From Lactobacillus gasseri ATCC 33323 = JCM 1131 (lineage in GTDB: Bacteria; Bacillota; Bacilli; Lactobacillales; Lactobacillaceae), in the NCBI RefSeq assembly GCF_000014425.1, contig NC_008530.1:248001-312000 (forward strand): DNA of 64,000 nucleotides, in the 5' to 3' direction. This document shows, in pieces, positions 1 through 64,000 of the stretch (within the stretch, counting starts at the first letter, position 1; each line of letters opens with the position of its first letter). The notes below the pieces were generated by a model that saw only the letters and a list, made by a program, of their open reading frames with translations, was not told where the DNA came from and did no database searches. The position numbers and the translations under genes were made by a program.

Positions 1-1
1 A

Positions 2-862
2 GAAAAGAATCCGCCTTATGAAACCTTTGCTTTTGAAAAGCATATGCCCAAATTAAATACTGCTAATCCAGAAGTACAGGATTTCTTATTGGAAATTGCA
101 ACTTATTGGGTAAAATATTTTGATATTGATGCTTGGCGCTTAGATGTAGCAAATGAAGTTGACCACCACTTTTGGAAGAGATTCCACGACGAATTAATTA
201 AAATTAAGCCAGATTTCTATATTGTTGGAGAAATATGGCATTCAGCTCGTCCGTGGCTTCAAGGAGATCAATTTACAGGTGTAATGAACTATCCGTATAC
301 TTTGCAAATTGAGGATCATTTTTTTAAGCATAAGTTAGATGGCAAGGAACTTAGCGAACACTTAACTGATCAATTAATGATGTATCCAGATATTGTTAAC
401 CAAGCGATGATGAATATGCTTGATTCGCATGATACAGCTCGAATTTTGACTTTAGCAAACGGTAATCAAGATTTAGCTTTACAAGCTATAGCTTATGAGT
501 TCGTTCAACCTGGGATACCATGTATTTATTATGGAACAGAAATGGGGATGAGCGGCGATAACGATCCTGATTGTCGTAAGCCAATGGATTGGGGTAAGTT
601 AAATGGCCCAGTCTGGAAGAGGGTTTATGAATTGGTTAAATTCCGTTTAGACCATCAGGATACTTTAAATCAAGGCGATGTGAAGTTAACGGTAACAGAA
701 AATGATCTACTAAAAGTTGAACGAACAGGAAAAGAAACAATAAATGCCTACTATAATACCAGTGATCATGATATCAAAATTGATAAAAAACCATCGCTTA
801 GTCAAAATTATGAAGATGGTATTTTGGCGCCAGATGGCTTTTTGGTAGAAGTAAAAGCTTAA
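2..862 (+). CDS. GH13 neopullulanase / maltogenic amylase-like glycosidase (3' part)
   Basis: This is the C-terminal part of an intracellular alpha-glycosidase that hydrolyses maltodextrins, cyclodextrins or pullulan fragments. The open frame runs off the left edge, so the start is missing. The GH13 catalytic residues are visible: the nucleophile Asp in AWRLDVANE, the acid/base Glu in VGEIWHS, and the transition-state Asp in MLDSHDTAR. The usual short beta-sandwich C-terminal domain follows. It lies directly upstream of the maltose phosphorylase operon and ends in its own terminator, which fits a role in feeding maltose and maltodextrins into that pathway. Neopullulanase, maltogenic amylase and cyclomaltodextrinase cannot be told apart from this fragment. 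Confidence 0.85.
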   Translation, partial: EKNPPYETFAFEKHMPKLNTANPEVQDFLLEIATYWVKYFDIDAWRLDVANEVDHHFWKRFHDELIKIKPDFYIVGEIWHSARPWLQGDQFTGVMNYPYTLQIEDHFFKHKLDGKELSEHLTDQLMMYPDIVNQAMMNMLDSHDTARILTLANGNQDLALQAIAYEFVQPGIPCIYYGTEMGMSGDNDPDCRKPMDWGKLNGPVWKRVYELVKFRLDHQDTLNQGDVKLTVTENDLLKVERTGKETINAYYNTSDHDIKIDKKPSLSQNYEDGILAPDGFLVEVKA

Positions 863-873
863 ATTTATGATAA

Positions 874-907
874 GAAAAAGCAGCGATAAGAAGCTGCTTT
901 TTTTCTT
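874..907 (+). terminator. Rho-independent terminator after the GH13 gene
   Basis: The stem AAAAGCAGC / GCTGCTTTT with a short loop is followed by a run of T. It ends the partial GH13 gene and separates it from the maltose operon promoter. Confidence 0.85.
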
Positions 908-942
908 ATAATTTTTTGATACCGGTAACATGAAAATAATCA

Positions 943-971
943 TTGTGAAGCGCTTTCAATCAATGGATAAT
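943..971 (+). promoter_or_regulatory. Maltose operon promoter with overlapping cre-like box
   Basis: TTGTGA (943-948) and GATAAT (966-971) are separated by 17 bases. A near-palindromic cre-like box (944-958, core GAAGCGCTTTC) covers the -35 and the spacer, so CcpA/HPr-Ser-P binding there would block RNA polymerase (inference from the family). A perfect 8-base palindrome, TACCGGTA, lies upstream at 920-927 and could be a LacI-family (MalR-like) operator. Confidence 0.6.
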
Positions 972-1015
972 AGACTTGTAAACAAAAAACCTCACAGAAG
1001 TGATGGAGAATGATG

Positions 1016-3286
1016 ATGAAGAGAATTTTTGAAGTTGATCCTTGGAAAGTAACAACGCATGAATTTTCTAAGGAAGATAAAAGATTACAAGAAAGTATTA
1101 CCGCAATTGGTAATGATTATATGGGAATGAGAGGAAACTTTGAAGAAGGCTATTCTGGCGATACTCTTCAAGGTACCTATTTAGCAGGTGTTTGGTTCCC
1201 AGATAAAACTGTTGTTGGTTGGTGGAAGAATGGTTATCCAAAATACTTTGGTAAGACTCCTAATGCACCAAGCTTCATCGGAATTGGAATTACTGTTAAT
1301 GGTGAAAAGCTTGATTTAGCAAAAGTTAAATTTAGTGATTTTGAGTTATCACTTGATATGCATCAAGGCCTTCTCTCAAGAAGTTTTATCTATGAAGGAA
1401 AAGATGTCAAAGTTAAGTTTGAATTTGAACGTTTTCTTCATATTATTCAAAAAGAAGCAGCTCTAATTAAAGTTAAAGCAACTGTACTTGAAGGACATGC
1501 AAAAATTGATTTTGATTCAACTTTAGATGGAACAGTTGTTAACGAAGATAGTAATTATGATGAACGTTTCTGGATCCCACTTGGTGAAGATAAGGATAGA
1601 AGAACTATCCAAGTAAAAACTAAGCCAAATCCATATGAAGTTCCCCAATTTACGGTTTTACTTAAGCAAGCATTACGTCATAACGGGAAAGCACTTCAAG
1701 GTGAAGTAACAACTGACGAAGCTAAGTTAAGTGAAAAGCTTTCGGTTGAATTAGATCAAGGTCAAAGTTATGAGCTTGAAAAAGACGTTATTGTTGTGAC
1801 AAGTCGTGACATTGAAGAGAAAGATCAAGCTGATGTTGCTGAAGACTTCATGAAAAAGCTGCAAACTAAGAGCTTTGAAGAGAACTTAGCTGAGCATACA
1901 GCTACTTGGAAAAAGCGCTGGGAAACAAGTGATGTTGAAATTGATGGGGATGCAGCTGCTCAACAAGGTATCCGTTTCAATATTCTTCAATTGTTTATGA
2001 CTTACTATGGTGAAGATGAAAGATTAAATGTCGGTCCCAAAGGATTTACCGGTGAAAAATATGGCGGTGCTACTTATTGGGACACAGAAGCATTTATTGT
2101 TCCAATGTACTTAGCTATTACTAAGCCAAGTGTTACTAAAGCATTGCTTCAATATCGTCATAATCAATTACCAGGCGCTTATCACAATGCTAAAGAACAA
2201 GGCCTCCCAGGTGCGTTATTCCCAATGGTTACTTTTAATGGTATTGAATGCCACAACGAATGGGAAATTACTTTTGAAGAAATCCACCGAAATGCTGATA
2301 TTCCACATGCAATTGCAATGTACACCGAATATACTGGCGACGATAGCTATGTTAAAAACGAAGGCATGGATGTCTTAGTTGGAACTGCAAGATTCTGGGC
2401 AGCTAGAGTTCATTGGTCTAAATGGCGTAATAAATATGTAATGCATGGTGTTACTGGACCAAATGAGTACGAAAATAATGTTAACAATAACTGGTTCACT
2501 AGTACTATGGCAAGATGGCTTTTGAAATATACTTTAGAGCGTTTGCCGCTTGCAACTAAAGAAGCTCAAGAAAGAGTCCATGTCACTGAGGAAGAAAAAG
2601 AAAAGTGGCAAGACATTGTTGATAAGATTTATCTTCCAGAAGATAAAGATTTGGGTATTTTCTTACAACAAGATGACTTCCTTGATAAAGAAATTCGCCC
2701 AGTAAGCGAAATTGAAGATCAAAGACCAATTAATCAGCACTGGTCATGGGATAAGATTTTAAGATCGCCATTTATCAAGCAAGCAGATGTATTACAAGGA
2801 ATCTACTTCTTCCCAGAAAATTACACTAAAGAACAAAAGGAGAAGAACTTTGATTTTTATGAACCACTAACTGTTCATGAAAGTTCATTATCTCCTTCAA
2901 TTCACTCAGTTTTGGCAGCTGAACTAGGGAAGAAAGATAAGGCTGTTGAGCTTTATGAAAGAACTGCAAGGCTTGACTTAGATAATTACAACAACGATAC
3001 GGTTGACGGTTTGCACATTACTTCAATGAGTGGTTCATGGCTAGCAATCGTGCAAGGTTTCGCAGGCATGCGTTATGATCACGATCAATTAAAATTTAAG
3101 CTATTTATCCCAGATAATTGGAATCATTACAGCTTCAAGATTAATTATCGCGGTCGCTTGATTGAAGTTTATGTCGATCATCAAGAAACTAAGATTTCAC
3201 TACTCAAAGGTGAAGATCTCGAGATTTTAGTTAATGATCAAAAAGTTATGCTAAAAGAAGGTGAAACTGAATGCTTAAAGGCTTAA
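1016..3286 (+). CDS. mapA: Maltose phosphorylase (GH65)
   Basis: The enzyme phosphorolyses maltose with inorganic phosphate to beta-D-glucose 1-phosphate and glucose in the cytoplasm. The protein is about 756 aa, normal for the family. The GH65 signature HGVTGPNEYENNVNNNWF is present, with the catalytic acid Glu near residue 484. Three ATG codons occur in tandem (1010, 1013, 1016); GGAG at 1005-1008 is correctly spaced only for the third, so that start is chosen. The gene overlaps the following beta-phosphoglucomutase gene by 16 bases. That enzyme uses the product, and the overlap indicates translational coupling. The cre-like box in the promoter implies glucose repression. Confidence 0.95.
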   Translation: MKRIFEVDPWKVTTHEFSKEDKRLQESITAIGNDYMGMRGNFEEGYSGDTLQGTYLAGVWFPDKTVVGWWKNGYPKYFGKTPNAPSFIGIGITVNGEKLDLAKVKFSDFELSLDMHQGLLSRSFIYEGKDVKVKFEFERFLHIIQKEAALIKVKATVLEGHAKIDFDSTLDGTVVNEDSNYDERFWIPLGEDKDRRTIQVKTKPNPYEVPQFTVLLKQALRHNGKALQGEVTTDEAKLSEKLSVELDQGQSYELEKDVIVVTSRDIEEKDQADVAEDFMKKLQTKSFEENLAEHTATWKKRWETSDVEIDGDAAAQQGIRFNILQLFMTYYGEDERLNVGPKGFTGEKYGGATYWDTEAFIVPMYLAITKPSVTKALLQYRHNQLPGAYHNAKEQGLPGALFPMVTFNGIECHNEWEITFEEIHRNADIPHAIAMYTEYTGDDSYVKNEGMDVLVGTARFWAARVHWSKWRNKYVMHGVTGPNEYENNVNNNWFTSTMARWLLKYTLERLPLATKEAQERVHVTEEEKEKWQDIVDKIYLPEDKDLGIFLQQDDFLDKEIRPVSEIEDQRPINQHWSWDKILRSPFIKQADVLQGIYFFPENYTKEQKEKNFDFYEPLTVHESSLSPSIHSVLAAELGKKDKAVELYERTARLDLDNYNNDTVDGLHITSMSGSWLAIVQGFAGMRYDHDQLKFKLFIPDNWNHYSFKINYRGRLIEVYVDHQETKISLLKGEDLEILVNDQKVMLKEGETECLKA

Positions 3287-3933
3287 TTTTTGACTTAGAT
3301 GGAGTTTTAACTAACTCAGCTGTTTACCACTTGACTGCTTGGAATAATTTGGCTAAAGAATTAGGAATTAACCTAACAGACGAACAGCTTGATAGTTTAA
3401 GAGGTATTTCAAGAATGGATTCATTAAATTTGATCTTGAAATACGGTGGTCAAGAAAATAAATATTCTGAAGCAGAAAAAGAAAAATTTGCTGAAGAAAA
3501 GAATACTAAGTTTGTTGAACAAGTTGAAAAGATGACGCCAGCAGATATTTTACCGGGCATTCCTGAATTACTTAGTGATGCAAAGAAGCAAAATTTAAAG
3601 ATGGTTATTGCTTCTGCCTCAAAAAACGCACCTAAGATCTTAACTAAATTAGGAATTATGGATGAGTTTGATGGCATTGTTGATCCAGCTACTCTTCATC
3701 GAGGAAAACCAGATCCAGAAATTTATGAAAAAGCACAAAAATTACTGGGTTTAAATGCAAATGAAGTTATTAGCTTTGAAGATGCTCAAGCTGGTGTTCA
3801 ATCAATTAAGAGTGCTGGACAATTTGCAGTAGGGATTGGAGATAAAGAAGTCTTAAAAGAGGCTGATTATATTGTCCCAACTACTAAAGAATTAAAACTT
3901 TCAGAAATTGAATCAGTTTTTAATAAAAAATAA
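3271..3933 (+). CDS. pgmB: Beta-phosphoglucomutase
   Basis: This HAD-superfamily enzyme converts beta-glucose 1-phosphate, made by the upstream maltose phosphorylase, to glucose 6-phosphate for glycolysis. The N-terminal motif FDLDGVLTNSA carries the phospho-accepting Asp8 and the general acid/base Asp10. The cap domain follows, then the motif II Ser (IASAS), Lys, and the acidic motif SFEDAQAGVQ that binds Mg2+. Its 220 aa match the family. It starts inside the end of mapA and is followed by the transporter ATPase after 20 bases, so it belongs to the same operon. Confidence 0.95.
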   Translation: MLKGLIFDLDGVLTNSAVYHLTAWNNLAKELGINLTDEQLDSLRGISRMDSLNLILKYGGQENKYSEAEKEKFAEEKNTKFVEQVEKMTPADILPGIPELLSDAKKQNLKMVIASASKNAPKILTKLGIMDEFDGIVDPATLHRGKPDPEIYEKAQKLLGLNANEVISFEDAQAGVQSIKSAGQFAVGIGDKEVLKEADYIVPTTKELKLSEIESVFNKK

Positions 3934-3953
3934 GAGGGAAGTAGGGAAAGAGA

Positions 3954-5057
3954 ATGGTTGAAGTAGATTTAAACCATATCTATAAAAAGTACGAAGGAAA
4001 TGATAAATATTCAGTTAATGACTTTGATTTACACATCAAAGACAAGGAATTTATCGTTTTTGTTGGGCCATCTGGTTGTGGTAAGTCAACTACTTTAAGA
4101 ATGGTTGCTGGTCTGGAAGATATTTCTAAGGGTACTTTAGAAATTGACCATAAAGTAATGAACGATGTTGCTCCTAAAGATAGAAACATCGCCATGGTAT
4201 TCCAGAACTATGCTTTATACCCTCACATGTCAATTTACGACAACATGGCTTTTGGATTGAAACTTCGGCACTACAAGAAAGATGAAATCGATAAACGGGT
4301 TAAACATGCTGCTGAAATTTTAGGCTTGTCTGAATACCTTGATAAAAAGCCATCAGAACTATCTGGTGGTCAAAGACAGCGTGTTGCCTTAGGGCGTGCA
4401 ATTGTTCGAGATGCACCAATCTTCTTGATGGACGAACCTTTATCAAACCTAGATGCAAAATTACGTGTCACAATGCGTGCTGAAATTGCTAAATTACACC
4501 AAAACTTAGGAACTACTACTATCTATGTTACTCACGATCAAACTGAAGCCATGACTTTAGCTGACCGAGTAGTTGTTATGTCAGTTGGTCAAGTTCAGCA
4601 GATCGGAACGCCACTTGAAGTTTATAACAAGCCTGTAAATATGTTTGTTGCTGGTTTTATTGGTTCTCCGCAAATGAACTTCTTCAATGTTCACTTTAAA
4701 GGTAATCGAATTAGTGATGGCAAAGGATTAAATATCGAAATTCCTGAGGGTAAGGCTAAGATGCTTAAAGATAAGGGATATGAAGATAAAGACTTAGTCT
4801 TTGGTATTCGTCCAGAAGACATTCACTCAGAAGAAGCCTTCCTTGAAACTTGGCCAAATCAAACTGTTAAATCTACAGTTGTCGTTTCTGAGTTGCTGGG
4901 ATCAACGATTCAACTTTATCAAAAAGTAGACGGCACAGAATTTGTAGCTATCGTAAATGCCCGTGATTACCATACTCCAGGCGATAAGGTAGAAATGGGA
5001 TTTGACGTTAACAAAGCTCACTTCTTTGATAAAGATACAACGAATGCAATTCGTTAA
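3954..5057 (+). CDS. msmK: Sugar ABC transporter ATP-binding protein, MsmK/MalK type
   Basis: This is the ATPase that powers the maltodextrin importer encoded downstream. Its 367 aa show Walker [10 protein letters not shown] (about 38-46), Q-loop VFQNYALYP, signature LSGGQRQR (about 136) and Walker B FLMDEP (about 160), and end in an OB-fold regulatory domain with the FGIRPEDI motif typical of CUT1 ATPases. MsmK-type ATPases in lactobacilli and streptococci often energise several sugar importers; whether this one is shared cannot be seen here. A strong hairpin and a second inverted repeat separate it from the binding-protein gene. Confidence 0.93.
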
Positions 5058-5058
5058 C

Positions 5059-5130
5059 TTGCAGAAGAGGACGCTTCTGCAAATATTAATTAAGCTTACA
5101 ACGAGTGTGAAACTTGGTTCACGGTTGTAA
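5059..5130 (+). other. Two intercistronic hairpins between msmK and the binding-protein gene
   Basis: The first hairpin pairs TTGCAGAAG (5059-5067) with CTTCTGCAA (5074-5082) and has no U-run, so it is not a classic terminator. The second pairs TTACAAC (5096-5102) with GTTGTAA (5124-5130), with an inner GTGAA/TTCAC stem. Structures like these often protect the 3' end of upstream mRNA or the 5' end of a processed binding-protein transcript. That role is inferred. Confidence 0.55.
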
Positions 5131-5167
5131 TAATGTGTTTAGCCTTTTATGGCTAGGAGGAAATATC

Positions 5168-6385
5168 ATGAAGTTATGGAAAAAATTGGCTTTAGGTAGT
5201 GTCGTAGCTTTATCAGCTATTTCATTAACTGCCTGTGGTAAGAGTTCTAATTCAAACGAATCAAAGAGCTCAGATAAACAACTAACCCTTTGGGTAGATA
5301 CAGCTCGTGTTAGTTGGTACAAGGGTGTTGTAAAAGACTTTGAAAAAGAACACCCTAACATTAAAGTTAAGGTTACCCAAAACCCTAATGGTTCTGCTAA
5401 TGCTAAGACTGACGTTGGTAAGGACCCTTCAAAGGCCGCAGATGTTTTTGGTGTTCCAAACGACCAATTAGGTCAAATGGCAGATTCAGGTTATATTAAC
5501 CCACTTTCACCATCTGATACTAAGGAAATTAAGAAGAACTCAGTTCCAGAAGCATATAAGGGTGCTGAATGGAAAGGTAAGCTTTACGCATATCCATATG
5601 CAGAACAAGCTCAAACCGTTTACTACGACAAGTCTAAGCTTTCTCCAGAAGATGTTAAATCTTGGAAGACCATGACTTCTAAAGGTGTAGTTGCAACCGA
5701 CTTTACTAATGCTTACGTAATGTGGCCAGTAATGTTCTCAGCAGGCACTAAGCTATTTGGTGATAGCGGAGAAGAAGTAAAAGGTTCCACATTTGACTCA
5801 CAAAATGGTGTCAACGCAATGAAATGGTATGCAGAACAAAAGAACAACAAGGGTGTTATGCAAACCTCTAACGCACTTAACCAATTAAAGAAGGGTCACG
5901 CTCAAGCTATCTTAGATGGTCCATGGAATGCAGCAAACATTAAGAAGATCTTAGGTAAGAACTTAGGTGTTGCTCCATATCCAACTATTGAACTTGGTGG
6001 CAAGACTGCTCAAATGGAAGCTTTCTTAGGTATTGAATGTTTCGCAGTTAACTCTCATACTTCTAACGCTAAGAATGCTGCAATTTTGGCTAAATACTTA
6101 TCAAACAAGGAAAACCAATTAATTGTTCACAAGAATGCTGGTGAAATTCCTGTAAACAAGGCAGCTCAAAATACTGCAGAAGTTAAGAATGACCCAGTAG
6201 CTAAGGCTGTAATTCAAATGGCACAACCAGGTTACTCAGTTCTTCAACCAAAATTGCCACAAATGTCAATCTTCTGGAACGACTCAGCTCCATTAATTAG
6301 TGGTGCATACGACGGCAAGATTAAGCCATCACAATACAAGACTAAGCTTGCTAAATTACAAAAGAGTATTTCTAAGAAAGAATAA
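5168..6385 (+). CDS. malE: Maltose/maltodextrin ABC transporter substrate-binding lipoprotein
   Basis: This extracellular solute-binding protein (family 1) captures maltodextrins and delivers them to the two permeases downstream. The start at 5168 is set by the strong AGGAGG seven bases upstream; a frame-open extension upstream lacks a binding site and a signal. The N-terminus is a lipoprotein signal (MKLWKKLALGS, hydrophobic core, lipobox LTAC with Cys at about 23), followed by a Ser/Asn-rich linker. The mature part has the SBP_bac fold signatures LTLWVD and GVPNDQLGQMADSGY. The length is 405 aa. The codon choice is strongly biased, which suggests high expression. Confidence 0.92.
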   Translation: MKLWKKLALGSVVALSAISLTACGKSSNSNESKSSDKQLTLWVDTARVSWYKGVVKDFEKEHPNIKVKVTQNPNGSANAKTDVGKDPSKAADVFGVPNDQLGQMADSGYINPLSPSDTKEIKKNSVPEAYKGAEWKGKLYAYPYAEQAQTVYYDKSKLSPEDVKSWKTMTSKGVVATDFTNAYVMWPVMFSAGTKLFGDSGEEVKGSTFDSQNGVNAMKWYAEQKNNKGVMQTSNALNQLKKGHAQAILDGPWNAANIKKILGKNLGVAPYPTIELGGKTAQMEAFLGIECFAVNSHTSNAKNAAILAKYLSNKENQLIVHKNAGEIPVNKAAQNTAEVKNDPVAKAVIQMAQPGYSVLQPKLPQMSIFWNDSAPLISGAYDGKIKPSQYKTKLAKLQKSISKKE

Positions 6386-6421
6386 TCTTGAAAAATCACA
6401 TAAGCAAAGGTTTGATTAATT

Positions 6422-7777
6422 ATGTTTAAGAAAAAACATGCTACGCCTGCGGTTACCTTAAAGGAAACGTGGAAAGATGGAGATACCGTAACCAAATTAA
6501 CATTCTTCATCATGGGTTTAAATGCTATTAAGCATCGGCAATGGCTAAAAGGATTTTCGCTTTTATTTTCCGAAATTATATTTTTAATTTGGTTCTTTTT
6601 AAGTGGAATTCATTCAATTGCTGGCTTGAGTAATTTAGGTGCAATAAAAACCAAACGAGTTGTGTTTGATAAAGCACAGGGAGTATATGTTACTCAACAA
6701 CCAGATAATTCAGTTTTGATCTTATTATTTGGTATTTTAGCTTTATTCATCGTTGCTGGAATTATTTACTTATATATCATTAATCTGAAATCTAATAAGC
6801 ATACTTTCTTATTAGAAAAGAGACATGAACATATTCCAACTAACCGTGAAGAGATTGCATCTTTGTTTGACCAAAGATTACATGCAACCTTGATGACAAT
6901 TCCAATCGTTTTAATTATCTTGTTTACTGTTTTGCCAACTGTCTTCATGATTTCGATGGCCTTCACTAACTATGATCGTCAACACTCAATCGGATTTTCA
7001 TGGACTGGTTTTCAAGCATTTGGAAACGTGTTAGGAGGAGACTTAGCTGGTACTTTCTTCCCAGTTCTAGGTTGGACTTTGATTTGGGCAGTGGCAGCTA
7101 CTGCTACTACTTTCTTCTTTGGAGTCTTGCTTGCACTTTTGATTGAATCAAAGGGAATCAAGCACAAGAACTTATGGAGAACAATCTTTGTAATTGTTTA
7201 TGCTGTACCACAATTCGTTTCTCTATTAATGATGGCACAATTCCTAGATTATCAAGGACCATTAAATACATTGCTTATGAACTGGGGCTGGATTAGCCAC
7301 CCAATTCACTTCATTGATAATCAGGCTAGTCCACTTGTCGCAAGAATTACAGTTATTGTGGTTAACATGTGGATTGGTATCCCAGTTTCAATGTTAACTT
7401 CAACTGCTATTATTCAAAACTTACCTCAAGACCAAATTGAAGCTGCACGTATTGATGGTGCAAGCCCAGTACAAATTTTTAATCACATTACATTCCCACA
7501 AATTCTCTTTGTAATGTCTCCAGCTTTGATTCAGCAATTTATTGGTAACATCAACAACTTCAATGTTATCTACTTACTGACTGGTGGTGCGCCAATGAAC
7601 AATAACTACAACGGCGCTGGTTCGACTGACTTGCTAGTAACTTGGCTATATAACTTAACATTTGGTCAAGAGCAACGCTACAATGCGTCAGCTGTCTTAG
7701 GTATCTTGATCTTTATCATTAGTGCCACATTTTCACTAATTGCATATCGTCATACTAATGCGTACAAGGAGGGCTAA
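6422..7777 (+). CDS. malF: Maltodextrin ABC transporter permease MalF
   Basis: This is an inner permease subunit of the CUT1 importer. The 451-aa protein begins with a cytosolic segment and two membrane helices joined by a small extracellular domain, as in MalF of Gram-positives. The BPD_transp_1 core follows, with the EAA motif near IEAARIDGASPVQIFNHITFP, which contacts the ATPase. It lies 36 bases after the binding protein and 2 bases before MalG, so the three are co-translated. A weak AAAGG ribosome site precedes the ATG. Confidence 0.92.
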   Translation: MFKKKHATPAVTLKETWKDGDTVTKLTFFIMGLNAIKHRQWLKGFSLLFSEIIFLIWFFLSGIHSIAGLSNLGAIKTKRVVFDKAQGVYVTQQPDNSVLILLFGILALFIVAGIIYLYIINLKSNKHTFLLEKRHEHIPTNREEIASLFDQRLHATLMTIPIVLIILFTVLPTVFMISMAFTNYDRQHSIGFSWTGFQAFGNVLGGDLAGTFFPVLGWTLIWAVAATATTFFFGVLLALLIESKGIKHKNLWRTIFVIVYAVPQFVSLLMMAQFLDYQGPLNTLLMNWGWISHPIHFIDNQASPLVARITVIVVNMWIGIPVSMLTSTAIIQNLPQDQIEAARIDGASPVQIFNHITFPQILFVMSPALIQQFIGNINNFNVIYLLTGGAPMNNNYNGAGSTDLLVTWLYNLTFGQEQRYNASAVLGILIFIISATFSLIAYRHTNAYKEG

Positions 7778-7779
7778 AA

Positions 7780-8637
7780 ATGAAGTCTTATCATAATCAA
7801 AGAAAGATTGCTTTAATCTTTAGATATGTTCTATTAGCCATCTTGGCCGTTTTATGGATATTCCCAATTATTTGGATTATTTTAGCTAGTTTTTCATACA
7901 ACAACACAGGATTCATATCTACTATTTGGCCAGATAAGTTTACTTGGCAAAACTATATTGGTATTTTTACTAACTCACAGTATCCATTTGTTAACTGGGT
8001 ATTAAATACATTGTTTGTCGCTGTTATCTCAGCAACATTATCAACTTTTGTTACAATTGCGGTTGCTTATGTATTATCAAGATTACGTTTCCGCTTCCGT
8101 AAACCCTTCTTACAAATTGCCTTAGTTTTAGGGATGTTCCCAGGTTTCATGTCAATGATTGCTTTGTACTACATCTTAAAGGCTTTGAACATGTTAAACC
8201 TTGGTGGCTTGATCTTAGTTTACGTTGGTGGTGCAGGATTAGGTTTCTACATTGCTAAAGGATTCTTTGACACAATGCCACGTGCAATTGATGAAGCTGC
8301 TGAAATTGATGGTGCGACTAAGTGGCAAGTATTTATTCATATTGGATTGCCGCTTTCAAAACCAATGATTGTTTATACTGCACTTACTTCATTCATGGCT
8401 CCATGGGTAGACTTCATTTTCTCAGGTATTATCCTCTCTACTTCTGGAAATCCGAAGACCTACACGGTTGCCTATGGTTTGTACAACATGGTCCACTCTT
8501 CAAAGGGTATGATGGCTCAATTCTTTACTCAATTCATTGCTGGTTGTGTGGTTATCGCTATTCCAATTACAATTTTGTTCATTGTAATGCAGAAGTTCTA
8601 CGTTAACGGAATTACAGCAGGTGCTGATAAGGGTTAA
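7780..8637 (+). CDS. malG: Maltodextrin ABC transporter permease MalG
   Basis: This second permease subunit of the maltodextrin importer is 285 aa long with about six membrane helices. Its EAA loop (DEAAEIDGATKWQVFIHIGLP) docks on the MsmK-like ATPase. Translation starts only 2 bases after malF, with AAGGAG located in the last malF codons. A terminator follows immediately, so the import cassette proper ends here. Confidence 0.92.
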   Translation: MKSYHNQRKIALIFRYVLLAILAVLWIFPIIWIILASFSYNNTGFISTIWPDKFTWQNYIGIFTNSQYPFVNWVLNTLFVAVISATLSTFVTIAVAYVLSRLRFRFRKPFLQIALVLGMFPGFMSMIALYYILKALNMLNLGGLILVYVGGAGLGFYIAKGFFDTMPRAIDEAAEIDGATKWQVFIHIGLPLSKPMIVYTALTSFMAPWVDFIFSGIILSTSGNPKTYTVAYGLYNMVHSSKGMMAQFFTQFIAGCVVIAIPITILFIVMQKFYVNGITAGADKG

Positions 8638-8656
8638 TCAAATTAAAGTTTATGTG

Positions 8657-8693
8657 AAAAAAGTGTTCTGCGTTTGCAGGACACTTTTTATTT
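8657..8693 (+). terminator. Terminator between malG and the glucosidase
   Basis: The stem AAAAGTGTTCTGC / GCAGGACACTTTT (one G-U pair) with a GTTT loop is followed by T-rich sequence. The AAAGGAG of the next gene follows directly, so this is probably a partial terminator that reduces, but does not abolish, transcription into the glucosidase gene; no separate promoter is evident. Confidence 0.8.
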
Positions 8694-8707
8694 AAAGGAG
8701 AAAATTT

Positions 8708-10324
8708 ATGACACCATGGTGGAAAAAAGCAGTTATTTACCAAATTTATCCTAAGTCATTTCAAGATAGTAATGGAGACGGAATTGGGGATATTCCTGGG
8801 ATTATCTCAAGACTTGAATATTTAGAAAAATTAGGAATTGATGCAATTTGGTTGTCGCCCGTTTATTTATCTCCTGGGATCGATAATGGGTATGATATTT
8901 CTGATTATCAAAAAATTGACCCACAATACGGGACAATGAAAGATATGGATAATCTAATTAAAGAGGCTAAAAAACATCATATACGGATCGTTATGGACCT
9001 TGTCGTAAACCATACTTCTGATCAACATCCTTGGTTTGTTGAAGCAAAAAAGAGCCAAGACAATCCATATCGTGATTTTTATATTTGGCGTGATCCAGTA
9101 GATGGACATGAACCAAATGATTTAAAGTCTGCTTTTTCAGGCTCAGCTTGGAAATTTGACGAAAAAACAGGACAATACTATTTGCACTTTTTTGCGGATC
9201 AACAGCCAGACTTGAATTGGAAGAATCCAGAACTAAGAAATAAAGTTTATGACATGATGAATTACTGGATTGATAAGGGGATTAGTGGCTTTAGAATGGA
9301 TGTAATCGAGTTGATTGGTAAGGATCCCGATCAAAAAATCCGTGAAAATGGTCCCATGCTTCACCCTTATTTAAAAGAAATGAATGAACATACCTTTGCT
9401 AATAAAGATATGATGACTGTAGGTGAGACTTGGAATGCAACGCCTAAAATTGCAGAAGAATATTCTGATCCAGCGCGTCATGAATTGTCGATGGTCTTTC
9501 AATTTGAAAACCAAGCTTTAGATCAAGAACCAGGAAAAGAAAAGTGGGATGTAAGGCCGCTTGATTTAGGAGAATTGAAAAAGGTCTTAATTAAGTGGCA
9601 AACAGAGATTGATTTTAACCATGCCTGGAATAGCCTTTTCTGGGAAAACCATGATATCCCACGTGTTATTTCACGTTGGGGAAACGATCAAGAGTACCGC
9701 GTTCAATGCGCTAAAATGTTTGCGATAATTTTGCACTTAATGCGTGGAACTCCTTATATTTATAATGGTGAAGAAATTGGGATGACTAACTGTCCTGTTA
9801 AGTCTATTGATGAGGTCGAAGATATTGAAAGTATCAATATGTATCATGAAAGGCTAGAGCAGGGGTATAAGAGAGCTGATCTGATTAATTCAATTAACGT
9901 TAAAGGCCGCGATAATGCAAGACGACCAATGCAGTGGTCTAATGAAGAGAATGCTGGATTTACTAGTGGAAACCCCTGGTTGAAAGTAAATCCAAATTAT
10001 CAAAAGATTAATGTTAAAGCTGCTTTAGCAGATCTAGATTCTATTTTCTATACTTATCAAAAACTGATTAAGCTTAGACATGAAAATCCTGTTGTAGTTG
10101 ATGGAGATTTTGAATTAGTTGAAAATACTGGTGATAGTGTTTTAGCATTTTGGCGTAAACTAGGAAGTGAAAAGTGGCTTATTGTTGCTAATCTATCTGG
10201 TGATAGACAAAGGTTTAACTTAGATAATGATTTCAAAGAAGTTTTGATTAGTAATTATGAAAAGCAAGATAGTTTAAAGAATATTATTCTAAAGCCATAT
10301 GAAGCTTTTGCAGTTAAGGCATAA
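8708..10324 (+). CDS. malL: Oligo-1,6-glucosidase / alpha-glucosidase (GH13_31)
   Basis: This cytoplasmic exo-glucosidase acts on isomaltose-type or alpha-1,4 malto-oligosaccharide ends. Its 538 aa begin MTPWWKKAVIYQIYPKSF, the classic start of this subfamily, with the calcium-site motif SNGDGIGDI. Catalytic residues are Asp198 (GFRMDVIEL), Glu240 (VGETW) and the Asp of ENHDIPR. It follows the transporter genes after a weak terminator and completes the pathway: imported branched or short oligosaccharides are reduced to glucose while maltose goes to the phosphorylase. Isomaltose versus maltose preference cannot be settled here. Confidence 0.92.
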   Translation: MTPWWKKAVIYQIYPKSFQDSNGDGIGDIPGIISRLEYLEKLGIDAIWLSPVYLSPGIDNGYDISDYQKIDPQYGTMKDMDNLIKEAKKHHIRIVMDLVVNHTSDQHPWFVEAKKSQDNPYRDFYIWRDPVDGHEPNDLKSAFSGSAWKFDEKTGQYYLHFFADQQPDLNWKNPELRNKVYDMMNYWIDKGISGFRMDVIELIGKDPDQKIRENGPMLHPYLKEMNEHTFANKDMMTVGETWNATPKIAEEYSDPARHELSMVFQFENQALDQEPGKEKWDVRPLDLGELKKVLIKWQTEIDFNHAWNSLFWENHDIPRVISRWGNDQEYRVQCAKMFAIILHLMRGTPYIYNGEEIGMTNCPVKSIDEVEDIESINMYHERLEQGYKRADLINSINVKGRDNARRPMQWSNEENAGFTSGNPWLKVNPNYQKINVKAALADLDSIFYTYQKLIKLRHENPVVVDGDFELVENTGDSVLAFWRKLGSEKWLIVANLSGDRQRFNLDNDFKEVLISNYEKQDSLKNIILKPYEAFAVKA

Positions 10325-10325
10325 A

Positions 10326-10365
10326 GAAAAAGTACATTGATTTCTGCAATCAATGTACTTTATTT
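10326..10365. terminator. Bidirectional terminator between malL and the HD-domain gene
   Basis: The perfect stem AAGTACATTGATT / AATCAATGTACTT with a 5-base loop is flanked by A-rich and T-rich sequence. It can end transcripts from both converging genes. Confidence 0.88.
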
Positions 10366-10370
10366 CATAG

Positions 10371-11735
10371 TTATTTCTTTTTATTTGGACGTCTTAAGTA
10401 ACGCAATGTGTTGTTTCTAATATATTTCTGAAATTCTTGATAAATTGGATCAAAAATTTGTGGCTCATCAGTTTCTTTAACCATTACTTTAGGAAAGAAG
10501 AAACGTTCATCTCCCTGAAGCGTACCATTTAAAGATTTAACGAGGGGACTTAACTCGGATAGTTCGACTAAGCTACCATCAGCTTGCATGATTTCAATCG
10601 GACTGTGGGCATTTTTACCAATAGGCTTATAAGCATCATATGGCTCATCAAATGCCGAATTAGTGGCAGTGTAGTAGTTAGGATCAAAACCTGCTTGTTT
10701 AATTAAATTCTTTAATTTTGGTAGTAAACTCTTAGTATCTTCATTAATCTTGACACTTTCAAGGGGATGACGATATAAGTAACGACTTGAAAGGTCTGAT
10801 AGAATTTGATCGCCTGAATTAGTCCATAATAAGAAATTAGTTTCCATTACGCCGTCGTCTAAATTAAGATAATCTTCAAGTGTCCAATTTCCTTTTAGAA
10901 AGGCCTCTAGTTGTGGAGTAACTTGGAGCTTACCTGCTTCATATATAATCTGCGCTCTTTCAAGTAAGTGATGCAGGATGACTTCCATTGAACGATTTAC
11001 GCGGTGAAAATAAACTTGTTGATACATCTGGTAGCGGCTAATAATATAGTCTTCAACAGCGTGGATGCCCTTATCAGTAAAGCAAATTCCATCACGGTAC
11101 GGACGAATCACTTCTAAGATTCTGGTTAAATCAAAACTACCATAAGTTACCCCAGTAAAGTAAGCATCACGAAGTAAGTAATCCATTCTGTCAGCATCTG
11201 CTTGACTAGAAATTAATTTTACAACTTGTGGGTTAGAGTAAGTCTTAGCAATTACGCTAGCTACTAATTCTGGAAAATTGGGACTAACTTGTCTTAAAGC
11301 TTGGTTTACTTCAGTACTTTTATCGGTAATAATTTGTTGACCCATTTTTTCATGGTTAGTACCAAAGAGATGCTCAAAGGTATGAGAGTATGGACCATGA
11401 CCAATATCATGAAGCAAGGCAGCACATTCTGCTAAAAGACGTTCGTTAGGATCCCATAATCCATCGCCGGGTTCTTTACTAGTATATTTTTCTTCAAAAA
11501 TATCGCAGATTCGGCGTGTTAATTCATAAACACCCAAGTTATGTTCAAAGCGGGTATGTGTTGCTCCTTGAAAAACATAGGAAGCAGGTCCTAACTGTTT
11601 AATACGGCGCAAGCGTTGAAATTCTTTTGAATTAATAATATCTAGAATGACTTTATCTTTAACATGAATATAATTGTGGACTGGATCACGCAATACTTTT
11701 TCATGATCTAGCTTTTTACTTTGAAATTTTTCCAT
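10371..11735 (-). CDS. HD-domain phosphohydrolase (YwfO family)
   Basis: This 454-aa cytoplasmic metal-dependent phosphohydrolase is related to dGTP triphosphohydrolases. The HD triad is present: His65 (TRFEHNLGV), His109-Asp110 (ALLHDIGHG) and a later Asp in ADADRMDYLLRDA. The N-terminal DPVHNYI motif is typical of the YwfO/SAMHD1-like group. The substrate cannot be deduced; family members act on dNTPs or nucleotide signals. It is transcribed alone on the minus strand against the glucosidase gene. Confidence 0.85.
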   Translation of the reverse strand: MEKFQSKKLDHEKVLRDPVHNYIHVKDKVILDIINSKEFQRLRRIKQLGPASYVFQGATHTRFEHNLGVYELTRRICDIFEEKYTSKEPGDGLWDPNERLLAECAALLHDIGHGPYSHTFEHLFGTNHEKMGQQIITDKSTEVNQALRQVSPNFPELVASVIAKTYSNPQVVKLISSQADADRMDYLLRDAYFTGVTYGSFDLTRILEVIRPYRDGICFTDKGIHAVEDYIISRYQMYQQVYFHRVNRSMEVILHHLLERAQIIYEAGKLQVTPQLEAFLKGNWTLEDYLNLDDGVMETNFLLWTNSGDQILSDLSSRYLYRHPLESVKINEDTKSLLPKLKNLIKQAGFDPNYYTATNSAFDEPYDAYKPIGKNAHSPIEIMQADGSLVELSELSPLVKSLNGTLQGDERFFFPKVMVKETDEPQIFDPIYQEFQKYIRNNTLRYLRRPNKKK

Positions 11736-11847
11736 TTTTCTTATACTATTTTCTCGGATAATAAAATAATCGGTTAACTCTTAATTAACTTGATTATAAC
11801 AATAATGCTACTGTAAGGCTATCTTAGCACGGATGAAGGTGAAAATA

Positions 11848-12270
11848 ATGAACAAAGAAGTTGAGATAAAGATTACCAGTGAAATTCATCAAGAAGATGA
11901 TTCAGCAGTTTTTGAAAGAGAAGGCTTGGGAAGCCTCGAAAAAATTGGTAATAATTGGCGATTAAAGTATAACGAAAAAAATAAGGCAGGCGACGTTGAG
12001 GTTAAACTATTAATTAAGCCCAATGAATTAGTAATGCAACGAGGAGATATTAAAGGCGATCATACATTAATGAAATTTGAACCAGGAGAGAAACAAGAAT
12101 GCAAAGTTATGGCTGCTGGTAAGCAAATGGATTTAGTATCTTTGACCAATAAATTAGATTTTTCAAAAATTTCTCCCGGAAAGATGCAACTTAAAGTTGA
12201 ATATGATCTCTTTTCTGGTCTATACTTAGTAGGTAACTATGCAATAAAGATTGAAGTAACAGATCTTTAG
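11848..12270 (+). CDS. DUF1934 protein (YwiB-like)
   Basis: This is a small cytoplasmic protein of about 140 aa with the alternating strands expected of a calycin-like beta-barrel (DUF1934). The start at 11848 is chosen because AAGGTG sits six bases upstream; the ATG at 11833 has no site. It lies just upstream of rpoE, as in many Lactobacillales, and may share its transcript. The function is unknown; the family name is a recognition from overall pattern. Confidence 0.75.
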   Translation: MNKEVEIKITSEIHQEDDSAVFEREGLGSLEKIGNNWRLKYNEKNKAGDVEVKLLIKPNELVMQRGDIKGDHTLMKFEPGEKQECKVMAAGKQMDLVSLTNKLDFSKISPGKMQLKVEYDLFSGLYLVGNYAIKIEVTDL

Positions 12271-12310
12271 CAAATTTAGATAAATTGATTACGTGAAAGG
12301 ACGTGCCACT

Positions 12311-12853
12311 GTGGGGTTAGATGATTTTAAAGGCCAAAATAAAGACGAATTGTCAATGATCGAAGTTGCTCGTGCAATTTTACAAGATAGCGGCAAGCGA
12401 ATGGCCTTTGCTGATATCGTTAACGCCGTCCAGAACTTTCTGGGTAAGAGTGACGAAGAAATTCGTGAGCGTTTGCCACAATTTTACACTGATATGAACA
12501 CTGATGGTGAATTCATTTCAATGGGTGATAATGTTTGGGCATTGCGTTCTTGGTTCCCATATGAATCTGTTGATGAAGAAGTAAACCATCCAGAAGATGA
12601 AGATGATGTGCCACGTAAGAAGCACCACAAGAAGGTTAACGCCTTTATTGGTGATTCTGACGATGACGACATTATTGACTACGATTCAGATGATCCAGAA
12701 GATGAAGATTTGGACGTTGATGACGACGACAATAATGAAGATGATTACTCAGATGATGATCTTGACGATGCTGACGACAATGAATTAGATGATGGTATCG
12801 AAGGACAATTATCAGAACTTCACCAAGATGATCTTGATGATGATGACGATTAA
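12311..12853 (+). CDS. rpoE: DNA-directed RNA polymerase delta subunit
   Basis: The delta factor of Gram-positive RNA polymerase promotes enzyme recycling and transcriptional selectivity. The N-terminal HARE-HTH domain (about residues 1-90, MGLDDFKGQNKDELSMIEVA) is followed by a disordered tail almost wholly of Asp and Glu. The GTG at 12311 is preferred over the GTG at 12293 because AAAGGA lies nine bases upstream and the protein then starts as in relatives. The length is 180 aa. It is followed by the pyrG promoter and attenuator. Confidence 0.92.
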   Translation: MGLDDFKGQNKDELSMIEVARAILQDSGKRMAFADIVNAVQNFLGKSDEEIRERLPQFYTDMNTDGEFISMGDNVWALRSWFPYESVDEEVNHPEDEDDVPRKKHHKKVNAFIGDSDDDDIIDYDSDDPEDEDLDVDDDDNNEDDYSDDDLDDADDNELDDGIEGQLSELHQDDLDDDDD

Positions 12854-12858
12854 AGTAC

Positions 12859-12943
12859 TTGACGGGAAGAGAATTTCCCTTTAGTATTTTGTATGGGCAC
12901 TCTATGTGCATTTAAGCTCCCATGAACTTGGGAGCTTTTTTTG
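12859..12943 (+). promoter_or_regulatory. pyrG promoter and CTP-sensing reiterative-transcription attenuator
   Basis: The promoter is TTGACG (12859-12864), a 17-base spacer, and TAGTAT (12882-12887); the transcript should begin GGGC at 12895. Downstream, AAGCTCCCA (12914-12922) pairs with TGGGAGCTT (12929-12937), followed by seven T: an intrinsic terminator whose 5' arm is CUCCC. This is the layout shown for Bacillus subtilis pyrG: at low CTP, polymerase stutters and adds extra G residues at the 5' end, which pair with the CUCCC arm and prevent termination. The mechanism here is inferred from sequence identity of the key elements. Confidence 0.85.
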
Positions 12944-12982
12944 ATTTTAACGAAGAATAAAAGAAAAGAGAGGAAGCACGGC

Positions 12983-14605
12983 ATGACAAAGTATATTTTT
13001 GTAACTGGTGGGGTTGTTTCATCATTAGGTAAAGGTATTTCAGCCTCAAGTTTAGGACGTTTACTTAAGAATCGTGGCTTAAAGGTTACCATGCAAAAGT
13101 TCGATCCTTACATTAACATTGACCCAGGTACAATGAATCCATATCAACACGGTGAAGTTTATGTTACTGATGATGGTACGGAAGCTGACCTTGATTTAGG
13201 TCACTACGAAAGAATTGTTGATGTTAGAACAAGTAAATATTCTAACGTGACTACAGGTAAGATTTACCAAGAAGTACTTGATAAAGAACGTCGCGGTGAC
13301 TATCATGGTGCAACTGTTCAAGTGATTCCACATATCACTGATATGATTAAGAAAAAGATCATGCGTGCTGCCTTGACGACTGATTCAGATGTAATTATTT
13401 CTGAAATTGGTGGTACAGTAGGTGATATTGAATCAACTCCATTTATGGAAGCAATTCGTCAAATGCGTCGTGAAGTTGGTGAAGAAAATGTAATGTACAT
13501 CCACTGTACTTTAGTACCTTATCTTCATGCAGCTCATGAAATGAAGACTAAGCCAACGCAACATTCAGTTGCTGAACTTAGAAGCATTGGTATTCAACCT
13601 AATATGCTTGTTTTAAGAGCAGAAAAACCAGTACCTCAAGATTTAAAGAATAAGATTTCAACTTTTACTGATGTTCCAGTAGATCGAATTATTGAGTCTA
13701 TTGATGCTCCTTCACTTTTTGATTTACCACTTGCCTTTCAAGCACAAGGGATGGACCAAAAGGTCTGTGATTTCTTACACTTAGAAAGTCCAAAGCCAGA
13801 AGCAGATATGGAAGCTTGGAAGAAGCTTGATGAGCGTGCAAAGAATTTGAAGCACGAAACTACTATTACTTTAGTAGGTAAGTATGTAGAGCTTGAAGAT
13901 GCATACATTTCAGTTACTGATGCATTACAACACGCAGGCTACTTATACGATACCAAGATTAAAGTTAATAAAGTTCAAGCAGAAGATATCACTGAAGATA
14001 ATATTGCTGAAATCATGAAAGGCTCGGACGGCTTAATTGTACCTGGTGGTTTTGGTACACGTGGTCTTGAAGGAATGATTACTTCAATTAAGTACGCTCG
14101 TGAACATGACATTCCTTTCTTAGGTATTTGTTTAGGTATGCAAATGGCAAGTGTCGAATTTGCTAGAGATGTACTTGGATTAAAAGATGCAAATAGTGCA
14201 GAAGCTGATCCAGAAACTAAGAATAATATCATTGATATCATGGCTGACAAGCGTGACGAAGAAAATATCGGTGGTACTCTTCGTTTAGGTTTATACCCAG
14301 CAACCTTAAAGAAGGGTACTAAGACTCGTGCAGCTTACGATGATCAAGATGTTATTCAAGAGAGACACCGTCACCGTTACGAATTTAACAATGATTATCG
14401 TGAAGCCTTTGAAAAGGCTGGCATGGTCTTCTCCGGCGTTTCTCCAGATAACCACTTAGTAGAAATTATTGAAATTCCAGATAAGAAGTTCTTCATTGCA
14501 GCTCAATATCATCCAGAATTTTTAAGTCGTCCGCAAAGACCAGAAGGTTTATTCAAGGCCTTTATTGGTGCAGCTAGTGGTCTTCCAGCACAACATTTTA
14601 ATTAG
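12983..14605 (+). CDS. pyrG: CTP synthase
   Basis: The enzyme makes CTP from UTP using ATP and glutamine. The 540-aa protein has the N-terminal synthetase domain ([19 protein letters not shown]-loop, [13 protein letters not shown]) and a C-terminal class I glutaminase domain with nucleophile Cys383 in GICLGMQMA and the His-Glu pair in YHPEFLSRP. The start at 12983 is set by AGAGAGG and by homology; the upstream open frame is leader. Expression is predicted to depend on CTP through the attenuator immediately upstream. Confidence 0.97.
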
Positions 14606-14629
14606 GCTTTTCAAAAATTAAATTTCGGT

Positions 14630-14670
14630 AACAAGAGGGCCATAATATACGGGTTCTCTTGTTTTTTTTG
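14630..14670 (+). terminator. pyrG terminator
   Basis: The stem ACAAGAG (14631-14637) / CTCTTGT (14656-14662) is followed by a long T-run and ends the pyrG transcript. Confidence 0.85.
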
Positions 14671-14738
14671 CGTTTTTCATTTAATATATTTTGTGATACA
14701 TTTGGGTATTACAAATAGAGAAAAGGATTGTTTCCCCA

Positions 14739-16004
14739 ATGAAACAGATGATTATTCATGGTGGAAAGCCCCTGAAGGGCGACGTATGGATTGGCGGTGC
14801 TAAGAATTCTACTGTAGCACTGATTCCAGCGTCAATACTTTCGCGGACTCCTGTTACCCTAGAAGGGGTTCCGCGGATTGCTGATGTAGATAATTTGATG
14901 GATCTGCTTAGTGAAATGGATGTGAAGTGTGATTTTCATGAGACGACTTTACGGATAAATCCTGATGACATTAAGCGTAGTCCCCTTCCAGCAGGTAAAA
15001 TTAAGAGTTTAAGAGCTTCTTACTACTTTATGGGTGCATTATTAGGGCGTTTTGGTAAAGCTGTGGTGGGCTTTCCAGGCGGTGATGATATTGGCCCTCG
15101 TCCTATTGATCAACACATTAAGGGTTTTGAGGCATTAGGCGCAACTGTTGAAAATGAGAACGATCAGATTATTATCACAGCGCCTAAGACTGGGCTTCGT
15201 GGTGCAAAAATTCATTTAAAGATGCCGTCTGTCGGCGCAACAATGAATATAATTATGGCTAGTGTGATGGCTAAAGGACAAACTATTATTGAAAATGCGG
15301 CTAAAGAACCAGAAATTATTGATTTAGCGACATTTTTAAATAATATGGGAGCCGTTATTCGTGGTGCTGGTACTGATGTAATTAGAATTGAAGGAGTAGA
15401 AGAGTTGAAGGCTCAAACTCCGCATACAATTATCCCTGATCGAATTGAAGCTGGAACTTATGTGGCTTTAGCTGCATGCATTGGTGACGGAATTAGAATT
15501 CATAATATTATTGAAGAACACCTTGATTCATACTTAGCGAAAGTAGAAGAAATGGGTGTAGTAATTGATGCTGATGAAGATTCACTTTATGTGTATCCAG
15601 CAGGTGACTTAAAGATGGTTCAAGTTAAAACTGACGTCTATCCAGGCTTTGCAACTGACTTGCAGCAACCAATTACCCCACTTCTTTTAACAGCTAAGAC
15701 TGGTGAAGGTGTAGTAATTGATCGGATCTATCCTAAGCGAGTAGGGCATATTCCTGAACTTCAGAAAATGGGTGCGAATATCCAGGTAGAAGATAATATT
15801 ATCTTAGTTCATCCAACTCATCATTTGCATGGTGCACATGTCAGCGCCGGTGAAATTAGAGCAGGGGCATGCTTGATGCTGGCTGGTTTAATGGCTGATG
15901 GTGAGACTATTATTTCAAACGCAGGTAATATTTTGCGTGGTTATGATAGAATTGAGCAAAAGTTGCGTCAATTAGGTGCAGAAGTATCTGTAATTGATGT
16001 TTAA
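14739..16004 (+). CDS. murA: UDP-N-acetylglucosamine 1-carboxyvinyltransferase with Cys-to-Asp active site
   Basis: The enzyme transfers enolpyruvate from PEP to UDP-GlcNAc, the first committed step of peptidoglycan synthesis. Its 421 aa contain the family landmarks GAKNSTVALIPAS (with the Lys-Asn pair) and the inside-out barrel repeats. In the active-site loop, the usual PGGCxIGxRP reads PGGDDIGPRP, so Asp116 stands where fosfomycin alkylates Cys115. This change is known from naturally fosfomycin-resistant MurA enzymes. AAAGGA lies 11 bases before the ATG; a second in-frame ATG at 14748 is possible. Firmicutes often carry two murA copies, and which one this is cannot be told here. Confidence 0.93.
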   Translation: MKQMIIHGGKPLKGDVWIGGAKNSTVALIPASILSRTPVTLEGVPRIADVDNLMDLLSEMDVKCDFHETTLRINPDDIKRSPLPAGKIKSLRASYYFMGALLGRFGKAVVGFPGGDDIGPRPIDQHIKGFEALGATVENENDQIIITAPKTGLRGAKIHLKMPSVGATMNIIMASVMAKGQTIIENAAKEPEIIDLATFLNNMGAVIRGAGTDVIRIEGVEELKAQTPHTIIPDRIEAGTYVALAACIGDGIRIHNIIEEHLDSYLAKVEEMGVVIDADEDSLYVYPAGDLKMVQVKTDVYPGFATDLQQPITPLLLTAKTGEGVVIDRIYPKRVGHIPELQKMGANIQVEDNIILVHPTHHLHGAHVSAGEIRAGACLMLAGLMADGETIISNAGNILRGYDRIEQKLRQLGAEVSVIDV

Positions 16005-16018
16005 GATTTTTGAATAAA

Positions 16019-16056
16019 GTAAAAAGGACTTGGAAAAAACTCCAAGTCCTTTTTAT
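16019..16056. terminator. Bidirectional terminator between murA and pbuX
   Basis: The 14-bp perfect stem AAAAAGGACTTGGA (16021-16034) / TCCAAGTCCTTTTT (16041-16054) serves both converging genes. Confidence 0.9.
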
Positions 16057-16079
16057 GTGGTTTTAAGAATAATTTTTAA

Positions 16080-17408
16080 TTAGTGTTGTACCTCAATTTT
16101 TTCTGGTGCAGCAGGGATATGCTGCTCTTCTAACCCAGATTTTCCTTTAAAGAGGAGATTGAGGATAGTAGCACTTAAGCTAGCTACAACAATACCATTT
16201 CCAAGGAATAACTGAATAGTTTCAGGTAGAGATTGGAAAACTTGCGGATAAACAGTAACACCTAATCCTAAACCAATTGAAATGGCTACGATTAAGATGT
16301 TGCGAGTATCGTCGAAATCAACTCGCTTGAGCATCCGCATTCCTTGGACGGCGATCATAGTGAACATTACTAGCATTGCACCGCCCAAGACAGAATCAGG
16401 AATGATAGTTACTAACGCACCAAATTTTGGTAATAAGCCCATTAACATTAAAAATCCAGATGCCCAGTAAATTGGTCGTTTAGTGGTGATGCCTGACAAT
16501 TCAAGTAAACCAACATTTTGTGAAAAAGTAGTGTATGGGAAAGTGTTGAAGACACCACCAAGAATTTGAGCTAATCCTTCAGCACGGTAGCCCTTCTTGA
16601 GATCATCACTTGAAATATCTTTATGTAGCAAGTCACCAATGGCAAAGAAAACACCAGTTGATTCAACCATTGAAACTAGTGCAATGATAATCATGGTTAA
16701 GCTAGATGACCACTCAAATTGCGGCATCCCAAAATAAAATGGTTGTGGCAGGTGGAACCAAGAAGCTTGTGCGACTGGGGTTAGTGATACCATTCCTAGC
16801 GTGCTTGCAATTAGTGTCCCAGCAATTAAGCCAACTAAAACGGCAATTGATTTAATAAAGCCCCTACCCCAAACCTGTAATGCTAGGATAATTGCGACAG
16901 TTATAAAACCAGTTAAGAGATTTTTAGGATCACCAAAGTTCTTAGCAGCAGAATTTCCACCACCAAGATTTTGAATAGAAACTGGAATTAAAGAAAGTCC
17001 GATAACTGTGATTAAACTTCCTGTTACAACTGGCGGAAAGAGTTTTTTGATTTTTGAAAAATACCCTGCTACGAGGAAGACGAAGATACCTGCGACAATA
17101 ATAGCGCCATACATCGTTCCGATAGTGAATTTTTTACCAATCATTTGAAGTGGAGCGACTGCTTGAATTGCACATCCTAAAACAACTGGCAAACCAATTC
17201 CGAAGTAACGATTACGTAAGAGTTGAAGTGCAGTGGCTAAACCACACATAAAAATATCAATTGAAACTAGGTAAGTCATTTGTGTGGAGTTAAATTTTAA
17301 GGCTGTACCAATTAAGAGCGGAACAGCGATAGCTCCAGAGTACATTGCTAATAAATGTTGCAATCCTAATAAAGCTGCTTTTTTGTGGTTAACTTGCATA
17401 TGCTTCAT
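16080..17408 (-). CDS. pbuX: Xanthine permease (NCS2 family)
   Basis: This membrane transporter takes up xanthine, by family a proton symporter. The 442-aa protein has about 12-14 hydrophobic helices and the NCS2 patterns GLQHLLAMYSGAIAVPLLIG at the N-terminus and SMVESTGVFFAIGDL in the middle. It starts immediately after the stop of xpt, with AGGAG in the last xpt codons, so both are translated from one mRNA under the guanine riboswitch upstream of xpt. Import and phosphoribosylation of xanthine are therefore coupled. Confidence 0.93.
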   Translation of the reverse strand: MKHMQVNHKKAALLGLQHLLAMYSGAIAVPLLIGTALKFNSTQMTYLVSIDIFMCGLATALQLLRNRYFGIGLPVVLGCAIQAVAPLQMIGKKFTIGTMYGAIIVAGIFVFLVAGYFSKIKKLFPPVVTGSLITVIGLSLIPVSIQNLGGGNSAAKNFGDPKNLLTGFITVAIILALQVWGRGFIKSIAVLVGLIAGTLIASTLGMVSLTPVAQASWFHLPQPFYFGMPQFEWSSSLTMIIIALVSMVESTGVFFAIGDLLHKDISSDDLKKGYRAEGLAQILGGVFNTFPYTTFSQNVGLLELSGITTKRPIYWASGFLMLMGLLPKFGALVTIIPDSVLGGAMLVMFTMIAVQGMRMLKRVDFDDTRNILIVAISIGLGLGVTVYPQVFQSLPETIQLFLGNGIVVASLSATILNLLFKGKSGLEEQHIPAAPEKIEVQH

Positions 17409-17987
17409 TTATTTTTCTCCTACAAAATGTACTTGATTATTTTCAAAATTAGAAATTCTAGCTAAGGCTTCAAGACGATAGCCATGTTCCTTAACCCAGT
17501 CGCTGCCACCTTGGAACTCTTTAGCTACCACTACGCCGACACCTGCTACAGCTGCATTTGCTTGTTTGGCGATATTAAGCATTCCCTTAACGGCTTCACC
17601 ATGTGCTAAGAAATCATCAATAATTAATAAATGATCGTCACTGCTTAAAAATTTCTTTTCTACGCAAATTTTATTATTAACCTTTTTTGTATAGGAAAAT
17701 ACATCGGCCCAGTAAACAGCGTCGTTGAGAGTGGATGGCTTTTTCTTTCTTGCGAAAACCATTGGAACGCCTAGTTGATAAGCTGCCATAATACCAGGTG
17801 CAATTCCTGAAGCTTCACAGGTAAGAACTTTAGTGATCTTTTCATTTTCAAATAAACGTTTGAATTCTTCCCCTACTTGCATCATAAGTTCCGGATCGAC
17901 TTGATGATTAAGAAAAGAATTAATCTTTAAGACGTCACCATCTAATACTTCTCCATCTTTGCGAATCCGTTCCTCAAGTAATTTCAA
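17409..17987 (-). CDS. xpt: Xanthine phosphoribosyltransferase
   Basis: This enzyme converts xanthine and PRPP to XMP for purine salvage. The 192-aa protein carries the phosphoribosyltransferase PRPP-binding loop in LLIIDDFLAHGEAVKGM and the conserved start MKLLEERIRKDGEVL. It is the first gene after a guanine-sensing riboswitch and terminator and is directly followed by the xanthine permease gene. GuaA, which would turn the resulting XMP into GMP, is encoded 1.2 kb away on the other strand. Confidence 0.95.
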   Translation of the reverse strand: MKLLEERIRKDGEVLDGDVLKINSFLNHQVDPELMMQVGEEFKRLFENEKITKVLTCEASGIAPGIMAAYQLGVPMVFARKKKPSTLNDAVYWADVFSYTKKVNNKICVEKKFLSSDDHLLIIDDFLAHGEAVKGMLNIAKQANAAVAGVGVVVAKEFQGGSDWVKEHGYRLEALARISNFENNQVHFVGEK

Positions 17988-18003
17988 TTTGTTCCTCCTG
18001 CAT

Positions 18004-18139
18004 AAAAAAGACTCCTTCTACCCGTGAATTAGGGTAAAAGAAGTCTATTGTAGTGCTACTTATGACATCGATTACCTATAGTCCAGAATTAATTGGTTCC
18101 GGGTAGAAACTGTCGACCTTATTACGACGATATATAGAT
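18004..18139 (-). promoter_or_regulatory. Guanine riboswitch with terminator, controlling xpt-pbuX
   Basis: On the minus strand the aptamer (18074-18139) has P1 ATCTATA/TATAGGT, P2 GTCG/CGAC with a GG-containing loop, the invariant J2/3 GTTTCTACC, P3 CCGGA/TCTGG with a CC-containing loop, and J3/1 GACTAT. The C in GACTAT (position 74 in the standard numbering) predicts guanine/hypoxanthine rather than adenine. The expression platform is a 15-bp terminator stem (18009-18023 with 18032-18046) and a U-run. Purine binding should favour termination. Confidence 0.93.
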
Positions 18140-18201
18140 ATTTTGATATCTAGAGTGTAGCAGAATCATTTTCCGAACACAAGGGCCTTTTTAGGGATGG
18201 A

Positions 18202-18978
18202 TCATTCTGAAATTGCTTTTTTCTTTTTTAGCGACATGACCGTTTCAAAGATTCCGTACGCAATTCCAGCTAGCGGCCAAATAATCCAGCTCTGGCTCCA
18301 ATTGTTACTCATAAAACTATAAGCAAGATAGATAAAAGAAATTACCATCCAGTAAATGGTTGCGTATTTTTCAATCAACTTTTTACCAGCTTTTTTCTCA
18401 CTTGTGTAGTCATCAAGTTGTAGGATAATATTGAAACTATCATGAATGATATTAGTTTTAACTAAGAAAAAGACGCCAATGCCAACGAGTAAAAGCGTAA
18501 CTGAAGAAAGGCCAGTCATTAAGTCATCAAGTCTACTGCTAGCAAGTGCATCTACAAATAAGGCGCCACTCATTAACGGAATAGCAGACAAAATGCAAAA
18601 AGTAATGCCAATAATTTTAAAAATCATATGTTGGTTTTCATAGACTTTATTTTCTTTGATAATTTTTTCTCTTAATTTGTTTGAAAGATTGCAGTCTTCA
18701 TATTCGTAATTTTCATGAACTTTAAGCCATCGGTTTCCAGCTATGAATAACGCAACTGCTGCGGCGATAAAAGCTAGTAAAACAATTACTCCAATTCCAG
18801 TTGCAAAATTGATTGACCAGGTTAAGATGTCTAATCTAGTAAAACTAATTAGAAGTAATAAGACAATTGGTGAGAAAATACATAGCATCACGCCACTAGC
18901 AATTAATGTTGAACTACGTCTTCTGGCAGATAAGAAATCTTGGGTAGCAGAATAAGATATATAATTTTCGTTAGACAT
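18202..18978 (-). CDS. Membrane protein related to the membrane half of an XRE-membrane regulator
   Basis: This protein of about 258 aa has four to six predicted membrane helices and no recognised enzymatic domain. The start at 18978 is favoured by AGAGGTG six bases upstream; an upstream GTG lies inside that site. The pattern of residues (for example SSTLIASGVMLCIFSPI and ENQHMIFKIIGITFCILSAIPLM) resembles the membrane domain of the XRE protein encoded at 21839-22843, where SSKLRALAIALIIFSPV and NNDKYVVFASILAVLSIIGPM occur at similar spacing. It lacks the DNA-binding part. The function is unknown. Confidence 0.65.
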   Translation of the reverse strand: MSNENYISYSATQDFLSARRRSSTLIASGVMLCIFSPIVLLLLISFTRLDILTWSINFATGIGVIVLLAFIAAAVALFIAGNRWLKVHENYEYEDCNLSNKLREKIIKENKVYENQHMIFKIIGITFCILSAIPLMSGALFVDALASSRLDDLMTGLSSVTLLLVGIGVFFLVKTNIIHDSFNIILQLDDYTSEKKAGKKLIEKYATIYWMVISFIYLAYSFMSNNWSQSWIIWPLAGIAYGIFETVMSLKKKKAISE

Positions 18979-19162
18979 GATAATCACCTCTTTAATATAT
19001 AAATAGAAGTTTGTATAGACTATCTATATTTTATCGATCAAGAAATGAATACGCTATTTTAATGCTTAGGGATAGAAAGATAAAAGAAATGATTGACCAA
19101 TTGAATTTTTCTTAGTAAAGTTTCTAGTAAATAGGGATGAATTATTTTAGAAGGAGAAAATT

Positions 19163-20716
19163 GTGGCTAAGACTAATCTAAATGACTTTGACAAGATTAT
19201 CGTGCTTGATTTTGGTAGTCAATATAACCAACTGATTACCCGTCGAATTCGTGATTTTGGTATTTATTCAGAACTTTTGCCTCATGACTTGAGCATTGAA
19301 AAAATTAAGAAAATGGCACCTAAAGGAATTATCTTTTCAGGTGGTCCTAACAGTGTTTATGATGAAGGCGCATTAAAGGTTGATCCTGAAATCTTTAAGC
19401 TAGGTATTCCAATTTTAGGTATTTGCTACGGGATGCAGCTGATGAGTTACGACTTAGGTGGCAAGGTAGAAAAGGCTGATAATTCAGAATATGGCCGTGC
19501 AGATATCGAAGTAACTGATCCAAATGCGGTCTTGTTTGAAGGCTTACCTAAAGAGCAATATGTATGGATGAGCCACGGAGATCTAGTAACTAAGGCACCA
19601 GAAGGCTTTAAAGTTACTGCTAAGAGTAAGAATTGCCCAATTTCTGCAATTGCTAATGATGAAAAGAAATTCTATGGAATTCAATTCCATGCGGAAGTTC
19701 GCAATTCAGAATATGGCTTAGATATTTTGAAGAACTTTGCATTCAATGTTTGTGATGCAAAGGCTAACTGGACAATGGACGATTTCATTGAAATGCAAGT
19801 TGATGAAATTCGTGAAAAAGTCGGTGATAAGAAAGTCATCTTAGGCCTTTCAGGTGGTGTTGATTCAAGCGTTACAGCAACACTTTTGCACAAGGCAATT
19901 GGCGATCAATTGACTGCAATTTTTGTTGATCATGGGATGCTTCGTAAGGACGAAGGCGACCAAGTAATGCAGGCCTTGAACAAGGATCTTGGTGTAAACA
20001 TTATTCGTGTTAATGCACAAAAGCGCTTTTTAGATAAACTTAAGGGCGTAACCGACCCTGAGCAAAAACGTAAGATCATTGGTAAGGAGTTTATTGAAGT
20101 CTTTAATGAAGAAGCTAAGAAGCTTAAGGATGTTGATTTCTTAGCTCAAGGTACGTTATATACTGATGTGATTGAATCAGGTACTAATACTGCTCAAACA
20201 ATTAAGTCTCACCACAATGTTGGTGGCTTACCTGAGGATATGCATTTTGAGTTAATTGAACCACTTCGTAAGCTTTTCAAGGATGAAGTACGTGAACTGG
20301 GTGAAAAATTGGGTATTCCACACGACTTAGTATGGCGTCAACCATTCCCAGGTCCAGGTCTTGCTATTCGTGTATTAGGTGAAGTTACCGAAGATAAACT
20401 TAAGATTGTGCGTGAAAGTGACGCAATTTTACGTGATGAAATTAAAAAGGCTGGCCTGCAAGAAGATATTTGGCAATATTTCACAGTACTTCCTGGTATT
20501 CGCTCAGTTGGTGTTATGGGTGATGGACGTACTTACGACTACACCATTGGTATTCGTGCTGTAACTTCAATTGATGGGATGACTGCAGACTTTGCTAAAT
20601 TGCCATGGGATGTATTAAGCAAGATTTCTACAAGAATTGTAGATGAATGTGATCATATTAACCGTGTAGTTTATGATATTACTAGTAAGCCACCTTCCAC
20701 TATTGAGTGGGAATAA
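19163..20716 (+). CDS. guaA: GMP synthase (glutamine-hydrolysing)
   Basis: The enzyme aminates XMP to GMP. The 517-aa protein has an N-terminal class I glutaminase (nucleophile Cys88 in GICYGMQLM), an ATP-pyrophosphatase domain with P-loop [11 protein letters not shown], and the C-terminal dimerisation domain ending PPSTIEWE. The start codon is GTG with AAGGAG seven bases upstream. It is monocistronic with a terminator at 20731. No purine riboswitch was seen in front of it, unlike xpt. Confidence 0.96.
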
Positions 20717-20729
20717 TAGAATATATAAG

Positions 20730-20764
20730 TAAAGCTCGCAATTAGATTTGCGGGCTTTATTTTG
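20730..20764 (+). terminator. guaA terminator (copy of a dispersed terminator repeat)
   Basis: The stem AAAGCTCGCAA / TTGCGGGCTTT is followed by a T-rich stretch. Near-identical hairpins recur at 21123, 21801, 23770, 24168 and 25964, with a symmetrised form at 28104; this is a repeat family confined to this part of the window. Confidence 0.88.
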
Positions 20765-20788
20765 AAAAAATATGCTATAATCAAGCAT

Positions 20789-20911
20789 GAAAAAAGGAGA
20801 TCCGAAGATCTCCTTACAGCCCGCTTTAAGAGCGGAGGTAATTATAGTATTGTGAATACGTCACTCAATAACTGTCCAAAGTTATATAATTGAGCGGCGT
20901 TTTTATTTTTT
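20789..20911 (+). ncRNA. Predicted antisense RNA antitoxin, copy 1
   Basis: An extended -10 (TGCTATAAT, box at 20776-20781) predicts a start near 20789. The RNA of about 120 nt folds into GGAGATC/GATCTCC, CCGCT/AGCGG, and a terminal CTCAAT/ATTGAG hairpin followed by a T-rich run at 20900-20911. It is fully complementary to the 3' untranslated region of the toxin message and overlaps its last three codons, as in the txpA/RatA and bsrG/SR4 systems. Transcription itself is not shown by sequence alone. Confidence 0.75.
20790..20813 (-). terminator. Terminator of toxin message, copy 1
   Basis: On the minus strand GGAGATC-TTCG-GATCTCC is followed by six T. The stable UUCG tetraloop and the T-run make a compact terminator. 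It means the toxin message extends across the complete antisense RNA. The same element is at 23832-23854 and 26025-26047. Confidence 0.8.
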
Positions 20912-21023
20912 GTGGTGGTCGATGTATGTCAGCAGAGCTAACAAGAACGTACCAAACAAAAGCATCAAAGAAATGCTCTCGTAAACCGACATGGTTGAAC
21001 CTTTTCTGCAGTATATTGACCAT
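20865..21023 (-). CDS. Overlapping upstream reading frame of toxin message, copy 1
   Basis: A 52-codon frame starts 31 bases upstream of the toxin ATG, in another frame, and overlaps the whole toxin gene. It has the best ribosome site of the transcript (GGAGG, eight bases before ATG), but that site sits in the tight self-complementary element CCTCCCGGAGG. The same frame begins the same way in copies 2 and 3 (MVN-LQK-FNHVGLR). It may be a translated regulatory leader, or only a by-product of a ribosome standby site; no protein family is recognised. Confidence 0.35.
   Translation of the reverse strand: MVNILQKRFNHVGLREHFFDAFVWYVLVSSADIHRPPQKIKTPLNYITLDSY
20903..20992 (-). CDS. Holin-like / TxpA-BsrG-like type I toxin peptide, copy 1
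   Basis: This 29-aa peptide starts MSVYESISLM, continues with a hydrophobic helix (LLFGTFLLALLTY) and ends in a charged tail IDHHKK. The M(S/T)VYES start plus FG inside one membrane helix is the hallmark of the TxpA/BsrG/holin-like-toxin (Hol_Tox) group, which depolarise or perturb the membrane when unrepressed. AAAAGG lies seven bases before the ATG. The minus-strand message starts near 21074 (TATACT at 21081-21086) and ends at a terminator with a UUCG loop (20790-20813). The toxic role is inferred from the family. Confidence 0.8.
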   Translation of the reverse strand: MSVYESISLMLLFGTFLLALLTYIDHHKK

Positions 21024-21121
21024 AGGCTTCACCTCCGGGAGGAAAAACAACCGTCGCTCATAAAACTTTCTGCAAAAATTAGTATAGCGAAAATTTGTTC
21101 GTAAAGAAAGACGGACAAACC

Positions 21122-21153
21122 AAAAGCTCGCAATTAAATCTGCGGGCTTTTTA
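21122..21153 (+). terminator. Dispersed terminator repeat bracketing cassette 1
   Basis: AAAGCTCGCA (21123-21132) / TGCGGGCTTT (21141-21150) and a short T-run. No plus-strand gene ends here, since the antisense RNA already stops at about 20911, so it acts as an insulator or is a relic of the duplication. Confidence 0.75.
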
Positions 21154-21232
21154 ATGAATATCATCGCCTGGTGTTGATACTATTCTTATTTATGGTATAA
21201 CTAGTTTATAAAATTTTGGAGGATTTGATTAA

Positions 21233-21781
21233 ATGAATTTCAAAAAACAATTATTTTTTGGGGCAATTGCACTCCTTACTGTCGGTTTAACAGGTTGTGC
21301 AAATAATACTTCTTCTAATAGTTCTAACAATCAAGCTACGTCTAGTAAATCAAGTAAAACTAATCAAAGTTCAAGCCATGAGTTAACTATCACTGATATA
21401 GTTGGAACATATGTAAATAAAGATAAAACAGCCGCAGTTGTGTTACAAAATGGACATACGTTATGGTATTACCAAACTAAGAACCATAATGATGGTTCAA
21501 AAAATGATTCTGGTAATTGGCATTACGAAGGTCACAATAAATTCTCAATTACGCTAACGCATAGAGATGATAATAATCAAGAGGTTAATACTAATGCTAA
21601 CTTGTTGTTAGAAGGAAAAAAACTGACGATGACTGAGAAGAATGGTCAGAATAAACAGGTCTTCACTAAGACAAGTAATGAGGCTAAAGAATATGATGAG
21701 ATCTTTAATCCTGGTAAAAAAGTAGACTCGGATGATCCATCAACTAGCGCAAATAAAGATGATCAAAGTTCAAATAATTAA
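21233..21781 (+). CDS. Small putative lipoprotein
   Basis: This 182-aa protein has a lipoprotein signal: basic start MNFKKQ, hydrophobic core, lipobox LTGC with Cys at about 22, and then a Ser/Asn-rich linker of about 25 residues. The mature domain (about residues 50-150) is predicted to be beta-rich (GTYVNKDKTAAVVLQNGHTLWYY...). Such domains are common in Lactobacillus surface lipoproteins of unknown role. The C-terminus is acidic and Ser-rich. GGAGG lies nine bases before the ATG. It has its own terminator and is not in an operon. Confidence 0.8.
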   Translation: MNFKKQLFFGAIALLTVGLTGCANNTSSNSSNNQATSSKSSKTNQSSSHELTITDIVGTYVNKDKTAAVVLQNGHTLWYYQTKNHNDGSKNDSGNWHYEGHNKFSITLTHRDDNNQEVNTNANLLLEGKKLTMTEKNGQNKQVFTKTSNEAKEYDEIFNPGKKVDSDDPSTSANKDDQSSNN

Positions 21782-21800
21782 TTTTCTGGTTAATAAATGA

Positions 21801-21834
21801 AAAAGCTCGCAATTTATTTTGCGGGCTTTTTAGG
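21801..21834. terminator. Terminator repeat between the lipoprotein and XRE genes
   Basis: AAAAGCTCGCAA / TTGCGGGCTTTT. It is located between converging genes and can serve both strands. Confidence 0.85.
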
Positions 21835-21838
21835 TGAA

Positions 21839-22843
21839 TTATTCAGCTTTTTCTTTGATAAAAAAGTATGTAAATAGACAGTAAACTGTAATACTTAAAT
21901 ATACGAAAAGTGTAGGATTAAAAAAGGGTATATACAAACCATAAGGAAGTCTAGTAGTAATATAAAAAATACCCAGGACACAGAAAACATAAATCCAACT
22001 GCCATAGACAAACAATCTGTGAAGCTTAATTGGCAAATGCTTTTTATGCTTAATTAGAGTAGAAAGATAATTTCTTTGGAATAAATAAAAAGTAAATAAA
22101 TATGAAGCACTACTAAAAATTATGAAAGTTATTCCCCAGGTAATAATAAATCCTATGCTAGAGCTTGAAAAGTTACTGAACCAATTAATCATTGGTCCGA
22201 TAATACTTAAAACGGCTAAAATACTAGCAAAGACTACGTATTTATCATTATTTTGGTGAAATAATTTAATTGTGAATTCTAATTTCTTTCTCTCTTCAGT
22301 CAAATCAAAGTGTTGCTTTTTGATTTGTTTGAACTCACGCATATTTAATAGACTATAAATAAAAAGCCCCAATGCAATGGCAATAGTAATAATAGCTGCT
22401 ACGTAGCCACTGAGAGAAATTGTGAAAGTTAGAGGAGTTTCATAGTGACTGTCGTGGTCGAAGAAGATAGATAAGATACATGCAAAACATAACCACACAG
22501 GACTAAAAATAATTAAGGCAATAGCTAAAGCACGTAATTTGGAACTTTTCTGACTAGCAGCTAAATATTTTTTAACTAATTCATCAGATAAAACAGGTAA
22601 TTTATCTTTATCATTAATATCTTCATTTTTAAGCTCAAATGAGGGTTCGCCGCTCTTTAATAGATAGTCAGTTGTTACACCAAATAATTCTGATAAATTA
22701 ACTATTTTTTCAATATCTGGAATTGATTGTTCACTTTCCCATTTTGAAACTGCTTGGCGACTAACGTTCATTTTTTCAGCTAAGCCTTCTTGAGAAAGAT
22801 TATTCTTTTTCCGCAAGTCTGCGATTTTTTGACCTAATCTCAT
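21839..22843 (-). CDS. XRE-family transcription regulator with C-terminal membrane domain
   Basis: This 334-aa protein has an N-terminal Cro/CI helix-turn-helix (about residues 1-60: LGQKIADLRKKNNLSQEGLAEKM, VSRQAVSKWESEQSIPDIEKI). A linker and a membrane domain of about six helices from residue 100 follow. Membrane-anchored XRE regulators of this type are common in lactobacilli; the signal they sense is unknown. The membrane half resembles the protein at 18202-18978. AAAGGA precedes the ATG by nine bases. The target genes cannot be deduced. Confidence 0.85.
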   Translation of the reverse strand: MRLGQKIADLRKKNNLSQEGLAEKMNVSRQAVSKWESEQSIPDIEKIVNLSELFGVTTDYLLKSGEPSFELKNEDINDKDKLPVLSDELVKKYLAASQKSSKLRALAIALIIFSPVWLCFACILSIFFDHDSHYETPLTFTISLSGYVAAIITIAIALGLFIYSLLNMREFKQIKKQHFDLTEERKKLEFTIKLFHQNNDKYVVFASILAVLSIIGPMINWFSNFSSSSIGFIITWGITFIIFSSASYLFTFYLFQRNYLSTLIKHKKHLPIKLHRLFVYGSWIYVFCVLGIFYITTRLPYGLYIPFFNPTLFVYLSITVYCLFTYFFIKEKAE

Positions 22844-22985
22844 AATAGATCGTCCTTTCTGTTTTTATTGATCTTAATTTATAAAAAATCTTGGTTGCAG
22901 ACAACCACTTTTTGATTGCTTAGCAGGCAACTATTAGTTGCAAATACCTTTTTATAGGCTAAATGATGCTACATGTATCTACAAA

Positions 22986-23003
22986 GTGATAAAATGTAAT
23001 CAC
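22986..23003. promoter_or_regulatory. Palindromic operator overlapping the antitoxin-toxin promoter
   Basis: GTGAT and ATCAC flank an 8-base spacer that contains the probable -10 (TAAAAT, about 22989). This is the expected place for autoregulation by the AbrB-type antitoxin encoded from 23028. Binding is inferred. Confidence 0.45.
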
Positions 23004-23027
23004 ACAAAATAAGTGGGAGGTAATCTT

Positions 23028-23279
23028 ATGGATTTTTTGAAGGATAATAAAACAGCCAAAGTTTTTAAAGCAGGAAATTCAGAAGCAATTAGGTTAACTA
23101 AGCAAGATACTGCTATCTTTAAAGTTAAGCCTGGAGATCAGGTAATCAAAGAGGTTTCTCCAGATGGGATGTCAATTACGTTTAAAAAAATGCCTGAAGT
23201 ATCAGAGGATGTAAAGAAAGAAGTTAGTGATATCTTAAATGAAGATGCAGATTTAATTCAAGCGTTAAAGGATTTATAA
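23028..23279 (+). CDS. AbrB/MazE-type antitoxin of a Doc-type toxin
   Basis: This 83-aa protein has an N-terminal SpoVT-AbrB swapped-hairpin DNA-binding domain (about residues 9-50; AKVFKAGNSEAIRLTK, then VKPGDQVIKEVSPDG). A C-terminal acidic helix would neutralise the toxin. The start at 23028 is chosen for GGGAGG seven bases upstream. The stop is two bases before the toxin ATG, the usual antitoxin-first order. A palindrome overlaps the promoter. Confidence 0.85.
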   Translation: MDFLKDNKTAKVFKAGNSEAIRLTKQDTAIFKVKPGDQVIKEVSPDGMSITFKKMPEVSEDVKKEVSDILNEDADLIQALKDL

Positions 23280-23280
23280 A

Positions 23281-23688
23281 ATGGAATATAGATATTTATC
23301 TTCTAGCGATTTGATATATGTTAACAAAAGAGTTCTAGAATTTACCGGCGAAAAGCAAGAAGTTATTCAATACCCCGAAGGATTAAGTGTAATTATTGAA
23401 CAGCCACAAATGGTTCTTTTTGGACATGAATTATATCCAAGTTTATGGTTAAAAGCTGCCTTTGTTTTGCAAAAAAGTACTAAAAAACATATTTTTACGG
23501 ATGGAAATAAGAGAACAGCATATGTGGTAACAAAATTATTTTTAAAATTAAATGGATATAGTTTAAAAGTATCAAAATCTCAAGGGATCGCATTAATGCT
23601 GAGTGTAACTACAAGTGCAGATTCAGAAGAAATAATGCAAAAAGTAGCAATATTTTTGCAGAAGAATAGTGTAAGGATCAATAAGTAA
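23281..23688 (+). CDS. doc: Doc-family (death-on-curing) toxin
   Basis: This 135-aa Fic-fold protein has the Doc motif HIFTDGNKRTA (about residues 75-85), in which the His, Asp and the anion-binding GNKRT loop correspond to the active site of P1 Doc. Doc phosphorylates and inactivates EF-Tu (known for P1 Doc). The protein begins with a typical YLSSSDLIYVNKRVLEFTGE segment. AAGGA at the end of the antitoxin gene drives its translation. It pairs with an AbrB-type and not a Phd-type antitoxin, a partner swap known in Firmicutes. The motif is complete, so the toxin is probably active. Confidence 0.87.
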   Translation: MEYRYLSSSDLIYVNKRVLEFTGEKQEVIQYPEGLSVIIEQPQMVLFGHELYPSLWLKAAFVLQKSTKKHIFTDGNKRTAYVVTKLFLKLNGYSLKVSKSQGIALMLSVTTSADSEEIMQKVAIFLQKNSVRINK

Positions 23689-23769
23689 ATATTTAACTGA
23701 GCAGTTGAAGAAGATAGCAAAAAGCAACTGTCAATGAAATATTTTTTGTAAAAGAAGACAAATAAGTCA

Positions 23770-23803
23770 AAAAGCTCGCAATTAACTTTGCGCGCTTTTA
23801 TTT
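23770..23803 (+). terminator. Terminator repeat after the Doc gene
   Basis: AAAGCTCGCAA / TTGCGCGCTTT followed by T-rich sequence. It is a copy of the dispersed hairpin with one internal mismatch (C for G). It also forms the left bracket of cassette 2. Confidence 0.8.
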
Positions 23804-23828
23804 TGAAAAATATGGTATAATTTGTGTA

Positions 23829-23958
23829 AAGAAAAAGGAGATCCGAAGATCTCCTTGCAGCCCGCTTTAAGAGCGGTGGTCGATATTATAAAAATCGTTG
23901 AAAACGACGCTCTATAACTCGCCAAAGTTATGTAAGTAGAGCGGCGTTTTTATTTTTT
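23829..23958 (+). ncRNA. Predicted antisense RNA antitoxin, copy 2
   Basis: The -10 TATAAT is at 23816-23821 and the start is expected near 23829. The first two hairpins are as in copy 1; the terminal CTCTA/TAGAG hairpin (from 23908 and 23936) ends in a T-rich run. It covers the 3' part of the toxin 2 message. The terminal stem differs in sequence from copies 1 and 3 but keeps its pairing, a compensatory pattern that supports a real RNA. Confidence 0.75.
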
Positions 23959-24070
23959 GTGGTGGTCGATATAGGTTAGCAAAGCTAACACGAACGTACC
24001 AAACAAAAGCATTAAGGAAATACTTTCGTAAACCGACATGGTTGAACCCTTTCTGCAGTATATTGACCAT
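23912..24070 (-). CDS. Overlapping upstream reading frame of toxin message, copy 2
   Basis: A 52-codon frame with the same position, strong GGAGG site and first residues as in copy 1. It remains open across the toxin gene, although the C-terminal halves differ. Real translation is uncertain. Confidence 0.33.
   Translation of the reverse strand: MVNILQKGFNHVGLRKYFLNAFVWYVRVSFANLYRPPQKIKTPLYLHNFGEL
23950..24039 (-). CDS. Holin-like / TxpA-BsrG-like type I toxin peptide, copy 2
   Basis: This 29-aa peptide is identical to copy 1 except for Val instead of Leu in the helix (FGTFVLALL). Most nucleotide differences from copy 1 within the gene are synonymous, consistent with selection on the peptide. 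AAAGGG lies seven bases before ATG. The minus-strand -10 TATAAT is at 24127-24132. The toxin message ends at the UUCG-loop terminator at 23832-23854. Confidence 0.8.
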   Translation of the reverse strand: MSVYESISLMLLFGTFVLALLTYIDHHKK

Positions 24071-24167
24071 AGGCCTCACCTCCGGGAGGAAAAACAACCG
24101 CCGCTCATAAAACTTGCTGTAAAAACATTATATCGAATACTTGTTTGCAATAGAAGGCGAACAAGTC

Positions 24168-24203
24168 AAAAAGCTCGCAATTAATTTTGCGGGTTTTTTA
24201 ATT
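24168..24203 (+). terminator. Terminator repeat bracketing cassette 2
   Basis: AAAGCTCGCAA / TTGCGGGTTTTTT; the right-hand bracket of cassette 2, located just before the TetR promoter. Confidence 0.75.
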
Positions 24204-24207
24204 TTTC

Positions 24208-24262
24208 TTTACTTTATTAGGATAACGGTGTTATCATTTGAGTCAAAGATAACACTGTTATC
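24208..24262 (+). promoter_or_regulatory. tetR promoter with twin palindromic operators
   Basis: TTTACT (24208-24213), 18 bases, and TATCAT (24232-24237). Two 15-base palindromes, GATAACggtGTTATC (24221-24235) and GATAACactGTTATC (24248-24262), with centres 27 bases apart, cover the -10 and the start region. These are the likely binding sites of the TetR protein encoded next, giving autorepression and control of the oxidoreductase. Confidence 0.75.
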
Positions 24263-24274
24263 TAGGAGGCGGGT

Positions 24275-24802
24275 ATGAATACACAAGATAAGTTAGTTGG
24301 TAAGACTATTACTGTCATAGACAAATATGGGTATCAAAATTTAAGTTTAAGAAAGTTAACAGCTACACTTGGATTAACTACAGGTGCTTTTTATAAGCAT
24401 TTTAAAAGTAAAGATGCCTTATATGAAAAAGTAGCAATTGAACTATCACGTAATTTTATTGATAAGATATCTTTACCTGATAATGCGACAGCTCAAGAGA
24501 AATTACTAATAATTGCTAAAAACTTTTGTCAGTATGTAGATCAACATAATAATTTAGCTGAATTTTTGTTTTTTAATTCAACTACTTTAAAAGTATTTTC
24601 TACTAAAAAATCAAAATATGATTTTTTAGATAAAATGAAAGTTTTAGTTAATGAACTAAATCCAAAAAAGAATGTATCAAATCAAGATCTATTTATTCAA
24701 ATATGGTCATTTATTCAAGGATATGCTGCTTTAGTTAATAAGAAAATAGTCGAATACGACGAGGATTTAGTGAAAAGGACACTAGATGAGTTTTTACAGT
24801 AG
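24275..24802 (+). CDS. TetR/AcrR-family repressor
   Basis: This 175-aa protein has an N-terminal TetR helix-turn-helix (about residues 8-55: TITVIDKYGYQNLSLRKLTATLGLTTGAFYKHFKSKDALYEKV) and an all-helical ligand-binding C-terminal part without a recognised ligand class. AGGAGG precedes the ATG closely. It forms an operon with the NAD(P)H oxidoreductase 15 bases downstream, and twin operators overlap its promoter. The inducer is probably a quinone, flavin-reactive or other electrophilic compound (inference from the partner gene). Confidence 0.87.
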   Translation: MNTQDKLVGKTITVIDKYGYQNLSLRKLTATLGLTTGAFYKHFKSKDALYEKVAIELSRNFIDKISLPDNATAQEKLLIIAKNFCQYVDQHNNLAEFLFFNSTTLKVFSTKKSKYDFLDKMKVLVNELNPKKNVSNQDLFIQIWSFIQGYAALVNKKIVEYDEDLVKRTLDEFLQ

Positions 24803-24817
24803 AAAAGAGAATATTTT

Positions 24818-25399
24818 ATGGATTGCTTGATTATTTATTGTCATCCCTACGATAAAAGTTTTAATCATGCTGTACTAGAAAATGTAGGAAATAATTTAAG
24901 ACAAAATAATAAGGATTACAAATTAATAGATTTGTACAAAGATGGTTTTGTTCCAATCTATGATCTCGAAGAAATGCGCTTGTTTCATACCGGACAGACA
25001 CATGATCCTTTAGTAAAAAAGTATCTTAGTTGGTTGAAAGAAACACCAGAAGTGATTTTTATTACTCCATTTTGGTGGAATGGAATTCCTGGAATGTTAA
25101 AAGGATTTATTGATAAAGTCATGAAAGAAGGACAAGGACTGTCACATACAGTTACGAAAACTGGTATCCATGGTGAACTAACTAATGTTAAACATACATA
25201 TGTTTTTACTACTTCAACTTCTCCAACATTTTATTTGAAACTGTTTTTAGGAAATGGTATTAAAAAAATTTTTGTTAATAAGACTTTAAAACAGCTGGGG
25301 ATGCAAGATCGTCATTGGTACAATTTTGGTGGTGTAAGTACTTCTTCAGTAGGTAGACGTAAAAAATATTTGGATAAAATTGCAAAAATGAATTTATAA
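24818..25399 (+). CDS. NAD(P)H-dependent flavodoxin-fold oxidoreductase
   Basis: This 193-aa FMN-dependent quinone/nitro reductase is of the MdaB/KefF/YwrO type. The flavodoxin-like fold shows IIYCHPYDKSFNHAVLENV at the N-terminus (flavin phosphate loop), TPFWWNGIPGMLKGFIDKV (the conserved WW-x-PG motif of this family) and GGVSTSS. It is probably soluble. It is co-transcribed with the TetR repressor and followed by a yjdF-motif riboswitch gene. Known yjdF riboswitches respond to azaaromatics, so this neighbourhood may serve detoxification of redox-active or aromatic compounds. Confidence 0.85.
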   Translation: MDCLIIYCHPYDKSFNHAVLENVGNNLRQNNKDYKLIDLYKDGFVPIYDLEEMRLFHTGQTHDPLVKKYLSWLKETPEVIFITPFWWNGIPGMLKGFIDKVMKEGQGLSHTVTKTGIHGELTNVKHTYVFTTSTSPTFYLKLFLGNGIKKIFVNKTLKQLGMQDRHWYNFGGVSTSSVGRRKKYLDKIAKMNL

Positions 25400-25410
25400 A
25401 TAATTTAAGA

Positions 25411-25535
25411 TATAATTTTCCCTAAGGAAAGTAAAAACACGATTCGGTTGGTAGTCCGAATGTATAATTATTAACTTTATATCAGTAACCTTCCTCCTAG
25501 GATGTCCATCTTTCCTAATAAATTTTATTAGGAGG
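25411..25535 (+). promoter_or_regulatory. yjdF-motif (azaaromatic) riboswitch, copy 1
   Basis: Downstream of TATAAT (25411-25416), P1 is GGAAAG (25426-25431) / CTTTCC (25510-25515). Inside are an ATTCGG/CCGAAT hairpin with loop TTGGTAGT and the conserved 3' half ATCAGTAACCTTCCTCC, AGGATGTCCATC. The AGGAGG ribosome site (25530-25535) can pair with the P1 3' arm TTTCCT. P1 formation on ligand binding should therefore free the site and turn translation on (inference). The motif is recognised from its conserved segments, its duplicate at 27571 and its yjdF gene. Confidence 0.82.
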
Positions 25536-25543
25536 AACGCATT

Positions 25544-25957
25544 ATGATTAAAGGTGAATTGACTATCATTTTTGATGATCCGTTTTACAAAGCAATTTTT
25601 GAACGGATTGATGGTACTAATTATGAAGTAGCGCAGGTTAATTTAGGAGCATCCCTGCCACATATGCCAGAGATACTTAAGTTGGTAAACTTTCATTATT
25701 CGAAATTGCATTTTTATCAAACTACGGTGGAGAAAGAAAAGATTTATCATGTTAATCCTAAGAGAGCACAAAGATTAGCTCATAAGGTTACTCAAAAGAA
25801 AATTATTGGTACCAAAGCACAGCAAGCTTTGAAAAAGCAGTTTGAACAGTCAAAGATAGCCAAGAAAAAGGCAAATAAGGATAGGAAACGTAAAGAACAA
25901 GAAAAACGTTTCTTCCAAAAACAAGCTAAACGTCGAGAAAAACATCGTGGTCATTAA
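25544..25957 (+). CDS. yjdF: YjdF-family protein (DUF2992), copy 1
   Basis: This 137-aa protein has an N-terminal conserved domain (about residues 1-70, MIKGELTIIFDDPFYKAIFERIDG) and a long basic C-terminal helix (NPKRAQRLAHKVTQ... ending REKHRGH). The family is the usual target of yjdF-motif riboswitches; its biochemical function is not established. A paralogue of the same length and about two-thirds identity by eye is encoded at 27687-28100 behind the same riboswitch. Confidence 0.85.
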   Translation: MIKGELTIIFDDPFYKAIFERIDGTNYEVAQVNLGASLPHMPEILKLVNFHYSKLHFYQTTVEKEKIYHVNPKRAQRLAHKVTQKKIIGTKAQQALKKQFEQSKIAKKKANKDRKRKEQEKRFFQKQAKRREKHRGH

Positions 25958-25963
25958 TGCAAA

Positions 25964-25993
25964 AAAGCTCGCAATTGATTTTGCGGGCTTTTA
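25964..25993 (+). terminator. Terminator repeat after yjdF copy 1
   Basis: AAAAGCTCGCAA / TTGCGGGCTTTT; it also forms the left bracket of toxin-antitoxin cassette 3. Confidence 0.85.
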
Positions 25994-26021
25994 GTTTAAA
26001 AAATATGCTATAATCTAAGTA

Positions 26022-26151
26022 AAGAAAAAGGAGATCCGAGGATCTCCTTTGCAGCCCGCTTTAAGAGCGGTGGTTTTAAACGTTAATTTTTGCGATGAAC
26101 GCTACTCAATAACTGGCCAAAGTTATACATTGAGCGGCGTTTTTATTTTTT
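26022..26151 (+). ncRNA. Predicted antisense RNA antitoxin, copy 3
   Basis: The extended -10 TGCTATAAT has its box at 26009-26014. The GGAGATC/GATCTCC and CCGCT/AGCGG hairpins are kept, as is the terminal CTCAAT/ATTGAG hairpin plus T-run. The antitoxin therefore looks intact although its toxin is frameshifted. Confidence 0.72.
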
Positions 26152-26262
26152 GTGGTGGTCGATATAGGTTAGCAAAGCTAGCACAAACGTACCAAACAAA
26201 AGCATTAAAGAATGCTTTCGTAAACCGACATGGTTGAACCCTTTCTGCAGTGTATTGACCAT
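26143..26262 (-). pseudogene. Frameshifted toxin copy 3, fused in frame to the upstream leader frame
   Basis: From the usual toxin ATG (26231) translation stops after MSVYESIL because one A of the tract near 26211 is missing. The same deletion joins the upstream frame (ATG at 26262, strong GGAGG site) to the toxin helix. The result is a 39-aa product: MVNTLQKGFNHVGLRKH followed by SLMLLFGTFVLALLTY and tail IDHHKK. The membrane helix and basic tail are fully kept. This may be a dead toxin, or a longer peptide made from a better ribosome site. Confidence 0.7.
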
Positions 26263-26382
26263 AGGCCTTACCTCCGGGAGGGAAAACAACCGCCGCTCAT
26301 AAAACTTTCTGCAAAGATTAGTATAGCGAAAATTTGTTCGTGACGAAAGACGAACAAGATAAAAATTTAAATAAAAAATTAA

Positions 26383-26413
26383 AGCTCCCAACAAAAATTG
26401 GGAGTTTTTTGCG
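26383..26413 (+). terminator. Terminator right of cassette 3
   Basis: AAAGCTCCCAA (26383-26393) / TTGGGAGTTTTTT. The sequence differs from the dispersed repeat and is closer to the pyrG attenuator hairpin. No plus-strand gene ends here. Confidence 0.75.
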
Positions 26414-26457
26414 TAATAAGGATTAGAAACAAAATTTTTAGTAGAAGAGGAAAAATG

Positions 26458-26919
26458 ATGAAATATATTAAAAAAATGTTTACTGATCCAAATATGTACA
26501 ATGAAGTTGAATTTAGTAAGAAGATTCATGAAGATAATGTCTTATTAAAAATAATGCAAGAAATTCTTCCTGAAGAACGTATTGTATCAGTCGGATTTCG
26601 TTTTCCCGAAGATAAGGACAATCGAAATATCTTTGCTAAAACTTCTGATGGAGAAACCATAATAATTGGACTGCTTGTAGCTGATAAAGAAACTTGGCCG
26701 AGTGGCTTAAATTATTTCCAAAATATGTTAAAAGATGAAGTTTATCGTTTTATGAGAAATGAATTGTTGCTTTGTAGAACTTATTTTATTTTGTTAACGC
26801 CTGTAGATCCATGGAAAAATGGAAGGGAGAAATATACTATTTCATTTCGAAATGAGCAATCAGAAGAATTGACTGAGATGCTTAAATCTCGGTTAGTTGT
26901 TGTTTGTCCAGAGAATTAA
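26458..26919 (+). CDS. Unknown protein, possible degenerate Rpn / PD-(D/E)XK-like family member
   Basis: This protein is about 153 aa. The start at 26458 is chosen for GAGG seven bases upstream. Its layout resembles Rpn-type recombination-promoting nucleases (PDDEXK_2): a helical start (NVLLKIMQEILPEERIVSVGF), a strand pair with FAKTSDGETIIIGLLV, and YFILLTPVDPWKNGREKYTISF near the end. In active relatives the strand pair reads D-x-x-AK-x-x-DGE-x-x-x-IEMQ; here the Asp is Asn (NRNIFAKT) and the Glu-x-Gln is replaced by GLLV. If the assignment is right, the nuclease is inactive. Confidence 0.45.
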   Translation: MKYIKKMFTDPNMYNEVEFSKKIHEDNVLLKIMQEILPEERIVSVGFRFPEDKDNRNIFAKTSDGETIIIGLLVADKETWPSGLNYFQNMLKDEVYRFMRNELLLCRTYFILLTPVDPWKNGREKYTISFRNEQSEELTEMLKSRLVVVCPEN

Positions 26920-26976
26920 TAACTAATAGCTTTGCGTAATTTAGATATAGATAGGTAAAATAGAAAGGAGAAGATA

Positions 26977-27279
26977 ATGATTTTACTGATGAGAAAAGGT
27001 GAGAGAATGTTATATCCATATGCTGAATTTCCAGGAAGATTAATTGTTACTTATACACAACCTTTAAAAGACAAAAATGGTGCTGTTAAGGTTGAAGTTA
27101 ATTTCGAGTTGCCTACTGATGATGGTTTTAGTGAGGCACGTTATACCTTACCAGATTATAGTTGTTTATATAATGACGGTTTTACACCTTCTGAAACCAA
27201 GAGAAATGAAAAAATATTGCATAATAATGCAAAATTGATTTTAGCAGCTGCACGAGAGAAAGAAGAGACAAATGCCTAA
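26977..27279 (+). CDS. Small unknown protein paired with a DUF4160 gene
   Basis: This 100-aa acidic soluble protein has no recognised domain. The ATG at 26977 is six bases after AAAGGAG. Its 3' end overlaps the DUF4160 gene by 8 bases, so the two are translationally coupled. DUF4160 genes commonly sit beside a small partner (often DUF2442), which suggests a functional pair. This protein is not clearly a DUF2442 member. Confidence 0.6.
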   Translation: MILLMRKGERMLYPYAEFPGRLIVTYTQPLKDKNGAVKVEVNFELPTDDGFSEARYTLPDYSCLYNDGFTPSETKRNEKILHNNAKLILAAAREKEETNA

Positions 27280-27553
27280 TTATTTTACTTATGCAGGTTA
27301 TAAACTATATTTTTGGTCAAATGAAGGTGATGAGCCGATTCATGTTCATGTGACTAAAGGCCACCCTAATCCAGCATCTACAAAATTTTGGATTTTAGAG
27401 GATGGTACTGTGCAAATGGCAAATAATAAAGCTGAATTGTCTAAAAAAGATTTAAAGAAAATAACAGCTTTCTTGGAAGCTAATATTGACGAAATCTGCG
27501 ATACATGGAAGGATTATTTTAGATTAGATAAAATATCTTTTTATAAAGATTAA
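27272..27553 (+). CDS. DUF4160 protein
   Basis: This 93-aa protein shows the DUF4160 pattern: a YKLYFWSNEGDEPIHVHVTKG start with the conserved EPxHVHV motif, then KFWI...G and a C-terminal helix (KITAFLEANIDEICDTWKDYF). The function is unknown; the family is found in small two-gene units, often on mobile or accessory DNA. It overlaps the upstream 100-aa gene by 8 bases. Confidence 0.8.
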   Translation: MPNYFTYAGYKLYFWSNEGDEPIHVHVTKGHPNPASTKFWILEDGTVQMANNKAELSKKDLKKITAFLEANIDEICDTWKDYFRLDKISFYKD

Positions 27554-27555
27554 GG

Positions 27556-27678
27556 TATAATACTTTCTATGGAAAGTAAAAACACAATTCGGTTGGTAGT
27601 CCGAATATATAATCATATAGCTTTATATCAGTAACCTTCCTCCTAGGATGTCCATCTTTCCTAATATTTTTTAGGAGG
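27556..27678 (+). promoter_or_regulatory. yjdF-motif (azaaromatic) riboswitch, copy 2
   Basis: After TATAAT (27556-27561), P1 is GGAAAG (27571-27576) / CTTTCC (27656-27661). The ATTCGG/CCGAAT hairpin and the 3' conserved half are essentially identical to copy 1. The linker between the two halves has diverged, as has the loop before the AGGAGG (27673-27678). The pairing between TTTCCT and the ribosome site is retained. Confidence 0.82.
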
Positions 27679-27686
27679 AATGCATT

Positions 27687-28100
27687 ATGATTAAAGGTGT
27701 ATTAACTATCGTCTTTGATGAGCCGTTTTACAAGGCTATTTTTGAGCGAATTGATGGAAACAGTTATAGCGTAGCGCAAGTTAATTTAGGTACATCATTA
27801 CCGCGTATGCCAGAAATTATTTATTTAGTGAATCGAAAGTATTCAAAATTGAATTTCTACAGAACCACAATTGAAAATCGAGCAGATCGTCACATTAATC
27901 CAAAAAGAGCTCAACGCTTGGCGCATACAGCTACGCAACAAAAGCAAATTGGGACTAAGGCACAAATAGCCTTAAAAAAACAATTTGAAGAATCGAAAAT
28001 AATTAAGAAGATGAGTGTTAAAGAAAATAAACAGCTTGAAAAGGAAAGAAAATTTCTAAAAAAGCAGGCTAAAAAACGTGAAAAACATCGAGGTCATTAA
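27687..28100 (+). CDS. yjdF: YjdF-family protein (DUF2992), copy 2
   Basis: This 137-aa protein is the paralogue of the one at 25544-25957. It has the same N-terminal domain (MIKGVLTIVFDEPFYKAIFERIDG) and the same basic C-terminal helix ending KREKHRGH. The differences concentrate between residues 60-80 and 110-125. Both gene copies keep full-length frames and riboswitches, so both are likely functional. Confidence 0.85.
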   Translation: MIKGVLTIVFDEPFYKAIFERIDGNSYSVAQVNLGTSLPRMPEIIYLVNRKYSKLNFYRTTIENRADRHINPKRAQRLAHTATQQKQIGTKAQIALKKQFEESKIIKKMSVKENKQLEKERKFLKKQAKKREKHRGH

Positions 28101-28103
28101 TGC

Positions 28104-28138
28104 CAAAAAGCTCGCACCTAAGTGCGAGCTTTTTATTA
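28104..28138 (+). terminator. Terminator after yjdF copy 2
   Basis: The perfect stem AAAAAGCTCGCAC / GTGCGAGCTTTTT is a fully paired variant of the dispersed terminator repeat. Confidence 0.88.
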
Positions 28139-28160
28139 TGCTGAGTTATATTCTTAATTA

Positions 28161-28640
28161 TTACCATATTAATCCTATAAGCGAGACGATGATTTCACTG
28201 ACTAGTACTAACAAAACATTCACTAAAATTCCTTTAAACGTACTTTCTTTATGAGGATTATTAACGAAGGTTCTAGTTGAACGATAAACTAGTGGAATGG
28301 TAAGTAAAGTGCCTAAAGCAAACGTAGGTAGATAGTGCAATACAATACTTAAAACTAAGCATGACGCTAATAGTTGTAGAAACAAGGGTTAATAGAATAA
28401 TTACATTTCTAGCCCATTTTCGAGAAATGTTGAATTTTTCTAAAATGTTATTGTAACTAGTAACGTGATTTTTTATAACGAAGAGTATATTGATTGTGAC
28501 CATTGACGGCTAAATGAAAAGAAATTACGGCTAGGAAAAGCCAAAGGCAATAAGAGTGCATAAGAAATTAATGTTCCAACGGAAAAACATATTTTAGTAA
28601 AGCCATCTGATAACTTCATTAAGTTAGTTCCAATTAATTC
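28161..28640 (-). pseudogene. Decayed membrane-protein gene, possibly UbiA/MenA-type prenyltransferase
   Basis: Hydrophobic coding potential runs along the minus strand but changes frame several times. It begins at a possible start near 28605 (MKLSDGFTKICF), continues in other frames with LFLAVISFHLAVNGHNQY and TINILFVIKNHVTSYNNIL, and ends in a 74-codon stretch (28161-28385) with helices and the pattern LPTFALGTLLTIPLVYRS. The order of motifs is reminiscent of MenA/UbiA prenyltransferases, where Asn/Asp-rich loops follow helices. The frames cannot be joined without several indels, so the gene is dead. The family guess is weak. Confidence 0.4.
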
Positions 28641-28772
28641 AAAAAATAATAGCTAAAGCTAATTCTAAGTAATACAAAATAAATTCTTGCTTGATTTAAT
28701 TCATTTTGTATTATATCGGTGATTTTTTTGATTTGTAGACTTGTAATTATAAAAACTCTCGCGAGGTTTGAA

Positions 28773-29291
28773 TTAATGATTAATGTGATTCTTAAATTGA
28801 CTAATATCAACTCCCTCGAGTCTAAGCAATTTAATTTTCTTATCAATTCCAGCAGCATATCCGGTTAAATTATGGTTAACGCCAACAACTCTATGGCAAG
28901 GAACAATAATACAAATATGATTTCGACCAACAGCTCCGCCAGTAGCTCTGATAGGTAAGTGTTCTTTATCTTTAGCTACTTGGACAGCGATTTTTTTGTA
29001 AGTTATAGTTGTTCCATAAGGAATTTTTAGTAAGGCCTGCCAAACTCTTTTCTGAAAATCAGTACCAGTAAAGTGTAATTGAGGAGTAAAAGTAGGCTCT
29101 TTTCCTTGAAAATAAATATCTAACCATTTTTTAGCAGAAACTAGATATTCGTTTTCTCCTTCGGAATAGTTTTTTGCAAGAATATCTCCATAGTAACGAT
29201 CAGTATCTAGCCATAGCCCAACTAGACCTTGCTCGTCACTAGCGAGCAATATTTTTCCAATAGGTGAATTGTAGTAAGAAATAGTTTTCAT
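28773..29291 (-). CDS. ogt: Methylated-DNA-[protein]-cysteine S-methyltransferase
   Basis: This suicide enzyme repairs O6-methylguanine by transferring the alkyl group to its own cysteine. The 172-aa protein has the active-site motif IIVPCHRVVG (acceptor Cys132), the DNA-binding helix-turn-helix around TITYKKIAVQV, and the Asn-hinge motif GRNH. It stands alone on the minus strand between the decayed membrane gene and an unknown gene. No regulatory site was recognised. Confidence 0.94.
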   Translation of the reverse strand: MKTISYYNSPIGKILLASDEQGLVGLWLDTDRYYGDILAKNYSEGENEYLVSAKKWLDIYFQGKEPTFTPQLHFTGTDFQKRVWQALLKIPYGTTITYKKIAVQVAKDKEHLPIRATGGAVGRNHICIIVPCHRVVGVNHNLTGYAAGIDKKIKLLRLEGVDISQFKNHINH

Positions 29292-29340
29292 TGAAATATA
29301 TCTTTTTTCAGTTTATCCGTAATTAATTTTTTGTCTGACA

Positions 29341-29378
29341 AAAAAGACCAGTGACTTGAAACGTTCACTGGTCTTTTC
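29341..29378 (-). terminator. Terminator of the 29380-29892 gene
   Basis: The 13-bp stem AAAAGACCAGTGA / TCACTGGTCTTTT is followed by a U-run on the minus strand. Confidence 0.88.
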
Positions 29379-29379
29379 A

Positions 29380-29892
29380 TTATTTAGCGATCTTATGTAC
29401 CTTATGTGCAATGACCATTTCTTTATTACGGTCAGTATAAATCGCATCTTTTAGATAATTCAAAGGTTGTCTTAACAAACCTTTATTAGCTAAGAATAAA
29501 AAATCTGCATGATGATGATTCAAATGACGCAAATATCTTTTAGCGTTCTTAATCTTAGCGTGATGCTCTAAAGCAAGTTTGGGCTCAAAGTCAGTAATCT
29601 TGTGTTCAGCATTATATACTGGCGTAACTTTGTGATGCCACTTGTCGATATGGTGGGTATTATGTGCACCAATTTCTTTACTTGCCTTAACAATGTCTTT
29701 TTTAGTGGCTAAATTATCTTGATGCTTTAACTGTGAGTTTTTGTCATAGTAGTAATTTCCAAGGCCATCTTGACGATAAAGTTGCAAATTCTTTAATGAC
29801 TTATCTTTATTATCAACAGTTACCTTCAGAACATCGCCATTTTTATGATTCATAAGATACATATCATGGTCAATTGTATAATTATCCTTCAT
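29380..29892 (-). CDS. Unknown His-rich basic protein
   Basis: This protein is about 170 aa, with no recognised domain, signal or membrane helix. It is rich in His and Lys (for example NTHHIDKWHHK and RYLRHLNHHHADFLFLANK). The ATG at 29892 is preferred to a GTG at 29907, because the only purine-rich site (AGAGGTGG) overlaps that GTG; the spacing of about 11 bases is long. It is probably a Lactobacillus-restricted cytoplasmic protein. It is monocistronic, with a strong terminator. Confidence 0.65.
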   Translation of the reverse strand: MKDNYTIDHDMYLMNHKNGDVLKVTVDNKDKSLKNLQLYRQDGLGNYYYDKNSQLKHQDNLATKKDIVKASKEIGAHNTHHIDKWHHKVTPVYNAEHKITDFEPKLALEHHAKIKNAKRYLRHLNHHHADFLFLANKGLLRQPLNYLKDAIYTDRNKEMVIAHKVHKIAK

Positions 29893-30027
29893 GACTAAAA
29901 TATCCACCTCTTTTATTTATATCTGAATGATATTATAGCCACATTTTAAGAGAAAGTATAGTGATTAAGTTATAGTTTTAATCAATTATTAAATTAGTTA
30001 AACTTTATTAATAATTAAAAATATTAT

Positions 30028-30074
30028 TACGCTAAAAGGCAGTTAGAAATTAATTCTAGCCGCCTTTTAGTGTA
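30028..30074 (-). terminator. Probable terminator of the frc-oxc transcript
   Basis: CTAAAAGGC (30032-30040) pairs with GCCTTTTAG (30062-30070), with an inner TTAGAA/TTCTAG stem. The U-run on the minus strand is weak (TAATAATATTTTT). Confidence 0.65.
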
Positions 30075-30098
30075 TATACTTAAATTTATTAATCTTAA

Positions 30099-31457
30099 TT
30101 AGTGTTCTTTTCCATCAATAATAACGTGAACACGTGGATTCTTTGGACCCTTAGCTTTAGAAATAACGCCCTTGTTAACTAAATCTTCGATTTGATCTGC
30201 ATCATAACCAAGTTCAGTTAAGATTTCCTTGTTGTTTTCGCCAAGGTCAGGTGCTCTATCATAAGCTGGCTTGTAGTTCGAAAGACTGAATGGTAAACCA
30301 ATAGTCTTGAACTTACCACGATTACCACCTTGGTCGATAGTAACGATTGTACCATCGCTATTTAGATCAGGATCGTTTTCAAGTTCATGCCAGTCTAAAA
30401 CTGGTCCAACTGGAACGCCAGCAGCACCAAGCTCTTTAGTTAAAGTGTATTTATCGTATTGCTTAGTGTAGGCTTCGATTAATGGATATAATTCTTCTTT
30501 GTGTAATTGACGGTGTTGCCAGTCAACAAATCTTGGATCCTTTTCCCATTCTGGGTGACCCATAGCTTCACACATTTTATCCCATTTCTTATTTTCATTT
30601 TGAATAACGATATATACATATGCATTAGGATCAGTTTCCCAACCTTTAGCCTTGTAAGTCCAGCCGATAACTTGTCCACCTTCGGTGTTCTCAGCACGAG
30701 GAATTGCCTTGCCCCACTTCCAATTTGGGTAAACTGCGTAGTGAGGTAGAGCACCCAAGTTGTCAAGCATAAGTTGGTCACGTAATTTAATACGGCAAAG
30801 GTTAAGAACAGCGTCTTGCATTGATTGGTAAACAAAAGTACCTTCACCGGTGTGTTCACGTTGCAATAAGGCAGCTAAAATACCGATAGCTAAGTGCATA
30901 CCAGTGTTTGAATCACCTAGGGCAGCTGCAGATTGAGTAGGAACATTGTTTACGCCTTTGTTCCAACCAGTTGCAGATGCAGAACCACCAGCAGCTTGAG
31001 CAACGGGCTCAAATGCCTTAACATTTTCAAAACGTGAACCTTCATTAAATCCCTTTAATGAAGCATAGATCAATCTAGGATTAATAGAGTGAAGCTTTTC
31101 CCAGCCAAAGCCGTTACGATCAGCTGATCCTGGTGCAATGTTTTCAACAAAGACATCAGCTTTTTTAGCTAAGTCATACATAATCTTTTTACCTTCAGGA
31201 GTCTTAATATCCAAAGTTAGAGATCTCTTATTGGCGTTTAATTGTAAGTAGTAAAGACTCCAAGAATCTTTAATATCAAGCAATTCATTTCTAGTTGGGT
31301 CACCAGTATTAGTACGTTCAATTTTAATAACATCGGCACCAAGCCAAGCTAAAAGTTGAGTACATGATGGGCCTGATTGGACTTGAGTCCAGTCGACAAT
31401 TTTAATACCTTTTAATGGAGCATATTCATTTTGTTCATTTTTTTCGTTTTCGCTCAT
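30099..31457 (-). CDS. frc: Formyl-CoA:oxalate CoA-transferase
   Basis: This class III CoA-transferase activates oxalate to oxalyl-CoA using formyl-CoA. The 452-aa protein has the family start PLKGIKIVDWTQVQSGPSCTQ, the LAWLGADVIKIER motif, the QLNANKRSLTLDI segment, and the GSADRNGFGWEKL loop. It is encoded 5 bases downstream of oxc with AAGGAGT in the end of that gene, so oxc and frc are translated from one message. Together they run the oxalate cycle: oxalyl-CoA is decarboxylated to formyl-CoA, which primes the next oxalate. Oxalate degradation is known in L. gasseri and L. acidophilus. Confidence 0.95.
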   Translation of the reverse strand: MSENEKNEQNEYAPLKGIKIVDWTQVQSGPSCTQLLAWLGADVIKIERTNTGDPTRNELLDIKDSWSLYYLQLNANKRSLTLDIKTPEGKKIMYDLAKKADVFVENIAPGSADRNGFGWEKLHSINPRLIYASLKGFNEGSRFENVKAFEPVAQAAGGSASATGWNKGVNNVPTQSAAALGDSNTGMHLAIGILAALLQREHTGEGTFVYQSMQDAVLNLCRIKLRDQLMLDNLGALPHYAVYPNWKWGKAIPRAENTEGGQVIGWTYKAKGWETDPNAYVYIVIQNENKKWDKMCEAMGHPEWEKDPRFVDWQHRQLHKEELYPLIEAYTKQYDKYTLTKELGAAGVPVGPVLDWHELENDPDLNSDGTIVTIDQGGNRGKFKTIGLPFSLSNYKPAYDRAPDLGENNKEILTELGYDADQIEDLVNKGVISKAKGPKNPRVHVIIDGKEH

Positions 31458-31462
31458 TTTAA

Positions 31463-33199
31463 TTACTCCTTATCAATTTTCTTTTGTTCAGCTTCTTCAA
31501 GAGGCTTTAAGTTTAATTCTGGGTTTAAATTACCGATGTGGCCTGATTCTTTACCCATTGAAGGATCAATTTGAACGTTGATAATACTTGGACGACCTGA
31601 TTCAACGGCTGTAGCAAAAGTATCTTTCATTTCTTGATAGTTAGTTACGTAGTAATTGTCACCACCGAAGGCCTTAGCGATTAGGTCATAGCGACCAGTT
31701 GGATCAAGCGTAGTTGGACCTAATTGATCTGGAACAACATTGTCAACACCATTGTAAATACCACCATTGTTAATAACGACAACAGTAATAGGTAAATTGT
31801 AACGGCACATTGTTTCAACATCCATACCGTCAAAGCCAAATGCACTGTCCCCATCTAAGGCAACGACATGCTTACCAGTTTCAACAGCAGTAGCAATGGC
31901 ATAACCCATGCCAACGCCCATGACGCCCCAAGTACCAGTATCAAGTCTGTGGCGAGGAAGTTTCATACCAATCATGTCACGACCAATATCAAGCGTATTA
32001 GCACCTTCACTTACAAGGTAGGTGTCTGGATGTTCTTGGAAGTAATCATTAATAGGTTCGATAGCGCCGTAATATCCAAATTCTGGGTTAGTTTCACCAG
32101 CCTTAATTCTTTTAGCGAACTTAGCGTCATTCTTAGCAGTATCTTGAGCAATTGCATCAAGCCAGTCAGAAGGTACCTTGTAGCCAGTTGCAGTAAGAGC
32201 TGGAACTAATTTGTTTAAAATAGAGGTTAAGTCACCTTGAAGTGGTGCAGAAATCTTTTGAGCAGAATCAAATTGAGTTGCGTCGATGTCTAATTGGATA
32301 AATTTAGCCTCTGGGTTAAATTGTGGTGCATCACCATATGAAAGCATCCAGTTTAATCTTGCACCAATTAAAATTACTACATCTGCATTCTTTAATGATA
32401 ATGAGCGGGCAGCAGCGGCAGAGTGTTTGTCGTCATCTGGGACAAGACCTTTAGCCATTGACATTGGTAAGAATGGAATATCAGTCTTGTTAATCAATTC
32501 TTGAACTTGCTTTTCAGTTCTGTCATAAGCAGCACCTTTACCAAGAATGATCAAAGGTTTTTTAGCTTGCTTAATGATGTCAACTGCGCGGTTGATTGCA
32601 TCGTCACTTGGTTCTTGAAGTGGAGCTGGGTCAACTAACTTGTAGACGCCCATGTTCTTTTCGCCAAGGTCATCATTGAGTTGGGCAATAGTGTCAGCTG
32701 GTAAATCAAGGTAAACACCACCTGGTCTACCAGATACAGCAGTACGAATAGCGCGTGCGACTGCTAAACCAACATCTTGTGCTCTATCAACACGGTAAGC
32801 TTTTTTACAGAAAGGCTTAGCAACGTTGTATTGATCTAAACCTTCGTAGTCACCTTGAGCTAAGTCGATAATATGACGTTCTGAAGAACCAGAAATCATA
32901 ATTAATGGGAAACAGTTCTTAGTAGCTTGTGCTAAAGCAGTTAATCCATTCAAAAAACCTGGTGCGGATACAGTCATTGCTACACCAGGTTTTTTAGTTA
33001 AAAATCCGGCAGCTGCAGCAGCGTCTACGGCTGAGTCTTCACGACGAAAGCCATAATACTTCATTCCTCTTAATTCAGCTAATCTAGCCAAATCAGTAAT
33101 CGGAATACCTACAACTCCGTATAGGTTGTTAATACCATTTTTTTGCAAAGCGTCAATTAATAAACTGGCACCAGTTCTATTTAAAGAGTCATCTACCAT
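31463..33199 (-). CDS. oxc: Oxalyl-CoA decarboxylase
   Basis: This thiamine-diphosphate enzyme converts oxalyl-CoA to formyl-CoA and CO2. The 578-aa protein has the three-domain ThDP decarboxylase layout: an N-terminal pyrimidine-binding domain (GVVGIPITDLARLAE), a middle domain, and a C-terminal ThDP domain with GDSAFGFDGMDVETMCRYNLP and the Asn pair INNGG. GGAGG precedes the ATG by seven bases. It is the first gene of the oxc-frc operon; an AEC transporter is divergently encoded 356 bases away. The proton used in decarboxylation links this pathway to acid resistance (family knowledge). Confidence 0.96.
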   Translation of the reverse strand: MVDDSLNRTGASLLIDALQKNGINNLYGVVGIPITDLARLAELRGMKYYGFRREDSAVDAAAAAGFLTKKPGVAMTVSAPGFLNGLTALAQATKNCFPLIMISGSSERHIIDLAQGDYEGLDQYNVAKPFCKKAYRVDRAQDVGLAVARAIRTAVSGRPGGVYLDLPADTIAQLNDDLGEKNMGVYKLVDPAPLQEPSDDAINRAVDIIKQAKKPLIILGKGAAYDRTEKQVQELINKTDIPFLPMSMAKGLVPDDDKHSAAAARSLSLKNADVVILIGARLNWMLSYGDAPQFNPEAKFIQLDIDATQFDSAQKISAPLQGDLTSILNKLVPALTATGYKVPSDWLDAIAQDTAKNDAKFAKRIKAGETNPEFGYYGAIEPINDYFQEHPDTYLVSEGANTLDIGRDMIGMKLPRHRLDTGTWGVMGVGMGYAIATAVETGKHVVALDGDSAFGFDGMDVETMCRYNLPITVVVINNGGIYNGVDNVVPDQLGPTTLDPTGRYDLIAKAFGGDNYYVTNYQEMKDTFATAVESGRPSIINVQIDPSMGKESGHIGNLNPELNLKPLEEAEQKKIDKE

Positions 33200-33555
33200 A
33201 ACGTAACCTCCATGGTAATGATAATTACTATTTTATATAAAAGCGCTATTCCAAAATGGGATGCGTACAACTAATTTATAACTTTTTTGAATTTGTTAGC
33301 AAGAAAAAAACTATAAAAAAACTTCTATTTCAATATAAAAAGCGCTTTCTAAGGCCGCGGATACAATAGATATCTTCTATTAATAGTTTCTTATATATTG
33401 CTTCTACTACACAGTGAATTTTAAATAACGATTTTGTCAGAATTATGAAATTGTTTTACTTGCTAATATTTGGATAAAGTCTATATTTAACTTGTGATGA
33501 AGAAAGTTTTCATCGGGAGTAATTAAACTGATCAGAATATGAACGAGGTATAAAG
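33200..33555. promoter_or_regulatory. Divergent control region between oxc and the AEC transporter
   Basis: This 356-base AT-rich gap has no gene. It contains two AAAGCGCT-type elements, at 33239-33247 and at 33339-33348 (the latter the palindrome AAAGCGCTTT). Both resemble the core of cre boxes but lack the outer TG/CA. The oxc side has a probable -10 (TATAAAAT on the minus strand, about 33230). A short GATGAA/TTCATC hairpin lies near 33497-33516 on the transporter side. Exact promoters are not certain. Confidence 0.45.
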
Positions 33556-34737
33556 ATGATTAGTATCTTAGTAAATGACATAATCCCTATTTTAGTGATT
33601 ATGTTACTCGGTTATCTCTGCGGAAAGTTTTACTTTTTCGATAATGATCAGAGACAAGGACTAAATAAATTAGTGCTTGATATCGCATTACCAGCAGCTT
33701 TATTTATTTCAATTGTTAAAGCTACCAGAAAAATGTTTGCGCAAGATATCGTATTAACGTTGATTTCTATTGTTGGTGTTGTTGGGCTATTTATGCTGAG
33801 TTATTACTTAGATAAATTGCTCTTCCATAGAACGACGCAGCAAGCAGCTGTTTGTGCTTTGATTGCAGGTTCTCCAACAATTGGGTTCCTTGGTTTTGCT
33901 GTGTTAGATCCTATTTATGGGAATAATGCAACAACTAACTTAGTTATTGGAATTGTATCGATTGTGGTTAATGCTATTACCATTCCATTGGGATTAGCTT
34001 TAATTAACAAAGGACAAACTTTAACTAAGAAGAAGGCTAACGCAAATCCAAATAATAAGGGAACTAAGGTTGAAGTAGAAGACATAAAGGGAAAGGGCTT
34101 AAATAAGACTAAGAAGAAGGTCGTAGTAACTATTCCCGATGGTGTTCCAGTTACTGATGCAGAAGCTAAGGCTTTGAAAGAAAAGGGTATTGAGCGTGAA
34201 ATTGATTTAGCTCGTGCAGAAATTGCTGATCATGCTGATGAGCCTCATCAGCCGATGAATCCAACTTTAAAATCAGTTATTAATGCAATTAAACAACCGG
34301 TTGCAGCGGCTCCATTAATTGCAGTTATTCTAGTTTTAATTGGAATTAGAATTCCTACATCTTGGGCACCAACTTTTGATTTAATTGCCAAGGCTAACGC
34401 TGGTGTTGCTGTTTTAGCAGCTGGTCTTGCTTTGTCTACAGTTAAGTTTTCAATTGACAAAGAAGTTATTTGGAATACTTTCTTTAGACTATTCTTAACA
34501 CCAGCAGTGATTGTTGCAGCAGCATATCTTTGTGGTATGGGATCAGATCCTACCAAGATTTCAATGCTTTGTTTGGCAACTGGATTGCCACCAGCATTTT
34601 CTGGAATTATTATTTCTAGTCGCTACAACATCTACGTTAAAGAAGGTGCAAGTTCAGTTGCAGTTTCGACTGTCTTCTTCGCAGTAAGCTGTATTTTCTG
34701 GATTTGGCTATTACCAATTTTGGCACATATGTTTTAA
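33556..34737 (+). CDS. AEC-family transporter, candidate oxalate/formate carrier
   Basis: This 393-aa membrane protein belongs to the auxin efflux carrier family, which includes bacterial malate/malonate transporters. It has about five helices in each half, with ALPAALFISIVKATRK and SPTIGFLGFAVLDPIYG in the first half and ATGLPPAFSGIIISSRY in the second. The central cytoplasmic loop (about residues 150-236) is unusually long and charged, rich in Lys then acidic. It is divergent from oxc-frc, and no other transporter is near, so it is the best candidate for oxalate uptake or formate exchange. The substrate is inferred from context only. Confidence 0.82.
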   Translation: MISILVNDIIPILVIMLLGYLCGKFYFFDNDQRQGLNKLVLDIALPAALFISIVKATRKMFAQDIVLTLISIVGVVGLFMLSYYLDKLLFHRTTQQAAVCALIAGSPTIGFLGFAVLDPIYGNNATTNLVIGIVSIVVNAITIPLGLALINKGQTLTKKKANANPNNKGTKVEVEDIKGKGLNKTKKKVVVTIPDGVPVTDAEAKALKEKGIEREIDLARAEIADHADEPHQPMNPTLKSVINAIKQPVAAAPLIAVILVLIGIRIPTSWAPTFDLIAKANAGVAVLAAGLALSTVKFSIDKEVIWNTFFRLFLTPAVIVAAAYLCGMGSDPTKISMLCLATGLPPAFSGIIISSRYNIYVKEGASSVAVSTVFFAVSCIFWIWLLPILAHMF

Positions 34738-34756
34738 ACAGAATTTATATATAATT

Positions 34757-34787
34757 AAAGGGCAGGCTTTTAACCTGTCTTTTTTAT
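34757..34787 (+). terminator. Terminator after the AEC transporter
   Basis: The stem GGCAGG / CCTGTC with a 7-base loop is followed by TTTTTT. Confidence 0.82.
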
Positions 34788-34799
34788 TAGGAATAGAAA

Positions 34800-35063
34800 A
34801 TGATAGATAATAAAAACTTACTAAAGATTCTGCGGACTGAGCTTAGAAAAATGAGTGATAGGAAAAGGCTCAAATTTTTAACTTATAAGAAAGATCGAAG
34901 TATTACTGTGGAAAAGACTGGGGATAGCTTTGAGGTTATTGAAAATGGCTATCGCAAAATTGCTTGGCATAATCTAACTGAAGCAGAAGTTTTAAAGCAA
35001 ATAAAGAAAGTGCAGAAGATAGAATTTCCTCGAAGCAATAAGTTGTATTTAGTAAGAAATTAA
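34800..35063 (+). CDS. Small unknown basic protein
   Basis: This 87-aa Lys/Arg-rich protein has no recognised domain. Predicted order: helix (residues 5-25), a strand pair (FLTYKKDRSITVEKTGDSFEVIENG), then a helix (LTEAEVLKQIKKVQKI). It lies between the transporter terminator and the fluoride riboswitch, without clear partners. The ribosome site (TAGGAATAG) is modest. It is conserved-looking but anonymous. Confidence 0.6.
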   Translation: MIDNKNLLKILRTELRKMSDRKRLKFLTYKKDRSITVEKTGDSFEVIENGYRKIAWHNLTEAEVLKQIKKVQKIEFPRSNKLYLVRN

Positions 35064-35071
35064 AAAAGTAC

Positions 35072-35100
35072 TTGTAAAATACTTTCCTCTGATTTATACT
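35072..35100 (+). promoter_or_regulatory. Promoter of the fluoride-riboswitch enolase gene
   Basis: TTGTAA (35072-35077), a 17-base spacer, and TATACT (35095-35100). Transcription should start about seven bases later, just ahead of the aptamer. Confidence 0.75.
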
Positions 35101-35112
35101 AAGCCGTGAATT

Positions 35113-36528
<1,416 letters not shown>

Positions 36529-36573
36529 AAATAGATAATAAAAAATAATAATTAGAAATAATACTTCAAACAT

Positions 36574-36607
36574 AAAAAAGACGGATCATATTGATCTGTC
36601 TTTTTTT
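36574..36607. terminator. Bidirectional terminator between eno and the DUF4097 gene
   Basis: AAAGACGGATCA / TGATCTGTCTTT is flanked by A6 on the left and T7 on the right, and serves both converging genes. Confidence 0.88.
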
Positions 36608-36612
36608 ACTCA

Positions 36613-37329
36613 CTATTTGATTTTAATATCGCCGTCTTGTGTAGAAGCAATTAATACATTGGAGCTATTTTTATTTTCTATAAAAGTGCTGCTTGAGGAG
36701 CTATCTTTGACCTTAATATCCCCATCGCTTGTATCAAGCCTATAACCGGTGAAGGAAGAATTACTTACCTTGATATCCCCATCATCTGTATTAACTTTAA
36801 AACCATTTTTGCTGATTAATTTATTGATGTTAATGTCGCCATCATTTGTATTTATTTTGCCATTTGGAGCTCTTAAGTTAGTGATGTCAATATCCCCATC
36901 ATTTGTAGCAACAGATATTGAATTGGTAGTTGCGATATTTTCAACTTCAATATCGCCGTCATTAGTGGACAAAGTCACATTTTTCAAAAGCTGCTTAGGT
37001 ACCGTAATGGCAATTGTAAGATCACTATTAACATGATGGACGCCAGAAGCCGATTGTTTAATAGTTAATACACCGTTTTTTCTATTAACAATTGGTTTTA
37101 AATTTTTAGGTCCAGCATATTCGACTTTATATTTATCGCCGTATTTAACAGAAATATCGGAAATAGCTACCGAAACTGCCAGCTTATTAAAACCTTGATT
37201 ACTGATCGTGGTTCTGATTTCCGGTTTACTATCATTATGGTCTGAAACAATAATACTGCAGGCTGAAAGCAGGATTACTAGTGAAGATAATAAGGGGATT
37301 AAGATAAACTTTTTATTATTATTTTTCAT
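36613..37329 (-). CDS. DUF4097-type beta-helix lipoprotein
   Basis: This 238-aa protein has a lipoprotein signal (MKNNNKKFILIPLLSSLVIL, lipobox LSAC with Cys at about 24). The body is a regular array of strands in which TNDGDI, TDDGDI or SDGDI recurs about every 18-20 residues from residue 115 to 215, the hallmark of the DUF4097 putative-adhesin fold (a right-handed parallel beta-helix). It is probably anchored on the outer face of the membrane. Its role is unknown; relatives often accompany envelope-stress systems, but none is next to it here. Confidence 0.83.
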   Translation of the reverse strand: MKNNNKKFILIPLLSSLVILLSACSIIVSDHNDSKPEIRTTISNQGFNKLAVSVAISDISVKYGDKYKVEYAGPKNLKPIVNRKNGVLTIKQSASGVHHVNSDLTIAITVPKQLLKNVTLSTNDGDIEVENIATTNSISVATNDGDIDITNLRAPNGKINTNDGDININKLISKNGFKVNTDDGDIKVSNSSFTGYRLDTSDGDIKVKDSSSSSTFIENKNSSNVLIASTQDGDIKIK

Positions 37330-37411
37330 AATAAACTCCTAAGATATAGTTAGAATTAATTATCTTATATTTATTAAACGAAGTAAATTAAATGAATAAC
37401 GAGGAGATATT

Positions 37412-37864
37412 ATGAAAAAATTACCACCGATTCAGAAAATTTTAGAAGCTTATACGGCGATTGTGGATAAACATGTGAATTTAACAAAAGATCAGGCAGA
37501 AGTAGCTTCATCTAATGGAGCAAAAACTTATACAGTAAATTGGGATGATAATGAGTACCATTCAAATGATAATGCAACTTATTGGCAAGGATATGCCGGT
37601 TATCCTGTAATTGCCGTTTTAATGCTACAGGGGAAATTGCCATTTAATCAAAAACTAGCTGATAATTTTAAATCCGTTAATTGGAATGAAATAAATTCAA
37701 AGTTTAAGCGTAACTATGCCAAGGCTGCTACTGAGGTTATTAAGAAAAAAGGGCTTGATGAAAATGAAGTAATGGCAGAACTTGGAGCTGTTTATGAAGA
37801 CTTAAAAAAGTTACCAATTACAATTAAGCGCGGTTCTCTTAGGCCACCTAAGGCGAGAAAATAA
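37412..37864 (+). CDS. Unknown conserved-looking protein
   Basis: This 150-aa soluble protein has no recognised domain. The N-terminal helix is followed by a segment with paired aromatic and Asn/Asp residues (YTVNWDDNEYHSNDNATYWQGYAGYPVIAVLMLQGKL), then a helical C-terminal half and a basic tail. AGGAGA lies eight bases before the ATG. A first half of this kind could bind a small ligand, but nothing indicates which one. It is monocistronic. Confidence 0.65.
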   Translation: MKKLPPIQKILEAYTAIVDKHVNLTKDQAEVASSNGAKTYTVNWDDNEYHSNDNATYWQGYAGYPVIAVLMLQGKLPFNQKLADNFKSVNWNEINSKFKRNYAKAATEVIKKKGLDENEVMAELGAVYEDLKKLPITIKRGSLRPPKARK

Positions 37865-37887
37865 TTAAGAAGTATATTATTTTTATC

Positions 37888-38331
37888 TTACTCCTTATTT
37901 TCTAGCCACTTCTTATATATTTGAATTAGATCTGTATTAATAGGGTCTTTTTCAGCTTCAGGATTATCTTGATTTTTAACCATGATCATCCCTGCCAAGA
38001 CGTTAGGATCATCAGGAAAATCTGGTCGATTATTAGCAATTACAATATTAGTAGGATAACCATAGCCAGCATTACGTTCTTCTTTTAGATAATGACGACA
38101 GTTTATCTCAAGTTTTGTTCCAGGATTTAATATTCCTAGACTTTTAAATCCTTTAGTTAAATTGAATAATAAATATTCTGGTAATTTTAAATCTGTATTA
38201 CTCAGATCCTGGCAATCTTGCATGTATACTACAGGACGATAATAGAATGTTCCATTGCTATCAACACTTTGTTGAATACCGTAGCGATGAAATGTTCCGA
38301 TAACTTTAACACTTTCGTAAGTTCCTTGCAT
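37888..38331 (-). CDS. Unknown protein
   Basis: This 147-aa soluble protein is predicted to be mostly beta (QGTYESVKVIGTFHRYGIQQ, FYYRPVVYMQD). The start at 38331 is set by GAGG seven bases upstream; an open extension to 38370 lacks a site. No domain is recognised. The segment with YRPVVYMQDC and LKLPEYLLFNLTKGF could be an OB- or barrel-like fold. It converges on the previous gene without a clear terminator between them. Confidence 0.6.
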   Translation of the reverse strand: MQGTYESVKVIGTFHRYGIQQSVDSNGTFYYRPVVYMQDCQDLSNTDLKLPEYLLFNLTKGFKSLGILNPGTKLEINCRHYLKEERNAGYGYPTNIVIANNRPDFPDDPNVLAGMIMVKNQDNPEAEKDPINTDLIQIYKKWLENKE

Positions 38332-38433
38332 ATTATGTTTCCTCTTTATCTTTTTAGATTTATTTTTCACATTATTATATACGCAAAAAATACTAAAAAT
38401 TTTTTATTTTTGAGAGGATAATATTCTAGATTA

Positions 38434-38468
38434 TAAAAAAACGTTGAGTTTAACGCTCAACGTTTTTT
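38434..38468 (-). terminator. Terminator of the dipeptidase gene
   Basis: AAAACGTTGAG / CTCAACGTTTT with a short loop and flanking A/T runs. Confidence 0.85.
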
Positions 38469-38489
38469 ACATCAATAAGTTTTTACAAA

Positions 38490-39905
38490 TTAATCAAGTA
38501 AATCATACTTCAAAGTCATTAAACCATGACCTTCGTTAACCATGTTTCCTAATAATTCAACAGTATTATCGTAGACAGTATCAGCCATCTTTTGGTTTGC
38601 TTCATTTAGCTTATCTTGAAGTTCGTCGCCAGAGTATTTTTTGGCTTCTTTATCAGTTTCATGTTGGATCTTGTGGCACTGTGCAAGACTCTTTTGTTCA
38701 AAGTCAGCTTCTAATTCGCCATAAACGCGGAAGTTAATATCACCTAGCTGAGCAGTTAACTTGTTTAACCAGAAAATCTTATTTAGATCAAACTTAGGAC
38801 CAGTTTGAAAGCTTGCTGGAGTAGTAGTGATATTAGTGTAGAAAGGAACCATGCTGTTAAAAGTATTTGGACCAAAAGCTAACCATTGAACACCAGCGAT
38901 TTTCTCAGGAACATCATTTCTAATTTGTAAGATATGGGTTTCAAAGTTTCTGTTAATACCAATTGGACGGAATGTCTTCTTCTGTTCAGCACTTCCTTGA
39001 TCACCATATGCGTCAAAAGGCGTGTCTTGGTAATGAGAACTTTCTGCCCATTTGATATCTTCAATGCTGATCTTACGATTAGCGTGGCAGATGAAGGGTT
39101 GATTTTGATCACTTGGTTCACCGCCAAAGTCGGGATCAAAATAATTGTGAATATACCAAGCGCGTGGATTGTTGTAGTGAGCATCTTTAATTGTAGAAGA
39201 GCCAAAGATATGACGTAAATTGTAGCCTTCAAGATCAGGATTTAAGTGGTATTCTTCAATTAAATTCTTAAGATCTTTTGAAGATGCAAAGTCATCGTCA
39301 TCGAAGTGAAATTCATCGATATTTAGTCGGTTAGGAGCAATTACATAAGCATCGTCTGGAATACGGCGAGCTGCCCAGTGGTGGCCACCAATAGTTTCAA
39401 GATACCAAATTTCATCTTTATCAGAAAATGCCATACCATTCATTTCGTAGGTACCGTATTTTTCTAGTAAATATCCTACTCGTTCAACTCCTTCGTATGC
39501 AGAATGAATATAAGGTAGAGTCAGAGTTACAAAATCTTCTTCACCTAAGCCACCTTCTTCAAGCAATGGATCAATTCCTTGAATACGTGAGTTGGTAGTA
39601 ATAGTTTCAGTTGCAGTCATAGCAATATTGTCTGAATTGATACCAGCAGCTGCCCAAATTCCGTTTTTTCCAGATGCATCAGGTGCACTAGTGTAGCGAA
39701 GAGGGTTAGAAAGAAGGTCTGCGTCATCAATCTTTTGGTGGCTAATAACACTTTCGTAATGTTTAGGTTGATCCTTTGGCATTACAACTTCGAATCTTTC
39801 AGGAATAATAGTACGACCGCCATCTTCACTACGAGCAATCATTGTTGAGCCATCAATAGTTGCATTTTTTCCAACTAAGATAGTAGTACATTCGGTTTGC
39901 TTCAT
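38490..39905 (-). CDS. pepD: C69-family dipeptidase
   Basis: This 471-aa N-terminal-nucleophile dipeptidase hydrolyses a wide range of dipeptides. The start MKQTECTTILVGKNATIDGS carries Cys6, which becomes the N-terminal nucleophile after removal of the short propeptide. Typical motifs follow: ARSEDGGR, NSDNIAMTATET and IWYLETIGGHHWAARRIPDD. AGGAGA precedes the ATG. It feeds amino acids to this auxotrophic group (family knowledge). It is monocistronic. Confidence 0.93.
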   Translation of the reverse strand: MKQTECTTILVGKNATIDGSTMIARSEDGGRTIIPERFEVVMPKDQPKHYESVISHQKIDDADLLSNPLRYTSAPDASGKNGIWAAAGINSDNIAMTATETITTNSRIQGIDPLLEEGGLGEEDFVTLTLPYIHSAYEGVERVGYLLEKYGTYEMNGMAFSDKDEIWYLETIGGHHWAARRIPDDAYVIAPNRLNIDEFHFDDDDFASSKDLKNLIEEYHLNPDLEGYNLRHIFGSSTIKDAHYNNPRAWYIHNYFDPDFGGEPSDQNQPFICHANRKISIEDIKWAESSHYQDTPFDAYGDQGSAEQKKTFRPIGINRNFETHILQIRNDVPEKIAGVQWLAFGPNTFNSMVPFYTNITTTPASFQTGPKFDLNKIFWLNKLTAQLGDINFRVYGELEADFEQKSLAQCHKIQHETDKEAKKYSGDELQDKLNEANQKMADTVYDNTVELLGNMVNEGHGLMTLKYDLLD

Positions 39906-40054
39906 TAAAAAATCTCCTTTTCTGTTAACGTATTTATTTATATTCTAAAAGATCTTTCTAATGTAAAGCAAACCTTGAAGCTAAATTTACAACAAATATA
40001 AGGTATAATTTGGGTAAAGCGAAAAGATTCTGAAAGCATGGGAGGAATTAATCG

Positions 40055-41290
40055 ATGAATTATGGAGAAAAGGCGCCAGCACTTTGGGATGCAATTAAGA
40101 ATGAAGAAAAAAGGCAAGAAGATACAATAGAGTTAATTGCATCAGAAAATATTGTTTCCGATGCTGTCAGAGAAGCACAAGGATCTGTGTTAACGAATAA
40201 ATATGCAGAAGGATATCCGGGCAAAAGATATTACGGTGGGTGCCAATATATTGATCAAGTAGAACAATTGGCGATTGACTATGCTAAAAAATTATTCAAT
40301 GCGGAATATGCAAATGTTCAACCACATTCTGGTTCACAAGCTAATATGACGGTTTATAATGCTCTATTAAAGCCGGGAGACACAATTTTAGGGATGGGAA
40401 TGGATGCTGGTGGGCATCTTACTCATGGCTCAAAGGTTAATTTTTCAGGAAAAATTTTTAATTCTGTTAGTTATGATTTAAATCCGGAAACTGAAGAATT
40501 AGATTTTGAAAAAATTAGACAAATTGCCTTAGAAAATAAACCAAAATTAATTATCGCCGGAGCTTCGGCATATAGCAGAATTATTGACTGGCAAAAATTC
40601 CGTGAAATTGCGGATGAAGTTGGTGCTTATTTGATGGTTGATATGGCACATATTGCTGGGTTAGTTGCTACAGGAGCTCATCCAAGTCCAATTCCTGTCG
40701 CAGACGTAGTTACTACTACTACTCATAAGACTTTACGTGGACCACGGGGCGGAATGATTTTATCTAACAATAAAAAATTAGGTAAAAAGATTGATTCTGC
40801 TCTTTTCCCAGGTACTCAGGGTGGACCATTAGAGCATGTAATTGCTGCCAAGGCACAAGCTTTTTATGAAGATCTGCAGCCAGAATTTTCTACATATATT
40901 GAGCAAGTGGTTAAAAATGCCCAAGCAATGGCGGACGAATTTAAAAAGAGTGAAAATATTCGCGTAGTATCAGGCGGAACCGATAATCACTTAATGATTG
41001 TTGATATTACTAAAACTGGGGTAACAGGAAAAGATGCACAGAACTTGCTTGATTCTGTAAATATTACAACTAATAAAGAATCAATTCCCGGTGATACTAG
41101 AAGTCCATTTATTACTAGTGGATTGAGAATTGGAACGCCAGCAATAACTAGTAGAGGTTTTAAAGAAAATGATGCAAGAGAAGTTGCAAGAATCATTATT
41201 AAAGTTTTAGATAATCCAGAAGATAAAGATGTCTTAACAGAGGCTAAAAGTAGCGTTAAAAGCTTAGTAGATAAGCATCAAATTAAATAA
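40055..41290 (+). CDS. glyA: Serine hydroxymethyltransferase
   Basis: This PLP enzyme interconverts serine and glycine and charges tetrahydrofolate with one-carbon units. Its 411 aa contain the PLP-lysine motif [16 protein letters not shown], with the N-terminal [10 protein letters not shown] and [19 protein letters not shown] lies eight bases before the ATG, and an upstream TATAAT (40004-40009) supplies a -10. A terminator follows at 41296-41326. No glycine or SAM riboswitch was seen in front of it. Confidence 0.96.
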
Positions 41291-41293
41291 GAG

Positions 41294-41328
41294 AGGGCAA
41301 TTAGTCATAAGCTTGGCTAATTGCTTTT
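41294..41328 (+). terminator. glyA terminator
   Basis: GCAATTAG / CTAATTGC with a 10-12-base loop and TTTTTT. Confidence 0.8.
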
Positions 41329-41413
41329 TTAAGGATAAGACAGGAAAAGAAGAGCTAGTTTTCAGAAAAGACGCAATATTTAGATAATTTAGCTCTTGAT
41401 AAGGTAGAGACCA

Positions 41414-43645
41414 ATGATTGATGTAATTGATAATAAATATTTTTATTTACATAATGGTGCAGTCGCATACTTATTTGGATTGTTGCCTAATCACCAATTA
41501 GAGCACTTATATTATGGTGAAGATTTAGGTGAATTATCTAAGAACGATTTAGAATATATGTCGCTTCATCCAAATAAAGCTTCTGGAACAGTGAAATATT
41601 CAAAAAAAATTAAAAATTTTACACTCGCTGATCGAATGCAGGAATTCCCAACGTACGGTACAAGCGATTTTCGTGAGGGTGCTGTAAGTATTGAAAATGA
41701 GGGCGCGTATCTATATCCTGATTTTAAATACGATCATTTTGAGATTACGACAGGTAAGAAAAGAAACTTAGATTTTCCTACTTCATATGGAAATGATAGT
41801 GAAAATTTAATTGTCTCCTTAATTGATACTGATCACCAGTTAGAATTGCAACTTTCATATAGTATTTTTGAAAACTGGTCGGCAATAGTGCGTAAGGCAA
41901 CGATTATTAATCATGGTAAGCAAGAAGTTAAACTTACTAACTTGCAAAGTACAGTTCTCGATTTGCCGAATGATAGTTATGATTTTCTGCAATTATCTGG
42001 AGCTTGGACTAAAGAGCGGCATATTACAACCCGTCCGTTAACGCAAGGAATTACTAAAATTGAATCGTTAAGAGGCGCGTCAAGCCATCAAGAAAATCCT
42101 TTTATTGCACTTGTGGATAAGAATGTGACAAATGACAGTGGAAATATATATGCAAGTAATTTAATTTATTCTGGCAATTTTATTAGCCAAGTGGAAGTTG
42201 ATGAATGGGGACAAAGTAGGTTGATGACCGGAATCAATCCAGCTACTTTTAAGTGGAAATTGGCACCAAATCAGGATTTTTCTACACCAGAAGCTGTCTT
42301 GTTTTACAGTAAGCAAGGCTTTAACGGCTTAATGAAGCAGACGCATAATTTTGTTAAAAAACATATTATTGATCAAAAATGGCAACAACGAGATAGACTA
42401 ATTGTAATTAATAATTGGGAAGCTACTTATTTTGACTTCAATGAAGAAAAGCTGCTGAAATTGGCAGCTCAGGCTAACCAACTAGGAATTGAGTGTTTTG
42501 TTCTTGATGATGGATGGTTTGGTAAACGAGATAGTGATAACAGTTCATTAGGAAATTGGACAGTGGATAAAAGAAAGTTTCCACAAGGATTGGATCATTT
42601 CAGTGCACAGGTGCATAAAATGGGGATGAAATTTGGCTTATGGTTTGAACCAGAAATGGTTTCAGCAGATACTGAACTATATAATATGCATCCCGACTGG
42701 GTTGTTAGACATCCTTACAAGCGTTATTCAGTTGGACGCAGACAATATGTACTTGATTTTGCAAATCCAGCAGTGGTAGATAATATCTATCAGCAGATGG
42801 CTAAAATAATTGAAGATGCTCAAGTAGACTATATTAAATGGGATATGAATCGAAATATTACTGAGGCATATTCGCCGTATTTGTATTCTATTAATCATCC
42901 CCAAGGTGAAATTTTCCACAGATATATTCAAGGTGTTTATAAGTTATACGCAAAGTTATTAACAAGTTTTCCTGACCTGTTAATTGAAGGTTGCGCTAGT
43001 GGTGGCGGACGCTTTGATTTAGGAATTCTATATTATAGTCCACAAATTTGGCCAAGTGATGACAGTGATGCAGTAGAAAGATTAGATATTATGTCAGGAA
43101 CCTTGTTGGCGTATCCTTTATCTACGTTTAGTAATCATGTTTCTGCTGTTCCTAACGATCAAGTAAAAAGAATAACAAGCTTAAAATTTAGACAAAATGT
43201 TGCTTGCTTTGGTCCTTTAGGATATGAGTTAGACCTAAATAAGTTATCAACAGAAGAAAAGAACCAAATTAAAAATTGGATTAGATGGTATAAAGAAAAT
43301 CGTAAATTGTTGGTCAATGGAACTTTTGATCAACTATTAAAATTTGATCCCTCACAAAATACTTATGCTTGGAGTGTAAGCAATTCTAATAAACAGATTG
43401 TCGGATTTTATCGCAAACTTGCGCGACCTAATGAAACTTTAGATCAGTATCTCCCTCTTAAACATTTAAATGATCATCAAAAATATCAAATTAATTTTGA
43501 TCAGATGGTATCGGGTAGAGTTTTACAAAAATTTGGATTACGTGAACCATATCAATTCAATGCTTCAAATCCTGACACTGCGCAAATTAGTGGTGACTTT
43601 CAATCGTATCTTTATCAAATAAAAACTATTGACAGAAAAATCTAA
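41414..43645 (+). CDS. aga: Alpha-galactosidase (GH36)
   Basis: This enzyme releases galactose from melibiose, raffinose and related oligosaccharides. The 743-aa protein has the N-terminal beta-supersandwich, the (beta/alpha)8 barrel and a C-terminal beta domain of GH36. The catalytic nucleophile is Asp477 (YIKWDMNR); the acid/base Asp is in WPSDDSDAVERL (about residue 549). The substrate motif EGCASGGGRFD is intact. No transporter or phosphorylase gene adjoins it, so uptake must be encoded elsewhere. An AAGAGCTA/TAGCTCTT inverted repeat lies in the leader at 41349-41396. Confidence 0.95.
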   Translation: MIDVIDNKYFYLHNGAVAYLFGLLPNHQLEHLYYGEDLGELSKNDLEYMSLHPNKASGTVKYSKKIKNFTLADRMQEFPTYGTSDFREGAVSIENEGAYLYPDFKYDHFEITTGKKRNLDFPTSYGNDSENLIVSLIDTDHQLELQLSYSIFENWSAIVRKATIINHGKQEVKLTNLQSTVLDLPNDSYDFLQLSGAWTKERHITTRPLTQGITKIESLRGASSHQENPFIALVDKNVTNDSGNIYASNLIYSGNFISQVEVDEWGQSRLMTGINPATFKWKLAPNQDFSTPEAVLFYSKQGFNGLMKQTHNFVKKHIIDQKWQQRDRLIVINNWEATYFDFNEEKLLKLAAQANQLGIECFVLDDGWFGKRDSDNSSLGNWTVDKRKFPQGLDHFSAQVHKMGMKFGLWFEPEMVSADTELYNMHPDWVVRHPYKRYSVGRRQYVLDFANPAVVDNIYQQMAKIIEDAQVDYIKWDMNRNITEAYSPYLYSINHPQGEIFHRYIQGVYKLYAKLLTSFPDLLIEGCASGGGRFDLGILYYSPQIWPSDDSDAVERLDIMSGTLLAYPLSTFSNHVSAVPNDQVKRITSLKFRQNVACFGPLGYELDLNKLSTEEKNQIKNWIRWYKENRKLLVNGTFDQLLKFDPSQNTYAWSVSNSNKQIVGFYRKLARPNETLDQYLPLKHLNDHQKYQINFDQMVSGRVLQKFGLREPYQFNASNPDTAQISGDFQSYLYQIKTIDRKI

Positions 43646-43688
43646 GCCAATTACAATATAGATAAATTTTTTTGAGGAGTACTTAATT

Positions 43689-43739
43689 ATGAATACACAA
43701 GCTAATTTTATTAAGAATAATCGTTGGCAAGGCCAGTAA
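43689..43739 (+). CDS. Leader peptide of the ABC transporter operon (Trp-containing)
   Basis: This 16-codon frame reads MNTQANFIKNNRWQGQ, with GAGGAG nine bases before its ATG, as good a translation start as any gene here. It contains one Trp codon (43725-43727) four codons before the stop. It is followed by a chain of hairpins and two intrinsic terminators ahead of the transporter genes. That is the layout of a ribosome-mediated attenuator. The single Trp and the TrpX-like binding protein suggest a tryptophan signal, which is inferred. Confidence 0.65.
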   Translation: MNTQANFIKNNRWQGQ

Positions 43740-43891
43740 ATCAGGTTGTTAGCTAGATGCAACCTGAAAGATTCAGATTGTATCTGTGCTGGCTGTGTAT
43801 TTATTGTGGTCTGCATGGAAGAAACATGCAGACCTTTTCTTTTATAATCAAAAATGATAGGGATCTGCATGGAGTCAGATTCCTATTTTTT
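43740..43891 (+). promoter_or_regulatory. Predicted attenuator with tandem terminators before the TrpXYZ-like operon
   Basis: TCAGGTTG/CAACCTGA follows the leader stop. Terminator T1 is GGTCTGCATG (43808-43817) / CATGCAGACC (43825-43834) with TTTTCTTTT. T2 is an 11-bp stem 43857-43867 / 43876-43886 with six T. The 3' arm of T1 can instead pair with the 5' arm of T2 (GGATCTGCATG, 43861-43871) over eight contiguous bases, breaking both terminators. ATGCAACC (43757-43764) can pair with the T1 5' arm (one bulge). The arrangement forms mutually exclusive states. Which state is favoured by stalled translation is not determined. Confidence 0.65.
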
Positions 43892-43904
43892 GTGGGGAAA
43901 AATT

Positions 43905-44897
43905 ATGAAAAGAATGTATGGATTAATTGCAATTTTAATAACTTTTTTAGCAGTAGCTTTTTTCACTGAAAATCGTGAACAAGAAGCAGATAAAAAAGTA
44001 CCGCAGGTTGGGGTTTTAACTTTAATGCATCACCCAGCTCTTGATGAAATATATCGTGGCTTTAAAGCAGAATTAAAAGAAGCAGGATATATAGATGGAA
44101 AAAATATCAAAATTGATTATCAAAACGCAAATAATGATCAAAGCAATTTGCGTACTATGGCTACTAAGTTAACTGATGAACAGTCAAAGGTACTTGTTGG
44201 AATTACGACGCCAGCTGCTCAAGCATTGGCAAATTCAACCAGTAAAACGCCAATTGTTTTAGGAGCAGTAACAAATCCAAAAGCGAGTGGTTTAGTGAAA
44301 AATGAACGCCATCCAGAATCAAATGTAACTGGAGTATCCGACGCTGCTCCGATTAAACAACAGTTAGATTTAATTAAAGAATTTATGCCTAATCTGAAAA
44401 CACTAGGAGTAATTTATACTTCAAGCGATTCTTCTGCAGTTAGTGGTTTTCATGAAATTGAACAAGAATGTAAAAGAAGAAAAATAAATTTAAAGGTATT
44501 TTCAATAGCAAATAGCAATGATCTTAATCAGGTATCAGAGCAAATGTTTAGGCAGGTGGATGCGGCCATAGTACCTACTGATAATACAATTGCTGGAGCA
44601 ATGGAAACTTTGGTTAAAAACGGAAATGCTGCTAAGAAACCTATTTTTCCAGCGGCTGCAACAATGGTAAAGCAAGGTGGCTTAGCAACATATAGTGTTA
44701 ATCAGTACAAACTGGGGCAGATGACTGGAAAAATGACAATTGCCATTTTAAAAGGTAAAAGGGTCAGTTCATTACCAGTAGAAAGAGTTCAAAAAGGAGA
44801 ACCTGTGGTTAACTTAAAAGAAGCAAAAGAATTGAATCTCCAAGCGCCACAAAGATTTCTAAAAGAGTGTCAAAGAAATGGGGTTGTGTACAGATGA
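43905..44897 (+). CDS. ABC transporter substrate-binding protein, TrpX-like
   Basis: This 330-aa solute-binding protein belongs to the family that includes streptococcal TrpX (PF04392-type). The start at 43905 has GGGGA upstream; the longer frame runs through terminator T2 and is leader. The N-terminus is a hydrophobic segment (LIAILITFLAVAFF) without a lipobox Cys, so it is probably anchored by this helix. Two lobes follow (VPQVGVLTLMHHPALDEIYRGF, LVGITTPAAQALANST, DAAIVPTDNTIAGAMETL). The stop overlaps the permease ATG. Amino-acid specificity is suggested only by homologues and the leader. Confidence 0.82.
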   Translation: MKRMYGLIAILITFLAVAFFTENREQEADKKVPQVGVLTLMHHPALDEIYRGFKAELKEAGYIDGKNIKIDYQNANNDQSNLRTMATKLTDEQSKVLVGITTPAAQALANSTSKTPIVLGAVTNPKASGLVKNERHPESNVTGVSDAAPIKQQLDLIKEFMPNLKTLGVIYTSSDSSAVSGFHEIEQECKRRKINLKVFSIANSNDLNQVSEQMFRQVDAAIVPTDNTIAGAMETLVKNGNAAKKPIFPAAATMVKQGGLATYSVNQYKLGQMTGKMTIAILKGKRVSSLPVERVQKGEPVVNLKEAKELNLQAPQRFLKECQRNGVVYR

Positions 44898-45793
44898 ATT
44901 TGATCGTATCTGCAATTGGTCAAGGATTATTATGGGCATTATTAGGCTTAGGATTATATTTAACTTTTAGAATTTTAAATTTTGCTGATATGACAGTCGA
45001 AGGAACTTTCCCATTAGGAGCAGCTGTGGCTGTTGCTAATCTTGCTCATGGAATGTCACCATATTTGGCTACTTTTTTAGCTTTGCTTGCGGGGATGCTT
45101 GCAGGGTTAGTGACCGGTTTATTATATACAAAGGGAAAAATTCCGATTTTGCTTGCTGGTATTTTGACGATGACTGCGATTTATTCAATTAACTTGAGAA
45201 TTATGGGCGGTTCTAATATTTCATTAATTGGTAAGAAAACTCTGCTTAATAATGAATTTTTGAGATCTCTACCTCAGTATTTTAATAGCGTGGTCTTAGG
45301 AATAATAGTTGTAGTAATTATTACAGGAATTTTGGTTTTCTTTTTAAATACAGATTTTGGTCAAGCTTTTATTGCTACGGGAGATAATCCTAAAATGGCT
45401 AAGTCTTTAGGAATCTATACTGATTCAATGATAATTATCGGTTTAATGCTTTCAAACGGAATTGTTGCCTTGTGCGGAGCATTAATTGCGCAAAATAATG
45501 GCTATGCTGATATCAATATGGGCATTGGAACGATTGTTATTGCTTTAGCTTCAATTATTATTGGTGAAGTAGCTTTTGGAGAATTAACGTTAAATCAAAG
45601 ATTAGTAGCAGTGACTTTAGGGAGTATTATTTATCGCTTAATTTTATTAGCAGTCTTACAACTAGGCTTTTCAGCTAATGATTTAAATTTAATTTCTTCA
45701 ATTGTTTTGGCACTTTGCATGATGCTGCCACAATTAGAAAAAATTGTTCACTTGAAGAAGCCGATAGAGAAAGGAGTGAAGAAGCATGACTAA
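44894..45793 (+). CDS. ABC transporter permease, TrpY-like
   Basis: This 299-aa integral membrane subunit has about eight helices and belongs to the branched-chain/BMP-type permease superfamily (motifs FRILNFADMTVEGTFPLGAA and GDNPKMAKSLGI). The start at 44894 overlaps the stop of the binding protein by ATGA, the normal sign of coupling. It ends 8 bases inside the ATPase gene. It pairs with the flanking binding protein and ATPase to form one importer. Confidence 0.85.
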   Translation: MNLIVSAIGQGLLWALLGLGLYLTFRILNFADMTVEGTFPLGAAVAVANLAHGMSPYLATFLALLAGMLAGLVTGLLYTKGKIPILLAGILTMTAIYSINLRIMGGSNISLIGKKTLLNNEFLRSLPQYFNSVVLGIIVVVIITGILVFFLNTDFGQAFIATGDNPKMAKSLGIYTDSMIIIGLMLSNGIVALCGALIAQNNGYADINMGIGTIVIALASIIIGEVAFGELTLNQRLVAVTLGSIIYRLILLAVLQLGFSANDLNLISSIVLALCMMLPQLEKIVHLKKPIEKGVKKHD

Positions 45794-46550
45794 GCCAATT
45801 TTAGAATTAAAAGATGTAAAGACTACTGTAAAGACAGCTGATGGTGAAATAGTTCCTATTTTAAAGGGAATAGATTTAAAAATTAAAGCTGGGGATTTTA
45901 TTACTATTATTGGAACGAACGGAGCAGGCAAATCTACGCTGTTGAACACTATTGCGGGTAGTTTAAGACCAGATAGTGGTTTTCTTCTCCATAATGGACT
46001 GGATATTACTAAAATGAGTGAAGAAAAGCGGACACAATTTATTGGACGTGTTTTTCAAGATCCTAAGTTGGGGACTGCTCCGAGAATGACAGTAGCGGAA
46101 AATCTTTTGTTAGCAACTAAGAGAGGTAAGAGAAGATTTTTAAGAATTAGAAAGTTAAAGCAAAACTTACCACGTTTTAAAAAATTAGCTGCAGTCATGA
46201 ACAATGGCCTAGAAAATCGCTTAAATACTTTTGTAGAAGGTTTATCAGGTGGTCAAAGACAAGCTCTAAGTTTCTTAATGGCTACGATTGAAAGACCAGA
46301 TATTTTGCTGCTAGACGAGCATACAGCAGCGCTAGACCCACATACAAGTGAAAATTTATTGGCAGTAACTGATCAGCAGATTAAGGAAAATAAATTAACT
46401 GCTTTAATGATTACACATCATATGGAAGACGCCTTAAAGTATGGGAACCGTCTCTTAGTTTTAAAAGATGGAAAAGTTAAAGCTGATATTAATGAAAGAG
46501 AAAAGCAAAACTTAAAAGTAGGTGATCTATATAAATATTTTGAAGATTAA
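45786..46550 (+). CDS. ABC transporter ATP-binding protein, TrpZ-like
   Basis: This 254-aa ATPase has Walker A GTNGAGKST, Q-loop VFQDPKLG, signature LSGGQRQALS, Walker B ILLLDEHTAALDP and switch His in MITHHMED. The start overlaps the permease gene by 8 bases, preceded by AAAGGAG. It completes the three-gene importer. A terminator follows at 46556. Confidence 0.9.
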   Translation: MTKPILELKDVKTTVKTADGEIVPILKGIDLKIKAGDFITIIGTNGAGKSTLLNTIAGSLRPDSGFLLHNGLDITKMSEEKRTQFIGRVFQDPKLGTAPRMTVAENLLLATKRGKRRFLRIRKLKQNLPRFKKLAAVMNNGLENRLNTFVEGLSGGQRQALSFLMATIERPDILLLDEHTAALDPHTSENLLAVTDQQIKENKLTALMITHHMEDALKYGNRLLVLKDGKVKADINEREKQNLKVGDLYKYFED

Positions 46551-46554
46551 TATG

Positions 46555-46592
46555 AAAGCTAGAGCCAGTTGTCGGTTCTGCTTTTTTAGTTA
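46555..46592 (+). terminator. Terminator after the ABC transporter operon
   Basis: Imperfect stem AAAGCTAGAGCCAG / CGGTTCTGCTTT with TTTTTT. Confidence 0.7.
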
Positions 46593-46646
46593 AAATAATT
46601 TTTAATTGTTTTAAGCATATATTTAATAATAAAAATGGGGGAAGCT

Positions 46647-48248
46647 GTGAATAATAAAAGACATAAAATAAGTTTATTTTCAGCAATAATGCTAGCCCTT
46701 AATTCATTGATTGGATCGGGATGGCTCTTTGGATCGGGATCAGCAGCCAAAATTGCAGGCCCAGCAGCTATCTTGTCGTGGATAATTGGTGCAGTTATTA
46801 TTATTGCAATTGCCTTGACTTATGTTGAACTTGGAGCGATGTTTCCTGAAAGTGGCGGAATGAGCAAATATGCTCAATACAGTCATGGACCCATGCTTGG
46901 CTTTATTGCTGCTTGGGCAAATTGGATTTCATTAGTAACTTTGGTACCAATGGAAGCAGTTGCTGCTGTTCAATATATGAGCTCATGGCCATGGAAATGG
47001 GCAAATTGGACTCATTATTTTATGCAAGGCGGTAATATAACGACACCTGGATTATTAGTTGTATTTGCGTTCATGATTATTTTTACTTTAATTAACTTTT
47101 GGTCGATTAAGATTATGACGCACTTTACTAATTTAATTTCTGTTTTTAAGGTTTTGCTGCCTACAATTACAATTATTATGTTATTTGCATCTAGTTTTCA
47201 TCCTGCCAATTTTGGTCATGATGTAAAAACTTTTATGCCTTATGGAAGTCGAGCAATTTTTGAAGCAGCTTCTGGAGCTGGGATCATTATGTCTTATGAT
47301 GCTTTTCAGACGATTATTAATATTGGTGGAGAATTAAAGAATCCACGTAAAAATATTATTCGCGGAGTTTTGATATCGATGCTGGTAACTGCAGCTATCT
47401 ATATCTTGCTTCAAATAGCCTTTATTGGCGCAGTGGATCCAGCAATGATTGCTAAGAACTCGTGGCATGGAATTAACTTTGCCTCTCCATTTGCGGATAT
47501 TGCAATTTTGTTAGGAATTAATTGGCTGGTTATCTTACTGTATATGGATGCTTTTGTTTCGCCATTTGGTACTGGAGTAGCTTTTGTAGCAACGGCTTCT
47601 AGAGCATTAGCTGCAATGACTCATACTAAACATTTACCAGCTTGGTTAGGTAGACTCAATCGGCGCTACTTAGTACCTCGCTTTGCAATGATTGCTGATT
47701 TAATCTTAGCGATGATCTTAGTTAGTGTTTTTAGAAATTGGAATTTACTAGCAACGGTAATCACTTGCGCAACTTTAATTGCTTATTTAACTGGGCCAGT
47801 AACTACGATCACTTTAAGAAAAATAGCTCCTGATTTAGACCGTCCATATAAGCCTGGATATATGCGATGGTTTGCTCCTTTAACATTTGTACTAACTAGT
47901 TTGGCTATTTATTGGACAATGTGGCCAACGACAATTCAAGTTATTTTGGTAATCGTGTTAGGCATCCCTATTTATTTCTATTATGAAGTTAAATATCAAA
48001 AAAGAAATTTTAAGTCGCAGTTTAAACATGCTGCTTGGCTTTTAGGTTATTTAGTATTTATCTCAATTATGTCTTATTGCGGTAGTGACGGTTTTGGCGG
48101 TCAAAACTGGATTTCATATCCTTGGGATTTCTTAGTTATTAGTATTGCATCATTACTATTCTATAAATTTGCAATCAACAGTGGCCTAGAAAAAATTGAT
48201 TCTGCCGCAAGGAAAGTAAACGAAAAAATTAAGCTTGAAGAAGACTAG
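46647..48248 (+). CDS. APC-family amino-acid permease
   Basis: This amino-acid/polyamine/organocation transporter is about 533 aa with some 12-14 helices. The N-terminal helix 1 motif LNSLIGSGWLFGSGSAAKIAGPAA matches the substrate-binding unwound helix of APC proteins. GTG at 46647 is chosen because GGGGGA lies just upstream; the ATG at 46635 has no site. Its substrate is unknown. It follows the TrpXYZ-like importer after a terminator. No promoter was placed with confidence. Confidence 0.87.
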   Translation: MNNKRHKISLFSAIMLALNSLIGSGWLFGSGSAAKIAGPAAILSWIIGAVIIIAIALTYVELGAMFPESGGMSKYAQYSHGPMLGFIAAWANWISLVTLVPMEAVAAVQYMSSWPWKWANWTHYFMQGGNITTPGLLVVFAFMIIFTLINFWSIKIMTHFTNLISVFKVLLPTITIIMLFASSFHPANFGHDVKTFMPYGSRAIFEAASGAGIIMSYDAFQTIINIGGELKNPRKNIIRGVLISMLVTAAIYILLQIAFIGAVDPAMIAKNSWHGINFASPFADIAILLGINWLVILLYMDAFVSPFGTGVAFVATASRALAAMTHTKHLPAWLGRLNRRYLVPRFAMIADLILAMILVSVFRNWNLLATVITCATLIAYLTGPVTTITLRKIAPDLDRPYKPGYMRWFAPLTFVLTSLAIYWTMWPTTIQVILVIVLGIPIYFYYEVKYQKRNFKSQFKHAAWLLGYLVFISIMSYCGSDGFGGQNWISYPWDFLVISIASLLFYKFAINSGLEKIDSAARKVNEKIKLEED

Positions 48249-48365
48249 GAACTGAAATCGTAACTATAAAATAGCTTGAATTATAGTTAGAAAGGTGCTA
48301 TTCTTAACTAGTCGTAAAATAATCTATGATCTGAAATATTGGTCATGGCAAAGGAGTATTAAACA

Positions 48366-48617
48366 ATGAGAAAAGGGATTCATCCAGATTACCAAGAAGT
48401 TGTTTTCATGGACTCAGCAACTGGTGCTAAGTTCGTAGCTGGTTCTACTTTAAAGCCAGAAGAAACAATTGAATTTGAAGGTAAGACTTACCCATTAGTT
48501 CGTGTTGAAATTTCTTCAGATTCTCACCCATTCTATACTGGCAAGCAAAAGTTTGCACAAGCAGATGGTCGTATCGAAAAATTCAACAAGAAGTACGGTA
48601 TTTCTTCAAAGAACTAA
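48366..48617 (+). CDS. rpmE2: 50S ribosomal protein L31 type B
   Basis: This 83-aa protein binds the 50S central protuberance and bridges to the 30S. It starts [20 protein letters not shown] and lacks the Cys pair of zinc-binding type A L31, so it is the zinc-independent form. AAAGGAG precedes the ATG. The codon bias is strong, as in ribosomal genes. A terminator follows at 48637-48671. Confidence 0.95.
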
Positions 48618-48636
48618 TAATTCTTGGTATTTTTTA

Positions 48637-48671
48637 CCAAAAGAGCAGCCCACTTTGGACTGCTCTTTTTT
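48637..48671 (+). terminator. rpmE2 terminator
   Basis: AAAAGAGCAG / CTGCTCTTTT with an 11-base loop and TTTTTT. Confidence 0.9.
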
Positions 48672-48782
48672 CATGATTAACGTGGTATAATTCTTATTGA
48701 TATGCACGTGACCTTTTTCTGATAAGTGTAAATCAGTATAATATGGTTACATGCAATTTTAGGTAGGAGTAATTTATTTATT

Positions 48783-50150
48783 ATGAAAATGCAACTTGCT
48801 GAGATCGCCAAAGCATTAAATAGTTCAGTTAATATGGGAGAAGATAAGGTCATCACTTCTGTTGTTTTTGATTCAAGAAAAGCAACTCCCAATTCTTTAT
48901 TTATCCCATTAGCAGGTGTAAGGGATGGACATGATTTTGTATCTAATGCAATGGCAAATGGAGCAGAAGCAACTTTATGGAAAAAAGGCCATGAAGGTAA
49001 GCCAACTGATGTGCCAGTTATTGAAGTTGAGGATCCATTAACAGCACTTCAATCTTTAGCTAAATATTACTTAGGTAAAGTTAACCCAACTGTTGTTGGT
49101 ATTACTGGTTCTAACGGTAAGACTACAACTAAGGATATGGTTGCAGCTGTTTTAGCTAAAAGATTTAATGTTCATAAGACACAAGCCAATTTTAATAATG
49201 AAATTGGTGTTCCTGTAACCATTTTAGAGATGAAACCATCCACTGAGATTCTAGTACTTGAAATGGGGATGGATCGCCCAGGACAATTACATCATTTAAG
49301 TGAATTAGTAAGACCCGATGTTTGTGTAATTACCATGATTGGTGAAGCTCACATCGAATTCTTTGGTACTAGGGATAAAATTGCTGATGCTAAGATGGAA
49401 ATTACTGATTTCTTAAAAGAAGACGGTAAGTTTATTTATAACGGTGATGAACCATTGTTAGAAGAACGCGCAGCTAAGATTAAGCAAGACAAGAGTACTT
49501 TTGGATTTAGAGAAGAAGATACTGTTTTTGCAACTACTTTTAGATCTTACATGCACCACGCTACTTTTGAAATAAATGATTCAGAGCAGCAGTTCAAAAT
49601 TCCAATGATTGGTAAGCATAATGTGTCTAATGCTCTTGCGGCAATTAGCGTAGGACGTCACTTTGGCGAAAATGATGAGCAAATTGCTCAAGCATTGGCT
49701 AACTTTACTCCAACTGCAAACAGAATGCAGTGGAAAAAGGGAGACGTAGGCGAAGCAATTATGGATGATGTTTACAATTCAAATCCAACTGCAGTTAAGG
49801 CTGTTACTACTTCATTTGGCCAGGTGATGGTTCAAGATGGTGGACGTAGAATTGCAGTCTTGGGTGACATGTTAGAACTTGGGGATGAATCTGCTGAACT
49901 TCATGCTTCACTTGCTAATGCCTTAGATCCAGCAATTATTAACGAATTATATTTATATGGTCCAGAAATGAAGAATTTGTATGATGCACTTGTTGATAAA
50001 TATCCAGCAGCAAACTTGCATTATTATCCACAAGATGAAATGAATCATATGATTGATGACTTAAAGAATGATATTAAGCCAGCTGATATTGTCATGCTAA
50101 AAGGATCACATGGAATGCATTTAGAAAAGGTTTTAGACCGCCTAATGTAG
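48783..50150 (+). CDS. murF: UDP-N-acetylmuramoyl-tripeptide--D-alanyl-D-alanine ligase
   Basis: This cytoplasmic Mur ligase adds D-Ala-D-Ala to the UDP-MurNAc-tripeptide. The 455-aa protein has the N-terminal substrate domain (VVFDSRKATPNSLFIPLAG), the ATP loop GITGSNGKTTTKDM, the central TQANFNNEIGVP motif and the C-terminal domain with DVYNSNPTAVKA. Alr, which supplies D-alanine, is encoded 3 kb downstream. TAGGAG lies about 11 bases before the ATG and a TATAAT is at 48737-48742. cshA follows in the same direction after 15 bases. Confidence 0.95.
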   Translation: MKMQLAEIAKALNSSVNMGEDKVITSVVFDSRKATPNSLFIPLAGVRDGHDFVSNAMANGAEATLWKKGHEGKPTDVPVIEVEDPLTALQSLAKYYLGKVNPTVVGITGSNGKTTTKDMVAAVLAKRFNVHKTQANFNNEIGVPVTILEMKPSTEILVLEMGMDRPGQLHHLSELVRPDVCVITMIGEAHIEFFGTRDKIADAKMEITDFLKEDGKFIYNGDEPLLEERAAKIKQDKSTFGFREEDTVFATTFRSYMHHATFEINDSEQQFKIPMIGKHNVSNALAAISVGRHFGENDEQIAQALANFTPTANRMQWKKGDVGEAIMDDVYNSNPTAVKAVTTSFGQVMVQDGGRRIAVLGDMLELGDESAELHASLANALDPAIINELYLYGPEMKNLYDALVDKYPAANLHYYPQDEMNHMIDDLKNDIKPADIVMLKGSHGMHLEKVLDRLM

Positions 50151-50165
50151 GAAGGAATTAGATAT

Positions 50166-51623
50166 TTGAAATTTTCTGAAATGAACTTGAAACCTGAAAT
50201 TTTAAAAGCTATTAAGCGTTCAGGTTTTGAAGAAGCTACCCCAATTCAAGAAAAAACTATTCCCTTGGTTTTAGAGGGAAAAGATGTAATTGGTCAGGCA
50301 CAAACTGGTACTGGTAAAACTGCTGCTTTCGGTTTGCCAATTTTACAGAATTTAGATAAGCAACATGACTCGATTCAAGCAATTGTTATTGAGCCAACAC
50401 GTGAGCTCGCTATTCAAACCCAAGAAGAATTATTCCGTTTAGGTCGGGATGAAAAAGCTCGTGTTCAGGTTGTTTATGGCGGGGCAGATATTCGTCGTCA
50501 AATTCGTGCTTTAAAGCAAACCCCAGCAATTTTAGTAGGAACACCGGGACGATTACTAGATCACTTGAAACGTGGAACAATTGATATTTCTAAAGTGAAA
50601 ACGATTGTTTTAGATGAAGCAGATGAAATGCTTGATATGGGATTTATTCAAGATATTGAAAGTATCTTGAATTATGCTTCAAGTAAACATCAAACGTTGC
50701 TTTTCTCAGCAACGATGCCTAAGCCAATTTTACGAATTGGTGAGAAATTTATGCATGATCCCGAAATTGTAAAAATTAAGGGAAAAGAACTAACTGCTAA
50801 TTTAATTGATCAATATTTTGTAAGAGCAAAAGAAAACGAAAAGTTTGATATTCTATGTCGTTTGATTGATGTTCAAAATCCTGACTTAGCTGTTATTTTC
50901 GGCAGAACTAAAAGACGTGTTGATGAATTAACGCGTGGATTACAAGCTCGTGGCTATAATGCTGCGGGAATTCATGGTGATCTTTCTCAAGCTAAGCGAA
51001 TGAGTGTTTTAAAGAGATTCCGTAAAGGTAAGCTTGATATTTTAGTAGCAACTGACGTGGCTGCGCGCGGATTAGATATTTCTGGGGTAAGTCACGTTTA
51101 TAACTATGATATTCCACAAGATCCAGATTCTTATGTTCACCGTATTGGTAGAACTGGACGTGCTGGTCAAAACGGAATGTCAGTAACTTTTGTTACTCCA
51201 AATGAAATTGGCTACATGCGTACTATTGAACAATTAACGCATAAAAAGATGATGCCTCTCAAACCGCCAACAGATGAAGAAGCATTTAAGGGACAATTGA
51301 GTGCAGCAAATAAGAAGGTAACAGAATTATTAGATGGTGATCTTTCTAAATATACTACAGAAGCATCACAACTACTTGATGATTATTCTGCAGTGGATTT
51401 AGTAGCTGCCTTGTTAAAGAATTTATCTAAAGATGCTGAAAGCGTAAAGGTAAAGATTACACCTGAAAAACCATTGCCATTTAAATCAAAGCACGGTAAC
51501 AGTAATCACCATTTTAAACGTAACTTCAAGCGTGGTGGCGATCGAAATGAAAGATATCATCGTAAGCCGAATGCCCGTCGTGGTGGTAGAAAACATGACT
51601 TTGTAATTAAGAAAAAAGACTAG
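50166..51623 (+). CDS. cshA: DEAD-box ATP-dependent RNA helicase
   Basis: This RNA helicase of the CshA type acts in RNA decay and ribosome assembly in Firmicutes. The 485-aa protein begins at TTG (MKFSEMNLKPEI), with GGAAGGA upstream. Motifs in order: ATPIQEKT (Q), AQTGTGKT (I), PTRELAIQ (Ia), TPGRLLDH (Ib), DEAD (II), SAT (III), ATDVAARGLD (V), HRIGRTGRAG (VI). The C-terminal tail is basic and Arg/Gly/His-rich (KRGGDRNERYHRKPN), as expected for RNA binding. It is co-transcribed with murF (15-base gap). Confidence 0.94.
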   Translation: MKFSEMNLKPEILKAIKRSGFEEATPIQEKTIPLVLEGKDVIGQAQTGTGKTAAFGLPILQNLDKQHDSIQAIVIEPTRELAIQTQEELFRLGRDEKARVQVVYGGADIRRQIRALKQTPAILVGTPGRLLDHLKRGTIDISKVKTIVLDEADEMLDMGFIQDIESILNYASSKHQTLLFSATMPKPILRIGEKFMHDPEIVKIKGKELTANLIDQYFVRAKENEKFDILCRLIDVQNPDLAVIFGRTKRRVDELTRGLQARGYNAAGIHGDLSQAKRMSVLKRFRKGKLDILVATDVAARGLDISGVSHVYNYDIPQDPDSYVHRIGRTGRAGQNGMSVTFVTPNEIGYMRTIEQLTHKKMMPLKPPTDEEAFKGQLSAANKKVTELLDGDLSKYTTEASQLLDDYSAVDLVAALLKNLSKDAESVKVKITPEKPLPFKSKHGNSNHHFKRNFKRGGDRNERYHRKPNARRGGRKHDFVIKKKD

Positions 51624-51629
51624 TTTTTA

Positions 51630-51663
51630 ATTGGGAGCTGTAGTTGCTACAGCTCTTTTTTGT
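51630..51663 (+). terminator. Terminator after cshA
   Basis: AGCTGTAG / CTACAGCT with a TTG loop, followed by TTTTTT. Confidence 0.88.
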
Positions 51664-51695
51664 AATATAATGTATCAATGTGTGAGGTAAAAATA

Positions 51696-52055
51696 ATGAT
51701 TAGAGGCTTTGGAATTGACTCCGTTGAAGTTGAGCGCATGAAAAAAATTGTTGAGAAAGGTGATAAATTTGCCAAAAGAGTGTTAACTCCAAAGGAATTT
51801 GCCCAATATCAGCAATTAAAAGGAAAGCGAAGAGTTGAGTATCTTGGTGGGCGTTTTTCATTAAAAGAGTCTTTTTCTAAGGCACTAGGGACAGGCCTAG
51901 GTAAGTATGTTGGCTTTCAAGATATTGAAACCTTATGGGATGATTTAGGATATCCAGTAACGACGTCGACTAAGTTTTCTGGAAATATTTTTGCTAGTAT
52001 CACACATGATGATCATGAGATTATAACAGGTGTAGTTTTGGAGGAATTAAATTAA
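51696..52055 (+). CDS. acpS: Holo-[acyl-carrier-protein] synthase
   Basis: The enzyme transfers 4'-phosphopantetheine from CoA to the acyl carrier protein. The 119-aa protein has the two Mg/CoA motifs: [12 protein letters not shown] at the start and [19 protein letters not shown] in the middle. The start at 51696 follows GTGAGG at good spacing; an open frame from 51678 runs through that site. The stop shares a base with the alr start, so both are translated together. Confidence 0.95.
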
Positions 52056-53185
52056 TGGTTCCAGGTATTCATCGTCCAGCTGTGGTTAAAGTCAATTTGG
52101 GCGCAATTAAGAGAAATATTGAAAATGAAATGCAGCATCTTGAACCAGGCCAAAAGATGCTTGCTGTTGTAAAAGCTAACGGTTATGGCCATGGTGCAGT
52201 AGAAGTAGCAAAAGTAGCAGATCAAATTGGAGCCGCTGGATTCTGTGTTGCAATTTTAGATGAGGCGCTAGAATTAAGGCGTGCAGATATTACTAAGACG
52301 ATCTTAGTCTTAGGTGTCGTTTCTCCTGAATATGCTCCTATTGCTGCAGCGAATGATATTTCACTGACTGTTCCAAATTTAGAATGGCTTAAAGAAGCAG
52401 AAAAATATTTAGAAAATTCAGACTTACAATTGAAAATTCATTTGGGCATTGATTCAGGAATGGGTCGAATTGGATTTAATGAGGATAAGGACTTTATTGC
52501 TGCTAATAAGTTTTTAGAAAATAATGATAATTTTTATATTGAAGGAATGTTTGCACATTTTGCTTCAGCTGATAGTAGCGATGAAACTTACTTTAAGCAC
52601 CAATGTGAAAAATTTAACCATATGAAGAGTTTGCTTACAGTAAAGCCAAAGTGGATTCATGTTGATAATACTGCAGCAAGCATTTTTCATAATGGAATTA
52701 AGAGTGATTTAGTTAGATTCGGAATTGGAATTTATGGCTTAAATCCTTCGTCTAATCCTAATTCACCTGATTTGAAGTCAAAGATTGCCTTAGATCCAGC
52801 TTTATCATTTGAGAGTGAGTTAACGCACGTGAAGACAATTCATCAGGGTGATGGAGTTGGATATGGTTCGACATTTGTTGCCGATAAGGATACGATTATT
52901 GGAACAGTGCCAGTTGGTTACGCAGATGGTTTTATTAGAAAATTCCAAGGTTTCAAAGTTAAAGTAGGTAATACATATTGTCCAATTGTTGGTCGTATTT
53001 GCATGGACCAGTTTATGGTTGAAATGCCAAAGGAAATGCCGCTTGGAACTAAAGTAGTAATTATTTCTGATAATCCTGATGATTTAAATAATATTAAAGC
53101 AGCAGCTGATTATGTTGATACGATCCATTATGAAGTTGCTTGTTTATTGAATGATCGCTTACCGCGTGTTTATTACGAAGACTAA
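52055..53185 (+). CDS. alr: Alanine racemase
   Basis: This PLP enzyme makes D-alanine for peptidoglycan and teichoic acids. The 376-aa protein has the PLP-Lys motif [15 protein letters not shown], the [12 protein letters not shown] segment and the catalytic Tyr loop VGYGSTF. It overlaps the end of acpS by one base with GGAGG just upstream, the usual acpS-alr pair of lactobacilli. A strong terminator follows. Confidence 0.96.
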
Positions 53186-53233
53186 AAAAGACTCGTTTAG
53201 CCAAATTGAGATGGTTAAACGAGTCTTTTTATT
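53184..53233. terminator. Bidirectional terminator between alr and the CBS gene
   Basis: AAAAAGACTCGTTTA (53185-53199) / TAAACGAGTCTTTTT (53216-53230). Confidence 0.9.
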
Positions 53234-53242
53234 GATGAGAAT

Positions 53243-53923
53243 TTAATCTTTTAATTCTCCAGGTTGTTCTGCACTACGAATTGTTAGTCCAGATTGAAGA
53301 TCCTCAATTTCGGGTACTACAAAACCTTTCTTTTCTAGACGGTTTACAATTGCCGTCATAGTTTCGCGAGAAACACCGATTGGTAAAGTAAATAAGTTAC
53401 GACGAACTAATTCACCAGTTTTAACATCTAAGGTTAGGCAGCCTGCGATATTACTGTACTTAGAAATGATTTTTGCCATTTTAACTAAGTTACCACGATC
53501 ATTGTCAGAAAGAATAGTTAAAACATAAGAACCATTCTTAATGTTCCAAGCATCAGAAAGCATGTCTAGTAAACGAGCGTGAGTTAAAATTCCATAGAAG
53601 TGGTTTTCTTCATCCAATACAGCGATGTATGGGAGGTCTTTAATATTAAAGAATACACGGAAGAAAGGTGAATTTACCTTAATAGTTTTAGTAGCATTCT
53701 TAAGTAAGTAGGTTACAGGCAGGTTCATATCGCCGCCTTGAGACTTATGACGGTAGATATGCATCTTATAAATATTTCCACGGAAAATAGTTCCTGTGTC
53801 ATCTAAAATAGGAACACAACGGAAACCGGAGTCTTCTAAAATTTTTAATGCTTCGGCAAGAGTAGCTTTTTCGTTGACTGTAGTTAAGTAATCTTTTTTA
53901 TAAACAAGAGATTTAATTAGCAT
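53243..53923 (-). CDS. CBS-pair protein with ACT-like C-terminus (cyclic-di-AMP binding protein type)
   Basis: This 226-aa cytoplasmic regulator has two CBS motifs (about residues 7-60 and 75-130: TLAEALKILEDSGFRCVPILDDTG; YIAVLDEENHFYGILTHARLLDML). The C-terminal part has the ACT-like pattern DRGNLVKMAKIISKYSNIAGCLTLD and ends in a helix-turn-helix-like stretch (VSRETMTAIVNRLEKKGFVVPE). CBS-ACT proteins of this build (CbpA/CbpB/DarB relatives) bind c-di-AMP or adenine nucleotides and influence (p)ppGpp or potassium control. The ligand here is inferred. It is monocistronic. Confidence 0.75.
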   Translation of the reverse strand: MLIKSLVYKKDYLTTVNEKATLAEALKILEDSGFRCVPILDDTGTIFRGNIYKMHIYRHKSQGGDMNLPVTYLLKNATKTIKVNSPFFRVFFNIKDLPYIAVLDEENHFYGILTHARLLDMLSDAWNIKNGSYVLTILSDNDRGNLVKMAKIISKYSNIAGCLTLDVKTGELVRRNLFTLPIGVSRETMTAIVNRLEKKGFVVPEIEDLQSGLTIRSAEQPGELKD

Positions 53924-54011
53924 GATTAGCCTCCATACATCTGAAATTTACAAGCCATTATACCATAGTTTTATATAAAAATTAAAGTCTGATTAAACAA
54001 CTTTAATTTGA

Positions 54012-54046
54012 AGAAGAAAAAAGCATTCACTTGTCGTGAATGCTCT
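54012..54046 (-). terminator. ldh terminator
   Basis: AGCATTCAC / GTGAATGCT with a 4-base loop and a minus-strand U-run. Confidence 0.87.
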
Positions 54047-54065
54047 TCTGTAGAAAAAGTCTTAA

Positions 54066-55040
<975 letters not shown>

Positions 55041-55217
55041 CTAATACTTCCTTCCATATTAGTGATTTATTTAACAATAAGATTATATCATATTGAAATT
55101 TAAAAATTAAAAATATAATTTTAAAGATGTAGTTTATTATTTGTAAGTAAGCCTGTGCTATAATCTCAAGAGCGAAAGAATATAGAATTAGATATTTGTC
55201 AAAGAGGATGAAAAATA

Positions 55218-55775
55218 ATGAAGTTAATTGCAGGTTTAGGAAATCCAGGTAAAAAATATGATCAGACCAAGCATAATACTGGCTTTATGGCATTAGACCA
55301 TTATTTAAGCAAAAATAACTTAGATCTAGATAAAGATAAGTTTGAGGGACTATGGACCAAGCAGAAGGTTAACGGTGAAGATGTGATCTTTCTTGAACCA
55401 CAAACTTTTATGAATGATTCAGGAAAGTCAATTGCACAAGTAGCCAATTTCTTTAAGATTGCTCCAGAAGATATCTTAGTTATTCACGACGACATGGATA
55501 TGCCAATCGGAAAGATTAGAATTCGTGCAAATGGAAAATCAGGAGGTCATAATGGAATTAAGAGTATTATGGCCTGTTTAGGAACAAATAATTTCAACCG
55601 ATTAAAGATTGGAATTCGTCATCCGCAAAAAGAAAGTGTTGTTTCTTGGGTATTAAGTCCTTTTAATGATGAACAGCAAAAGTTAATGGATGCAGCTTTT
55701 GAGGTTAGTGAAAATATCATTAATGATTTCATTAAGGGAAAGAATGCCCAGTATTTAATGAATCAGTACAATTAG
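55218..55775 (+). CDS. pth: Peptidyl-tRNA hydrolase
   Basis: The enzyme releases peptides from prematurely dissociated peptidyl-tRNA. The 185-aa protein has IAGLGNPGKKYDQTKHNTGF with catalytic His20, the Asn-rich QTFMNDSG motif and HDDMDMPIGK. AGAGGA precedes the ATG by eight bases; an extended -10 promoter (TGCTATAAT, box 55159-55164) lies upstream. It is the first gene of the conserved pth-mfd-rqcP-divIC-yabR-tilS-ftsH block; mfd starts one base after its stop. Confidence 0.96.
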   Translation: MKLIAGLGNPGKKYDQTKHNTGFMALDHYLSKNNLDLDKDKFEGLWTKQKVNGEDVIFLEPQTFMNDSGKSIAQVANFFKIAPEDILVIHDDMDMPIGKIRIRANGKSGGHNGIKSIMACLGTNNFNRLKIGIRHPQKESVVSWVLSPFNDEQQKLMDAAFEVSENIINDFIKGKNAQYLMNQYN

Positions 55776-55776
55776 A

Positions 55777-58700
55777 ATGAATATTACAGAATTACTTAAT
55801 AAAGACAAAGATTTAAATAATTTTATTAATAAAGCTCTAAAAGAAAAACGTTCACTTTTAACTGGAGTAAATTCTGGAGCTTTTAGTGCTGTCTTGATGC
55901 AAATGTTAAGCACTTGGCAGCGTCCCTTAATTTTAGTTGAAGATAGTGAAGATAAGGCACAACTGCTCTTAGATGAGCTAGGAAATTTATTACCTGATGA
56001 GATGGTATTTAGTTTTCCGGTTGATGCCACAATTGCAACACAAACTGCTGTCGCTTCTCCAGATGAACTAAGTCAAAGACTGCAAACTTTGAAATTCTTG
56101 ACTGAAAAAAGAGCCGGAATTGTAGTAATAACTCCGCAAGCATTGCAATATAAGCTAAGTGATCCGCGAGATTTTATTAAAGCAAAGCAAGTGTTTAAAC
56201 CTGAAGCAGAATTTGACTTAGATGAATTGACTGCATGGTTCACACAAGCTGGATATCGTAGAGAAAACATTGTTGCACGTCCAGGCGAATTTGCTCGTCG
56301 TGGTGACATTCTTGATGTTTATCCTTTAGACCAAGAAAATCCCGTTAGAATTGAATTTTTTGGTGATGAAGTTGATACTGTAAAAGAATTTGATGCAGCA
56401 ACACAACGCAGCTTGGAAGAAAAAGATATTGTTTCAATCGGGCCGGCTTTAGACAGAGTATTTTCTAGCCGTAATCTGCATGAGGCAATTGAAAAAATAA
56501 AGCAAGATATGAATGAATCAATTGCCAACGAAGAAAATGTTAAAAATCATTTTGTTAAAGCAATTGACTTGCTTGAAGCGGACGGCCTTCCCGAAAATTA
56601 TGCTTTTTTAATTGATTACCTACTACCCAAGTCGTTTAATTTGGTGGATTATCTTGATAAAAATGGCTTACTTTTATTTGATGATTGGCAAGCAATCAAA
56701 AAGAATGTTGCTGATGTAGATGCTCAAAACGAAGCTTTTATTTCCGAAGAAATAAAAGCGGGCGCAATGTTAAATAGCCAAAAATTACGGCATAATTTTG
56801 AGCAAGTCGTGCAAAAAGTGAAACAGGCGCAAGTGCTATTTTCACTGTTTCAAAAAGGAATGGGTCGCCTAAAATTTGATCAAATACTTAATTTTACTAC
56901 GCGAGAAGTGCAGCAATTCTTTAGTCAGATGCCACTAATTAAAAGTGAATTAACACGTTTTGCAAATGAAGGAAATACGGTTGTTTTACAGGCTGATTCG
57001 GCAACTCGTGCTAAGCAAATTGCTCAAAATTTAGTAGATTATGGTGTTGATCTTCCAGTTGTTAAACCTGATCAAATTTTGGCAAAAAAAGCTCAAATAA
57101 CTGTTGGTGACTTTGCACATGGTTTTGCTCTTCCTAGTTTGAATTTGGTGTATTTAACTGAACGTGAACTGTTTAATCAAAGACCACACCATCGTAAACG
57201 TATTAAAACACTTGAAAATGCTCAGCGTTTACGGAACTATAACGAATTAAAGCCAGGTGACTATGTCGTTCATGTTAATCATGGTATTGGCCGTTTTGAA
57301 GGAATTAAGACATTAGATGTAGATGGAAAAAAACGTGATTACATAACAATTACCTATCAACATCATGATCAACTATTTGTTCCAGCTGATCAATTAGGAT
57401 TAGTTCAAAAATACGTGGCATCAGAAGGTAAAGTTCCGCATATTAATAAATTAGGAAGTGCAGAATGGGCCAAGACTAAAAAGCGAGTTCAATCAAAGGT
57501 TGAAGATATTGCAGATGATTTAATCGAATTATATGCTAAACGTGAATCTGAAAAGGGGTTTGCTTTTAGTCCAGATGATGATTTACAAAAAGAGTTTGAA
57601 GATGCTTTTCCTTATCCAGAAACGCCTGATCAGCTTCGTTCAATTAGAGAAATCAAGGCGGATATGGAAAGTCCTAAGCCAATGGATCGCCTCTTAGTTG
57701 GTGATGTAGGTTTTGGTAAGACTGAAGTTGCCTTAAGAGCTGCATTTAAGGCTATTCGTGATGGAAAGCAAGTTGCATTTTTAGCACCAACTACTATTTT
57801 GGCACAGCAACATTTTGAAACAATGCAGGATCGTTTTAAAAATTTCCCAGTCAATTGTGCGCTTCTATCACGTTTTCAAACTCCTGCTGAGGTAAAGGCG
57901 ATAATTGAAGGGGTAAAAAATGGCAAAATTGATATGGTTGTTGGTACGCACCGTTTACTATCAAAAGATGTAAAATTTAAAGACCTTGGTTTATTAATAG
58001 TTGATGAAGAGCAGCGATTTGGTGTTAAGCACAAAGAAAGACTAAAAGAATTAAAAGCTAATATTGATGTTTTGACTCTGACAGCTACGCCAATTCCACG
58101 TACTTTACATATGTCAATGGTTGGAGTAAGAGATCTTTCTGTAATGGAAACTCCGCCAACCAATCGATACCCAATTCAAACTTATGTCATGGAAGAAATG
58201 CCTAGTGTTGTACGTGAAGCAGTTCTGAGAGAAATGAAGCGAAATGGGCAGGTATTTTTCTTGCATAATCGGATTGATGATATTGATAAAGTAGTTAGCC
58301 GATTAGAAGAACTAATACCAGAAGCTAAAATTGAGTATATTCATGGCCGCATGAGCGAAAATCAAATGGAAGATATTATGTATCGTTTTTCAAGAAATGA
58401 ATTTGATATCTTAGTAACAACAACAATTATCGAAACTGGAGTTGATATGCCCAATGTCAACACAATGATTGTTGAAAATGCGGATCACTATGGTTTAAGT
58501 CAGCTTTATCAATTACGTGGTCGAATTGGACGAAGTGCTCGTTTGGCTTATGCTTATTTTTTGTATCAGCCTAATAAGGTCTTAACCGAAATTGGTGAAA
58601 AGAGATTAAGTGCTATTCGTGACTTTACTGAATTGGGCTCAGGCTTTAAGATTGCCATGCGAGACTTGTCAATTAGAGGAGCCGGCAACATGCTAGGAAA

Positions 58701-59274
58701 ACAGCAGCATGGTTTTATTGATAGCGTTGGCTATGATTTATATGCTCAAATGTTAGATGATGCAATTAAGAAACGTAAAGGCAAGAAAGTTGCTGTTAAA
58801 TCTAATGCCGAAGTGCAATTTAATTTGGAAGCATATATTCCTGATGATTATATTGCTGATCAGGAACAGAAGATTGAATTTTATAAAAAAATTAAAGGGA
58901 TTAATGACCAAAAGGAAGCAGAAAATATCGCTGATGAATTAATTGATCGTTTTGGAGATTATCCATTAGCGGTGGAAAATCTGTTAAATGTATCAAAAGT
59001 CAAAGCAGATGCTGATTTAGCCCAAGTAGTAGCAATTAATCAGAAGTCAAATGATAAATTACAGATTATTTTCAATAATCGCGCTAGTGAAGAATTAGAA
59101 GGGCCAAATATTTTTAAGGCATTAGAACATGTGTCATTAAGAGCCAGGATTAATATGGATCCACAAAAGAGAATGAATGTCATGCTTGAACTTGAAAAAA
59201 AGATGAGCACTAGACAATTATTTAATGAGCTGCACACATTCTTAACAGCAGCAAGTGATATTGTTCAAAGGTAG
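55777..59274 (+). CDS. mfd: Transcription-repair coupling factor
   Basis: This 1165-aa ATP-dependent translocase removes stalled RNA polymerase and recruits UvrA. Domains in order: UvrB-like N-terminal domains (about 1-350), the RNA polymerase interaction (CarD-like) domain with PGDYVVHVNHGIGRFEG (about 490-560), the RecG-like motor (Walker A LVGDVGFGKTEVALR, DEEQ, TATPIPRTL, IIETGVDMPN), and the C-terminal TRCF regulatory domain. The start is ATG 55777, almost touching pth. Coupled translation is likely. Confidence 0.96.
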   Translation: MNITELLNKDKDLNNFINKALKEKRSLLTGVNSGAFSAVLMQMLSTWQRPLILVEDSEDKAQLLLDELGNLLPDEMVFSFPVDATIATQTAVASPDELSQRLQTLKFLTEKRAGIVVITPQALQYKLSDPRDFIKAKQVFKPEAEFDLDELTAWFTQAGYRRENIVARPGEFARRGDILDVYPLDQENPVRIEFFGDEVDTVKEFDAATQRSLEEKDIVSIGPALDRVFSSRNLHEAIEKIKQDMNESIANEENVKNHFVKAIDLLEADGLPENYAFLIDYLLPKSFNLVDYLDKNGLLLFDDWQAIKKNVADVDAQNEAFISEEIKAGAMLNSQKLRHNFEQVVQKVKQAQVLFSLFQKGMGRLKFDQILNFTTREVQQFFSQMPLIKSELTRFANEGNTVVLQADSATRAKQIAQNLVDYGVDLPVVKPDQILAKKAQITVGDFAHGFALPSLNLVYLTERELFNQRPHHRKRIKTLENAQRLRNYNELKPGDYVVHVNHGIGRFEGIKTLDVDGKKRDYITITYQHHDQLFVPADQLGLVQKYVASEGKVPHINKLGSAEWAKTKKRVQSKVEDIADDLIELYAKRESEKGFAFSPDDDLQKEFEDAFPYPETPDQLRSIREIKADMESPKPMDRLLVGDVGFGKTEVALRAAFKAIRDGKQVAFLAPTTILAQQHFETMQDRFKNFPVNCALLSRFQTPAEVKAIIEGVKNGKIDMVVGTHRLLSKDVKFKDLGLLIVDEEQRFGVKHKERLKELKANIDVLTLTATPIPRTLHMSMVGVRDLSVMETPPTNRYPIQTYVMEEMPSVVREAVLREMKRNGQVFFLHNRIDDIDKVVSRLEELIPEAKIEYIHGRMSENQMEDIMYRFSRNEFDILVTTTIIETGVDMPNVNTMIVENADHYGLSQLYQLRGRIGRSARLAYAYFLYQPNKVLTEIGEKRLSAIRDFTELGSGFKIAMRDLSIRGAGNMLGKQQHGFIDSVGYDLYAQMLDDAIKKRKGKKVAVKSNAEVQFNLEAYIPDDYIADQEQKIEFYKKIKGINDQKEAENIADELIDRFGDYPLAVENLLNVSKVKADADLAQVVAINQKSNDKLQIIFNNRASEELEGPNIFKALEHVSLRARINMDPQKRMNVMLELEKKMSTRQLFNELHTFLTAASDIVQR

Positions 59275-59287
59275 AGAGGAAAATAAA

Positions 59288-59530
59288 ATGAGAATCGATA
59301 AATTTTTAAAAGTATCTAGATTAGTTAAAAGACGTACAGTTGCTAAAGAAATGGCAGATCAAGGAAGAGTAAAAGTTAATGAGCGAGTAGTTAAGTCCAG
59401 TTATGACGTAAAAGTCGGTGATGTTATTGAAATCGGATTCGGTACAAAACAATTGAAAGCTCGTGTGCTTGACTTGAGAGAAACGACTAAGAAGGCTGAA
59501 GCAAGCGACTTGTATGAGCTAATTGATTAA
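59288..59530 (+). CDS. rqcP: S4-domain RNA-binding protein of ribosome quality control
   Basis: This 80-aa S4-fold protein (YabO/RqcP, formerly Hsp15-like) helps add poly-alanine tails to stalled nascent chains on free 50S subunits (shown in B. subtilis). The whole protein is the S4 motif: MRIDKFLKVSRLVKRRTVAKEMADQGRVKVNERVVKSS. The start at 59288 follows AGAGGA; an upstream extension overlaps mfd and lacks a site. It lies between mfd and divIC, as in relatives. Confidence 0.93.
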   Translation: MRIDKFLKVSRLVKRRTVAKEMADQGRVKVNERVVKSSYDVKVGDVIEIGFGTKQLKARVLDLRETTKKAEASDLYELID

Positions 59531-59618
59531 TGACAAGGGAAGAGTAAGGTGTTATATTAATAACAAGTGGTGATATAATTAAGATTTAGAATATAAACGA
59601 AAAGGCAGGGACACGCGT

Positions 59619-59996
59619 ATGCAGAGAGGGCCACGACTTTATAATGCCTTAAGCGATGAAGAACGCTTAGCGCGCTTACGGCGTAAAGCAGCTAGGAAAG
59701 AAAAAGAAGTTCATCGCGTTCGGCGAAATCGAATTGTTGCTTGTTTTGCAATTGCAATTTTAATTTTTGGACTGCAGTTAATTATGGTCCATGTACAAAC
59801 AGGTAGGATTAATAGTCAAATTCAAACGAATAAGACAGAGTTAAACCAAGTTAATAAAACTAATAAAAAATTAAAGGCGCAAGTGGCAGATCTAAAAGAT
59901 CCTGATTATGTGGCTAAAGTAATACGTTATAAGTTCTACTATTCTAAATCTGGCGAATCAATATATACTCTTCCTGATAAAGAGGAGGATTATTAG
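59619..59996 (+). CDS. divIC: Septum formation initiator DivIC (FtsB-like)
   Basis: This small bitopic division protein works with FtsL and DivIB at the septum. The 125-aa protein has a basic cytoplasmic N-terminus (residues 1-45), one membrane helix (IVACFAIAILIFGLQLIMV), then an extracellular coiled coil (INSQIQTNKTELNQVNKTNKKLKAQVADL) ending in DPDYVAKVIRYKFYYSK, typical for the family. The stop shares a base with the yabR start. Confidence 0.92.
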   Translation: MQRGPRLYNALSDEERLARLRRKAARKEKEVHRVRRNRIVACFAIAILIFGLQLIMVHVQTGRINSQIQTNKTELNQVNKTNKKLKAQVADLKDPDYVAKVIRYKFYYSKSGESIYTLPDKEEDY

Positions 59997-60352
59997 TGAA
60001 ATTTCCAATTGGATTAAGACTTAATGCTAAAGTTAACAATATTACTAAGCTTGGGCTCTTTGTGACTTTACCGCACCATCATCATGGCTTGATTTTTTAT
60101 AAGGATTTTGGTGATAAATGGGAAAGTGCTAGGAACAAGTACAGTATTGGAGATGAAGTCAGGGCAGTTATTATCAATAATCATCAGGGAAAGCTTTCGC
60201 TCTCACTGAGTCAAGTAAATAATCCTGATTTAATTGATCCGACTAATGAATTTAAAGACAGTAAAGACTTTACTCCTTTAGCAAAGCTAGTAGAAAATTC
60301 TACAAAGAAAATAGCAGATTTAAAAAATTCAATTGAATTAAGTGACCAGTAA
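59996..60352 (+). CDS. yabR: S1-domain RNA-binding protein (YabR-like)
   Basis: This 118-aa protein has one S1 RNA-binding domain (about residues 5-75: GLRLNAKVNNITKLGLFVTLP, GLIFYKDFGDKW, IGDEVRAVIINN, GKLSLSLSQ) and a polar C-terminus. It starts with GTG within the last base of divIC. Its final codons form the left arm of a terminator hairpin that lies before tilS. Function: RNA or ribosome binding, details unknown. Confidence 0.88.
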   Translation: MKFPIGLRLNAKVNNITKLGLFVTLPHHHHGLIFYKDFGDKWESARNKYSIGDEVRAVIINNHQGKLSLSLSQVNNPDLIDPTNEFKDSKDFTPLAKLVENSTKKIADLKNSIELSDQ

Positions 60353-60370
60353 GGGTCACTTTTTTATTTA
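60340..60370 (+). terminator. Terminator-like hairpin in the yabR stop region
   Basis: AGTGACC (60341-60347, last yabR codons) / GGGTCACT (60353-60360), with TTTTTT following. It lies in a 21-base gap inside the conserved operon, so read-through or a new promoter for tilS-ftsH must exist. Confidence 0.7.
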
Positions 60371-60373
60371 ACA

Positions 60374-61669
60374 ATGACAGAATTTACAAATTTTTTTACT
60401 AAAAATAATATTGAAATTAAAAATAAAAAGTTTTTATTAGCTGCAAGTGGTGGGCCTGATTCAGTGGCACTATTTCACATGTTAGTTAATTTTTTACCTA
60501 ATCCTTCAAAGCAGTTGATTGTGGCTCATTTAGATCATTGTCTGAGAAAAGATAGTTATTTAGAAAGTGAGCTACTACAAAAGTTAACTACCGCTTTTAA
60601 AATAAAACTGATAGAAAAAAGCTGGCCCGTTGCGCTTCATCCTCAAACTGGTATTGAAGCAAAGGCGCGTGAGTTTCGCTATGCATTTTTAGCTCATACC
60701 GGGAAGAAATATCAGGTTGATTACTTATTAACAGCGCATCACGGCGATGATTTAATTGAAAATATTTTACTGAAATTTATTCGCTCAGGGGATGTAGCTG
60801 AAATGAATAGTCTTCAGATCGTAGGAAATCTTGACTCCATGAGGCTATTACGACCGCTAATTAAGTATTCAAAGGATCAGTTGTTAGAATATGATAAGAG
60901 AAACGGCTTAGATTATATTGAAGATGAGACTAATTTTGAAGATGATACTTTAAGAAATCGCTTAAGGCATTATGTTGTTCCTTTATTGAAAAAAGAAACG
61001 AACCATTTGGTTGAAAATGCCTATCGTTTTAGCGAAAGTGCAGCGCTACTTTCAGACTGTCAAAATAGTTTTTTTGAAAGTTTGATTTTACCAATTGACT
61101 TTGGTAAAGCTTTACGAGGTAAAAAGTCAGATCTAATAAACTTAAATGAAAATCAACTAGCAGCTTTTTTTGATTATCTAGTTTATAAAAAGTGGCATCA
61201 ACGAGTTCATTTTGATGAAATTAGGCGGAGGAAAAAAGCAACTTTTAATAAAGAAAATTTTCAATTAATTTTTTATCAAGATTATTATTACTTGATAAAT
61301 AGAAACGGGTTAACGCCAATTGACTCTAAGAAAAAGAAAATTAAACTCGATGAAAAGTTTTCTTTAAATGGAAAAGAATATCTAATTTCGCATGATAAAA
61401 AAATAGGCAACTTAGTTGGATATTTCTATGGAGTGAGAACTGATTTTTTAGAGGTAGGAAGTTTACCTCAGGGGAGCAAGTTAAGACTAGCTGATGGCAG
61501 GCAAACAAAAGCTAAGAAAAAATTTGCGGAGAATGGGATTCCTTTGATATTAAGGCCATATTGTTTAACTATTTGGCAGAAAGAAAATCCAGTTTATGTT
61601 GAAAATGTTTATCAAAATCAAGAATATAATGCAAATTTTGTTCGATATAATGTGTATATTTATCTTTAA
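60374..61669 (+). CDS. tilS: tRNA(Ile)-lysidine synthase
   Basis: This essential enzyme modifies C34 of the CAU-anticodon tRNA-Ile to lysidine with ATP. The 431-aa protein has the PP-loop LAASGGPDSVALFHM (about residues 22-36), AHLDHCLR, AKAREFRYAFL, LLTAHHGDDLIENILLKF and the C-terminal tRNA-binding domain (LPQGSKLRLADGR). No ribosome site precedes the ATG: the upstream bases are T-rich from the terminator-like hairpin. Initiation is therefore weak or uses another signal. Confidence 0.93.
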   Translation: MTEFTNFFTKNNIEIKNKKFLLAASGGPDSVALFHMLVNFLPNPSKQLIVAHLDHCLRKDSYLESELLQKLTTAFKIKLIEKSWPVALHPQTGIEAKAREFRYAFLAHTGKKYQVDYLLTAHHGDDLIENILLKFIRSGDVAEMNSLQIVGNLDSMRLLRPLIKYSKDQLLEYDKRNGLDYIEDETNFEDDTLRNRLRHYVVPLLKKETNHLVENAYRFSESAALLSDCQNSFFESLILPIDFGKALRGKKSDLINLNENQLAAFFDYLVYKKWHQRVHFDEIRRRKKATFNKENFQLIFYQDYYYLINRNGLTPIDSKKKKIKLDEKFSLNGKEYLISHDKKIGNLVGYFYGVRTDFLEVGSLPQGSKLRLADGRQTKAKKKFAENGIPLILRPYCLTIWQKENPVYVENVYQNQEYNANFVRYNVYIYL

Positions 61670-61752
61670 GTTTATGCAAAGTTCTATGGTAAAAGCGGAA
61701 TTTGTGGTAAAATCGTTGGAGTAATTCCAAGAAGTGTCGCGGAGGTTTATAG

Positions 61753-63879
61753 ATGAAAAATAGAAGAAATAGACTGCTTTCTAACGGTCTTTTCTATATC
61801 ATAGTATTCGTGATCCTCTTGGCTGGAATCAATTGGGCCGTAGGGGGCTCAGGTAGTAATGGTTCCACAGAAAATATCCGTTATTCTCAATTAGTAAAGG
61901 ATTTAAAAGCGGGTAAAGTCAAGAGTATCAATGTACAACCATCAAATGGTGTATATACGGTTACTGGATCTTATAAGAAAGCTCAAAAATCAAAGAATCA
62001 AAATAATACTGGATTTGGACTTATTCCAAGTTCACAAAGTAGTAGTGAAGTAACTCGTTTCAGTACTACGATGCTTCAAAATGACTCAATGGTTAAGACA
62101 GTTTCAGATCTTGCTCAAAAGAGCGGAGCATCAATTTCTGGTCAGGGTGAATCTCAATCTGGAACTTGGATTTCTACCATTGTTATGCTTGTCCCAACTT
62201 TGATTTTTATTGTCATGCTTTGGATGATGATGAACCAAGGCGGACAGGGTCGTGGTGGCGGCATGATGAACTTTGGAAAATCTCATGTTAAGCCACAAGA
62301 CCCAAGTAAAAATAAGGTTAGATTCTCAGATGTAGCTGGTGAAGAAGAAGAAAAGCAAGAGTTAGTTGAAATTGTTGAATTCTTAAAGAATCCAGCAAAA
62401 TATACTAAGCTAGGTGCTAGAATTCCAGCTGGTGTTCTTCTTGAGGGCCCTCCTGGTACTGGTAAAACTTTACTTGCTCGTGCGGTTGCTGGTGAAGCTG
62501 GCGTGCCATTCTACTCAATTTCTGGTTCAGACTTTGTAGAAATGTTCGTCGGTGTCGGTGCCTCTCGTGTACGTGACTTATTTGAAACGGCTAAGAAGAA
62601 CGCCCCAAGTATCATCTTTATCGATGAAATTGATGCCGTTGGACGTAAACGTGGTAACGGCGTAAGTGGTGGTCATGATGAAAGAGAACAAACTTTAAAC
62701 CAATTGTTGGTTGAAATGGATGGTTTCGAAGGTGATGAAGGTGTCATTGTTATGGCAGCTACTAACCGTTCAGATGTTCTTGACCCGGCACTTCTTCGTC
62801 CTGGCCGTTTTGACCGTAAGGTTTTAGTTGGTCGTCCAGATGTTAAGGGACGTGAAGCTATCTTAAAGGTTCATGCTAAGAATAAGCCTTTAGCTCCAGA
62901 TGTCGACTTAAAAGAAGTAGCACGCCAAACTCCTGGTTTTGTTGGTGCTGATCTTGAAAATGTTTTAAATGAAGCTGCTTTAGTTGCCGCTCGTCGTAAT
63001 AAGACTGAAATTACAGCATCTGATATTGATGAGGCAGAAGACCGCGTTATTGCTGGACCAGCTAAGAAAGACACTGTTATTTCTCCTGAAGAAAGAAAAC
63101 GTGTTGCATACCATGAAGCAGGACACGCAATTGTTGGTTTAGTCCTGAGCGATTCTAGAACTGTTCGTAAAGTTACGATTGTACCTAGAGGCCGTGCTGG
63201 TGGATATAACATTATGCTTCCAAAAGAGGATGAAAACATCATCACTAAGAAGCAATTAATGGAACAAGTTGCTGGTTTAATGGGTGGTCGTGCTGGTGAA
63301 GAAGTAGTTGTTGGTGATAAATCTACTGGTGCTTCAAACGACTTTGAACAAGCTACTAACATTGCTCGTGGTATGGTTACTCAATATGGTATGACTGACG
63401 TTGGTATGACTGAACTTGAATCTCCAAGTATGCAAGTACCTTATGGAACTAAGCCATACAGTGAGGCTACAGCTGCTAAGATTGATGAAGCTGTTAAAGA
63501 AATTCTTGATGAAGGTCACAAACAAGCAGTTGATATCATTAAGAGCCACCGTGAAACTCATAAGATTATTGCAGAAGCATTGCTCAAGTATGAAACTTTA
63601 AACGAAAAGCAAATTCTTTCATTATTTAAGACTGGTAAGATGCCAGAAAATGATGAGAATGAATTTCCAAGTGAGTCCAAAGCTTCAACTTATGAAGAAG
63701 CAAAAGCTGCAATGGAAAAGAAGGATCAACAAAGAGAAGAAACTGAAAATAAGGATGACAAAGAAGACGTTCATCCACTTCCTGATGATCATAAGAATAT
63801 TGACGATATTCCACTTAACCCACCATCTGAAAAGAAGAATTCTGACGAACACAATTCAGATGAAAACAAGGATAAGTAA
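61753..63879 (+). CDS. ftsH: ATP-dependent zinc metalloprotease FtsH
   Basis: This membrane-anchored AAA+ protease degrades damaged membrane proteins and regulators. The 708-aa protein has two N-terminal helices (about residues 9-29 and 135-157) around an extracellular domain, the AAA module with Walker A GPPGTGKT (232-239) and Walker [12 protein letters not shown], and the zinc protease motif HEAGH with His454 and Glu455. A long acidic, low-complexity tail follows residue 640. GGAGG is well placed before the ATG. A terminator follows at 63904. Confidence 0.97.
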
Positions 63880-63901
63880 GAGTTTATTGTAAGAGTGATG
63901 T

Positions 63902-63952
63902 TTATACTCCTTTCTAATACTGAAATTACAGATTTTAGAAAGGAGTTTTTTG
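63902..63952 (+). terminator. ftsH terminator
   Basis: ACTCCTTTCTAA / TTAGAAAGGAGT with a large loop, followed by TTTTTT. Confidence 0.85.
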
Positions 63953-64000
63953 GTATTAAGAATGAAATATTTAAGTAAAAAAGACAAAAAGATTTTAAAA

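Follow-up and report, generated by a model that had tools for sequence, protein, structure and literature searches.

Organization of the trpXYZ locus

The leader described here lies between an alpha-galactosidase-like gene (judged by eye) and the trpXYZ genes in a 64,000-nucleotide stretch of the genome of Lactobacillus gasseri ATCC 33323 (NC_008530.1), and "the window" refers to this whole stretch (Table 1). The product of trpX scored 459 bits against the NCBIfam model ABC_SBP_TrpX (cut-off 390). No trpB gene was found in this genome by a search that was positive in 14/14 control genomes, so that, judging from gene content, the TrpXYZ importer is probably important for the growth of this strain.

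The short frame with its ribosome site and one Trp codon, the hairpin right after its stop codon, and two intrinsic terminators are all present where a sequence-only reading of this DNA had placed them. Within the window alone, three terminator-like sites were found in this AT-rich stretch compared with 2.8 expected in shuffled sequences. Because these hairpins are no rarer than chance, their conservation in relatives was examined, and it is this comparison of sequences that gives the terminator hairpins their significance.

Table 1. Features of the trpXYZ leader region and operon, with coordinates in the window.
Feature	Coordinates	Strand	Evidence or remarks
Promoter, sigma-70 type, TTGACA-17-TACAAT	43629..43657	+	11/12 consensus matches
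Leader ORF Shine-Dalgarno (SD), GAGGAG	43674..43679	+	anti-SD duplex -8.1 kcal/mol
Strand S, leader start region; can pair with 3c	43688..43705	+	-16.5 kcal/mol in window
Leader peptide ORF MNTQANFIKNNRWQGQ, 16 codons	43689..43739	+	single TGG at 43725-43727
Strand A, final codons of the leader with its stop codon; predicted partner 3b when ribosome-free	43731..43738	+	covariation
Strand 1, partner of strand 2; 5' arm of the hairpin directly after the stop codon	43741..43748	+	covariation
Hairpin 1:2, immediately 3' of the leader stop	43741-43767	+
Strand 2, partner of strand 1 or strand 3a	43755..43767	+	covariation
Strand 3a, partner of strand 2; helix 2:3a equals P1 of the published trpB motif	43778..43785	+	covariation, Rfam alignment
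Strand 3b, predicted switch strand; partner A (OFF) or T1 5' arm (ON, antiterminator)	43783..43794	+	covariation, duplex energies
Strand 3c, partner of start region S	43789..43805	+	duplex energies
Terminator 1 (T1; strands 4 and 5)	43808..43834, U tract 43835-43843	+
Terminator 2 (T2; strands 6 and 7); 5' arm pairs with T1 3' arm	43856..43887	+
Match to Rfam RF04312, trpB ncRNA motif	43751..43845	+	46.4 bits (gathering 59)
trpX, tryptophan ABC transporter substrate-binding protein	43905..44897	+	NCBIfam ABC_SBP_TrpX; ATG at 43905
trpY, ABC permease	44894..45793	+
trpZ, ABC ATPase	45786..46550	+

Conservation of the leader peptide

A relative of TrpX is present in 68 of 75 Lactobacillus genomes, and all 51 Lactobacillus trpX loci examined have an SD-led leader ORF of 13-18 codons followed by two tandem terminators. 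In each of these 51 loci the leader Trp codon lies three to six codons 5' of the stop codon and the strength of the anti-SD duplex is similar. Most relatives also have a TTGACA-like box 5' of their leader. A leader of this kind, which typically has W-Q-S-R at its end, was found in Limosilactobacillus, Paucilactobacillus, Bombilactobacillus, Levilactobacillus, Furfurilactobacillus, Pediococcus, and Secundilactobacillus. It is absent from a few of the family loci examined (L111, L122, L124, L128, L149, and L155).

Among 53 non-redundant leaders, TGG occupies one fixed position in all and is followed by CAA in 52. An in-frame ATG with an SD was found upstream of the TGG in 52 of the 53, compared with 0.7% of dinucleotide shuffles, the loci behind this count having been selected for carrying such an ORF. 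Most leaders have one Trp codon, and two adjacent codons (WW) are present in seven of the 53. Runs of tandem control codons, which are usual in attenuators and not essential for the mechanism, are lacking in the Trp leaders and present in the Tyr/Phe types described below. As a check, the sequence-only reading had proposed aligning the leader across lactobacilli for a conserved Trp codon and covarying arms; both were found, the codon in 51/51 genus loci and the covariation of the alternative arms in an alignment of 42 leaders.

Alternative helices and covariation

For covariation counts, 42 diverse leaders were aligned, with shuffles and slid controls for comparison. The antiterminator helix 3b:4 (AT1) is 90% paired and has 56 double-changed cells (21 in shuffles). 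The corresponding values are 92.5% and 30 (12 in shuffles) for A:3b, 99.3% and 37 (10 in shuffles) for 2:3a, and 88% and 26 (7 in shuffles) for 1:2. For all four helices the slid controls were far below the true register, and these controls weigh more since the shuffles ignore the kinship of the leaders. Strand 3b pairs with A and with strand 4, and strand 2 with strand 1 and with strand 3, so that these covarying helices exclude one another, as is the signature of a switch. The pairings suggest an alternating chain, in which 1:2, 3:4, and 5:6 would form in the ON state and 2:3 (together with A:3), 4:5, and 6:7 in the OFF state.

The antiterminator differs from the one first proposed. The sequence-only reading had taken ATGCAACC (strand 2) as the partner of the T1 5' arm, but 3b is the better partner in the window (-12.8 vs. 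-9.1 kcal/mol). Strand 2 was weaker than 3b in 52/52 leaders and was rejected as the antiterminator. In every genus locus the best upstream partner of strand 4 is 3b, with the reported 3b:4 duplex also taking in upstream bases in one case (L032). Strand 3b, A:3b, the 2:3 helix, and S:3c are additions to that earlier account. S:3c is supported as well, the duplex energy in 52 leaders being -12.1 kcal/mol with own partners and -7.2 kcal/mol with swapped partners. A cross-clade swap control was also used for AT1 and A:3b and is informative only where the clade sequences differ. Strand A coincides exactly with the expected position of a ribosome holding UGG in its A site.

Probable coupling of the two terminators

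The 3' arm of T1 can pair with the 5' arm of T2 (CATGCAGA:TCTGCATG), as had been noticed from the sequence alone; this pairing (5:6) is real, and most clades conserve it. When loop and U tract were counted in, 5:6 averaged -10.9 kcal/mol in 53 leaders, compared with -7.9 kcal/mol for the mirror pairing of the T1 5' arm with the T2 3' arm (4:7) and -8.2 kcal/mol for swapped partners. It beat the mirror pairing in 41 of the 53 leaders (p=2e-5, a value not corrected for phylogeny and inflated by related sequences), and this mirror control supports the pairing. When the arms were trimmed of loop and U tract, 5:6 was indistinguishable from the mirror pairing (p=0.14). In two Lactobacillus clades (g and f) the pairing is absent in one and weak in the other. 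Across the loci analyzed, T1 was assigned by hand in five, and both terminators were unresolved by the automatic finder in 24 further ones.

Outside these two clades, the duplex energies suggest that T2 is likely coupled to T1 through 5:6 cross-pairing. For the second terminator only, another reading is that T2 acts as an independent backup and that its complementarity to T1 stems from hairpin duplication. The sharing of TCTGCATGGA by the T1 and T2 5' arms in the window, the exceptions in clades g and f, and the lack of a significant excess in trimmed arms are in its favor. A simple duplication would preserve the mirror pairing 4:7 equally, and the excess of 5:6 over both the mirror and the swapped partners in arms with loop and U tract, as measured with kinship uncorrected, speaks against this reading. 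We regard an independent T2 as possible but somewhat doubtful.

Relatives with other sensor codons

Matches to a covariance model built from the leader were obtained in 206 of 301 genomes of Lactobacillaceae and in 138 of 295 of Lactobacillales, the weak ones including noise. Those away from the usual place include leaders with other sensor codons. Leaders ending in NNYYFSYFR precede aroE, and the YYFSYF-type pattern had 75 matches in 53 of 295 genomes, compared with two for the reversed pattern. Thirty Tyr/Phe loci were read, of which most are 5' of aroE, three of a DAHP synthase gene, and several of a gene for a TrpX-like substrate-binding protein (SBP), the last with FFF, FYF, or YYF codons. 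Both A:3 and 3b:4 are intact in most Tyr/Phe leaders; the automatic T1 call picked the second terminator in several of these loci. In another class, an FF..F leader precedes a sodium-dependent transporter. Trp leaders also precede trpB and OppA-like proteins, and IRLRSR leaders precede an SBP_bac_3 amino-acid transporter and an OppA-like protein.

This match between sensor codon and downstream gene argues strongly for reading of the RNA by a ribosome rather than by a ligand, and is the strongest evidence for it. Sensor codons may also predict transporter substrates. TrpX-like binding proteins follow FFF/FYF/YYF leaders in L243 (1755-2726), L244, L248, L250, and L263. The L243 protein scored 345 bits, below the TrpX cut-off of 390, and such TrpX-like proteins behind Phe/Tyr codons are probably a subfamily of Phe/Tyr importers. 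In L198, L199, L211, L215, and L208, located before amino-acid/peptide ABC genes, the leader has an IRLRSR end with CTG instead of the Trp codon. The amino acid sensed by IRLRSR leaders may be Arg or Leu, as read from their codons.

Several matches of the covariance model were rejected as members. These are the bare terminators L218, L219, L222, L225-L227, and L229, and the phylum-level matches L233 and L234, which have no leader and no trp context. In L191 (G118:C1, 26958 onward), an ORF resembling a group-II-intron reverse transcriptase is found directly after T1 of a second leader copy. In L207 (G338:C59), an apparent C-terminal remnant of trpX directly follows a second copy of the leader that has decayed.

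A model of ribosome-mediated attenuation

Taken together, we conclude that the element very probably attenuates transcription of the trpXYZ importer operon by a ribosome-mediated mechanism, with the charging of Trp-tRNA as the signal. This view is directly supported by the leader ORF, the sensor codon, the helices with covariation, and the codon-gene match in relatives, and the suggestion in the sequence-only reading that leader translation controls a TrpXYZ-like importer by attenuation has gained from the same lines of evidence. As expected for an attenuator, an SD-led translatable leader ORF is located just 5' of the structural switch, the control codons fit the regulated genes (Trp for trpX and trpB; Tyr/Phe for aroE and DAHP synthase), and the terminator and antiterminator are mutually exclusive with support from covariation. 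By classical standards a single Trp codon is a weak sensor, and this counts against the model, as do the folding results below and the clades with little T2 coupling.

With ample Trp, the ribosome would complete the leader peptide and leave. Strands A and 2 would then trap strand 3 (A:3b and 2:3a), T1 would form, and a polymerase slipping past T1 would meet T2. Under Trp shortage, it would stall at the single UGG and cover strand A, such that hairpin 1:2 could form and 3b would be free to capture the T1 5' arm. This would release the T1 3' arm, which would in turn capture the T2 5' arm; both terminators would fail together, and trpXYZ would be made. In the absence of translation, A:3b and S:3c would hold the operon off. 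The parts of this model that we infer are the stalling on uncharged tRNA, the order and kinetics of folding, the coupling of T2, and the role of S:3c.

Full-length equilibrium folding of the leaders, uninformative by itself, always yields T1, so that switching must be kinetic; a kinetic switch is expected to behave in this way. In partial transcripts ending before strand 5, a ribosome mask on the Trp codon alone led to 3b:4 in 23% of leaders, the same mask with 1:2 locked in 55%, and masking of the start region as well in 94-100%. Such masking of the start region could, we infer, come from a trailing ribosome, and the predicted folds make the start region look like a second lock, to be opened by that ribosome. 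Room for two ribosomes is doubtful where the Trp codon is only 24-27 nt after the start, as in some clades.

Relation to the trpB motif and to known attenuators

At gathering thresholds, no Rfam family matched the leader. At a lax threshold, RF04312 matched the window with 46.4 bits (E 1.3e-5; cut-off 59), and this cut-off was passed by relatives, namely, the trpB-linked L205 (65.9 bits), L194 (60.4 bits), and L230 (68.7 bits). The architecture of RF04312, i.e., a P1 hairpin, a linker, an intrinsic terminator, and an antiterminator in the 3' side of P1, was found in the element. According to the text available to us, this trpB motif is a strong riboswitch candidate of Firmicutes and Fusobacteria with an unknown ligand, located mostly upstream of an uncharacterised amino-acid-like ABC transporter and sometimes of trpB (Narunsky et al., 2024; PMC11109978). 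In the same text, the authors favored a riboswitch, although they were unable to exclude an attenuator.

The motif, as given in that text, and our element have the same core, with P1 corresponding to 2:3a and the terminator to T1, and an antiterminator on the right shoulder of P1 had already been noted (PMC11109978). The RF04312 model starts at strand 2, and the leader ORF, the Trp codon, A:3b, 1:2, S:3c, and T2 lie outside it. A leader peptide is not mentioned in the available part of the source paper. The sequence-only view that the mechanism was unrecognised for this transporter family is thus too broad for the RNA core, which has been published, and holds for the leader peptide as far as that part of PMC11109978 goes. 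In a literature search covering few subscription journals, no further paper naming the trpB motif was found, and an earlier attenuator description may exist.

The published classification as a strong riboswitch candidate, together with the conserved hairpin plus terminator, would fit a riboswitch. We consider this very unlikely, since the SD-led ORF with its invariant Trp codon sits where the RF04312 model stops, and since the architecture persists in relatives that have Tyr/Phe, Phe, or Arg/Leu codons in front of genes whose function matches these codons or is plausible. The comparison suggests instead that what has been called the trpB motif is in reality an attenuator read by the ribosome. 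An orphan riboswitch candidate from the literature, which has over 900 representatives, would thereby gain a concrete mechanism that can be tested, and ligand work on the motif should, this suggests, turn to the missing leader peptide.

A second Rfam family, RF02863 (Enterococcus sRNA 2410), matches the Tyr/Phe-codon leaders L243, L224, L241, L245, and L237. Its matches include Tyr/Phe members before aroE, DAHP synthase, and the TrpX-like SBP; the family differs from our element in being catalogued as a small RNA. Judging from these matches, Enterococcus sRNA 2410 may be a terminated leader; a search for its origin found none. Whether RF04312 and RF02863 both belong to a single old attenuator platform, modular in design and present in Lactobacillales and some other Firmicutes, is, in our judgment, an even call. 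Such a platform would be retargeted by leader codon swaps and work by strand displacement along a seven-strand chain, with one ribosome event disabling two serial terminators and the start region as an extra lock demanding active translation.

A TnaC-like mechanism, in which free tryptophan arrests the nascent peptide at the stop codon and the genes are ON at high Trp, could account for a short leader with Trp near its end and a strongly conserved W-Q-S-R. We find this highly improbable, given that an importer would be expected to respond with the opposite sign where trpB is absent, as in this bacterium, the conservation of residues after W is explained at the RNA level by strand A, and the sensor residue is freely exchanged in relatives. 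Direct sensing of uncharged tRNA-Trp by a T-box-like element, as for trpXYZ of Streptococcus suis (PMC9382623) and for an ABC transporter with a Trp T-box ahead of it (as read from the L. plantarum column of the table in PMC2494555), involves the same kind of transporter and the same signal (Trp limitation leading to ON) and would fit the UGGC in the leader, but those T-boxes bind tRNA directly without translation, and this reading has next to no probability here, with no RF00230 match at the leader vs. 18 T-boxes elsewhere in the same genome, none in the relatives' trpX leaders scanned, no stem I, and the UGG inside a translated ORF.

The attenuator model can be compared with other attenuators. 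The Escherichia coli trpL attenuator has two adjacent Trp codons and four strands. Both trpL and our element have a leader peptide with Trp codon and mutually exclusive hairpins, with the position of the ribosome deciding between them. Unlike trpL, the element has mostly one Trp codon, seven strands, two terminators, and the opposite parity, in that 1:2 accompanies readthrough. The Rfam matches to the leader at E<=10 did not include RF00513. The tandem attenuators of Salmonella mgtCBR likewise put a single operon under attenuation elements arranged in series; mgtCBR has two leader ORFs and two signals (PMC3641672), whereas here one leader and one switch strand would drive both terminators. The Firmicutes attenuators of hisS/hisZ (PMC2965389), his operons (PMC9413887), and Staphylococcus aureus ilv (PMC5794164) are also ribosome-mediated and Gram-positive but involve other amino acids, with control-codon runs in the his cases and no such strand chain described in the available text of these papers. 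Lactic acid bacteria are generally regarded as relying on T-boxes; our findings would make classic leader-peptide attenuation a widespread system among them, and one that can be retargeted.

Other RNA elements in the window

The window also contains two azaaromatic (yjdF) riboswitches on the + strand (25421-25525 and 27566-27671; 95 and 93 bits), which are ~2 kb apart, a purine riboswitch on the - strand (18059-18157), and a fluoride riboswitch on the + strand (35109-35169).
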